Below are positions 1 through 39,869 of a stretch of DNA of 39,869 nucleotides, one piece after another. A program made the translations under genes and the position numbers. Source of the stretch: Frankiaceae bacterium (GTDB lineage: Bacteria; Actinomycetota; Actinomycetes; JAFAQI01); the NCBI GenBank assembly GCA_019239875.1, contig JAFAZI010000047.1:1-39869 (forward strand), given 5' to 3'. Below the pieces are notes generated by a model that was not told the DNA's origin, did not search any database, and saw nothing but the letters and a program-made list of their open reading frames with translations. The first letter of the stretch is position 1. Each line of letters starts with the position of its first letter.

Positions 1-519
1 GTTCACGAACGACAGCGCGGCAAACAACGCGGCCGCGATCGCCCCGAAGCCGTAGGTCGTGACGAGGTTGAGCTGGTTCGCCGACTCGAGCAGATGGCGG
101 GGAACGAGGTTCGGGATCGACGCTTCCTTCGCCGGGATCCAGAACAGGCTGGCGCATTCGATGAGGAACGACGCGATCAGCAGCCAGTACAGGTGCGGGA
201 AGATCGGGATCGACAGCAGGAACCCGAACCGCAGTACGTCGGTGACGATCATCGTCGTACGGCGGTTGAACCGGTCCGCGAAGGCGCCCGCGAGCGGGCC
301 GATGACCAGCGCCGGCAGCAACCGCACGAAGAGCACACCAGCCACGGCGTACAGGCGGGTCGAGTACGTCCCCGTCAGCGTGCTTGCAAGTGACGTGGTG
401 GCAAGGAAGCCGAGCCAGTCCCCAAGGCTCGACAGCGACAACGAGATCCACAGCCGACGGAACGGTTTGATCGCGAGGACGTTCCGGACCTCGCGCTCGT
501 CCGGCGGAGTCGCTGCCAT
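1..519 (-). CDS. MFS-type membrane protein, N-terminal part (possible MFS/dTMP kinase fusion), cut by window edge
   Basis: The 173 visible residues read as the start of a major facilitator transporter. A basic lead-in (AIKPFRRLW, 16-24) is followed by hydrophobic segments near 27-48, 58-78, 95-125 and 150-172. The MFS loop 2-3 signature lies in GPLAGAFADRFNRR at 74-87. In streptomycetes and relatives the gene downstream of topA is a long MFS domain fused to a thymidylate kinase, so this may be the same fusion, but the kinase half would lie outside the window. ATG 519 has only a weak ribosome site; the frame stays open upstream and GTG 537 is an alternative. It lies 139 bp downstream of topA on the same strand. 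Confidence 0.75.
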   Translation of the reverse strand, partial: MAATPPDEREVRNVLAIKPFRRLWISLSLSSLGDWLGFLATTSLASTLTGTYSTRLYAVAGVLFVRLLPALVIGPLAGAFADRFNRRTTMIVTDVLRFGFLLSIPIFPHLYWLLIASFLIECASLFWIPAKEASIPNLVPRHLLESANQLNLVTTYGFGAIAAALFAALSFVN

Positions 520-658
520 CTCACTGAGGCCACGCACATGCGCACCGTTGCGAAACAGACGTCGCGGACTGGGAATCGAAAGCTCCTTGCTGCGCGGATC
601 AACCGCCGTTGATGCTAGCGAGCACCGCCGTCAGCAGACCGCATCCTTGTGGAGGACA

Positions 659-3457
659 TCAGGGTGCTTTCTTCGCGGCCTTCTTCGCGGCCTTCTTGGC
701 GGCCTTCTTCGCGGTGGTCTTCTTGGCCGCCGTCTTCTTGGCCGCCGTCTTCTTGGCCGCGGTCTTCTTGGCCGCCGTCTTCTTCGCGGCCCGCTTCCGC
801 GGCTCTGCCGGCCCGCGGGCCCGGCGCTCCGCGAGGAGCTCCGCCGCGCGATCGACGGTCAGCTCTTCGATCGAGTCGCCTTTTCGAAGCGAGGCATTCG
901 TCTCGCCGTCGGTGACATACGGACCGAAGCGGCCCTCGCGCACCACCATCGGCTTGCCGCTCGACGGATCGTTGCCCAGCTCGCGCAACGGTGCCGCGGC
1001 TGCGCGGCGACCCCGGAGCTTCGGCTGGGCGAGTAGCGCCAAGGCTTCGTCGAGCGTGACGGTGAACAGCGACGCCTCGGTCTCCAGCGAGCGGGACTCC
1101 GTGCCGCGCTTGACGTACGGACCGTACCGCCCGTTCTGCGCGGTCACCTCTTCGTTGTTGTTGGCGGCATCGACGCCGAGCACGCGTGGCAGCGAGAGCA
1201 GCTTGACGGCATCCTCGAGCGAGACCTCGGCGACTGACATGTCCTTGAACAGCGACGCGGTCTTGACCTCGCCGCCTTCGTCCAGGGGCTGGGTCGTGAC
1301 GTACGGCCCGTACCGACCGCTGCGGACCAGCACGGGTACGCCGAGATCCGGGTGCGTCCCGAGCAGGCGTTCGTCGCTGGTCTTCGTGAGCAGCTCGATC
1401 GCCTTGTCGACCGTCAGCTCGTCCGGCGGCATGTCGTCGGGGATGCTGGCGCGGTCGTCCCCCTTCTGGACGTACGGCCCGTACCGACCGACGCGAGCCA
1501 CGACGGTCTCACCGTCCTCCGCCTGGCCGATCGGCAGCGAGTTGACCTCGCGGGCGTCGATCTCGGCGAGCCGATCGGTGACAAGCTCCTTCAGTCCGTG
1601 GGGGTCCTCCGCGGTCGAGGTGTCGTCGCCGAAGTAGAACTTCGACAGCCAGTCGCCGGACTGGGCGGAACCATTCGCGATGGCGTCGAGGTCGTCCTCC
1701 ATCGACGCGGTGAACCCGTAGTCGACGAGCCGACCGAAGTGCTGCTCGAGCAGCCCGACCACTGCGAACGCTGTGAACGACGGCACGAGCGCCGTACCGC
1801 GCTTGAAGACGTAGCCGCGGTCCTGAATCGTCCCGAGGATCGACGCATAGGTGGACGGGCGTCCGATGCCGAGCTCCTCGAGCGCCTTGACCAGGCTCGC
1901 CTCGGTGTAGCGGGCCGGCGGCGACGTCGAGTGTGACTGCGGCGCGATCCCCACTGCGGTCAGGGCCTGGTTCTCCTCGACCTGTGGCAGCCGGCGCTCG
2001 CGGTCGTCTCGTTCGCCGCTCTCCTCATCGGTCTCCTCCACGTAGGCGCGGAGGAAGCCGGGAAAGGTGATGACCTTGCCGCTCGCCGTGAACTCGACGT
2101 CCTCACCCGCGGACGAGGCGCCGCCGACGCGAAGCGTGACGGAGCGACCGACCGCGTCGGCCATCTGTGAGGCAACGGTCCGCTGCCAGATCAGCTCGTA
2201 GAGCCGGTACTCGTCGTTGCCGAGCTCCGCGCGCACCGAGGCCGGCGTGCGGAAGGTGTCACCTGCCGGCCGGATCGCCTCGTGCGCCTCCTGCGCGTTC
2301 TTGACCTTGCGGTTGTACTGCCGCGGCGCGTCGGGCACGTAGTCCGCGCCGTACAGCTCTCGGGCCTGGTTTCGGGCCGCGGTCAGCGCCGTCTCGGACA
2401 GCGTGGTCGAGTCCGTCCGCATGTAGGTGATGTAGCCGTTCTCGTAGAGCCGCTGGGCTAGCGACATGACGAGTCGAGCGGTCAGCCGGAGCTTGCGGGA
2501 GCCTTCCTGCTGCAGGGTGCTGGTCATGAACGGCGGGTACGGCGAGCGCCGGTACGGGCGCTCCTCGACGCCACGCACCGTGAACGAGCTGTCGGCGAGC
2601 CGGGCGGCGAGCCCGACGGCGTGCTCCTCATCGAGGTGCACGACATCGCGGGTCAGCTGGCCGTCCTCGCCGAAGTCGCGGCCGGACGCAACGCGCTTGC
2701 CGTCGACCGAGACCAGACCCGCCTCGAACGACGTCGGGTCGCCCGGGGTGGCCGGCTCGACGCCGGTGTCGGTCGCCGTGTCGGCGCTCGTTGAAAAGGT
2801 CGCCTGCAGGTCCCAGTAGTCCGCCGAGCGGAACCGGATCCGGGCCCGCTCGCGTTCTACCAGCAACCGAGTCGCGACCGACTGGACGCGGCCCGCGGAC
2901 AGCCGCGGCATGACCTTCTTCCACAGCACCGGTGAGACGCCGTAGCCGTACAACCGGTCGACGATCCGGCGGGTCTCCTGGGCGTCGACGAGGGCGCGGT
3001 CGATCTCGCGCGGGTTCTCGACCGCCTCCTGAATCGCATGCGGCGTGATCTCGTGGAACACCATCCGGCGGACCGGCACCTTCGGCTTGAGCACTTCGAG
3101 CAGGTGCCAGGCGATCGCCTCGCCTTCGCGGTCCTCATCAGTCGCGAGCAGCAGCTCGTCGACCTCCTTGAGCGCGGACTTCAGCTTCGAGACCTGCTGC
3201 TTCTTGTCAGGGTTGACGACGTAGACCGGCTGGAAACCGTGGTCGACGTCGATGCCGTAGGTCTTCCAGAGATGCTTCTGCTCGGCCGGCATGTCCGCGG
3301 CGCCTCCCGGCAGATCGCGGATGTGGCCGATCGAGGACTCGACGACATAGTCCGGGCCCAGATAACCCGCGATCGTGCGCGCCTTGGCCGGCGACTCCAC
3401 GATCACCAGCCGGCGGCGACCATCGCCGTCGGCCAGCACTTGGGTGTCAGCGACCAC
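659..3457 (-). CDS. topA: DNA topoisomerase I (type IA)
   Basis: Relaxes negatively supercoiled DNA by single-strand passage. The TOPRIM domain begins with VIVESPAK (Glu21) and carries the acidic cluster ATDEDREGE (Asp107, Asp109, Glu111). The catalytic tyrosine is Tyr345 in GYITYMRTDS. The C-terminal third has four repeats with the GRYGPYV or GRFGPYV signature, the actinobacterial alternative to Cys4 zinc fingers, and ends in a roughly 40-residue Lys/Ala tail built from AAKKT units, probably a DNA-binding tail. Length 932 aa is close to the mycobacterial enzyme. GTG 3457 has an AGAGGA ribosome site. It follows the upstream gene by 45 bp, so the two are probably cotranscribed. Confidence 0.98.
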   Translation of the reverse strand: MVADTQVLADGDGRRRLVIVESPAKARTIAGYLGPDYVVESSIGHIRDLPGGAADMPAEQKHLWKTYGIDVDHGFQPVYVVNPDKKQQVSKLKSALKEVDELLLATDEDREGEAIAWHLLEVLKPKVPVRRMVFHEITPHAIQEAVENPREIDRALVDAQETRRIVDRLYGYGVSPVLWKKVMPRLSAGRVQSVATRLLVERERARIRFRSADYWDLQATFSTSADTATDTGVEPATPGDPTSFEAGLVSVDGKRVASGRDFGEDGQLTRDVVHLDEEHAVGLAARLADSSFTVRGVEERPYRRSPYPPFMTSTLQQEGSRKLRLTARLVMSLAQRLYENGYITYMRTDSTTLSETALTAARNQARELYGADYVPDAPRQYNRKVKNAQEAHEAIRPAGDTFRTPASVRAELGNDEYRLYELIWQRTVASQMADAVGRSVTLRVGGASSAGEDVEFTASGKVITFPGFLRAYVEETDEESGERDDRERRLPQVEENQALTAVGIAPQSHSTSPPARYTEASLVKALEELGIGRPSTYASILGTIQDRGYVFKRGTALVPSFTAFAVVGLLEQHFGRLVDYGFTASMEDDLDAIANGSAQSGDWLSKFYFGDDTSTAEDPHGLKELVTDRLAEIDAREVNSLPIGQAEDGETVVARVGRYGPYVQKGDDRASIPDDMPPDELTVDKAIELLTKTSDERLLGTHPDLGVPVLVRSGRYGPYVTTQPLDEGGEVKTASLFKDMSVAEVSLEDAVKLLSLPRVLGVDAANNNEEVTAQNGRYGPYVKRGTESRSLETEASLFTVTLDEALALLAQPKLRGRRAAAAPLRELGNDPSSGKPMVVREGRFGPYVTDGETNASLRKGDSIEELTVDRAAELLAERRARGPAEPRKRAAKKTAAKKTAAKKTAAKKTAAKKTTAKKAAKKAAKKAAKKAP
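663..790 (-). repeat. Short tandem repeats coding the Lys/Ala tail of TopA
   Basis: About eight imperfect 12-15 bp units (forward-strand form near gccgccgtcttcttg) lie end to end inside the 3' end of topA and encode AAKKT/AAKKA units. Such tracts are prone to slipped-strand length change, so tail length may vary between strains. Confidence 0.8.
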
Positions 3458-3502
3458 TACGTCCTCTCCTCTTTCTCTTGCCGTGTCGTCTCGATGCGCG
3501 AA

Positions 3503-4081
3503 CTAGTTGAGCTCCGGCCAGGCATCCGCCGGGACGCCATCGGGCCGGTCGCCGACCAGTTCTAGCAGTCGGAGAAGTCGTCGACGCCCAACGATGCGGT
3601 ACGCCGGGCCGTCGGCGCGAGGTCCGACGAGCAGGCCCGGCAGGCCCGCAACAGCAAGTGCCGACCCGATCGCCAGCCAGGCGTGCTCGTCGTTCGGGCC
3701 GAGAGAGAAGATATACATGCCGTTCGCAGAATGGCCTGAAGACAGAGCCCACCAGCGCAACCGCAAGCCGTCGAGCGCCCAGCCCGTCGGCGGGTACTTC
3801 ACCGCGCCGCGGGTCCACGAGTCAGCCAGGGCACGGAGCTCGGGCAGCCACGGTGTGCCGACCGCCTTGCCCGTCTCGGCATCGGCGATGTCGGCGTCGA
3901 AGCCGAAGGCCTGGGTGAGCTCTCGGGCGATGACGTCGACCCGCCACTGCTCCTCGACGACCACCGAGACACGAGCCGCATCACCCCGGCGTACCACCTG
4001 ACCGTTGCCAGCGAGCAGGCCCTCGAGGTCGGCGAGCGCAGGCTCCCGCGCCTGCGCACCGAACAGCGAGAGCTGACTCAT
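3503..4081 (-). CDS. Conserved actinobacterial protein next to topA, function unknown
   Basis: A 192-residue protein beginning MSQLSLFGAQ. It has no membrane segment and no recognisable catalytic motif; visible traits are Trp/Arg-rich patches such as LRLRWWALSSG in the middle. Position and length match the conserved hypothetical gene upstream of topA in mycobacteria (Rv3647c, from memory). ATG 4081 is preferred over an upstream in-frame start because a TACCCT -10-like hexamer (minus strand, 4094-4089) lies seven bases upstream, which would give a leaderless message, and because the protein then has the family length. It ends 45 bp before topA. Function unassigned. Confidence 0.8.
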   Translation of the reverse strand: MSQLSLFGAQAREPALADLEGLLAGNGQVVRRGDAARVSVVVEEQWRVDVIARELTQAFGFDADIADAETGKAVGTPWLPELRALADSWTRGAVKYPPTGWALDGLRLRWWALSSGHSANGMYIFSLGPNDEHAWLAIGSALAVAGLPGLLVGPRADGPAYRIVGRRRLLRLLELVGDRPDGVPADAWPELN

Positions 4082-4208
4082 CCATCGCAGGGTAGGCCCA
4101 CGCCGTGACGCCGGGGCTTCCTCCGCGCGGCTGATGGGGGCGTGACCATGCAAGAGCGTGCCCAATCCCCCATGATCTTGAACCGGTGCCTAACCGCAGC
4201 CGGCCAAC

Positions 4209-4244
4209 GAAACAGGGGCGGAGCCGAAGCCCCGCCCCTGTTTC
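4209..4244. terminator. Hairpin terminator downstream of hppA
   Basis: A perfect 13-bp inverted repeat: gaaacaggggcgg at 4209-4221 pairs with 4232-4244 across a 10-nt loop. It starts 13 bases past the hppA stop on the minus strand and has no long U tract, as is common for actinomycete terminators. It also lies upstream of the 3503-4081 gene and so would separate that transcript from hppA. Confidence 0.8.
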
Positions 4245-4257
4245 AGCCGTCTTTGAT

Positions 4258-6558
4258 CTAAGCGGTCATGTCGACTTCGCGGCGCTTGCTGATGACGACC
4301 GCAGCGACGATCAGGCCGACGGAGATGATGCCGACGATGACCCGGACCGCGGTGTTCTGATGCGGGCCGTGCACGCCGTACTTGACGACCGTCGGGGCGA
4401 TCAGCAGCGCGACCAGGTTCATCACCTTGATCAGCGGGTTCAGTGCGGGACCGGCGGTGTCCTTGAACGGGTCACCGACCGTGTCACCGATGACGGTCGC
4501 GGCGTGGGCGTCTGAGCCCTTGCCGCCGTAGTTGCCGTCCTCGACCAGCTTCTTGGCGTTGTCCCAGGCACCACCGGAGTTGGCCAGGAAGATCGCCATG
4601 AGAACACCCGCAGCGATCGCGCCGGCGAGGTACGCACCGAGCGGCTCGTACCCGAGCCAGAAGCCGGTCGCGATCGGCGCCAGGACGGCGAGCAGACCAG
4701 GTGTCGCGAGCTCGCGAAGTGAGTCAGCGGTGCAGATGTCGACCACCCTCGCGTAGTCCGGGCGGACCGACCCGTCCATCAGGCCCGGCTCCTCGCGGAA
4801 CTGCTTCCGCACCTCGACCACGACCCGTCCGGCGGCGCGAGCCACAGCGTTGATCGCCAAGCCCGAGAAGAGGAACACGACGGACGCACCGATGATCAGG
4901 CCGAACAGGACGTTCGGCTTGGCGACGTTCAGGGACAGAGCATTGCCCAGGCCACTTCCGCCTCCGGCGTCCGACACGGCCGTGGCAAAGGAACCGAAGA
5001 GCGCCGTCGCGGCAAGTACGGCCGTTGCGATGGCGATGCCCTTGGTGATGGCCTTGGTCGTGTTGCCGACCGCGTCGAGCGCGGTGAGCACCTCGGCACC
5101 CTCGGGGCTGATCTCGCCGGACATCTCCGCGACGCCCTGAGCGTTGTCCGAGATCGGTCCGAAGGTGTCCATGGCGACGATGACGCCGACGGTGGTCAGC
5201 AGACCCGTGCCGGCGAGGGCGACGGCGAACAATGACAGGACGACGACGCCGTGCCCGAGCAGGAACGCGACGTACACGGACGCGCCGATCAGGACGGCGG
5301 AGTACACCGCGGACTCGAAGCCGACCGAGATGCCCCCGAGGATGACCGTGGCCGGTCCGGTGAGCGAGGCCTTGCCGATGTCCTGGACGGGCTTGCGCTC
5401 GACCTCGGTGAAGTATCCGGTCAGCACCTGGATCGCGCTGGCGAGGACCAGACCGACCAGCACTGCGAGGAACGCGGTCACTCGCGGGTTGCCGTCGATG
5501 CTCGCGACGCTCAGCGACGCGCCCTTGTCCGCGAGCTCGTGGAAGGAGCCTGGCAGGAAGATGAACGACACGATCAGCACGAGGATCGCCGAAACGATCG
5601 CCGAGATGAAGAACCCTCGGTTGATGGCTGTCAGGCCGGAGCGGTCACCGTCGCGCGGAGCGGTCACGAGCACGCCGAGCAGTGCGGTGATGACACCGAC
5701 CGCAGGGATGATCAGCGGGAGGACCAGGCCGTCCCGCCCGAAAGCGATCTGCCCGAGCAGGAGGGATGCGACCAGGGTCACTGCGTAGGACTCGAAGAGG
5801 TCCGCCGCCATGCCGGCGCAGTCACCGACGTTGTCACCGACGTTGTCCGCGATTGTGGCGGCGTTCCGGGGGTCGTCCTCGGGGATGCCCTGCTCCACCT
5901 TGCCGACCAGGTCGGCACCGACGTCGGCCGCCTTGGTGAAGATGCCGCCGCCGACACGCATGAACATTGCGAGGAGCGCGGCGCCGAACCCGAAGCCCTC
6001 GAGGACCTGCGGCGCGTGCTGGTTGAAGATCAGCGTGACCAGGCTGGCGCCGAGCAGGCCCAGCCCGACGGTCAGCATGCCGACGGTGCCACCGGAACGG
6101 AACGCCACCCGGGTGGCTGACTTCGTGCCCGACTGCTGCGCGGCTGCCGCCGTACGAACGTTCGCGCGAGTCGCGAGCGTCATGCCCGCGAAGCCGACGA
6201 AGGCGGAGAATGCCGCCCCGACGAGGAAGAACAAGGATCGACCGACTCGGGACGCCGCGTTGTCGGCCGGCAGGATGAACAGCAGACCGAAGATGATCAC
6301 CGCGAATGGCGCGAGAGTCTTGAACTGCCGGTTCAGGTAGGCGCTGGCACCTTCCTGGACCGCTTTCGAGATCTCCTGCATCCGAGGCGTGCCTTGGTCG
6401 AAGGCGAGGACCTCACGGGCGAAGTATGCGGAGGCAACGAGCGCGAAGGCCGCGATGACGGCCACGACGGCGACGATGCCGCGATCCCCGCCGGTCAGCG
6501 AGGCGAGGTGGTCCGACTGTACGAGTGCAGCCGGAACGTGCAGGGCAAGCGGGGACAT
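4258..6558 (-). CDS. hppA: K+-independent membrane-bound proton-pumping pyrophosphatase
   Basis: Integral membrane enzyme that hydrolyses pyrophosphate and pumps protons out. About 16 hydrophobic segments. Substrate-site motifs are [20 protein letters not shown] (201-220), [20 protein letters not shown] (238-257), [16 protein letters not shown] (464-479) and a C-terminal [18 protein letters not shown]. The GNTTKA motif (498-503) has Lys502 where K+-dependent enzymes have Ala; a lysine here replaces the K+ requirement (shown for the Carboxydothermus enzyme), so this one is predicted K+-independent. The 766 aa length is typical. ATG 6558 has an AAGGA ribosome site. The gene sits downstream of the bldG operon, separated by a hairpin. 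Confidence 0.97.
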
Positions 6559-6680
6559 TCGAGTCCTTCGGGGTCGGCGTTAGCGACAGTAAGCGCGCAA
6601 CCTAGGCAGGCGCGCAGCCGCGCAGAGTGTAGTAGGCACAGTGCTTGCTCCGCGCAACCGGTCCCCGAAGTTGCCAAACA

Positions 6681-6705
6681 GGCGGCCGGACTGGACCAGG
6701 CCGCC
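6681..6705 (-). terminator. Hairpin at the end of the bldG/anti-sigma operon
   Basis: ggcggcc (6681-6687) pairs with ggccgcc (6699-6705) over an 11-nt loop, 18 bases past the stop of the anti-sigma gene in the minus direction. It would separate bldG transcription from hppA, whose promoter must lie between 6680 and 6559. The minus strand there holds TTGCGC and TACTAC with 17-bp spacing, a weak promoter candidate. Confidence 0.5.
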
Positions 6706-6722
6706 GAAGCCGGCCCTGTCCG

Positions 6723-7163
6723 CTACGCCGGCGAAGCCGGCCAGGCCATCCGGACCTGGGTGGCACCGTTCTCGCTGCTGATCGCCACTTCCTCGACCAG
6801 GCCGCCGATCACCGCTAGCCCGAACGACGCCGGGACGCTCTCGTTCGCGTCGGCGGCGGCGAGCGCCGCGGCATCGAGCGGGTCGAACGCGGCGTCCTGC
6901 TCGTCGCCTTCCAGCGTGCCCGCGTCGATCACCTCGACGGTGAAGCAGTTGTTGTCATCGGAGAGCCGCATTGTGACCGGTTCGTTGGGCGCATGCTTGA
7001 CGTGCACTCCTACCGCCCGGCTACATGCCTCGCCGACCGCGAGCCGGATCTCGTCGAGCACCTCTTCCGCGACACCCGCGCGACGCGCAACGGCGAGCGC
7101 CACCAGCCTGGCGGTGCGAACGTGGGCAGGCAGAGCGGTGAAACGAACGTCGACCGTTGGCAT
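6723..7163 (-). CDS. RsbW/SpoIIAB-type anti-sigma factor, partner of BldG; N-box Asn missing
   Basis: A 146-residue GHKL-fold protein, syntenic with the anti-sigma gene downstream of Streptomyces bldG (SCO3548). The N-box region reads EIRLAVGEACSRAV: Glu45 is present, but the Mg-coordinating Asn of SpoIIAB-like kinases is Arg49. The G1 box Asp80-Ala-Gly and a glycine-containing FGLAVIGGLVEEV near the C-terminus remain. By family role it should sequester a sigma factor and be released by BldG. The altered N-box raises doubt about kinase activity on BldG Ser57. It starts 12 bases after the bldG stop, so the pair is one operon. The sigma target is not visible here. Confidence 0.85.
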   Translation of the reverse strand: MPTVDVRFTALPAHVRTARLVALAVARRAGVAEEVLDEIRLAVGEACSRAVGVHVKHAPNEPVTMRLSDDNNCFTVEVIDAGTLEGDEQDAAFDPLDAAALAAADANESVPASFGLAVIGGLVEEVAISSENGATQVRMAWPASPA

Positions 7164-7175
7164 CGAGGGTCGGCG

Positions 7176-7517
7176 TCAGTCGTTGGCGGCGAGCGCCTCG
7201 TCGACGGTCGCGTAGATCGGGAACACCTTGGTGAGGCCCGTGATCCGGAAGATCTTGAGAATGCGGTCCTGCGTGCAGACGAGCTGCAGCGACCCCTCGT
7301 GGTGCCGGACCCGCTTGAGGCCACCGACGAGGACGCCGAGGCCGGTCGAGTCGAGGAAGTCAACGCCCTCGATGTCGACGATCAGGTGGTAGCTACCGCC
7401 GGACACGAGGTCGATGAGGTGCTCGCGCAACTTCGGCGCGGTGTACACATCGATCTCGCCGCCTACAGCGATAACGGTGCGGTCGCCCTCAGTTCGGGTC
7501 GACAACGACAGGTCCAC
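7176..7517 (-). CDS. bldG: BldG-type anti-anti-sigma factor (STAS domain)
   Basis: 113 residues, the same length as Streptomyces BldG and very similar to it as I recall that sequence. A single STAS domain; the phospho-acceptor is Ser57 in [13 protein letters not shown]. In the partner-switching model the unphosphorylated protein binds the anti-sigma factor and frees sigma. The frame stays open upstream to 7721, but GTG 7517 has an ideal GGAGG six bases before it and gives exactly the BldG length, so it is taken as the start. Upstream, 7518-7701 is shared with the divergent helicase; a GGGTAC hexamer on the minus strand (7640-7635, about 118 bp upstream) is a weak stress-sigma -10 candidate. 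Confidence 0.96.
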
Positions 7518-7701
7518 GCGTTCCTCCAGCGACCGATATTCGTGCGCGCGTTGCGACGCGCTGTCAGCAACCATCCAATCATCACCCTCCCCAGGACCCC
7601 AATCGACATCGGAGCGCACTTCTCCGTTCGCGTCGTACCCCGCTGGCAGACTCTTAAAGGTGTTCTCCCCATTCCGCTGCGCCGGAGCTTGACGAACCAG
7701 C

Positions 7702-10029
7702 GTGACCGAGCCCCTGACCAAGCCGCGGTCGAGCGTCCAGCCGCCGCTCGACCGACTGCTGCGCAGCGCGAGCCATCGCGAGCGGGTGACCCATGTCGAG
7801 GCATTGCCCGCCCGCGCCGGCCAGCCGGTCGCGTGGCCGTCGTGGGTCGCGCCGGCCCTTGTCCGCGCGCTGCGAGACTGTGGGATCGCGCAGCCGTGGA
7901 GCCATCAGGCGGCTGCGGCTGACCTTGCCTGGTCCGGCCGGTCGGTCGTGCTCGCCACCGGCACCGCGTCTGGTAAGTCCCTGGCCTACCTCCTCCCCGC
8001 CCTGACCGGAGCGCTCACCCAGACCGGGACCACGCTGTACCTCGCGCCTACGAAAGCCCTTGCGAGTGACCAGCTCCGCTCGATCAGCGCGCTCGGCCTC
8101 GACGAGGTCCGAGTTGCGACGTACGACGGCGACACGCCGTTCGAGGAACGCGACTGGGCGAGGCGGCACGCCGACATCGTCCTCACCAACCCGGACATGG
8201 CCCACCACGCGCTGCTGCCTGGCCACATCCGGTGGGGGCCATTCCTGAAACGGCTGCGGTTCGTCGTTGTCGACGAATGCCACGGTTACCGCGGCGTGTT
8301 CGGCTCACACGTCGCACAGGTGTTGCGCCGGCTGCAGCGGGTCGCTGCCCACTACAAGGCGAACCCGACGTTCATCCTGGCGTCCGCGACCGTCGCAGAT
8401 CCCGGTACGACGGCGAGATCGCTTCTCGGCCACGACGTCGCCGAGGTCACCGATGACGGGTCGCCGCGAGGCGCCATCGATCTCGTCCTGTGGGAGCCAC
8501 CACTGCTGTCCGAAGTCGTCGGCGAACATCAGGCGCCGATGCGCCGGTCCGCCACCGGGGAGGCCGCGGAGCTGCTCGCCGATCTCGTGACCGAAGGGGT
8601 CCGCACGCTGGCGTTCGTCCGCTCGCGGCGCGGGGCGGAGTCCGTGGCGCTCGGTGCCCGCCGGACGCTGCGCGAGTCGGTACTCGAGCTCGCCGATCGC
8701 GTCGCCGCCTACCGCGCCGGCTACCTGCCGGAGGATCGCCGTGCGCTCGAGCGGGCGCTTCACGACGGCGACATCCTCGGCATGGCCAGCACCAACGCGC
8801 TCGAGCTCGGCGTCGACGTGAGCGGTCTGGACGCCGTCCTCATCACCGGCTGGCCCGGCACCCGGGCGTCGTTGTGGCAGCAGGCCGGCCGCGCTGGACG
8901 GCGGGGTGAGGATGCGCTGGCGGTGCTCATCGCGCGCGACGACCCCCTCGACACCTACCTGGTTCACCACCCGGACGCGGTGTTCGGGCAGCCGGTCGAG
9001 GCAGCCGTGCTCGACCCCAACAACCCGTACGTGGTGACGCCGCACCTTGCCGCTGCCGCGGCCGAGCTCCCGCTCAGCGACGCCGACCTCGACCGATTTG
9101 GTCCGACCGCAACGGACGCCGTCGAGAGCCTGGTGGCGACCGGGCTGCTGCGGCGCCGCCCGACCGGCTGGTTCTGGACGCGGCGGGACCGGGCGAGCGT
9201 GCTCGCTGATCTTCGCGGCACCGGCGGCCCACCGGTGCAGATCGTGGAGGCCAGCACCGGCAGGCTGTTGGGGACGGTCGACGCGGGCGCCTCGCACTCG
9301 ACGGTGCATGAGGGGGCGGTCTACCTCCACCAGGGCGAGACCTACGTCGTCCGGAGCTTCGACCTCGACGAGGACATCGCCCTGGTCGACGCGGCGGCCC
9401 CTGACTGGACCACCTCTGCTCGCGACCTCACCGACATCAGAGTCGGCTCGACGACCCAGACGACCCGACGCGGCGCGGTGTCATTGCACCTCGGCACGGT
9501 CGAAGTGAGCCAGCAGGTGGTGTCCTTCCTCCGCCGCAAGCTCGGCACAGGGGAGATCCTCGCCGAGGAGCCACTCGATCTCCCGGTCCGCCAGCTCCGG
9601 ACGGTCGCGGCCTGGTGGACGGTCACCGACGAGCTACTCGAACGCGCCAACATCCTCCCGCCGGATCTCCCTGGCGCTGCGCATGCCGCTGAGCACGCGT
9701 CGATCGGACTGCTGCCTCTGGTCGCGACCTGCGATCGCTGGGACGTCGGCGGCGTGTCCACCGCCCACCATCTCGACACCGGCCTGCCAACCGTGTTCGT
9801 GTACGACGGTCACGCGGGCGGTGCCGGCTTCGCCGAGCGCGCGTACGCCCGGGCGCAGCGATGGCTCACGGCGACGCGCGACGCGATCGGTGCGTGCGAG
9901 TGCGACAGCGGCTGCCCGTCCTGCGTTCAGTCGCCGAAGTGCGGCAACGGCAACGAACCGCTCCACAAGGCAGCTGCCCACCGGCTCCTCACCACGGTGA
10001 TCGAGGACTGCTGGGGCGGGCCTAGCTGA
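7702..10029 (+). CDS. DECH-box superfamily 2 DNA helicase (MrfA/SftH-like) with C-terminal Zn-binding Cys cluster
   Basis: A 775-residue helicase of the clade always found beside actinobacterial Tad genes (helicase/secretion neighbourhood helicase). Motif I is ATGTASGKS (85-93), motif II DECH (191-194), motif III SAT, and motif [12 protein letters not shown]. The C-terminal region holds [16 protein letters not shown] (732-747), the Cys cluster of the DUF1998-type domain. Characterised relatives are 3'-5' DNA translocases/helicases (M. smegmatis SftH; B. subtilis MrfA in mitomycin repair), so a repair role is likely. GTG 7702 has only a weak ribosome site. The stop overlaps the convergent gene by 8 bp. 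Confidence 0.92.
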
Positions 10030-11197
10030 GGTCGACGCGCGCCGCCCACGCCCTGAGGTGCATCGCGATCAGCAACAGGATCGACGCCGCCGCGACACCC
10101 CGCCACAGCGGTGGCAGGCGCAGGCCCGTCACGATGTCGTGGCGGATCGCCTGCGTCGTACTCCGCGGTTGCTCCTTGGTGGTCGTCTCGAGCTTCGGCT
10201 GCGGATAGCTGATCTTGCCGCCGGGCTTGCCGAGCACAAGGTCTTTGACCTTGGTCTGCAAGCCTGGCAGCGACGGCAAGTGAATCACCGGCAGCGCGCC
10301 CACGTGCAGGCCGGGCAGCTGATTCTTGGGCTGGCCTTTGGTGTCACCGCTTCCGCCCGCGGCGCCGCCATGGCCGGAGGGTCCGCCGTGATGCCCGCCC
10401 CTCCCGAGCGTGATGCCACTGCCGTCGTGACCGCCGCCACCACCGTGTGTGGGTGTCGGCGTGGGCGTAGGAGTGGGGGTCGGGCTGGGGTCCGCCTTGG
10501 GGAAGGTCGCGCTCGCGCTCGCGGAGCTTGGCCCGATGATGCCGCTGCTGCATGACGTGCCGCAGCGGACCGCGCGGACGGCAAACTGCATGGTCTTGCC
10601 AGCCGCATCGGAGCCGAGGTCGGTACTGCTCGAGCAGCTGCTGCCGCTGCACGCGCTGGTGCTCGGCGAGGCGACGACCGATCCGGCGGAGTTCGTGACC
10701 TGGTAGCCGATGATGTCCGGCTCGGGGTTCGCGGTCCACGCGAACGACGCCGTCGTCCCGGACGCGCTGACGCTGAAGCCGCCGGTGCGCGAGGGGGCGA
10801 TCAAGACGTTCAGGGTGGCCGTCTTCTCGACGCCGTGACTGTCCATCTTCACGAGGTACGTTCCGTTGCGCCGGGGCGACGCGAGCGAGGCGCCGACCGA
10901 GATGTCGCGGTTGCACGGGACGCTGTTGCTGGACTTGATGGTCTGAGTCACCGAGCTGGTCCCTGACGGACCCTGCAGGGTCAACGAAGCCGATCGCGAG
11001 GACAGCCCCGATTTGCAGTACGCCGCCGCGACGCCCGCCACCGACAGCGACTGCGCGCTGCGGATGGTCAGGCTCGAGGAGTTGTCGATCGTCACGGAGT
11101 CTGCTGCCGCAGCCGCCGGCGCGGCGAAGCCGAGAACTCCGACGCCGACCAGACCTGTCGTGGCAACGAACTGCCCGACACCACGGATGCGGTTCAC
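10022..11197 (-). CDS. Secreted, C-terminally anchored surface protein (Fn3-like, Pro-Thr repeat, Gly-rich stalk)
   Basis: 391 residues. An N-terminal signal peptide (VNRIRGVGQ, hydrophobic core, AAPAAAAA cleavage region) leads into a Ser/Thr-rich section, a fibronectin-III-like stretch (PEPDIIGYQVTNSAG onwards) with paired cysteines, a PTPTPTPT linker, a Gly/His-rich stalk, and a C-terminal membrane helix (GVAAASILLLIAMHL) with a basic tail. No LPXTG or LAXTG is present; the closest string before the helix is DIVTG. GTG 11197 is chosen because GAAGGAGG lies seven bases upstream and the start overlaps the sortase stop as GTGA, so the two are translationally coupled. Probably an exported wall- or membrane-associated protein; its binding partner is unknown. 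Confidence 0.75.
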   Translation of the reverse strand: MNRIRGVGQFVATTGLVGVGVLGFAAPAAAAADSVTIDNSSSLTIRSAQSLSVAGVAAAYCKSGLSSRSASLTLQGPSGTSSVTQTIKSSNSVPCNRDISVGASLASPRRNGTYLVKMDSHGVEKTATLNVLIAPSRTGGFSVSASGTTASFAWTANPEPDIIGYQVTNSAGSVVASPSTSACSGSSCSSSTDLGSDAAGKTMQFAVRAVRCGTSCSSGIIGPSSASASATFPKADPSPTPTPTPTPTPTHGGGGGHDGSGITLGRGGHHGGPSGHGGAAGGSGDTKGQPKNQLPGLHVGALPVIHLPSLPGLQTKVKDLVLGKPGGKISYPQPKLETTTKEQPRSTTQAIRHDIVTGLRLPPLWRGVAAASILLLIAMHLRAWAARVDLS

Positions 11198-11976
11198 GCT
11201 GGGACCTCCTTCGGGCACGACGGCCCCTTGCAGCTGATCATCTTCAGCCGCAGCACGATTCGTTGTGTCGCTAGCCCAGGCGGGTTGCAGCTGGTCAGCG
11301 TGAGCCAGTAACCGGTGCCGAGCTCACCGGCCGCGCTCACCACGCTCTGTTCGTTCGGATAGACGAAGAACGGGTTGTGCGCGCCGTCGTTCAAGGTCCC
11401 CGCGCCGGTCGGTTCGCCGATGACGTCGGCGCCCGGCACGACCTGGTAGACGCACTGGCCGATGGGCGTCGTCAGGGTGACGGTGTCACCGGGACGCATG
11501 TAGTCGAGGCGGCTGAACGGCCGGCCGTACGTCGTACGGTGCCCCGCGATGCCCACGTTGCCCTGCCCGCACGGGTACGGCGTGTGCTCGTAGTGCCCCG
11601 CTCCTGCCCGAAGGGCCGCAACGGTGGTGCCTTCGACCACGAGGACGTTGACGCTGACCCGCGAGTTGTCGATGACAAGGCGCGTGATGCCGTCGCCCAC
11701 CGCCACCCTGTGGTCCCGGTAGACGGTCTTGAATGCGGGCTGGCTGAACTTGCTCTCGATGACCACCTGCCGGTGCGCACCGAAGATGTCCGTCAAAGCC
11801 GGGAAGGCCAGCATCGCCAACGCCGCCACCACGAGCACGGAGACCACACCGGTGAGCGAGCGATAGCCACCCCTGCGACGCATCGACAGACCGACGAGCG
11901 ACCTCACCGAGCGGGGCGCTACCGTCGCGCGGCCAGGCAGGAACGACGGCTCAGGAGCCGGCCCTGTCGTAGCCAT
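11194..11976 (-). CDS. Sortase, class E-like
   Basis: 260 residues from ATG 11976, which has GGAGG eight bases upstream; a longer TTG start at 12015 lacks one. A proline-rich cytosolic N-terminus is followed by one membrane helix (about 41-61, GVVSVLVVAALAMLAFPAL) and an extracellular sortase domain. Catalytic residues: His146 in GHRTTY, Cys230 in TLTSCNP and Arg243 in IVLRL. The TLTSCNP context fits actinobacterial class E sortases, which attach proteins bearing LAXTG-type signals to the wall. Coupled to the downstream surface-protein gene. It lies 63 bp after the TadG-like gene and may be read with the pilus genes. Confidence 0.9.
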   Translation of the reverse strand: MATTGPAPEPSFLPGRATVAPRSVRSLVGLSMRRRGGYRSLTGVVSVLVVAALAMLAFPALTDIFGAHRQVVIESKFSQPAFKTVYRDHRVAVGDGITRLVIDNSRVSVNVLVVEGTTVAALRAGAGHYEHTPYPCGQGNVGIAGHRTTYGRPFSRLDYMRPGDTVTLTTPIGQCVYQVVPGADVIGEPTGAGTLNDGAHNPFFVYPNEQSVVSAAGELGTGYWLTLTSCNPPGLATQRIVLRLKMISCKGPSCPKEVPA

Positions 11977-12039
11977 GGGGATGCCCTCCGGGCGGGTGAG
12001 AACGGCGGTTGTCAACGCAACGAACGCCAGCAGTTCAGG

Positions 12040-12486
12040 TTACGACGCAGGGTTCGTTCTGCTTCCTTTGTCTGTTTCGGGCGTGTCCGCGTCCCGCTGA
12101 AGTGATTTCGCCCATCCTGGGCGCCTCACCACGCTCAGTTCGCTGGCCGGTCCGGCCCGCGCCCGGCCGTTGGCAACGCCGAACCGGCGGAGCACGCCTG
12201 GCAGCGTCACCACGACACGTACGACGGCGTCAGCGCCCGAGACCTCACAGTCGGTGAGCCGGGCGGAGTTGGCACGAGCGAGCTCGGCACCGGCGGCGCA
12301 CGCGGCCACTGGGCCGTCGAGCACCGACATCGCGACGCGCAGCGCGGCCGAGTCGGCAGCCGCCGTGGCTCGATGTCGCGCGACGGTCGCCATGCCCACG
12401 CCTATGGCCGCAGCCGATGCGGCGACCACGACCGCCATGGCGAGCAGCACCCACACAGTTGCGGAACCGCGATCGCGGCTCACCAT
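12040..12486 (-). CDS. TadG-like/TadE-like minor pilus protein
   Basis: 148 residues: MVSRDRGSAT, then one hydrophobic helix (VWVLLAMAVVVAASAAAIGV, 11-30), then a small periplasmic-type domain. It matches the Rv3654c-type protein that ends the helicase/secretion Tad cluster. Unlike its two upstream neighbours it has no Glu at +5 after the glycine (GSATVW), so prepilin-type processing is doubtful. The gene overlaps the TadE stop; GTG 12483 (GTGA overlap) is an equally good start, giving one residue fewer. Confidence 0.75.
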   Translation of the reverse strand: MVSRDRGSATVWVLLAMAVVVAASAAAIGVGMATVARHRATAAADSAALRVAMSVLDGPVAACAAGAELARANSARLTDCEVSGADAVVRVVVTLPGVLRRFGVANGRARAGPASELSVVRRPGWAKSLQRDADTPETDKGSRTNPAS

Positions 12487-12878
12487 CTCGACGGTTCGGA
12501 TGGCTCTAGTGGGTCGATGACCTGTGCCGTGATCCCGATGCCCGGCAGGATCGCCAGCGGGTGGACTGTCACATGGACGGCAGCGGTGACGTTCTGGCCG
12601 GCGACGGTGAGCCTGACGGTCGCGCCCGGCAGGTTCGAGCTCACCATCGGGATCACCGTGCTCGCGGATTCCCCCCGAGCGGCCAGTCGCGCGGCGGCTG
12701 CGGCCGCATCCGCGCAGCGCAGCTGCGTCCAGACGACTGCAACCCCGCTCACCGCAGCGAGGATCACGAGCACCAGGGCCGGCAGCGCGACTGCCAGCTC
12801 CGCGGTCACCATCCCCGCCTGGCGACCGACGGCTGGCCGCCCGGCCGAGACCGGCCTGGCTCGGCCGGGCGGGCACAT
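12480..12878 (-). CDS. TadE-like pseudopilin
   Basis: 132 residues from ATG 12878, which overlaps the prepilin stop as TGATG; longer readings into the flp gene are rejected. The N-terminus has the prepilin form G/XXXXE: Gly22 then MVTAE with Glu27 at +5, followed by the hydrophobic helix LAVALPALVLVILAAVSGV. TadE-family proteins are pseudopilins processed by the same peptidase as Flp and are needed for pilus assembly. Equivalent in position to Rv3655c. Part of the run of overlapping pilus genes. Confidence 0.82.
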   Translation of the reverse strand: MCPPGRARPVSAGRPAVGRQAGMVTAELAVALPALVLVILAAVSGVAVVWTQLRCADAAAAAARLAARGESASTVIPMVSSNLPGATVRLTVAGQNVTAAVHVTVHPLAILPGIGITAQVIDPLEPSEPSRW

Positions 12879-13081
12879 CACAGGACCACGTGCAGAGCCC
12901 GGGAAATCAGGCCCTCGAGAAGGTTGGTCGCGAATCCGCTCGTCAGAATCCGATAGAGAAGTGCCCCGAAGCCACATGCGGCCACCGTCCCGACGGCGTA
13001 CTCCGCCGTCGTCATCCCGTCGTCGTTACGGCACGCGACTACCCACTCCGCCTGCCGGATCGCTGCCCAGAGTCGACGCAT
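12878..13081 (-). CDS. Flp-type prepilin (DUF4244 family)
   Basis: A 67-residue pilin subunit. The leader has 22 residues, then a Tad-type processing site G/MTTAEY (Gly22; Glu27 at +5; Tyr28), then a hydrophobic helix (AVGTVAACGFGALLYRIL) that would pack into the filament core. ATG 13081 has a strong AGGAGG eight bases upstream, in keeping with a highly translated subunit, whereas other genes of the cluster rely on overlap. The 151 bp between this start and the tadC stop may hold its own promoter. Matches Rv3656c in position and size. Confidence 0.88.
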   Translation of the reverse strand: MRRLWAAIRQAEWVVACRNDDGMTTAEYAVGTVAACGFGALLYRILTSGFATNLLEGLISRALHVVL

Positions 13082-13232
13082 CGCCTCTCCCTCCTGATCG
13101 CCGGCAACCGGCCGGTCTCGGTTCGCGGCGGCGCCGCGACCTGTCGAGGATTTGCTGCCGACCGACGGAATCGGCGGGACTTCAGGGCCGCTGTGCACGA
13201 ACGCGGTCGGCGGCTTGGTTGTGGAGGCCAGG

Positions 13233-13829
13233 TCAGTGGGACAACGCGGGAACGAGCCCGATCACCACGGGCACGACCGCGACCAGGACGAACGCAGGGA
13301 GGAAGCAGACGCCGAGCGGGATCACGAGCCACACGGAGGAACGGCGGACCCGCCGCTGCAGTGCCGCACGGCGCCGAGCCCGGATCCGGCTTGCCGTACG
13401 CCGCAGATCAGCGGCCAGGGCCGCTCCAGACATCGCCGTCCGCATCGCCGACCGGGCAACGCCCGCGAGCACGGGCTCGTCGCGCCATTCCTGCCAGGCG
13501 TCGTCGGGCGGAACGCCCGCTCGCAACGCGGCTGCGGTCGATCGGCAGCGAACGGCGATCGGCTCGGGCGCCACGCTCGCCGCCACGTCCAGGGCGTCGG
13601 ACACGGCGATGCCAGCCGTCAGGCAGCCGGCGACGAGGTCGAGGACGACGGGCACGTCGGCGATCGGCACCCGAGCGCGGCGCGATCGACGGATCGAGCC
13701 GGCCAGCCGGTGGCGCGAGACCGGCGGCACGGCAGTGACCCGCAGGGCGGAAAGCCGATCCCGTCCGCTGGCCGGCGCACGGCCGACCAGCACCAGCAAT
13801 GCGACGGCAGCGGCCGCGAGCGCGATCAT
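13233..13829 (-). CDS. tadC: TadC-like type II secretion F domain membrane protein
   Basis: 198 residues. An N-terminal hydrophobic segment follows MIALAAAAVALLVLVG, then a cytosolic type II secretion system F-like domain (VPVVLDLVAGCLTAGIAVSD, with Gly-containing helix turns), and a C-terminal membrane pair (WLVIPLGVCFLPAFVLVAV). With TadB it forms the inner-membrane platform of the pilus machine. ATG 13829 overlaps the tadB stop as ATGA. Shorter than proteobacterial TadC, as usual in actinobacteria. Confidence 0.85.
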   Translation of the reverse strand: MIALAAAAVALLVLVGRAPASGRDRLSALRVTAVPPVSRHRLAGSIRRSRRARVPIADVPVVLDLVAGCLTAGIAVSDALDVAASVAPEPIAVRCRSTAAALRAGVPPDDAWQEWRDEPVLAGVARSAMRTAMSGAALAADLRRTASRIRARRRAALQRRVRRSSVWLVIPLGVCFLPAFVLVAVVPVVIGLVPALSH

Positions 13830-14608
13830 TCGCGTAGTGCGAAGCGAGCAAGCAGTCGGGTGAGGGCCACGCCGCCGCACTCGAATCCAGCGGCGACCGC
13901 CAGCAGCGCCCAGCCGACTGGTCGATGCAGCAGAAGGGCGAGCGGGTGCGCGCCGATCGCCTCACCGATCAGCAACCCGAAAGCTGGAAGCCCGGCAAGC
14001 AGCAGCATGGTCGCGCGTGGCGCCGCGAGCGCGGCCTGGAGCTCGGCACGCAGCTCGTCCTCCTCCTCGACCGCGACCGCGACGCGATCGAGAACATCGG
14101 CGACCCGCCCGCCCGCGGCATCCGCCACCGACCAAGCGGCCGCCGCCCAGCGCAGGCGTTCGGCGCCTGGCTGCTCAGCACCGCAGCGAAGCACGGCGCA
14201 CGCATCCTGACCACAGCGTCCGGCCGCCGCTGCCGCAGCGACAGTCGAGCCCAGCGGGCCGGCGCCGACCGCAACGGCATCGAGGGCTTCCACCGGCGAG
14301 CGGCCCGCCCGCAACTCGCCCGCGAGTGCGGAGGTGAGCTCGACCACGGCGGACGCCCGGCGATCGCGTTCGCGGGTCGCGCGGCGGGCGTTCACCATAT
14401 GGCGAACCACCACGCCCCCAGTGACGATCGCGCCGGTAGCCACGAGCGGCAGCCGGAGGGCAACGAGCGCGGTGCCGAGGACAGCGGCGGCGGCAAGTCG
14501 GGACGACCGCGACGACCGGCCAACGTCCAGGACCCGAGCGCGTGGCGGCGGGTGGCCCAGCGCGAGGACGAGAGCCGCCGCGAACAGGGCGGCGAACCAG
14601 CGACTCAC
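13826..14608 (-). CDS. tadB: TadB-like type II secretion F domain membrane protein
   Basis: 260 residues. Two N-terminal hydrophobic segments (3-18 and about 38-70), a cytosolic domain with the type II secretion F features ELTSALAGELRAGRSPVEAL and WSVADAAGGRVADVLDRV, and two C-terminal membrane segments (MLLLAGLPAFGLLIGEAIGA and VGWALLAVAAGF). Platform partner of TadC. GTG 14608 overlaps the tadA stop as GTGA. Confidence 0.87.
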   Translation of the reverse strand: MSRWFAALFAAALVLALGHPPPRARVLDVGRSSRSSRLAAAAVLGTALVALRLPLVATGAIVTGGVVVRHMVNARRATRERDRRASAVVELTSALAGELRAGRSPVEALDAVAVGAGPLGSTVAAAAAAGRCGQDACAVLRCGAEQPGAERLRWAAAAWSVADAAGGRVADVLDRVAVAVEEEDELRAELQAALAAPRATMLLLAGLPAFGLLIGEAIGAHPLALLLHRPVGWALLAVAAGFECGGVALTRLLARFALRE

Positions 14609-15759
14609 GCTTCACCCGCAAGCCGAGTCTCCAGTGCCGGTGCGCCCTGGCGCGCAACAACGTCAGTCGGCGTGAACTCGTAGGCGGGCACGACCTGAAC
14701 GTCGCCGGTGCGGTCGATCGCTAGGACGCCGATACCAGCGATCCGCCGACCGCTGGGCTCCCGGACCACGTGCACCACCGCGTCCACGGCCGCGCCGAGC
14801 AGGCTGTGAGCCGCCGAACGCGGTACGCCTGCCCGCGCACACAGTGCCTCGATGCGAGCCGGAAGGTGCTCCGCGCGGTTGGCGTGGATCGTGCCGCATC
14901 CACCTGCGTGGCCGGTGTTCAGCGCGCTCAGCAGATCCATGACCTCCTCGCCACGCACCTCACCGACGACCAGCCGGTCCGGTCGCATCCGGAGCGCCTG
15001 GCGGACCAGGACCTCGAGGGGCACGGCGCCGACACCCTCCGCGTTCGCGCTTCGCCCCTCGAGGCGTACGACGTGCGGGTGATCGGGCCGCAGTTCCGCT
15101 GCGTCCTCCACGAGCACGATGCGCTCGGTGTCAGCGACGAGCGACAGCAGGGTCGAGAGCACCGTCGTCTTGCCGCTTCCGGTTCCGCCGGTCACCAGGA
15201 AGGCGAGACGCGCCGCGACGAGGCGCCGCACCAGATCGGCACCGCCCGGCGGCAGTGACCGCAGGGCAACGAGGTCCGCGACCGAGAACGTCCGCCGGGG
15301 CGGGATTCGCAGCGACAGGCAGGTGCCTTGCGGCGAAAGCGGCGGCAGGACGGCGTGAATGCGAGTGCCGTCCTGAAGCCGGGCGTCGGCGTACGGGGCG
15401 GCCGAGTCGAGCCGCCGGCCGCCGGCCGCAACGAGCCGGACCGCCAGCCGACGTAGTTCGGCTTCGGTCGTGATGCTGATGGCAGACAGCTGCGCGCCGA
15501 GTCCGCGATCCACCCAGACCGCGCCCGGACCGTTGACCAGGACGTCGGTGACGGCCGGGTCGTCGAGCAGTGGTCCGAGCGGACCGGCGTCGCCCGCCGC
15601 GCTGTTGAGCGCGGCGGCGACCTCGATCGCGGTCGCGGTCCCGACCGTGGGCGCGATGTCCCGGATCGCGGTCGCGACCGCTGCGGGATCGAGCGAGCCC
15701 GCCAGCCGACGGCGGACCCGCTCGACGAGGGCCTCGTGACTGGTCGGTTGAAGTGTCAC
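14605..15759 (-). CDS. tadA: TadA/CpaF-type pilus assembly ATPase
   Basis: 384 residues; hexameric cytosolic ATPase that powers Tad pilus assembly. Walker A is GGTGSGKTT (191-199, Lys197), Walker B LVVGE (263-267), and the His box CGTIHAN (288-294). The N-terminal domain carries DVLVNGPGAVWVDR, typical of CpaF. Length matches the actinobacterial helicase/secretion neighbourhood ATPase. GTG 15759 overlaps the cpaE stop as GTGA, so ATPase and localisation factor are coupled. Confidence 0.95.
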   Translation of the reverse strand: MTLQPTSHEALVERVRRRLAGSLDPAAVATAIRDIAPTVGTATAIEVAAALNSAAGDAGPLGPLLDDPAVTDVLVNGPGAVWVDRGLGAQLSAISITTEAELRRLAVRLVAAGGRRLDSAAPYADARLQDGTRIHAVLPPLSPQGTCLSLRIPPRRTFSVADLVALRSLPPGGADLVRRLVAARLAFLVTGGTGSGKTTVLSTLLSLVADTERIVLVEDAAELRPDHPHVVRLEGRSANAEGVGAVPLEVLVRQALRMRPDRLVVGEVRGEEVMDLLSALNTGHAGGCGTIHANRAEHLPARIEALCARAGVPRSAAHSLLGAAVDAVVHVVREPSGRRIAGIGVLAIDRTGDVQVVPAYEFTPTDVVARQGAPALETRLAGEA

Positions 15760-16811
15760 GCCGCACGCACCTCCGGTCCGAGCACACGGAGAACCTCCCG
15801 GCAGGCCTCCGCGAGCGAGCCCCGGGTCCGGCGCAACGGCGGCGCGCCTCGGTCAGCTGCTGACGCGACCGCGGCCTCCGAACGCAGCGTGGTGAGGACC
15901 CGCACCCCGGTCGCCGCCTCGACGTCGCCGGCGTCGAGCCGCCCGCCAGCCGGGTCCCGCACAACGAGTTGCGCGGCACTTGCGCAGCCCGCGGCGGCAA
16001 CGGTCGCTGAGGCGGCCAGGACGGACCGAACGGTGGCGGGCACCACCACCACGATCGCGTCACAGGCGCCGAAGAGCACGTCGCCGGCATCGTCACGCGC
16101 CCGAGGTAGGTCCACCACCACCCGCCGACACCCCCGGACGGCAGCACCGAGGACCGCCGCCGTCGCCTCCGCCGGGATGCGCACGGTCGGGTCGCGGCCA
16201 CATGACAGCAGGGCACAGCCGCCGATGTTCAGCACGGTGTCCAGCAACGCCTCGGGTGAGAGTCGACCGCGGGTTTCGGCGAAGTCCGGCCACCGCATCC
16301 CCGCCGCGCGCTCGGCGCCCACGAGGGCGTCGAGGCCGCCGCCGATCGGATCGCCGTCAATCAGGAGCGTGGGATCTGACCTCGAACTGAGCAGGGCGAG
16401 CGCGCACGCGAAGGTCGACGCTCCGGCCCCGCCACATCCCCCGAGGATGCCGATCACTGAAGCCTGATGGTCCGGTTCGGCCGTCTCGGCGAGCAGATCG
16501 AGCAGCTCGCGGTCAGCCGCCGGTAGCACCAGGAGCTGCACCGCACCGAGCGCGACCGTCGCCCGCCAGAGGCTGTCGTCAGCGTCAGCGAGGCCAGCGA
16601 CGACGAGCGCCGGATGCCGGGGCAGCCCGGCAGCCGCGGCACGCTCCGCGAGGTCGGCACCGACGACGAGGGTGGTGGCCCGGCGCCAGGCGGCACGCAT
16701 CCCAACGCTCGCGTTGACGACCTCCAGGTCGACCCCCGCGAGCGCGGCAACCCGCCGTACCGCTGTTTGTAGGCCCGGATCGGCGGTCATCAGGACGACG
16801 CTGGTCGGCAT
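15756..16811 (-). CDS. CpaE/TadZ-like (Ssd-type) MinD-family protein with degenerate P-loop
   Basis: 351 residues: an N-terminal receiver-like domain (to about 110) and a MinD/ParA-like domain. The deviant Walker A reads GGCGGAGAST (124-133): both the signature lysine (Cys126) and the P-loop lysine (Ala131) are absent, as in many CpaE proteins, so ATP hydrolysis is doubtful and a scaffold or localisation role is more likely. Matches Rv3660c (Ssd, linked to septum regulation). First gene of the pilus operon; ATG 16811 has only a weak ribosome site. Confidence 0.85.
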   Translation of the reverse strand: MPTSVVLMTADPGLQTAVRRVAALAGVDLEVVNASVGMRAAWRRATTLVVGADLAERAAAAGLPRHPALVVAGLADADDSLWRATVALGAVQLLVLPAADRELLDLLAETAEPDHQASVIGILGGCGGAGASTFACALALLSSRSDPTLLIDGDPIGGGLDALVGAERAAGMRWPDFAETRGRLSPEALLDTVLNIGGCALLSCGRDPTVRIPAEATAAVLGAAVRGCRRVVVDLPRARDDAGDVLFGACDAIVVVVPATVRSVLAASATVAAAGCASAAQLVVRDPAGGRLDAGDVEAATGVRVLTTLRSEAAVASAADRGAPPLRRTRGSLAEACREVLRVLGPEVRAA

Positions 16812-17119
16812 GACTCGACTCTGCGACCGCGCGTCGTCCGACGCCGCTGATCGCCGAACCGTTGTGGACGCGGCGGGCGGGATGCGGACCTGTGCGCAAG
16901 ACCATGCAAACCCGGGACGTGGGAAGGCCCCCGCTGGGGGGGATAGCGGGGGCCTTCACGGGGTCCGACTCCGGGGGGGGTTGAGCCGGACCGGTCTACG
17001 GGGTGTTTGAACCGCTGACATCGCCACGATCCCCAGCCGGGGAGAACTCAAACCTGGAACCCGAAAAGTTTTTTCTGAGCCGGCTGATCCGTGCGTCGAG
17101 GCGCAATATTCTGATCCAC
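16812..17119. other. 308-bp divergent intergenic region (cpaE / HAD phosphatase)
   Basis: No convincing open reading frame. It contains a perfect hairpin at 16923-16957 (listed separately), a run of eight G at 16973-16980, and a weaker nested repeat: gtttga (17005-17010) with tcaaac (17048-17053) enclosing cccc/gggg at 17031-17042. TATTCT at 17107-17112 lies seven bases before the HAD start and would give a leaderless message. I see no known riboswitch fold. Confidence 0.6.
16923..16957. terminator. Strong hairpin between two divergent genes
   Basis: gaaggcccccgct (16923-16935) pairs perfectly over 13 bp with 16945-16957; the loop is 9 nt and G-rich. It looks like a classic GC-rich actinomycete terminator, yet both flanking genes point away from it. 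It would therefore end a short unannotated transcript, act as a 5'-leader attenuator, or insulate the two promoters. Confidence 0.6.
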
Positions 17120-17917
17120 ATGTCCGATTCCGCGGCATTCTTCGACCTCGACAAGACGATCATCGCGACGTCGAGCACGCTCGCGCTGGGCAGATCGTTC
17201 TACGCCGCCGGGCTGATCAGCCGGCGCGACGTCGTCAAGGGCGCCTACGCGAAGTTCGTGTACCACCTCGGCGGCGCGGACGAGACGCGGATGGACCGCA
17301 TGCGCGACGATCTGGCCCGGACGGTGACCGGCTGGGAGGAGTCCAAGGTCCGCGCCATCATCGAGGCAACGTTGTTCGAGCTGATCGATCCGCTCGTGTA
17401 TGACGAAGCCGCCACGCTGATCGAGGAGCACCACGCTGCGGGCCGGGACGTCGTCATCGTCTCCAGCAGCGGCGATGAGGTGGTCAAGCCGGTCGGTGTG
17501 ATGCTCGGCGCTGACCATGCCGTGGCGACCCGAATGGTCGTCGAGGACGGGGTGTACACCGGCGATCTCGACTTCTACGCCTTCGGGGCCTTCAAGGCCG
17601 AAGCGATGCGGTCGCTCGCCGCGGAGCACGGTTGGGATCTTGCTGCCTGCTACGCATACAGCGACTCGGCCACCGATGTACCGATGTTGGAAGCCGTCGG
17701 CCATCCCTTCGCGGTGAACCCGGACCGTGCGCTCAGGCGAGAAGCCACGAAGCGCGAGTGGCCGATCTTGGAGTTCAAGCATCCGGTGCCGCTCCGCTCC
17801 CGGTTTCCGCGGATCCCCACGCCGAGCAAGCCGCTGACGGTCGGGATCGCAGGCGCTGCTGTGGTCGCCGCCGCGGGCTGGCAGGCGGCGCGAGTGCGAG
17901 GCCGCCGAGCCGGGTAG
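17120..17917 (+). CDS. HAD-IB family phosphatase (SerB-like), with possible C-terminal membrane helix
   Basis: 265 residues. HAD motif I is FFDLDKT with nucleophile Asp9 and Asp11; motif II lies in VIVSSSGDEVV; motif IV is YSDSATDVPML. The helical cap inserted after motif I is typical of subfamily IB (SerB, Rv3661-like). The substrate is not determined. The C-terminus (LTVGIAGAAVVAAAGWQAA) is hydrophobic and ends in a basic tail, suggesting membrane attachment. ATG 17120 gives the usual N-terminus; the frame stays open to 17003, but that segment is not protein-like. Divergent from the pilus operon, as in mycobacteria. Confidence 0.88.
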   Translation: MSDSAAFFDLDKTIIATSSTLALGRSFYAAGLISRRDVVKGAYAKFVYHLGGADETRMDRMRDDLARTVTGWEESKVRAIIEATLFELIDPLVYDEAATLIEEHHAAGRDVVIVSSSGDEVVKPVGVMLGADHAVATRMVVEDGVYTGDLDFYAFGAFKAEAMRSLAAEHGWDLAACYAYSDSATDVPMLEAVGHPFAVNPDRALRREATKREWPILEFKHPVPLRSRFPRIPTPSKPLTVGIAGAAVVAAAGWQAARVRGRRAG

Positions 17918-17972
17918 GTTCCGATCGAGGACCGCGTCGCACCCGCGAACGGACCGGACCCAGGAGGCGAAC

Positions 17973-18401
17973 GTGGCGTCAACCCGGACCTACGGCGGCA
18001 ACGGGGCGCCGATCGACGACCAGTCCCTCGGCGAACTGGTCGCGACGGCAACCCGCGACATGTCGCTGCTGATCCATAAAGAGATCGAGCTGGCGAAAGC
18101 TGAGCTCTCCCAGTCGGCGCAGCAGGCCGGCATCGGTGCCGGGCTGCTCGGCGGTGCCGGCTTCCTCGGCTACTTCGCGCTGGTGCTCGCCTCGTTCGCC
18201 GGCGCGTTCGGCATCTCCGACGGGCTCGATCTCGCCGTCTGGGCCGGCTTCCTCTGCATGACGGGCTTCTATCTGCTGCTCGCCGGAGTCCTCGCGCTGC
18301 TCGGCATCGGCCGCATGAAGAAGCTCGGCCCGCCGGAGCGCACCCAGCGCTCTGTTCGCGCGAACCTCGCGTGGCTCAAGCACCCACGCCGCGCTGGCTG
18401 A
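17973..18401 (+). CDS. Small membrane protein, phage-holin-superfamily-like (actinobacterial Holin-X type)
   Basis: 142 residues: an amphipathic N-terminal helix (LVATATRDMSLLIHKEIELA), two membrane helices near 55-80 and 88-113, and a basic tail. This is the chromosomal actinobacterial Holin-X family, not a lysis gene, and no phage genes are nearby. Its role is unknown; such proteins often lie near envelope genes. GTG 17973 has AGGAGG five bases upstream, a strong signal. It lies 55 bp after the HAD gene and 22 bp before the hydrolase, so the three may be one transcript. Confidence 0.8.
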   Translation: MASTRTYGGNGAPIDDQSLGELVATATRDMSLLIHKEIELAKAELSQSAQQAGIGAGLLGGAGFLGYFALVLASFAGAFGISDGLDLAVWAGFLCMTGFYLLLAGVLALLGIGRMKKLGPPERTQRSVRANLAWLKHPRRAG

Positions 18402-18423
18402 CCCGGCGTGCGACCCTTCTTGG

Positions 18424-19344
18424 GTGCCTGACGAACGGCCGTTGATCGAGGAGTCCTGTGTCCTCGTCGACGGTCCGTGGAACCACCGCGACATCGACAC
18501 CAATGGCATCCGCCTCCACGTGGCGGAGGCCGGTGCCGGTCCCCTCGTGCTGCTGCTGCACGGCTTCCCCGAGTTCTGGTGGTCGTGGCGGCATCAGTTG
18601 ACGGCACTCGCGGACGCGGGGTTTCACGCAGTCGCGCCCGATCTCCGGGGGTACGGCGCCAGCGACAAGCCGCCACGCGGATACGACGCACCGACGCTGG
18701 CCGCCGACGTCGCCGGGATCGTGCGCGCGCTCGGCGAGCGGGATGCGATCGTCGTCGGTCACGACTGGGGTGGCCATCTCGCCTGGTCGATCGCCGCTCT
18801 GCACCCCTCGGTGGTCCGGCGCATCATGGTCATGTCGGTCCCACACCCGCTGCGGTGGTACCAGGCGCTGCGGGGCGACGCCGCGCAGCGTCGGGCGAGC
18901 GGGTACCTCTTCCGGTTCCAGCTGCCGTGGGCGCCCGAACGCTGGATCACCGAAGCGGGTGCCGCGAACATCGGTGACCTGCTCCACCGATGGGGCGGAC
19001 CTGGCTTTCCGGATCCGGAGACCGAGACGCGCTGCCGGGAGGCGATCCAGATCATGCTCACGCCCAACCGGGCGCTGGAGTACTACCGCTGGGCGGTCCG
19101 GTCGACCACCCGCACCGACGGCCGTGCGTACCGCCGCGCGATGGCGGCGCCGATCACAGCGCCAACCCTGCAGCTCCATGGATCCCTCGACACCTGCGTG
19201 CTTCCCGGCACGGCGCAAGGCTCCGGCCAATACGTCGCGGGTGACTACGAGTGGCGGCTGCTGGATGGCGTCGGTCACTTCCCGCATGAGGAGGTCCCGG
19301 ATCTCGTGACCGGCGAGCTCCTGCGGTGGTGCAAGGAGGGGTGA
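18424..19344 (+). CDS. Alpha/beta hydrolase, epoxide-hydrolase-like (EphE type)
   Basis: 306 residues. The oxyanion motif is HGFPE (46-50), the nucleophile Asp114 in VGHDWGGHLAW, the charge-relay acid Asp256 in HGSLDTCV, and the base His285 in GVGHFPHEE. An Asp rather than Ser nucleophile points to an epoxide hydrolase or haloalkane-dehalogenase-type enzyme; HGFPE and the position match mycobacterial EphE (Rv3670). The physiological substrate is unknown. Start GTG 18424 lacks a clear ribosome site; no better start is seen before the conserved region. Confidence 0.85.
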   Translation: MPDERPLIEESCVLVDGPWNHRDIDTNGIRLHVAEAGAGPLVLLLHGFPEFWWSWRHQLTALADAGFHAVAPDLRGYGASDKPPRGYDAPTLAADVAGIVRALGERDAIVVGHDWGGHLAWSIAALHPSVVRRIMVMSVPHPLRWYQALRGDAAQRRASGYLFRFQLPWAPERWITEAGAANIGDLLHRWGGPGFPDPETETRCREAIQIMLTPNRALEYYRWAVRSTTRTDGRAYRRAMAAPITAPTLQLHGSLDTCVLPGTAQGSGQYVAGDYEWRLLDGVGHFPHEEVPDLVTGELLRWCKEG

Positions 19345-19799
19345 CAGAAGCGCCGCGCGACCGAGACGCCGCCGGGCGAGCACGCAACGCTCGAGCGCGC
19401 GACGACCTCGGACGCCCGCTTCTGGCCCGGACCGACGCTCCCGGCGACGACCCGGCTGCGCTGCCGCCGCAGGAAGCGCTCGCCGCCGCGCAAGCGGAAC
19501 TCGACGCCGGTCGTCCGTTCGCCGCCCACGAGATCCTCGAGGCAGTGTGGAAGGCGGGCGACGACCCCGGTCGGACCATGTGGCGCGGGCTCGCCCAGGT
19601 CGCGGTAGGCATCACCCACGCAAAGCGCGGCAATCCAACTGGCGCGGCCGCGCTGCTGCAACGCGGCGCCGAGACACTCGCGCCGTACGCCGGTTCAACC
19701 ACGGACGGCGTCGACGTGGACGGCGTTCGAGCCTGGGCGATCGAAGCCGCCGCCGACCTCTCGCTTGCGACGGTGCCACTCAGACTCACGCTCAACTAG
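19341..19799 (+). CDS. DUF309 family protein
   Basis: 152 residues. The C-terminal 100 carry the DUF309 pattern: GRPFAAHEILEAVWK, then WRGLAQVAVGITHAKRGNP and GAAALLQRGAETL, an all-helical fold of unknown function. The N-terminal 40 residues are charged and low-complexity. GTG 19341 overlaps the hydrolase stop as GTGA; AAGGAGG is present but only one or two bases away, so the true start is less sure. Cotranscribed with the hydrolase. Confidence 0.8.
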   Translation: MTEAPRDRDAAGRARNARARDDLGRPLLARTDAPGDDPAALPPQEALAAAQAELDAGRPFAAHEILEAVWKAGDDPGRTMWRGLAQVAVGITHAKRGNPTGAAALLQRGAETLAPYAGSTTDGVDVDGVRAWAIEAAADLSLATVPLRLTLN

Positions 19800-19925
19800 G
19801 CAGGGCAAGCGGGGAGACGAGCGACGCGGACTTGGTGCTGCAGGGTGACATTTTGACAGGCGGTTGACGACTCCAAACTCATTTTGCCCGGTAGTGGCCG
19901 ACGGTGGCTGGCCGCCGGAGCAGCG

Positions 19926-20267
19926 CTAGGCGGCGAAGGAACGGGAGCGGGCCCGGACGGCGAGCCGGCTCAGGAAGAGCCGGGCAGCACGCTCGACGCT
20001 TCGAGCGGCCGGGCCCTCTGGCGCCGCCACCGAGACCACGAGGTCGGTGCCCGGGTCGCTCGACGGCTTCACACTCACCGTGCCGTGGCTCACCCGTCCA
20101 TCAATGTCCTCGACCTCGATCGAGGCGATGAATCCGACGCCGCCCCGCCGCGGCAGAGCGACTGTCACGCCGTCGCGGCCGGCGTCCTCACCCATTGGCT
20201 CCGCAAGCAGGAGGGCAACGCTGGCCGGGTCAGCAGCGATGTGACGCCTGACCTCCACGCGAGCCAC
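19926..20267 (-). CDS. Small SRPBCC-like protein, function unknown
   Basis: 113 residues beginning VARVEVRRHIAADPASVALL, which resembles the first strand and helix of SRPBCC/START-like lipid-binding folds. The protein is shorter than usual (most are 140-150), and the fold call rests on pattern only. The C-terminus is basic (LFLSRLAVRARSRSF). GTG 20267 has GGAGG four bases upstream. It is a single-gene unit with its own promoter and overlapping palindrome; downstream it faces the DUF309 gene. Confidence 0.6.
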   Translation of the reverse strand: MARVEVRRHIAADPASVALLLAEPMGEDAGRDGVTVALPRRGGVGFIASIEVEDIDGRVSHGTVSVKPSSDPGTDLVVSVAAPEGPAARSVERAARLFLSRLAVRARSRSFAA

Positions 20268-20303
20268 GTTGCCTCCAAATCCTTGATATTGCTGGGTTTT
20301 CCT

Positions 20304-20319
20304 TTGCTAACTATAGCAA
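20304..20319 (-). promoter_or_regulatory. Extended -10 promoter overlapped by a TTGCTA-N4-TAGCAA palindrome
   Basis: ttgcta (20304-20309) and tagcaa (20314-20319) form a perfect dyad with a 4-bp centre. On the minus strand the same bases contain TGCTATAGT, an extended -10 (TGN plus TATAGT), about 40 bp before the start of the SRPBCC-like gene. A repressor bound here would block the promoter. The stretch is clearly richer in A+T than its surroundings. Confidence 0.5.
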
Positions 20320-20368
20320 GCACCAGCAGCCCCGTGGTGATTCCCGACGTGTCGAGGAGCCGGCGCGC

Positions 20369-21547
20369 TCAGTCGCAGCCCTGAGTCGACACGGTGGCTG
20401 TCGCCGTCTCGCCCTTGTTCGCGTCCGACGACACCTCGGAGGCGGTAAGCGCGTACCCGGTCTTCGGTGAGTCGACCGCGGCGGCGAAGACCACGCCGGC
20501 CACCGCGCCGTCCCTGGTCAGCAGCGGCCCTCCGGAGTTGCCCGGGTGGATCGACGCGTACAGGGAGTAGATCTGCCGGGTCACCTGGCGTGACTGGTAG
20601 ATGTCAGGCCCGCGAGCATTCTCGACCGATCGCACCCGCGCCGGAACGGCCGTGAAGGGTCCGTCCTCCGGATAGCCGAGGATGACCGCGTCCTGCCCGT
20701 GGCTCAGCGAGCCGTCGAAGCTCAACGGCGCGGCGTTCAAGCCCGGCACGTCGAGGACTGCGACGTCGCGCTCGGGGTCGTACAACACGACGCGGGCGTG
20801 ATACTCCTGCTGATCGCTCGTGAACACGACCGGGGACCGCACACCAGCGACCACGTGCGCGTTGGTCATCACGCGGTTGGCGGCGTAGACGAAGCCGCTG
20901 CCTTCGAGTTGGCGCGAGCAGGAGTTCGCGACGCCTTTGACCTTCACCACCGCGGGTTGGCCCACCCTGACCGCTCGACTGTGCGCGACCTTCGGGTTCG
21001 GCGGGCCCACGGGCGTCACATGATCCGGCCCGATGCCACCGAACACCTCAGGGAAGCCGTCCTGGTTGAGCAGCCGGCGAAACGAGCTGAACCAGGTCTG
21101 CGCGCTGGTCGGCATCAGGGTGTTCACACCGCGTAGGACGCTCGAGTGCCTGACCTGCCGTGCGATGCCCTTCGGGGAGCTGTGCGCCAGCGCCGTACCG
21201 ACCAGCCAGGCGACCAGCAGGACCGAGATCACACTGATCGCACCGCCGGCGAGCGAGTCGAGGGTTCGGATCGGCTGCCAGCGCATCTCGCGCCGCAGCG
21301 TCGCCGCGACGACGGTGGCGAGCAGCTGCCCGAGCACCGCGCCGACGACAACGACGAGTAGCCCGAACAGCGCGGGGTCGACGCCTACGTCCAGCGCGGA
21401 GTGCAGGGCGTTGGCGTACTTCGCACCGAGAGCACCACCGCCGATGAAGCCGGCGAAGGACAGCAGCCCGACGACGAAACCCTGGCGATAGCCGCTGAAG
21501 CCGAAGCCGAGGCACACGATGATCAGGCCGACATCGAGGACGTCCAT
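20369..21547 (-). CDS. marP: MarP-like membrane serine protease
   Basis: 392 residues, near the mycobacterial 397. Four membrane helices in the first 125 residues (CvpA-like region), then a chymotrypsin-like periplasmic protease: His231 in TNAHVVAG, Asp261 in RDVAVLDV, Ser338 in HPGNSGGPLL. Cys210 and Cys391 are 181 apart, the same spacing as the regulatory disulfide of mycobacterial MarP (Cys214-Cys395), so redox control is probably kept. In mycobacteria MarP maintains intrabacterial pH in acid. ATG 21547 overlaps the upstream Nudix stop (TGATG). Last gene of the nth-tlpA-Nudix-marP operon. Confidence 0.94.
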   Translation of the reverse strand: MDVLDVGLIIVCLGFGFSGYRQGFVVGLLSFAGFIGGGALGAKYANALHSALDVGVDPALFGLLVVVVGAVLGQLLATVVAATLRREMRWQPIRTLDSLAGGAISVISVLLVAWLVGTALAHSSPKGIARQVRHSSVLRGVNTLMPTSAQTWFSSFRRLLNQDGFPEVFGGIGPDHVTPVGPPNPKVAHSRAVRVGQPAVVKVKGVANSCSRQLEGSGFVYAANRVMTNAHVVAGVRSPVVFTSDQQEYHARVVLYDPERDVAVLDVPGLNAAPLSFDGSLSHGQDAVILGYPEDGPFTAVPARVRSVENARGPDIYQSRQVTRQIYSLYASIHPGNSGGPLLTRDGAVAGVVFAAAVDSPKTGYALTASEVSSDANKGETATATVSTQGCD

Positions 21548-22200
21548 CAGCGGGCTCGCCCCGGCAGCGGCACCGGCTCGACGATGTTGCGGTCCCATGG
21601 GACCGACCACCCGGTCAAGGTCAGCAGCCAGTCGAGCACCCCAGCGGTGAATCCCCAGACCAGCATGTCGGCGACGCGGAACGCTGGCGACTCGAGACCG
21701 ATCGGGTGACGCACCGTCAATCGGTTGGCGGGATCGACGAGGTCGGCGACCGGTACTCGCGAAACCGTGTCCACCTCCGCAGGTGAGACCGCGGACACCT
21801 CGCTCGGCGTCCGCCACCACGCGACGACTGGCGTGACGATGTTCCCGCTCGGCGGGATCCATAGCTCGGGCAGCAGACCGAGAACCTCGACGCCCGCGGG
21901 GTCGAGCCCGGTCTCTTCGTGCGCCTCACGTTTCGCGGCACCGATCGGGCCGTCATCGGTTGGATCGATCCGCCCGCCAGGGAACGACGGCTGTCCGGCA
22001 TGGCTGCGCATGTCGGCGCTCCGTTGCATCAGCAGCACATCGGGACCGTCCGGGCCATCACCGAACAGTGACAGCACAGCGGCATGGCGAAGCCCCTCGA
22101 CACCGCCAGGCGGCGGGGTGAGGAACGGCACCTCGTCGACGCTCGCCACACCTGCCGAGAGTCGCTCGACCCAGTCGGGCCGATCCCCAACGTGGGTCAC
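21547..22200 (-). CDS. Nudix hydrolase, CoA-pyrophosphatase-like (NudL type)
   Basis: 217 residues. The NudL/UPF0035 signature LLMQRSADMRSHAGQPSFPG (56-75) runs into the Nudix box, with REAHEETGL at 91-99. The position usually filled by the first Glu is Asp, as I expect in this subfamily. Predicted to cleave CoA or CoA-like nucleotides to phosphopantetheine compounds. GTG 22200 overlaps the tlpA stop as GTGA; the frame stays open to 22734, but that part is antisense-like overlap with tlpA. Matches Rv3672c. Confidence 0.9.
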   Translation of the reverse strand: MTHVGDRPDWVERLSAGVASVDEVPFLTPPPGGVEGLRHAAVLSLFGDGPDGPDVLLMQRSADMRSHAGQPSFPGGRIDPTDDGPIGAAKREAHEETGLDPAGVEVLGLLPELWIPPSGNIVTPVVAWWRTPSEVSAVSPAEVDTVSRVPVADLVDPANRLTVRHPIGLESPAFRVADMLVWGFTAGVLDWLLTLTGWSVPWDRNIVEPVPLPGRAR

Positions 22201-22781
22201 GCCGTCACGTGGAGGTAGCGGTTGATGTCGGCCTCGACTTCGGCGGTGCTGCGGTACGGCGAACCGCCGTGCTTGCCGACGACCTTGCCGCTGGCGTCGA
22301 CGAACACCGAGTACGGAGGGCCTTGTCGAAGCAACGCTGTCAGCAACTTCTTGTCGGGGTCGACAACGGACGGAAACCGCACGGGTGGGCTGACGTGCGC
22401 ACCGAAGTCCAGCGCGCTGTTCGCCGAGTCGACCGTGTCGACGCCGAGGAAGCGCACCTTTCCTTTCACGCTGCGATACGCCGCGGACAGGTACTTCTCC
22501 TCGGCCTGGCACGGCTCGCACCACGAGCCCCAGATGTTGACGACGGTCGGTTTGCCGACGAGACCAGCGAGGTGGACCGGGTCGCCCGGGGCGAGGCAGT
22601 CGAGGGTCAGATCCGGCAGCCCGCCAGGCACCGCATTGGTCGACGACTTCGGGCACGCGTCGAGGTTCGCCTGCTTCACCAACTGCGGGTAGGGGTTGAT
22701 GGCGTGGTCGGTGCCGCCGCCAGAGGATGAACATCCGGCGGCCATCGCGGCGACCAGCGACAGCACCAACAAACGCTTCAT
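22197..22781 (-). CDS. TlpA/ResA-like thioredoxin-fold lipoprotein
   Basis: 194 residues. The lipoprotein signal is [17 protein letters not shown] (lipobox ending at Cys17), followed by a Ser/Gly linker and a thioredoxin fold with the redox motif WCEPC (87-91). Extracytoplasmic, membrane-anchored; likely reduces or forms disulfides in exported proteins. MarP, with its structural disulfide, lies two genes downstream and is a plausible partner (inference from context). ATG 22781 overlaps the nth stop as ATGA. Matches Rv3673c. Confidence 0.9.
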
Positions 22782-23494
22782 GCGACCGGCTTCATCTGCG
22801 AAGCGGGTTTGAGGAGCTTGGTCGCGATGGCCGGGTCGACCGGTCCCACGCCGTACGACGGGCACAGCTTCGCCAGCGGGCACACGCCGCAGGCCGGCCG
22901 TCGCGCATTGCACATCCGGCGGCCGTGCCAGATCATCCGGTGCGACAAGCCGGTCCAGTCCTTCTTCTCGAACAGCGAGCCGACCTCGTGCTCGACCTTG
23001 ACCGGGTCCTCCTCAGTCGTCCAGCCGAACCGGCGCGACAGCCGCCCGAAATGCGTGTCGACCGTGATGCCCGGTACGCCGAAGGCGTTCCCGAGGACGA
23101 CGTTTGCGGTCTTGCGTCCGACCCCGGGAAGCGTCACGAGGTCGGCGAGCTTGCGGGGCACCTCACCGTCGTACCGCTCGGTGAGCGCCTGTCCCAGGAG
23201 CATCAAGTTGTTGGTCTTCGCCCGGAAGAACCCGGTCGGCTTGATCAACTGCTCCATCTCGTCCCGGTCGGCCGCAGCCAGGTGGGCGGCGGTCGGATAT
23301 CGCGCGAACAGGGCCGGCGTGACCTGATTGACCATCTTGTCGGTGCACTGTGCGGAGAGGATCGTCGCGACGAGCAGCTGGAACGGCGAGGAGAAGTCCA
23401 GCTCGCAGTGCGCGTCGGGGTACGTGACCTTGAGCACGCGGTCCATCCGTCTCGCCCGGCGTACCAAGGCCGTTCGAGATTCGGACAACGCCAC
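22778..23494 (-). CDS. nth: Endonuclease III (bifunctional DNA glycosylase/AP lyase)
   Basis: 238 residues. The helix-hairpin-helix [14 protein letters not shown] carries catalytic Lys128; Asp146 lies in VDTHFGRL; the [4Fe-4S] cluster loop is Cys195-X6-Cys202-X2-Cys205-X5-Cys211. Removes oxidised pyrimidines and nicks at the abasic site. First gene of the four-gene operon; the start GTG 23494 gives an N-terminus of normal length. Divergent from the RsiG-like gene. Confidence 0.96.
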
Positions 23495-23613
23495 GCTTCG
23501 AGCGTACGGGGAGCGATGCGGTCCTAGCCCGAAGGGGTGACGTGGGGCCGCTGTGCCTCAAGCACCCTCCGAAAACGGCCGATTCGCCGGGTAACAGTTG
23601 CGGAGAGTGACGA

Positions 23614-24144
23614 ATGCCCAACCGGCCGACAGCGGACCGATTCCACGCTCCGCCCGAGCGGAGCGCAGACTTCGCGCACCTTTCGCTGGATGGACTCCGG
23701 CAGTACCGCTCCACGCTGTCCAGCGAGGAGAGCCGCGTGTCGTACTGGCGGCGCATCATCCAGGCGCGCCTGGACCTGGTTCGCGCTGCGGACGCCGGCT
23801 CGACGACGACCGTCGACGATCTTCCGGACGTGTTCGCCGAGGGGCGAGGGGCGGGAGCCCGTACGGCGCTGATCACGATCGTCCCGGTCGACGACATGCC
23901 GCCGCTGCCCGATCTCGGGGCGATCTGGGCGCGCGAGCCGATCGTCGGTAACCGCGAGCACAACAACTCCTTGATCCACGACCTGACGAAGGCCGAGAGC
24001 CAGCTGTCGGCGTACCGCGCGGCCCTGCACCGGCGGCTCGCGAGCGCCACCAGCGAGCTGATCGCGCGATACCGCGAGAGCCCCAACCTCTGCCTCACCG
24101 CCCTGCCCGGCGGCGGGCCGGACCGCAAGTCCGCCGCCCACTGA
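23614..24144 (+). CDS. rsiG: RsiG-like anti-sigma factor with one intact and one degenerate c-di-GMP motif
   Basis: 176 residues, mostly helical. The first helix carries E-X3-S-X2-R-X3-Q-X3-D exactly: Glu39, Ser43, Arg46, Gln50, Asp54. This is the c-di-GMP motif of RsiG, the anti-sigma factor that holds the sporulation/pilus sigma factor WhiG. A second helix repeats the spacing with Glu128, Ser132 and Arg135, but His139 replaces Gln and Ala143 replaces Asp. Streptomyces RsiG has two full motifs in one chain; Rubrobacter RsiG has one and dimerises. This protein has the two-helix layout with a decayed second site. ATG 23614 has GGAG eight bases upstream. No sigma gene is in the window. Confidence 0.75.
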   Translation: MPNRPTADRFHAPPERSADFAHLSLDGLRQYRSTLSSEESRVSYWRRIIQARLDLVRAADAGSTTTVDDLPDVFAEGRGAGARTALITIVPVDDMPPLPDLGAIWAREPIVGNREHNNSLIHDLTKAESQLSAYRAALHRRLASATSELIARYRESPNLCLTALPGGGPDRKSAAH

Positions 24145-24204
24145 GACCCGCCTCGTCACCCCGGCGGGGCCACCGCGTCGACAGGCTGCCATAATTTGTT
24201 GGTA

Positions 24205-24312
24205 ATGCTGACTTTTCTGAGCGTCGTCTTCCCCGTCGTGCTGCTCGGCGGTGGCCTTGCACTCGAGCGATTCGAGCGACAGCTGCGCGACCCGAAGCCG
24301 CGCGACCGCTGA
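24205..24312 (+). CDS. 35-residue single-pass membrane peptide upstream of crp
   Basis: MLTFLSVVFPVVLLGGG is a membrane segment; it is followed by ALERFERQL and a basic, charged end (DPKPRDR). Its hydrophobic-then-charged build and position between two regulators suggest a real micropeptide. No ribosome site is present, but CATAAT (24190-24195) is a good -10 placed so that transcription would start at about the ATG, giving a leaderless message. Function unknown; it could be a membrane regulator or merely a leader peptide for crp, which starts 68 bp downstream. Confidence 0.5.
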   Translation: MLTFLSVVFPVVLLGGGLALERFERQLRDPKPRDR

Positions 24313-24380
24313 CCGCCCTTACCCCAAGGGACTCGATGTGAGGCAAACTGCCTAGACGGTTCGACGCGGGAGGGCTTGGC

Positions 24381-25055
24381 GTGGAAGGGGTACTGGCGCA
24401 GGCGCCACTGTTCGCTGCGCTCGATGCCGACTCGGCGGCGACGCTCGAGGCGACGCTGACCACCCGCACGCTGGCGCGGGGCCACGTGGTGTTCCGCGAA
24501 GGCGACGACGGCGACCGCTTGTTCATCGTCCTCGAAGGCAAGGTGAAGATCTCCCGAGCCGCGGCCGACGGCCGCGAGAACTTGCTCGCGGTGCTCGGCG
24601 GCGGCGAGATGTTCGGCGAGCTGTCCCTGTTCGACCCAGGTCCCAGGACGGCGACGGTGACCACCGTCACGGAAGCGGTGCTCGCATCGCTGGACCACGA
24701 CGACCTCCGCCCCTTGCTCACGGAGCGGCCGGGGGTGGCCGTGCAGCTGCTGATGGCGCTCGCGCAACGACTGCGGCGTACGAACGAGGCGATGGCCGAT
24801 CTGGTGTTCACCGACGTACCCGGTCGGGTCGCGAAGGCCTTGCTCGATCTGGCCGAGAAGTTCGGCGTGCAGGAGGCCGAAGGGTTGCGGGTCCGCCACG
24901 ACCTGACCCAGGAAGAGCTCGCGCAGCTCGTCGGGGCCAGCCGCGAGACCGTCAACAAGGCGCTCTCCGAATTCGCGCACCGCGGCTGGCTTCGCATCGA
25001 GGGCCGCAGCGTCCTGCTGATCGATCCCGAGCGCCTGGCCCGTCGCGCCCGCTAG
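24381..25055 (+). CDS. crp: Crp-family cAMP receptor transcription factor
   Basis: 224 residues, the same length as mycobacterial Crp (Rv3676). The cyclic-nucleotide domain has the phosphate-binding cassette FGELSLFDPGPRTAT (78-92) with Glu80 and Arg89 as the expected ribose and phosphate contacts. The dimer helix is followed by a winged helix-turn-helix, LTQEELAQLVGASRETVNKA (175-194). GTG 24381 has GGGAGGG upstream. It is convergent with the operon that ends in a complete adenylate cyclase, so ligand maker and receptor are adjacent. Confidence 0.96.
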   Translation: MEGVLAQAPLFAALDADSAATLEATLTTRTLARGHVVFREGDDGDRLFIVLEGKVKISRAAADGRENLLAVLGGGEMFGELSLFDPGPRTATVTTVTEAVLASLDHDDLRPLLTERPGVAVQLLMALAQRLRRTNEAMADLVFTDVPGRVAKALLDLAEKFGVQEAEGLRVRHDLTQEELAQLVGASRETVNKALSEFAHRGWLRIEGRSVLLIDPERLARRAR

Positions 25056-25095
25056 CCCCCGGCGCCCGTTAGTCCCCGCGCCCGCCAGCCCCTAG
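25045..25095. repeat. Three imperfect 17-bp tandem repeats at the crp 3' end
   Basis: Units at 25045-25061, 25062-25078 and 25079-25095 share the pattern gcgcccgYtagYcccc. The first contains the crp stop codon. Probably slipped-strand duplication; no function seen. Confidence 0.65.
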
Positions 25096-25110
25096 GCCCG
25101 CTACCACTTT

Positions 25111-25174
25111 CGCCAAACCGTCTCGAATCGTTGGTTCCGGCCATCCAAAACCAACGATTCGAGACGGTTGGGCG
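25111..25174. repeat. Long inverted repeat between convergent genes (copy 1), probable bidirectional terminator
   Basis: Two 26-nt arms (25111-25136 and 25149-25174) pair with one G-T type mismatch over a 12-nt loop. It lies between the ends of crp and the cyclase gene. The right arm, bases 25148-25175, is identical over 28 nt to 39716-39743, which is also the right arm of a long inverted repeat between convergent genes. This points to a dispersed intergenic repeat family that serves as a terminator. Confidence 0.8.
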
Positions 25175-25215
25175 AGAAGGGCCGAGCGCAGAAGGGCGGA
25201 GCCGAGACAGGGTGG

Positions 25216-28200
25216 TTACTTCAGGGCGTCCAGCGACTTCTGTGTCGCGGCGAGCTCACCGCGCATCTCCGTTGCCCCGGACAGGGCGAGCGCCTGCCGC
25301 AGGGCGAACTTCGCGGCCGGCAGGTCTCCGGCGGCGGCCAGGCAGTGGCCGAGCACCCGCAAGGTGACGATTCGCGAGCGCAGGTCCTGCGCGGGCGTCG
25401 CCATCGCCTGGTGGGCGACCGTCAAGGCCTCCCCCGGCTCACCGAGCTCGAGAAGTACGCCGGCCAGATGTGCCAAGGCTTGGCGTCGCGGAAAGGCCAG
25501 CGACCCGTCCTCGACCGCCTGTGCCTCACGAAGCAGCGGCAGCGCCGCAGCCGCGTCGCCCCGAGCCCGCAGCGCCTGTGCGAGGAGCACACGAGTCCCG
25601 ACCAGCGCCGCGGGCCGGACGTCGAGCTTCTCCACCGCCTCGAGCGCGCCCTTCGCTGCATCCTGCGCACCGCTCGCATCGCCGGTGTCGAGCCGGCAGT
25701 ACCCGATCGCCGACATCGCGAGCGCGCGCGGGATCGGCTGGTGCCCCTTGTCCGCAAGGTCGGCGGCGTGCTCGAGGCGACGGATGGCCTTGCGCGGCCG
25801 ACCGGCGCCTCGCAGCGCGATCCCCGACGCGATCGAGGCGAGGCACATGCCCCACGTGTCGCCGAGCACCTCGAACGAGTCGTACGCGGTGGCCGACTCC
25901 TCCAGCGCGGTCGTGATCTGGCCGAGTTCGGCGGCGGCCAGGGCATCGATCGTCAGGCAGGCAGCCGTCCCCCACTTGTCGCCGAGCGCGCGGCCGAGCG
26001 GCAGCAACCCCTGGGCGAGGTCACGTGCCTGCTCGAGGCGGCCTTGGAGCAGCCGGACGAACGCCTCGGTGCCGGCGCACCACGACAGGCCGCCGTCGTC
26101 GTCGAGACCGGCGAACACGTCGGCCGCGGCCGCAAGCCGGCGTTCGGCCTCGGCGTAATCTCCGCGGGTGGTCGCGTTCCAGGCGAGGTGCTGCAACGCC
26201 CAGCCCGCACCGCGGCGATCACCGACTCGCTCCGCGAGGCTCAACGCCTGCTCGAACCGCTCGTCCGCGGCTCGCAGCCGACCCGCGAGGTAGTCGATCA
26301 AGCCGAGCTGTCGCAGCGCCTCGCCGGCGACCCGGTCGAAACCGGCCTCGCTGGCCGCTGCCAGCGCTGAGACGAGTGCCTCGGCGGCGCGCGCGTCGTC
26401 GCCGCTTCGCCGCAAAATCTCGCCGCGGACCACCAGCGCCGCGGACCTGATGCGCAGATCGGTGGCCTCGAGCGGACCCTCGAGGTCGGCTTCAGCATCA
26501 GCGAACCGGTGCAGCGCGACCCGAGCCGCCGCCCGGCGCACGCGCGCCCGGGACACCACCGCCGCCGGAACGTCGTCACCTGCCAGGTCCAGAGCGCGGC
26601 TGAACAAGCTCTCCGCACGCTCGTTGTCGTCCCGCGCCAGTGCCGCCTCGCCGAGGCGATCGAGTGCGCCGAAGCCGATCTCGCGCGCGGCCCACGCCGG
26701 GTCGCGTGCCGGGAGGTTCATCTCCTCAGCCAGTGCGACCGCCTGCTCCGCCTGCGCGGCGACCAGCGCATCGGTCTCACCCGGAGACCAGTGCAGCCCG
26801 GCGATTGCCCAGCGGGCGACCGTCGTGTGCCGCCGCGCCCGCTCGCTCTTCGGGATCCCCGCGTAGGCGACGTCGCGGGCCAGCGCGTGGGTGAAGGCGT
26901 AGTGCGGCGTCGAGTCACTCGCCGTACCGGTCGGTTGCACGATGCCGCGCGCGACCAGCTCGTCCAACGCAGGCGCGACCGGGTCCTGGCCGCCGTCGGT
27001 GATCGGCTCGAGTGACCGCAGCATGTCGGCCGTGAAGCGGTTGCCGAGCACCGACGCATCGCGAAGCAGCGCGCGAGCGCCTGGCGTGAGGCCGTCGATG
27101 CGCGCAGCGAGCACGGCCTGGACCCCGGCCGGGAGCACATCGCGAGGGAGCTCGCCGGTCAGCCGCCAGCCGTCACCGTCACGCCGGAGCAGGCCACGGT
27201 CGACCAGCAGGTGCAACAGTTCCGCGAGGAAGAAGGGATTGCCTTGGGCTCGCTCGAGCAGCAGCTTGCGGGTCTCCGGATCGAGCTCTGCACCGCTGAG
27301 GTAAGCGCGCAACAGTCGTTCGCTCGCCGCCTCGTCGAGCGGCTGCACCGGCAGCACCTCGACGTCGGGCATCTGGTCCCACCAGGTCGCGGTGAGCAGG
27401 TCGGACCGGCCGACGGTCAGGAACAGGACGGCGCCGAGCACCTCGCTCGCCAGATTGGTGACCGTGCCGAGCAGCTCGCCGGTGGCCCACTGCGCGTCGT
27501 CGATGACAAGGACGAGCGGACCCTCGGCGACGAGTGCGGCGAGAACGGCGACAACCGCCTCGACCGTCGGATCGCGCAGCAGCTCCGTCCCTCCTGGCGT
27601 CGCGTTGTCACGCGGGCCGATCGGCGCGTACTCGACGAGCCCGAGCAGGGCGAGCAGCCGATCGGTCGTCGCCGAGTTGATCGGCCGCCCAGGGTGCAAC
27701 GTCGCAAGTCGGCCCAAGGTACGGCGCACTCGCTGTATGGCGACGTCGAGATCGTCCTCCTCGGTGATGCCGAAGACAGTGCGCATCCATTCCGCGAGCG
27801 CCGACATCTCGCGGCTCTCGCCGTACGGCGGGCAGCGCCCCCACAACACCCGAACGTTCGGCAGCTCTCCGGCGAAGTGGGCCAGCTCGACGGCCAGGCG
27901 AGTCTTGCCGACACCGGCCTCGCCCGTGACCACTACCGACGCCGGCTTGCCGCGCTCGACGACGTCGAGGACCCGGCCCACGAGGCGCCCGAACTCCGCG
28001 TCCCGGCCGATGAACGGCGCCTCCTCGCCGAGACCGAGGCGGGCAGCGCCGGGCGGTCGGAGGCCCATCAGCTCGTAGGCCGCTACCGGCTCACGCTTTC
28101 CCTTCAACCGCAACGGCGGCAGCGATCGCCACGAGGCGATCGACATCGTCGCGAGCGCCGTCGCCCGGCCGGCATAGACGGTGCCCACCCCGGCTGCGTC

Positions 28201-28737
28201 GGACAGCCGCGACGCGGTGTTCACCGTGTCGCCGACGACGGTGTAGGCAAGCGAGGCCTGAACCCCTGCCAGGACCTCGCCGGTGTTGAGGCCGACTCGT
28301 AGGCCCATCCGCCGGCCGCCGCCGCTCTCCTCAGCCATGAGACGGCGGACCGCCTGCTGCATCTGTGCGGCGGCGCGTACCGCTCGTTCGGTGTCGTCCT
28401 CGTGTGCTGTCGGCGCCCCGAACACCGCCATGATGCCGTCGCCGGTGAGCTTGTCGATCGTGCCACCGCAGTCGGTGACCGCATGGCTGAGCTCCGCGAG
28501 CACGTGATCGATGACGACGCCGACCCGCTCGGGGTCGACGTCCTCGGCCCATGCCGTGAAGTCGGAGAGGTCGCCGAAGAGCACGGTGACGATTCGGCGT
28601 TCAGCGGTGGTGTCGGCCGACATCGCCGTCGTGTCCAGCATTGCGCCGCACGAGTAACAGAAGCGGGCGCCGGCGACGGTCGGAGTGCCGCACACCGGGC
28701 ACACCATCGGGGCGTCGATCGGTGGCTGTGAGGTCAC
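25216..28737 (-). CDS. Zinc-ribbon / class III adenylate cyclase / AAA ATPase / TPR multidomain signalling protein
   Basis: 1173 residues. 13-30: double CXXC zinc ribbon (Cys13, 16, 27, 30). About 45-190: class III cyclase with metal Asp56 (FGDLSDF) and Asp100 (LTGDGIMAVFG), adenine-specifying Lys96 and Asp170, and transition-state Asn173 and Arg177 (GDTVNTASRL); all are present, so active adenylate cyclase is predicted. About 240-560: STAND/AAA_16 ATPase, Walker A GEAGVGKT (272-279) and Walker B LVLVIDD (408-414). From about 650 on: TPR-like helical repeats to the C-terminus. Unlike many cyclase-STAND regulators it has no LuxR-type helix-turn-helix. GTG 28737 lies 4 bases after the upstream stop; ATG 28707 is an alternative. 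Confidence 0.92.
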   Translation of the reverse strand: MTSQPPIDAPMVCPVCGTPTVAGARFCYSCGAMLDTTAMSADTTAERRIVTVLFGDLSDFTAWAEDVDPERVGVVIDHVLAELSHAVTDCGGTIDKLTGDGIMAVFGAPTAHEDDTERAVRAAAQMQQAVRRLMAEESGGGRRMGLRVGLNTGEVLAGVQASLAYTVVGDTVNTASRLSDAAGVGTVYAGRATALATMSIASWRSLPPLRLKGKREPVAAYELMGLRPPGAARLGLGEEAPFIGRDAEFGRLVGRVLDVVERGKPASVVVTGEAGVGKTRLAVELAHFAGELPNVRVLWGRCPPYGESREMSALAEWMRTVFGITEEDDLDVAIQRVRRTLGRLATLHPGRPINSATTDRLLALLGLVEYAPIGPRDNATPGGTELLRDPTVEAVVAVLAALVAEGPLVLVIDDAQWATGELLGTVTNLASEVLGAVLFLTVGRSDLLTATWWDQMPDVEVLPVQPLDEAASERLLRAYLSGAELDPETRKLLLERAQGNPFFLAELLHLLVDRGLLRRDGDGWRLTGELPRDVLPAGVQAVLAARIDGLTPGARALLRDASVLGNRFTADMLRSLEPITDGGQDPVAPALDELVARGIVQPTGTASDSTPHYAFTHALARDVAYAGIPKSERARRHTTVARWAIAGLHWSPGETDALVAAQAEQAVALAEEMNLPARDPAWAAREIGFGALDRLGEAALARDDNERAESLFSRALDLAGDDVPAAVVSRARVRRAAARVALHRFADAEADLEGPLEATDLRIRSAALVVRGEILRRSGDDARAAEALVSALAAASEAGFDRVAGEALRQLGLIDYLAGRLRAADERFEQALSLAERVGDRRGAGWALQHLAWNATTRGDYAEAERRLAAAADVFAGLDDDGGLSWCAGTEAFVRLLQGRLEQARDLAQGLLPLGRALGDKWGTAACLTIDALAAAELGQITTALEESATAYDSFEVLGDTWGMCLASIASGIALRGAGRPRKAIRRLEHAADLADKGHQPIPRALAMSAIGYCRLDTGDASGAQDAAKGALEAVEKLDVRPAALVGTRVLLAQALRARGDAAAALPLLREAQAVEDGSLAFPRRQALAHLAGVLLELGEPGEALTVAHQAMATPAQDLRSRIVTLRVLGHCLAAAGDLPAAKFALRQALALSGATEMRGELAATQKSLDALK

Positions 28738-28741
28738 ACCC

Positions 28742-29512
28742 TCACGTCCTGCCGTCGATGAAGTCGAGCTGTGCCAGCACCGACTGCTTGGCAGCGGGCC
28801 ACAACGACTGGTCGACGTCGGCGTAGACCCGCTCCACGACAGCGTCGGCGTCCGTGGCTCCTGCCGCGAGCGCGGCACGCACCTGCTCGAGCCGCTCCGC
28901 GCGGTGTGCAAGGTAGTACTCGAGGACCGCCAGCGGGTTGTCGAGCACGGGGCCGTGGCCCGGCAGCAGGATGTCGACCTCGGTGGCCGCGAGGTCACGG
29001 AGGCGTTGCAACGAGTCGAGGTAAGGGCCGAGCTGGCCATCGGGGTGCGCCACCACCGCCGTACCCCGTCCTAGCACCGTGTCGCCGGTCAGGAGCGCGC
29101 GATCGTTCTCGAGCAGGAACGAGACCGAGTCACTGCTGTGACCGGGCGTCAGGACGGTGAGCCAGTCGAGGCCGGCGAGCGACGTCCGGCCCGTGGCGTC
29201 GGACAACGGTTCGGCGGCGATGCACAGCTTCGGATCACGGGCGACGACCGGGGCACCCGTCAGCTCGTGCAGGCGAGGCGCCGCCTCGCAGTGGTCGAAG
29301 TGGCCGTGGGTGAGCACGATCAACGAGATCGATCCGAGAGCGGCGACCTCGTCGACGTGGCCGTCCTCGATCGGTCCAGGATCGATCACGACCCGTTGCT
29401 CGCCGCCGGGCTGTTGCAGCACCCAGGTGTTGGTGCCGTCGAGAGTCATCAGCCCGGCATTCGGTGCCAGCATCCGCGACGCGCACCGGGTGACCGGCTC
29501 GAGCCTGCTCAC
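28742..29512 (-). CDS. Metallo-beta-lactamase-fold hydrolase (LACTB2-like)
   Basis: 256 residues. The two-metal site is THGHFDH (His69, His71, Asp73, His74), with further ligands in TPGHSSDS, LLTGDTVLG and LLPGHGP. A C-terminal helical extension (YYLAHRAERLEQVRAAL) is typical of LACTB2-type enzymes, some of which are RNases. The substrate is not fixed by sequence. Matches Rv3677c by position. GTG 29512 overlaps the Nudix stop as GTGA, and the gene is followed four bases later by the cyclase. Confidence 0.9.
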   Translation of the reverse strand: MSRLEPVTRCASRMLAPNAGLMTLDGTNTWVLQQPGGEQRVVIDPGPIEDGHVDEVAALGSISLIVLTHGHFDHCEAAPRLHELTGAPVVARDPKLCIAAEPLSDATGRTSLAGLDWLTVLTPGHSSDSVSFLLENDRALLTGDTVLGRGTAVVAHPDGQLGPYLDSLQRLRDLAATEVDILLPGHGPVLDNPLAVLEYYLAHRAERLEQVRAALAAGATDADAVVERVYADVDQSLWPAAKQSVLAQLDFIDGRT

Positions 29513-30390
29513 CCCGCCGGCTCCCGCGGATAGTCGGGGTCGTGCGGGAGCAGGAACCGCAGCCGGTCCCCCTCGTCGAGGACCAGCTTCGGAAAGATGA
29601 CGTCGATCTCCCGCTCGTCACCGGCGGCGAGGAGATCCGCGACCGAGCGGAAGGACGCGACATCCCGCAGCGTCGCGATAGTCGGCGGCATCAGCATCAT
29701 CTCGCCGCGCTCATTGCCGGCGATGGCATCGGCTGGCGCCATCCAGGCGACCCGGTCGGCCTCGCCGCCGACGTCGCGGGTCCGCTGCCCGGCTGGCAGG
29801 GCAGCGACGAAGAACCGGGTGTCGAACCGCTTCGGCTCGACCTCGGGCGTGATCCAGTGCGCCCACGCCCTCAGCAGGTCTGCGCGCAGCACGAGACCAC
29901 GCCGTTGAAGCAGCGCGGCAAAGGACAGGGAGCGATCGATCAGGGCGAGCCGATCGGCTTCCCAGTCATCGCCGCTCGTGTCCGCGACGATCGTGCTCGC
30001 GTCAGAGCCGGCGAGCAGCACACCAGACTCCTCGAAGGTCTCCCGCACGGCCGCACAGACCAACGACTTGGCGAGCGGCTCGCTGCAGGTCAGCGCCTTC
30101 GCCCAGAAGCTCGGCGGTGGCCCCACCCAGTAATCGTCGCCGAGGTCCTGGTCGCGAGCGTCGACGGATCCGCCTGGAAAGACGAAGGCCCCTGCCGCGA
30201 ACGCCATCGAGGCGGCACGACGCAACAGGTAGACCTCCGGTCCAGCGGTGCCGTCACGCGCGAGTACGACGGTCGCCGCGTCGCGTGGCGCAACGGCTTG
30301 CAGCTCGCCACTCGCGAGCCGCTTCACGGTGTCGACCATCCCCGAGAACATCGTCGCCACGGGGTCTGACGCGGCGCTCGCCTCGGTCAT
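29509..30390 (-). CDS. Nudix hydrolase, NUDT19-like
   Basis: 293 residues. FVFPGGSVDARD starts the Nudix region, then an insertion of about 35 residues precedes the catalytic helix AAVRETFEESGVLLAG (REX2EEXG). Such an insertion inside the box is typical of the NUDT19-like group that acts on CoA esters or related nucleotides; the substrate is unproved. ATG 30390 overlaps the ridA stop as ATGA. It appears to be extra relative to the mycobacterial order, where RidA and the lactamase-fold gene are neighbours. Confidence 0.88.
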   Translation of the reverse strand: MTEASAASDPVATMFSGMVDTVKRLASGELQAVAPRDAATVVLARDGTAGPEVYLLRRAASMAFAAGAFVFPGGSVDARDQDLGDDYWVGPPPSFWAKALTCSEPLAKSLVCAAVRETFEESGVLLAGSDASTIVADTSGDDWEADRLALIDRSLSFAALLQRRGLVLRADLLRAWAHWITPEVEPKRFDTRFFVAALPAGQRTRDVGGEADRVAWMAPADAIAGNERGEMMLMPPTIATLRDVASFRSVADLLAAGDEREIDVIFPKLVLDEGDRLRFLLPHDPDYPREPAG

Positions 30391-30875
30391 CCGCCCGCCA
30401 CGGCGGCACCATTCACGCGCACTTGCGCGACGACCTCGACCTCGACCGGCGCATCCATTGGCAGGACGGCGACACCGACCGCGCTTCGGGCATGCCTGCC
30501 GGCGTCGCCGAACACCTCGCCGATCAGGTTGCTCGCGCCGTTGATGACTGCGGGTTGGCCGGTGAAGTCCGGTGCGCTAGCGACGAAGCCGACGACCTTG
30601 ACGATGCGTTCGATCGCGTCGAGGTCACCGATCTCGGCCTTGATCGCGGCGATGGCGTTTAGGGCACAGGTCCGCGCGAGGTCGGCAGCGGCGTCAGGGT
30701 CGACGGCCGCCCCTACCTTGCCGGTTGCCGGTAGCGCACCGTCGACGAACGGCAGCTGACCAGAGGTCCACACGAGGTCCCCGTTGCGCACGGCAGGGAC
30801 GTACGCCGCCACCGGTGCGGCCACCGCGGGCACGGTGAGGCCGAGCTCGGCGAGCCGGTCCTCCACCCGGCTCAC
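30387..30875 (-). CDS. RidA/YjgF-family enamine/imine deaminase-like protein
   Basis: 162 residues. The RidA fold shows VWTSGQLPFVDG near 35-46, ASNLIGEVFG and the active-site Arg130 in GRHARSAVGVAVLP with Glu144 in VEVEV. The conserved Arg suggests it can hydrolyse reactive enamines, although the long N-terminus places it nearer the Rid subgroup with uncertain substrate. GTG 30875 overlaps the DUF4177 stop as GTGA. Matches Rv3678c. Confidence 0.88.
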   Translation of the reverse strand: MSRVEDRLAELGLTVPAVAAPVAAYVPAVRNGDLVWTSGQLPFVDGALPATGKVGAAVDPDAAADLARTCALNAIAAIKAEIGDLDAIERIVKVVGFVASAPDFTGQPAVINGASNLIGEVFGDAGRHARSAVGVAVLPMDAPVEVEVVAQVRVNGAAVAGG

Positions 30876-31030
30876 GGCAGCGGACGCTTCAGATAGGCGA
30901 CCAGCTGGTCGCCGCCTCCTGGTCCGGGGACCACCTGGACGAGCTCCCAGCCGTCCGAGCCCCACTGGTCGAGGATCTGCTTCGTCGCGTGGACGAGCAG
31001 CGGAACCGTCGCGTACTCCCATTTCTGCAC
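30872..31030 (-). CDS. DUF4177 small protein
   Basis: 52 residues: VQKWEYATVPLL, then WGSDGWELVQVVPGPG and a final strand QLVAYLKRP. This is the DUF4177 pattern (WEY...DGWELV), a small beta-alpha fold of unknown function found upstream of ridA in actinobacteria. GTG 31030 lacks a good ribosome site, but TAGGCT (minus strand, 31043-31038) ends seven bases before it, suggesting a leaderless message. It is the first gene of the five-gene operon and probably marks its transcription start. Confidence 0.8.
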   Translation of the reverse strand: MQKWEYATVPLLVHATKQILDQWGSDGWELVQVVPGPGGGDQLVAYLKRPLP

Positions 31031-31082
31031 GTGCCTGAGCCTATGGCTCCGCCGCCCACACCGGAACCCCGCCGCCGGGCAA

Positions 31083-31157
31083 GCAATGTCACATTGCTCG
31101 GGCTGACACGTGGCAATGTCACATTGCTCGGCCTAGAGCAAGGCAATGTCACATTGC
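31083..31157. promoter_or_regulatory. Array of three identical 15-bp palindromes with exact 30-bp spacing
   Basis: GCAATGTCACATTGC occurs at 31083-31097, 31113-31127 and 31143-31157. Each copy is a perfect dyad around one central base; spacers are 15 bp and partly alike (tcggSct in the first two). If the DUF4177 message starts at about 31030, the centres lie at -60, -90 and -120, roughly on one DNA face and at activator-like positions. The third copy ends three bases past the stop of the DUF4190 gene, so RNA hairpins (6-bp stem) are a second reading. I do not recognise the binding protein. Confidence 0.85.
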
Positions 31158-31160
31158 TTG

Positions 31161-31604
31161 TCAGTAGCCGTTAGGGCCGGGGCCGAAGTTGTTGAAGTCG
31201 TGGTGGATCGAGCTCGCCGTGCTCAGGATCGACACGAAGGCGATCACCCAGACGACCATCGCGATGATGGAGATCACGATCGCCGCCGTCGCAAGACCGT
31301 CGCCGTCGGCCCCGGTCCGCTGGATCTCCTTCTTCGCCATGAAGCCGAGCACCAAGCCGGCCGGCGCGAAGACGAACGCCGCGATGAGCGCGCCGATCGC
31401 GAGCCCGCTGGTCGGCCGATGCAGCTGGACGTTGAATCCCACGCTCGCGCCGTATCCCGGCGGCGGGTAGCCCGGCGGCACGGAGGTGCCGCCCACCGGC
31501 GGAAGACCGGAGGACGGCGCATCGATCCGAGCCCCGCAGGACGAGCAGAAGGCACCGCTAGCGGCAGCGCCACATGACGAGCAGAAAGCCGTAGTGCTGG
31601 TCAC
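31161..31604 (-). CDS. Zinc-ribbon DUF4190 membrane protein
   Basis: 147 residues. Two CXXC pairs (FCSSCGAAASGAFCSSCG) form an N-terminal zinc ribbon, followed by a Pro/Gly linker, then two membrane helices of the DUF4190 type (LAIGALIAAFVFAPAGLVLG and TAAIVISIIAMVVWVIAFVS) joined by a basic loop MAKKEIQRTG. Function unknown. Start GTG 31604 has a weak ribosome site. It ends just before the palindrome array. Confidence 0.82.
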   Translation of the reverse strand: MTSTTAFCSSCGAAASGAFCSSCGARIDAPSSGLPPVGGTSVPPGYPPPGYGASVGFNVQLHRPTSGLAIGALIAAFVFAPAGLVLGFMAKKEIQRTGADGDGLATAAIVISIIAMVVWVIAFVSILSTASSIHHDFNNFGPGPNGY

Positions 31605-31662
31605 ACCCGCACCCCCGATCCGCGACGGCGCTCAGCGTATGCCCGAGGGGCGATACGACGAT

Positions 31663-31974
31663 TCAGGCGCTCTGTGCGCGCATGCTGCGCAGCAGACGCT
31701 TGCGCTCGAGCTCGTTCAAGCCGCCCCAGATGCCGTGGGACTCCTCGACCGCGATCGAGTAGTTCAGGCACTGCTCCTTGACCTTGCACTTGCGGCACAG
31801 GGAGCGCGCGATGCCCTCGCGGAGGTCCTTCTCAGGCTTTCGCTCGAAGTGGCTCGGCGCGTAGAAGTACACGGCGTTGTCGGTCTGGCACTCGGCACCG
31901 GCTCGCCACATCAACTCGTCGTACATGTTGGGGAAACCTCCGCGCTGGGCTCGTTCGACATCAAACTTCGCCAC
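31663..31974 (-). CDS. WhiB-family Fe-S transcriptional regulator, long-loop type
   Basis: 103 residues. Four cysteines (Cys29-X30-Cys60-X2-Cys63-X5-Cys69) would bind a [4Fe-4S] cluster; the G[IV]WGG turn is present as HGIWGGLNELERKRLL, with a basic C-terminus. The 30-residue spacing between the first two cysteines is long and holds a charged insert (FERKPEKDLRE). It is not the wblA/whiB4 type, which is the separate gene at 34183. GTG 31974 is assumed; ATG 31926 (87 residues, GGAGG ten bases upstream) is a real alternative. Divergent from the ArsA pair, 58 bp apart. Confidence 0.9.
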   Translation of the reverse strand: MAKFDVERAQRGGFPNMYDELMWRAGAECQTDNAVYFYAPSHFERKPEKDLREGIARSLCRKCKVKEQCLNYSIAVEESHGIWGGLNELERKRLLRSMRAQSA

Positions 31975-31998
31975 CCGGCAGGGCTCTCCTGCTCGCTT

Positions 31999-32011
31999 GT
32001 GAAAAATTCAC
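31999..32011. promoter_or_regulatory. GTGAA-AAA-TTCAC dyad in the whiB/arsA divergent promoter
   Basis: A perfect 5-bp inverted repeat with a 3-bp A-rich centre, in the 58 bp between the two divergent starts. A second short dyad, acctc (32013-32017) and gaggt (32025-32029), lies beside it. The half-site spacing (GTGA-N5-TCAC) is one base short of a Crp site. It may serve both genes. Confidence 0.4.
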
Positions 32012-32032
32012 GACCTCTAACCTTGAGGTGAA

Positions 32033-33013
32033 ATGAGCGACTTCCCCGCGGTCAAGCTGCACGTCGTGAGCGGCAAGGGCGGCACCGGCAAGACGACGGT
32101 GGCGGCCTCGCTCGCCCTCGCGCTGGCTGCCGGTGGGCGCCAGGTGCTGCTCACCGAGGTCGAGGGGCGGCAGGGGATCGCCCAGCTGTTCGACACGCCA
32201 CCGCTGCCGTACGAGGAGCGCCGGGTCGCATCGGCCCGAGGTGGTGGCGAGGTCTACGCGCTCGCGATCGACCCCGAGCAGGCGCTGCTGGAGTACCTCG
32301 AGCAGTTCTACAACCTGCGCCGGGCGGGCTCGATGCTCAAGAAGATCGGAGCGATCGACTTCGCGACCACGATCGCGCCGGGCGTCCGGGACGTGCTGCT
32401 CACCGGCAAGGTGATGGAGGCTGCGACCCGCGAGCGACGGGGCGGCGGACGGCTGTACGACGCCGTGGTGATGGACGCGCCCCCCACCGGCCGGATCGCG
32501 CGCTTCCTCAACGTCAACAGCGAGGTCGCGGCGCTCGCCCGGATGGGTCCCGTGCGGAATCAGGCGGACAGCGTCATGAAGCTACTTCGCTCGAACAAGA
32601 CCGCCGTTCATCTCGTCACCGTGCTCGAGGAGATGCCGGTTCAGGAGACCGCCGACGGCGTGGCAGAGCTGCGCGGCACCGACCTCCCGGTCGGTGCGGT
32701 GATCGTCAACATGGTCCGCGACCCGCTGCTGCCCGACGCCGACGTCGCGTCCGCCGCAGCCGGCCAGCTCGACACCGCGGAGCTTGGCCGTGGCCTGAAG
32801 GCGGCGGGCATCGAACCCGACCCTGCCATCGTCTCGGCGCTTGCCGCCGAGGCGACCGATCACGCCGGCCGGGTTCGGTTGGAGCAGCAGGAGCGCACCG
32901 TCCTGCACGACCTGGACCGACCGACGTACGAGCTGCCGCTGATTCCTGACGCCACCGACCTTGCCGGGCTCTACGACCTCGCCGAGCGGCTGCAGACCGC
33001 GGGGATGGTCTGA
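32033..33013 (+). CDS. ArsA/Get3-like ATPase, first of a pair
   Basis: 326 residues. The deviant Walker A SGKGGTGKTT (13-22) keeps both the signature Lys15 and P-loop Lys20; the switch region reads VVMDAPPTGRIARFL. The metal-binding cysteines of ArsA are absent (no Cys at all), so it is not an arsenite pump ATPase. The pair matches Rv3679/Rv3680, an ATPase of unsettled role placed beside whiB4. The stop is one base before the second ATPase gene, so they are probably made as a heteromer. Confidence 0.9.
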   Translation: MSDFPAVKLHVVSGKGGTGKTTVAASLALALAAGGRQVLLTEVEGRQGIAQLFDTPPLPYEERRVASARGGGEVYALAIDPEQALLEYLEQFYNLRRAGSMLKKIGAIDFATTIAPGVRDVLLTGKVMEAATRERRGGGRLYDAVVMDAPPTGRIARFLNVNSEVAALARMGPVRNQADSVMKLLRSNKTAVHLVTVLEEMPVQETADGVAELRGTDLPVGAVIVNMVRDPLLPDADVASAAAGQLDTAELGRGLKAAGIEPDPAIVSALAAEATDHAGRVRLEQQERTVLHDLDRPTYELPLIPDATDLAGLYDLAERLQTAGMV

Positions 33014-33014
33014 C

Positions 33015-34169
33015 ATGGCGGCCAAAGCGTTCGACGTCGATGCCCTCCTCGACAGTGCGCAGATCATCGTGTGCTGCGGTGCCGGTGGCGTCGGCAAGAC
33101 CACCACTGCCGCGGCGCTCGCGCTTCGCGGTGCCGAACGTGGTCGCAAGGTGTGCGTGCTGACCATCGACCCGGCCCGCCGCCTCGCGCAGTCGATGGGC
33201 CTGACCGAACTGGACAACACGCCGCGCGCAGTCGCCGAGATCGACACGTCCGCGGGCGGTTCGCTCGACGCGATGATGCTCGACATGAAGCGGACGTTCG
33301 ACGAGATCGTCGAGACCCACTCCGACCCGGACCGCGCGAAGGCGATCCTGTCGAACCCGTTCTACGTCTCCCTGTCCTCGAGCTTCGCGGGCACGCAGGA
33401 GTACATGGCGATGGAAAAGCTCGGCCAGCTCAAAGCCGCGAGCAACTGGGACCTGATCGTCGTCGACACTCCGCCGAGCCGGTCCGCGCTTGACTTCCTC
33501 GACGCACCGCAGCGGCTTGGCCGGTTCCTCGACGGGCGCATGATCCGGATGCTCACCGCACCCGCCCGCGCTGGCGGCCGCGCCTATCTCAAGGTCTTCA
33601 CGATCGGCGTGAAGGTCTTCACCGACGTGCTCAACAAGGTCCTCGGTGGCCAGGCCCTCAAGGACCTATCGCTGTTCGTGGCCTCGCTCGAGACGATGTT
33701 CGGCGGTTTCCGGGAGCGCGCGGACGAGACCTACAAGCTTCTCAAAGAAGGCGGTACGTCGTTCATCGTCGTGGCCGTGCCCGAGCGAGACGCGCTGCGC
33801 GAGGCGGCGTACTTCGTCGAACGACTCGAGACCGAACACATGCCGTTGGCCGGCGTCGTCCTCAACCGCGTCCACTCGAGTGCGGCGTCGAACCTGTCGG
33901 TGGAGAAGTCGCTCGCCGCTGCCGAAGCACTTGACGAGTCCGGCGAGGAGCCGCTGACCGCGGCGGTGCTCCGCGTCCATGCCGATCGCCTCGCGGTCGC
34001 GGGGCGTGACGGACGGCGGGCCGCGCAGTTCCGATCCGCTCATCCGCGGGTCGGGGTGGTCGAGGTCGCGGCGCAGTCGAGCGACGTCCACGACCTCGAA
34101 GGGCTTCGGGAGATCGGTTCAGAACTGTCCAACGGGCCGAGCGCGTCGGCTCCGAAGATCGCGGGCTAG
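33015..34169 (+). CDS. ArsA/Get3-like ATPase, second of a pair; signature lysine replaced
   Basis: 384 residues. The P-loop is CGAGGVGKTT: Lys28 of the P-loop is kept but the signature Lys is Ala23. The TIDPARRLA motif and VVDTPPSRSALDFLD switch are intact. Since the signature lysine normally reaches the partner's ATP, a heterodimer with the first ATPase would have two unequal sites. Start ATG 33015 is one base after the upstream stop. Matches Rv3680 in size. Convergent with wblA, 13 bp apart. Confidence 0.9.
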   Translation: MAAKAFDVDALLDSAQIIVCCGAGGVGKTTTAAALALRGAERGRKVCVLTIDPARRLAQSMGLTELDNTPRAVAEIDTSAGGSLDAMMLDMKRTFDEIVETHSDPDRAKAILSNPFYVSLSSSFAGTQEYMAMEKLGQLKAASNWDLIVVDTPPSRSALDFLDAPQRLGRFLDGRMIRMLTAPARAGGRAYLKVFTIGVKVFTDVLNKVLGGQALKDLSLFVASLETMFGGFRERADETYKLLKEGGTSFIVVAVPERDALREAAYFVERLETEHMPLAGVVLNRVHSSAASNLSVEKSLAAAEALDESGEEPLTAAVLRVHADRLAVAGRDGRRAAQFRSAHPRVGVVEVAAQSSDVHDLEGLREIGSELSNGPSASAPKIAG

Positions 34170-34182
34170 CCGCGAGCCGTCG

Positions 34183-34488
34183 CTAGATCGCGATCGGGCT
34201 GGCGCAGTGAGCGTTCTCGTACTGCTCCATGGCGCTCGCAAGCAGCCGCTGCCACGACTCGACGTTCGGGCGACGGCGCAGCAAGGCGCGGCGCTCACGT
34301 TCGGTCAGCCCACCCCACACGCCGAACTCGACGCGGTTGTCGAGGGCGTCGGCCAGGCACTCGGTGCGCACCGGGCAGCCGCGGCACACCGTCTTGGCGC
34401 GGTGCTGGGCGGCGCCAGACACGAACAGAGAATCGGGAGCTTCGTCGCCGCAAGCGGCTCGCGTCGTCCAGTCTTCGGTCCAAGGCAC
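34183..34488 (-). CDS. wblA: WblA/WhiB4-type Fe-S regulator
   Basis: 101 residues from GTG 34488. Cysteines 13, 35, 38 and 44 form the cluster site; CPVRTECLADALDNRVEFGV, the WGG turn and TERERRALLRRRP agree with Streptomyces WblA as I recall it. Streptomyces WblA represses antibiotic production and is needed for sporulation; mycobacterial WhiB4 is a redox sensor at the same locus between the ArsA pair and ponA2. A longer frame to 34605 exists, but the family N-terminus fits VPWTEDW. TACTGT seven bases upstream suggests a leaderless message. Its promoter overlaps a long inverted repeat. Confidence 0.92.
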   Translation of the reverse strand: MPWTEDWTTRAACGDEAPDSLFVSGAAQHRAKTVCRGCPVRTECLADALDNRVEFGVWGGLTERERRALLRRRPNVESWQRLLASAMEQYENAHCASPIAI

Positions 34489-34493
34489 CCGGC

Positions 34494-34556
34494 AACAGTA
34501 CGAATCGGACAGGACGGGCAACAGGGTCCGTTCGTACTGTTTTCGGTAGTCCGAAA
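34494..34556. promoter_or_regulatory. Nested inverted repeats in the wblA/ponA divergent promoter region
   Basis: AACAGTACGAA (34494-34504) is the exact reverse complement of 34531-34541, and inside it cggac (34506-34510) matches gtccg (34526-34530). Beside it, tttcgg (34541-34546) and ccgaaa (34551-34556) form a second dyad over tagt. The left arm covers the -10 region of wblA. Two operator half-sites about 37 bp apart are the likeliest reading. Confidence 0.6.
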
Positions 34557-34639
34557 TGACCGGGTCCACACTCACCCTGTCCGCCCTCGGCCCGTGCCGC
34601 CTCACCCGATCTTCGGTCGATCTCTCTTAGGCTGGGAGG

Positions 34640-37021
34640 GTGCGTCGCGCTCCCCTGACCCAGAGCATCAGCCTGCTGCTCGCGGTCAGTGTGGTCGCCG
34701 GGGTCCTGATGGCCGGGATGCTGCTGCCGTTCGTCGGCGGCGTCGGCCTGGTGGCGCGCAATGCGAGCGACAGCTTCACGGTGCCGGCGATCCTCAAGCG
34801 GAAGCCGCTGCCACAGGTCACCAAGGTGCTCGACGTCAACGGCCACACGATCGCGACGTTCTACGACGAGTACCGCAAGAGCGTCCCGCTGTCGGCCATC
34901 CCGCTGATCACGCAGAAGGCGCTGATCGACACCGAGGACGTCCGGTTCTACGAGCACTCGGGTCTCGACATCCGTGCTGCGCTTCGGGCGTTGCTGTCGA
35001 ACGGGTCCTCCGGCGGCGTGTCCCAAGGTGGCTCGACGATCGCGCAGCAGTACGTGAAGAACGTGCTGGTCGAGAACGCCCGCACCAAGAAGCAGCGCGA
35101 GGCCGCGGTCGCCGACACCCTGGCCCGAAAGATCAAGGAAGCCCGGTACGCGATCTACCTCGAGCAGCACTACTCGAAGTCCCAGATCCTCGACTGGTAC
35201 TTCAACATCGTCTACTTCGGTGACGGCGCGTACGGCATCGGCGCGGCGGCCAAGCACTACTTCAACGAACGCGTCCAGGATCTGACCCTTGTCCAGAGCG
35301 CGATGCTGGTCGGCCTGATCCAGTCACCCGAGGCCTACAACCCGCACTACTACCCGGACGCGGCGAAGGTACGGCGCAACGTCGTACTGGGTCAGATGCT
35401 GAAGTACGGCTCGATCGACCAGCCGACCTACGACGCCGCCATCACCAAGCCGATCAAGCTGGACATCCACACGCCGGGCAACACGTGCTCATCCTCGAAG
35501 TACCCGTACTTCTGCAGCTACGTGGAGAACGTCTTCGACAAGACGCCGAAGCTCGGCTCGGATCTGCTGCGTCGGGGCCTCACCATCAGCACCACCCTCG
35601 ACCCGAAGATGCAAAAGGCCGCGAACGCCGGCATGCACCAGTACGTCTACTCATACGAACCCAGCAAGGTCGCGGGGGCCGAGGCGCTGATCGAGCCGGG
35701 CACCGGCAAGATCCGGGCGCTCGCCGTGAGCACGAAGTACGGCAACGACCCGAAGAAGCACGAGAACTCGATCAACTACGCGGTCGGCACGAAGTACGGC
35801 GGCAGTGCGGGCTTCCACGCGGGGTCGACGTTCAAGCTGTTCGTTCTGGCGGCCGCGCTAAAAGAAGGCATCCCCCTCAGCACGCGGATCTCGTCACCGA
35901 CCACGGTGACGATCGATGGCCTGACCAACTGCAAAGGTCAGCCGGTCGAGTCCTGGAGCCCCAGCAACGCGGGTGACGGCGAGTCGGGCACGTTCAACCT
36001 CGAGACCGGAACCTGGTACTCCGTCAACACGTTCTTCGCGCAGCTGGAGGAGCGGACCGGACTGTGCGAGCCGGTGAAGCTCGCCGCCGCCATGGGCGTC
36101 AAGCAGGGCACCGGCAAGCCCATCGAGCAGGTCGCACCATTCGTCCTCGGCGCCGGCGCCCAGACTGGCTTCACCCCGCTCAACCTGGCGGCCGCTTACG
36201 CGACGATGGCAGCGCACGGCAAGTACTGCCGGCCGATCGCCATCACCAAGATCGTCGACCCGCGATCGGGTACGACCTACGACCCGCCCCAGCCCAAGTG
36301 CGAACAGGTGGTGCCCGAGGGTCTTGCGAACACAGTGACCGACATCCTGCACGGGGTGCTGACCGTGCCGCGCGCGACGGGAACCATCGACAACCTGACG
36401 GGGCGACCCGCTGCCGGCAAGACGGGCACGCTCGACAACAACACCGGATCGTGGTTCGCCGGCTACACCCCGCAGCTGGCCTCCGCGGTCTGGGTCGGAA
36501 TCCCCTCCGCGCCGAACAAGAGCCTCAACTACCTGCGGATCGGGCCGACCTCCTACAGCGCGGTCTACGGCGCGACGATCGCCGGCCGGATCTGGCAGTC
36601 GACGATGAACGCGGCGTTGCAGGGGTACCCGATCCTGCAGTTCACCGGGCCCAGCTCGTACTACGAGATCGGCGTTCGCCTGACGATCCCGAACGTCGTC
36701 GGACAGAGCCCCAGCGACGCCTCGGCGACGTTGTCGCAAGCTGGCTTCACTCCGCAGATCGTGGCGGGCACGGTGTACAGCACTCAGAAGCTCGGCACGG
36801 TCGCGCGCACCGATCCGCCAGGTGGCTACAGCGCGTCGAAGGGCACCGTCGTCCGGATCTACCTGTCGAACGGAACGCCTGCGCCGGTCAACACGCCGAA
36901 GCAGCACCCCAGCAACCCGCCGCCGACCAACCCCGGTGGCGGGCCGACGACGACGGCGTCACCGTCGCCCAGCAACACCCCCACGAAGGGCCACGGTCAC
37001 GGCCCCGGCGGGGGGCACTAA
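34640..37021 (+). CDS. ponA2: Class A penicillin-binding protein with PASTA domain (PonA2 type)
   Basis: 793 residues; makes and crosslinks peptidoglycan. One N-terminal membrane helix (about 9-30). The GT51 glycosyltransferase shows TEDVRFYEHSGLD (catalytic Glu99) and GGSTIAQQYVKN. The transpeptidase shows STFK (Ser396, Lys399), SVN (461-463) and KTG (594-596). One PASTA domain (about 675-745, IPNVVGQSPSDASATLSQAG) is followed by a Pro/Thr/Ser/Gly tail. Matches Rv3682. GTG 34640 has GGGAGG abutting it with no spacing; TAGGCT at 34629-34634 suggests a leaderless start instead. The stop overlaps the convergent yqeY stop by 4 bp. Confidence 0.96.
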   Translation: MRRAPLTQSISLLLAVSVVAGVLMAGMLLPFVGGVGLVARNASDSFTVPAILKRKPLPQVTKVLDVNGHTIATFYDEYRKSVPLSAIPLITQKALIDTEDVRFYEHSGLDIRAALRALLSNGSSGGVSQGGSTIAQQYVKNVLVENARTKKQREAAVADTLARKIKEARYAIYLEQHYSKSQILDWYFNIVYFGDGAYGIGAAAKHYFNERVQDLTLVQSAMLVGLIQSPEAYNPHYYPDAAKVRRNVVLGQMLKYGSIDQPTYDAAITKPIKLDIHTPGNTCSSSKYPYFCSYVENVFDKTPKLGSDLLRRGLTISTTLDPKMQKAANAGMHQYVYSYEPSKVAGAEALIEPGTGKIRALAVSTKYGNDPKKHENSINYAVGTKYGGSAGFHAGSTFKLFVLAAALKEGIPLSTRISSPTTVTIDGLTNCKGQPVESWSPSNAGDGESGTFNLETGTWYSVNTFFAQLEERTGLCEPVKLAAAMGVKQGTGKPIEQVAPFVLGAGAQTGFTPLNLAAAYATMAAHGKYCRPIAITKIVDPRSGTTYDPPQPKCEQVVPEGLANTVTDILHGVLTVPRATGTIDNLTGRPAAGKTGTLDNNTGSWFAGYTPQLASAVWVGIPSAPNKSLNYLRIGPTSYSAVYGATIAGRIWQSTMNAALQGYPILQFTGPSSYYEIGVRLTIPNVVGQSPSDASATLSQAGFTPQIVAGTVYSTQKLGTVARTDPPGGYSASKGTVVRIYLSNGTPAPVNTPKQHPSNPPPTNPGGGPTTTASPSPSNTPTKGHGHGPGGGH

Positions 37022-37470
37022 CCCGCGAGCTGCTTCTTCACCTCGGCGGCGACGCGGCCACCCTCGGCCCGGCCGGCGATCTGCGGCTGTACGACCTTCA
37101 TGACCTGACCCATCGCCTGCGGTCCATCGGCGCCGGTCGAGGCGATCGCCTCGCGAACGATCACGGCGATCTCCTCGTCGGCAAGCTGGGCGGGAAGGTA
37201 CTCCTCGAGCACGCCGCCCTCGGCCCGCTCACGTTCGGCCAGCTCGCGGCGATCCGCCTGGTCGAACGCCTCCGCCGCCTCGCGGCGCTTCTTCGCCTCC
37301 CGCGTGAGGACCTTCAGCACCTCGTCGTCGGAGAGCTCCCGCGAAGACTTGCCGGCGACCTCTTCGTTGGTGATGGCGGTGAGCACCATCCGAAGCGTCG
37401 CAAGCCGGAGCTCGTCCTTGGCCTTCAGTGCTGTGGTCATGTCGTCACGCAGCTTGGCTTTGAGCGGCAT
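37018..37470 (-). CDS. YqeY/GatB-like domain protein
   Basis: 150 residues, all helical: MPLKAKLRDDMTTALKAKDE, EVLKVLTREAKKRREAAEAF, and a C-terminal IAGRAEGGRVAAEVKKQL that matches the tRNA-binding tail domain of GatB. Family members are proposed to act in tRNA-dependent amidation, but direct evidence is thin. ATG 37470 has AAGG upstream. Only 22 bp separate this start from the divergent metallophosphoesterase start. Confidence 0.9.
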   Translation of the reverse strand: MPLKAKLRDDMTTALKAKDELRLATLRMVLTAITNEEVAGKSSRELSDDEVLKVLTREAKKRREAAEAFDQADRRELAERERAEGGVLEEYLPAQLADEEIAVIVREAIASTGADGPQAMGQVMKVVQPQIAGRAEGGRVAAEVKKQLAG

Positions 37471-37492
37471 CCCGCCACCTTAGATTGGAGCG

Positions 37493-38395
37493 ATGGGCCC
37501 GGTCTTGGGAGTTCCGCTCGGACTCGCCGTTGCGGGTGCCGGCGCGGGCCTCTACGGCTGGGCGTATGAGCGCAAGGCGTTTCGGCTGCGCCGTTACGAC
37601 GTACCGATCCTCCCGCCGGACGCGAAGCCGATCACGGTCCTGCACGTCTCCGACATGCACTTCACGCCGGGCCAGGAGTGGAAGGTCGAGTGGGTGCGGT
37701 CGCTCGGTGCGCTCGAGCCGGACCTGGTCATCAACACCGGGGACAACCTCGCCTCGCGCCGCGCGAATCCGATCGTGGTCGATGCGCTCGGACCGCTGCT
37801 CGACCGGCCGGGTGCCTTCGTGCCGGGATCCAACGACTGGTTCCTGCCGGTCGCCAAGAACCCCGCGCGCTATCTCGTGCCTGACGACGGCGAACGCCGC
37901 TACGGCGAACCGCTGAACTGGAACGAGCTCCGTACGTCGTTCACCGACGCCGGCTGGCTCGACCTCACCCATCGGCGTACGACGATCGACCTCGGCGGGC
38001 TGACGGTCGAGCTCGGCGGGGTGAGCGACGCGCACCTGAAAGCCGATCACTACGACCGGATCGCGGGGCCGGTCAGCGCCGACGTCGCGATCGGTCTCTC
38101 GCACTGCCCCGAACCGCGGCTGATCGACTCGTTCACCGCCGACGGGTTCTCGCTCGTGATGAGCGGCCACACTCACGGCGGGCAGCTTCGCGTACCCGGC
38201 GTCGGCGCGCTGGTCACGAACTGCGGATTGCCGCGGCGGCGAGCGCGCGGGCTCACGCCGTGGGGTCCCGGTGCGTGGCTGCACGTCTCTGCGGGCCTCG
38301 GCACCTCGCCGTACGCGCCGGTTCGGTTCGCGTGCCACCCCGAAGCCAGCCTGCTGACGCTGATCCCTCGGACCGCCGGCGCCGGGGTGCCCTAG
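37493..38395 (+). CDS. Membrane-anchored calcineurin-like metallophosphoesterase
   Basis: 300 residues. An N-terminal hydrophobic segment (LGVPLGLAVAGAGAGLYGW) precedes the phosphoesterase domain: SDMHF (Asp/His), NTGDN, PGSNDWF (the GNHD motif with Ser for the variable position), LSHCPE and SGHTHGGQ. These are the ligands of a two-metal site. Matches Rv3683. The substrate is unknown; the YkuE-like layout suggests a role at the membrane face. TTAGAT at 37480-37485 would give a leaderless start. Its stop codon lies in the -10 candidate of the tRNA gene. Confidence 0.92.
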   Translation: MGPVLGVPLGLAVAGAGAGLYGWAYERKAFRLRRYDVPILPPDAKPITVLHVSDMHFTPGQEWKVEWVRSLGALEPDLVINTGDNLASRRANPIVVDALGPLLDRPGAFVPGSNDWFLPVAKNPARYLVPDDGERRYGEPLNWNELRTSFTDAGWLDLTHRRTTIDLGGLTVELGGVSDAHLKADHYDRIAGPVSADVAIGLSHCPEPRLIDSFTADGFSLVMSGHTHGGQLRVPGVGALVTNCGLPRRRARGLTPWGPGAWLHVSAGLGTSPYAPVRFACHPEASLLTLIPRTAGAGVP

Positions 38396-38398
38396 ACT
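38393..38398 (+). promoter_or_regulatory. -10-like TAGACT of the tRNA-Pro gene
   Basis: TAGACT ends 12 bases before the tRNA 5' end and begins with the stop codon of the preceding gene. No good -35 is seen 16-18 bp upstream, so the tRNA may also be read from the upstream gene. Confidence 0.35.
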
Positions 38399-38410
38399 CG
38401 CTGAGGCTTT

Positions 38411-38487
38411 CGGGATGTAGCGCAGCTTGGTAGCGCACCTCGTTCGGGACGAGGGGGTCGTGGGTTCAAATCCCGCCATCCCGACCA
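38411..38487 (+). tRNA. tRNA-Pro (anticodon CGG)
   Basis: The acceptor stem CGGGATG (38411-38417) pairs with CATCCCG (38477-38483), followed by discriminator A and an encoded CCA (38485-38487). The anticodon stem cctcg/cgagg encloses loop ttcggga with anticodon CGG. The T arm contains GGTTCAAATCC. Reads CCG codons, which are frequent in this high-GC genome. Confidence 0.97.
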
Positions 38488-38495
38488 ATTGGCCA

Positions 38496-38543
38496 GGTTG
38501 TGAAAGCTGCGCCACGACGGGTCGTGGCGCAGGCTTCACAACC
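38496..38543. terminator. Hairpin downstream of tRNA-Pro
   Basis: Arms of 23 nt (38496-38518 and 38521-38543) pair with two mismatches. It starts nine bases after the tRNA CCA. A very stable stem without a U tract, in the style of actinomycete terminators. Its sequence is not the repeat family seen at 25111 and 39678. Confidence 0.7.
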
Positions 38544-38606
38544 GTCGCCGGCACCCGGTGAGCCCGCCGCCGCCGATCGCTGACGCCCGCTGCCACAATT
38601 GCCGGC

Positions 38607-39605
38607 ATGCGCAGGATCGGGCTCCTCGGAGCGACGGGATACACCGGCAAGCTGACCGCGACGGAGTTCGCCCTGCGCGACCTCGATGTCCGGCTCGGCG
38701 CGCGCTCGGCCGAGCGGCTGAAGGACGTCGACGGGACAGAGGGCAGCGAACGCGTCGTCGTCGACACGAGCGACCCGCACGCACTCGCCGGCTTCATGGA
38801 TGGGCTGGACGTCGTGATCTCCACGGTCGGCCCGTTCACGGCGCTGGGCCGTCCCGTCGTCGACGCTGCTGTCACGGCTGGTGTCCACTACATCGACTCA
38901 ACCGGCGAGCCGGCCTTCATGACCGAGGTGTACGACGCGTACCGCTCCGCGGCGACCGCCGTCGTACCCGCCTGCGGCTTCGACTACCTGCCGGGTGACT
39001 GTGCCGCGGCCGTAGCAGCTGACGCCCTCGGCGAGACACCGGAGCGAATCGTCGTGGGCTACTCGATCAAGGGCATGCGGCCCAGCCGGGGCACGGCAAG
39101 GTCGAGCATCGAAGCGGTCCTCGCGGAGCCCAACCCCCGCTTGCGGCGTACCGAGATCGAAGGTCACTCAGCCATCAACCTGCCGTGGGGCGAGAACCTG
39201 ACGATCCCGCTGTGGGCGCCGGACACGGTGGTCGAGTGCGCAGTCACCGCGCCGAGGGTCGCCGCCGCCGTCGCGCCGCTCGCCGGCTCTGCCACCGGGC
39301 CGTTGATGCGACTGACGGCGCCGCTGGTTCGCCGCCTCGTCGAGCGGTTGCCGGAGGGCCCGGCCGAGGACGTCCGCGCGAATGCGCGCACCCGGGTCGT
39401 CGCGACGGCGAGTGCCGGCGGCAGGTCTCGTACCGTCGGCGTCGACATCAACGACGTCTACGGATTCACCGCGCTGGCCCTCGTCGAGAGCGCACTGCGC
39501 GTGGCAGGCGCCGGCGCGATGTCGCCCTCACAGGCGATCGACGCGGCTTCGATCCTCGACGCGATGCGCGGCCCGCTGCTCGCCTGGCAACGCCCCGCCG
39601 GCTGA
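38607..39605 (+). CDS. Saccharopine-dehydrogenase-like NAD(P)-binding protein (trans-acting enoyl reductase family)
   Basis: 332 residues. The N-terminal Rossmann motif is GLLGATGYTGK (Gly8 to Lys15). ISTVGPFTALGRPVVDAA and GVHYIDSTGEPAFM follow, as in the saccharopine-dehydrogenase-like oxidoreductases and the mycobacterial trans-acting enoyl reductases. It is shorter than those (about 410). The substrate is unknown; the name describes the fold, not lysine metabolism. ATG 38607 is the only start that keeps the Rossmann strand at the N-terminus. A single-gene unit between two hairpins. Confidence 0.82.
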   Translation: MRRIGLLGATGYTGKLTATEFALRDLDVRLGARSAERLKDVDGTEGSERVVVDTSDPHALAGFMDGLDVVISTVGPFTALGRPVVDAAVTAGVHYIDSTGEPAFMTEVYDAYRSAATAVVPACGFDYLPGDCAAAVAADALGETPERIVVGYSIKGMRPSRGTARSSIEAVLAEPNPRLRRTEIEGHSAINLPWGENLTIPLWAPDTVVECAVTAPRVAAAVAPLAGSATGPLMRLTAPLVRRLVERLPEGPAEDVRANARTRVVATASAGGRSRTVGVDINDVYGFTALALVESALRVAGAGAMSPSQAIDAASILDAMRGPLLAWQRPAG

Positions 39606-39617
39606 CCGATCGCCCCC

Positions 39618-39669
39618 ACCCAGCCGCAACCAGCCAGCTGACCGCAGAACCCAGCCGCAACCAGCCAGC
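39618..39669. repeat. 21-bp direct repeat, 31-bp period
   Basis: The 21 bases at 39618-39638 recur exactly at 39649-39669 (unit begins acccagccgcaacc). Located in the convergent intergenic region just before the long inverted repeat. Likely a local duplication. Confidence 0.7.
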
Positions 39670-39677
39670 AACACATA

Positions 39678-39743
39678 TCGCCCAACCTTCTCGATTCGTT
39701 GGTTTCGCGCCGTCGAAACCAACGATTCGAGACGGTTGGGCGA
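39678..39743. repeat. Long inverted repeat between convergent genes (copy 2), probable bidirectional terminator
   Basis: Arms of 30 nt (39678-39707 and 39714-39743) pair with two mismatches over a 6-nt loop. It sits between the ends of the saccharopine-dehydrogenase-like gene and asd. Its right arm is identical over 28 nt to the right arm of copy 1 at 25148-25175. Confidence 0.8.
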
Positions 39744-39763
39744 TCGGTCGGCTGCGGCGGCGG

Positions 39764-39869
<106 letters not shown>

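Follow-up and report, generated by a model that had tools for sequence, protein, structure and literature searches.

The protein encoded at positions 23614 to 24144 (+ strand, ATG start, 176 residues) of the window, by which the whole stretch of 39,869 nucleotides analysed here is meant, belongs to a group of proteins that apparently forms a second, so far undescribed branch of the c-di-GMP-armed anti-sigma factor RsiG. The name RsiG-B is coined here for RsiG proteins of this type. The reading that we favour, and that we consider rather probable from sequence comparisons, is that RsiG-B would be a second, paralogous c-di-GMP-dependent anti-sigma factor, probably acting on a WhiG-type sigma factor and subject to a FlgM-like feedback; its ligand, its partner, the activity of its promoter and the feedback are predicted features of this proposal.

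The RsiG-B protein and its clade

Profile, match to solved RsiG proteins and predicted fold all place the window protein in the RsiG family. It matches the Pfam RsiG profile PF22802 with an E-value of 3.1e-17 and 62.5 bits (gathering cut-off 27), and the phmmer matches obtained with it include the RsiG proteins of Rubrobacter (7lq4, E 2e-4) and Streptomyces (6pfj); no NCBIfam model matching the window protein was found. In the AlphaFold2 model (mean pLDDT 84) the chain forms an intramolecular hairpin of two helices, residues 25-60 and 114-155, with pLDDT values above 90 along most of both helices. The best four Foldseek matches of this model are all RsiG chains (probability 0.99-1.00, TM 0.42-0.51), the S. 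venezuelae RsiG chains being the closest PDB matches (probability 1.00). The VIA Z values of the RsiG chains are 9.9 and 9.5, with unrelated coiled coils only slightly lower, and the modelling is moderate evidence for an RsiG fold. These results agree with the family assignment made in the preliminary description, whose reading frame, residue numbers and motif spacings are also exact. The orthologues of family f1, to which the window protein belongs, share the N-terminus MPNRPTAD.

The pattern E(X)3S(X)2R(X)3[Q/H](X)3D, which characterizes the RsiG family, is present exactly in helix 1, where the translation reads E39-X3-S43-X2-R46-X3-Q50-X3-D54 (positions 23728 to 23775, + strand). In helix 2 the translation reads E128-X3-S132-X2-R135-X3-H139-X3-A143 (positions 23995 to 24042, + strand), with alanine replacing the aspartate. 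Since the exchange of Q for H is known to be tolerated in the RsiG motif (PMC8325347), A143 is the sole residue that does not fit the accepted motif. The window protein differs by A143 from canonical twin-motif RsiG, which has a full second motif on the antiparallel partner helix, and by the presence of helix 114-155 from the short single-motif RsiG proteins, which are without a second motif helix. The interhelix loop (positions 23794 to 23952, + strand), as delimited by alignment and predicted secondary structure, contains the residues R83, P96, P99 and W105, whose conservation is specific for RsiG-B and is not seen in canonical RsiG.

Of 99 genomes belonging to the same class, 57 encode window-type proteins. 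Named genomes were scanned as well; this set overlaps partly with the first, some of its records are mis-named metagenome bins (for example 'Bifidobacterium breve'), and it has 80 window-type loci, in Frankiales, Acidothermaceae, Nanopelagicales, Motilibacter and Nocardioides. After removal of duplicates there are 102 window-type and 35 canonical proteins, classified without ambiguity. Canonical RsiG and RsiG-B split into distinct groups (SH-aLRT 99) in a tree of 136 proteins, which was calculated with a quick method and has several long branches, and the window protein groups outside canonical RsiG. In a survey of 2021 a second RsiG copy was reported for one genome only, that of Acidothermus cellulolyticus (PMC8325347); this copy may be RsiG-B, because an Acidothermus sp. 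locus (L078) carries RsiG-B. On a second RsiG family, the literature searched gave nothing other than this survey.

Additional copies are seen in some families. The genomes of family f10 (G020, G044, G061, G077 and G092) each have more than one RsiG-B-type match, plus canonical RsiG, and in G020 and G077 one of these copies is at the nth/crp locus described below and the other is elsewhere. Genome G041 (f31) has three divergent RsiG-family loci (C1:228231, 418869 and 2743813), one of which, L049, is long-branched, with several motif residues missing.

Conservation of the predicted c-di-GMP half-sites

The motif of helix 1, on whose retention among orthologues the preliminary description had relied, is kept across the 102 RsiG-B proteins (E in 101, S in 102, R in 102, Q/H in 101 and D in 102). 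The corresponding counts for helix 2 are 97 for E, 101 for S/T, 102 for R, 101 for H/F and 56 for D, the latter being replaced by A (22), S (8), G (7), T (4), E (4) or Q (1). In canonical RsiG both motifs are complete in 34 of 34 proteins, with the Q of helix 2 exchanged for F or H in five. When only the 46 RsiG-B proteins without this Asp are considered, E, S and R of helix 2 are kept in all 46 and H in 45, such that, a single H-to-F exchange aside, nine of the ten motif positions are invariant. All but one of these 46 proteins are inside one clade of 50 rows, and the D state needs seven changes over the whole tree. Because the remaining motif residues are almost perfectly fixed, the D-less site is, as far as the sequences tell, a stable half-site and not a product of decay. 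What the motif Asp recognises is the outer, splayed guanine, and of the two Asp contacts seen in the Rubrobacter complex, one is already as long as 3.6-3.9 Å (PMC8325347); a c-di-GMP site that functions without one Asp is therefore plausible, and it is possible that the window protein would bind c-di-GMP asymmetrically, as had been proposed.

The term 'decayed', which had been applied to helix 2, does not describe these data. That RsiG-B could be a decaying duplicate of RsiG, with an absent or weakened function, is strongly disfavoured: the loss of the helix-2 Asp and the variability at this single position would agree with it, but it is contradicted by the retention of the other motif residues in the D-less proteins, by the identity of 66-71% within the family of the window protein, together with its wide retention, and by the conservation of the promoter boxes described below. 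Dimerisation via helix 1 had also been suggested; a homodimer of this kind, as in Rubrobacter and with helix 2 unused for c-di-GMP, is very improbable as well, although the motif of helix 1 is perfect and single-motif RsiG proteins dimerise in this way (PMC8325347). Helix 2 is conserved, with R135 in 102 and E128 in 97 of the 102 RsiG-B proteins, and the hairpin is predicted to be intramolecular, with high pLDDT values over most of both helices.

Promoter-like sites and gene neighbourhoods

A WhiG/flagellar-type promoter, TCAAG-N15-GCCGATTC, is predicted at positions 23558 to 23585 (+ strand) in the nth/rsiG-B intergenic region of the window. It ends 28 bp before the ATG and has a score of 16.4 with the weight matrix described below. 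Sites of this type are enriched in pilus loci. With at most 2 mismatches allowed, the published flagellar/WhiG consensus is matched 39 times in pilus loci (395 kb) and 14 times in crp-side and other loci (390 kb), whereas the reversed consensus has 5 sites in each set; for the pattern TVAAG-N14..16-GCCGAT-NR the counts are 27 in pilus loci (468 kb) and 4 in other loci (756 kb), and scrambled patterns of this type have 0 sites in the same 468 kb. Many of the TVAAG-type sites are directly upstream of pilin, pilM, Roadblock or pilB genes, and several are within predicted genes.

The TCAAG form was picked from the pilus loci, and the pattern was fixed before the upstream regions of rsiG-B were tested. 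An exact-type site precedes 23 of the 102 rsiG-B genes (0.04 expected) and 0 of the 35 canonical rsiG genes. A weight matrix for which only pilus loci served as training set, applied with a threshold score of at least 11, finds a site upstream of 52 of 100 rsiG-B genes, where shuffles predict 0.85 and the opposite strand has 3; for canonical rsiG the count is once more 0 of 35. About half of the rsiG-B genes, including most of those of Nocardioides and of family f14, are without a clear site directly upstream. Among close relatives the promoter boxes are kept and the spacers differ, which favours a promoter function. Weight matrix matches downstream of rsiG-B are mostly 200-290 bp further on, at the start of crp, where they share a coding-like TCxGCCGACGG repeat and are probably coding; the downstream match of locus L137, at pilB, is exempt from this explanation.

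In the source genome (4.15 Mb in 206 contigs) a similar site, with a score of 18.3, is found at positions 13015-13042 of locus L301 (contig C30), upstream of a Roadblock gene that heads a gene run towards pilB; this pilus cluster is partly readable, pilB being cut by the contig end. Over the whole source genome the published consensus TAAA-N15-GCCGATAA shows no enrichment (32 versus 36 in the control), a second count of promoter matches gives a weak excess (24 versus 9 in the control), and the TMAAG-N-GCCGATA form has 2 matches versus 3 in the controls. The rsiG-B promoter is the sole intergenic one among the strong weight matrix matches in the window; the other strong match, at 36099, has no GCCGAT and is inside a predicted gene. 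The window also contains a T2SSE ATPase gene (positions 14605-15759, - strand), which fits a Tad-type cluster, and no WhiG-type promoter is found near this cluster, the search at up to 2 mismatches having given none in the whole window. The pilus control that the preliminary description had brought up is supported for type IVa pilus clusters elsewhere, where WhiG-type sites are enriched, and the suggested link to the Tad cluster of the window is not.

Outside Nocardioides, almost all loci with readable flanks have rsiG-B between a divergent nth gene and a crp gene on the same strand as rsiG-B. In the window these neighbours, identified by profile and synteny, are the endonuclease III gene nth (positions 22778 to 23494, - strand; TIGR01083, E 5e-77) and a gene for a Crp-like cAMP regulator (positions 24381 to 25055, + strand; cNMP_binding and HTH_Crp_2). 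Adjoining crp, at 25216-29040 (- strand), is a gene for a protein with an adenylate/guanylate cyclase domain, AAA and TPR regions, which is kept in Frankiales-type loci and is possibly a cAMP source beside a cAMP regulator. In the Nocardioides loci rsiG-B is found between a pilT-like gene and pilB (MshEN and T2SSE), in a cluster that includes pilN, pilO and pilC. At locus L136, which groups with Nocardioides and whose bin, labelled Acidobacteria, is probably mis-labelled, rsiG-B adjoins chemotaxis-like and GGDEF-like genes (named by eye). The five genomes of family f14 have RsiG-B and no canonical RsiG, and in the two f14 clusters that were read (L209 and L212) the gene of a second WhiG-type sigma factor adjoins the prepilin peptidase gene pilD, 6-8 kb from rsiG-B; this sigma factor is over the FliA_WhiG cut-off and under the stricter WhiG cut-off.

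The link with type IV pili is also observed at the level of genomes. Among the 99 genomes, RsiG-B and PilT occur together in 55, two (each about 80% complete) have RsiG-B without PilT, six have PilT without RsiG-B and 36 have neither, i.e. PilT is present in 55 of the 57 RsiG-B genomes; the Fisher values of this co-occurrence are tiny and uncorrected for phylogeny, the per-family table being the fairer view. Six genomes have canonical RsiG without PilT, and RsiG-B is absent from all six. PilT is absent from the sufficiently complete genomes that have canonical RsiG and no RsiG-B (Streptomyces-like f19; f9).

Proposed mode of action and comparison with known systems

The WhiG homologue that the preliminary description had called for is present in the source genome as a single gene (C141:47890-48567; NF004935, RNA polymerase sigma factor WhiG, E 1e-130); two SigB-like sigma factors and 17 GGDEF matches are found in this genome as well. 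A canonical RsiG, intact in both motifs, is encoded there too (C122:11205-11690; locus L039, 11187-11741, - strand), and its gene adjoins another that looks DUF4388-like, as judged by eye from the sequence. The K-x3-G-R residues of WhiG, which contact c-di-GMP in the solved complexes (PMC8325347), are kept in the WhiG of the source genome and in the f14 cluster sigma factor, and are absent from both SigB-like sigma factors. Together with the WhiG-type promoter and the f14 cluster, this points to WhiG as the probable partner of RsiG-B.

In the proposed mechanism the two long helices would fold back on each other within one chain, helix 1 giving a complete c-di-GMP half-site and helix 2 contributing E, S and R as well as an H for stacking; the Asp for recognition of one of the two outer guanines is missing from helix 2 in the window lineage. 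RsiG-B in its c-di-GMP-bound form would sequester WhiG. As rsiG-B has its own WhiG-type promoter, active WhiG should raise the level of RsiG-B, which would result in negative feedback. Canonical RsiG, without such a promoter, would then be a standing brake, and RsiG-B a feedback brake tied to pilus regulons. More tentatively, it is possible that a widespread RsiG-B, one Asp short, is transcribed by the very sigma factor that it inhibits, that standing and feedback anti-sigma factors act on one WhiG, that the half-site sets a different c-di-GMP threshold and that WhiG drives type IV pili.

The main doubt concerning WhiG comes from the conserved loop and from residues of the C-terminal tail, which differ from those of canonical RsiG, so that the partner surface may differ and a partner other than WhiG is possible. 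It would be unlikely, but conceivable, that RsiG-B is not an anti-sigma factor but a c-di-GMP receptor within the WhiG regulon, with a downstream target such as the machinery of pilus extension. Its position between pilT and pilB in Nocardioides, its WhiG-type promoter and its loop residues would agree with such a role; in most lineages, however, rsiG-B is next to nth and crp, away from pilus genes, the fold and the C-terminal RYRE...L tail match RsiG, and family f14 combines RsiG-B with a WhiG-type sigma factor in the cluster in the absence of canonical RsiG. Binding to another sigma factor or regulator, such as a SigB-like sigma factor or the neighbouring Crp, by which c-di-GMP and cAMP signalling would be linked, is doubtful to a greater degree. 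The nth/rsiG-B/crp order, conserved across many families, the diverged loop and the two SigB-like sigma factors of the source genome are in favour of it, but the SigB-like proteins are without the c-di-GMP-touching residues, the adjacency to crp is lost in Nocardioides, where the pilus link appears, and the promoter ties rsiG-B to WhiG.

RsiG–WhiG has been described as the only known c-di-GMP-targeted pair of sigma and anti-sigma factors (PMC8325347). If RsiG-B acts on WhiG as proposed, a common second RsiG branch with a WhiG promoter and a pilus context would make this switch a feedback circuit, and WhiG control of pili would extend beyond Rubrobacter to many Actinomycetes. RsiG-B would also be a natural set of half-site proteins with which it could be asked how much of the symmetric site for the c-di-GMP dimer is needed. 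The initial view of a single degenerate protein undersold RsiG-B.

As in the twin-motif RsiG of S. venezuelae (6pfj, 6pfv; PF22802), a single chain with an antiparallel helix pair has a motif on each helix, followed by a RYRE-type C-terminal region, and WhiG is encoded in the same genome. Unlike this protein, RsiG-B forms a separate paralogous clade in which the helix-2 Q has become H, the D is often lost and another loop is conserved; it has its own WhiG-type promoter, and canonical RsiG is also found in the genome. The single-motif RsiG proteins of Rubrobacter and Thermoleophilia (7lq2-7lq4) provide the closest sequence match for helix 1 and are linked via WhiG to type IV pili, but they are short one-helix homodimers, whereas RsiG-B has both helices in one chain. 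With FlgM–FliA there is an analogy only, in that transcription of rsiG-B is predicted to depend on the sigma family that RsiG-B would inhibit; FlgM is unrelated in sequence and fold, and it is relieved by export, whereas RsiG-type factors are relieved by loss of c-di-GMP.
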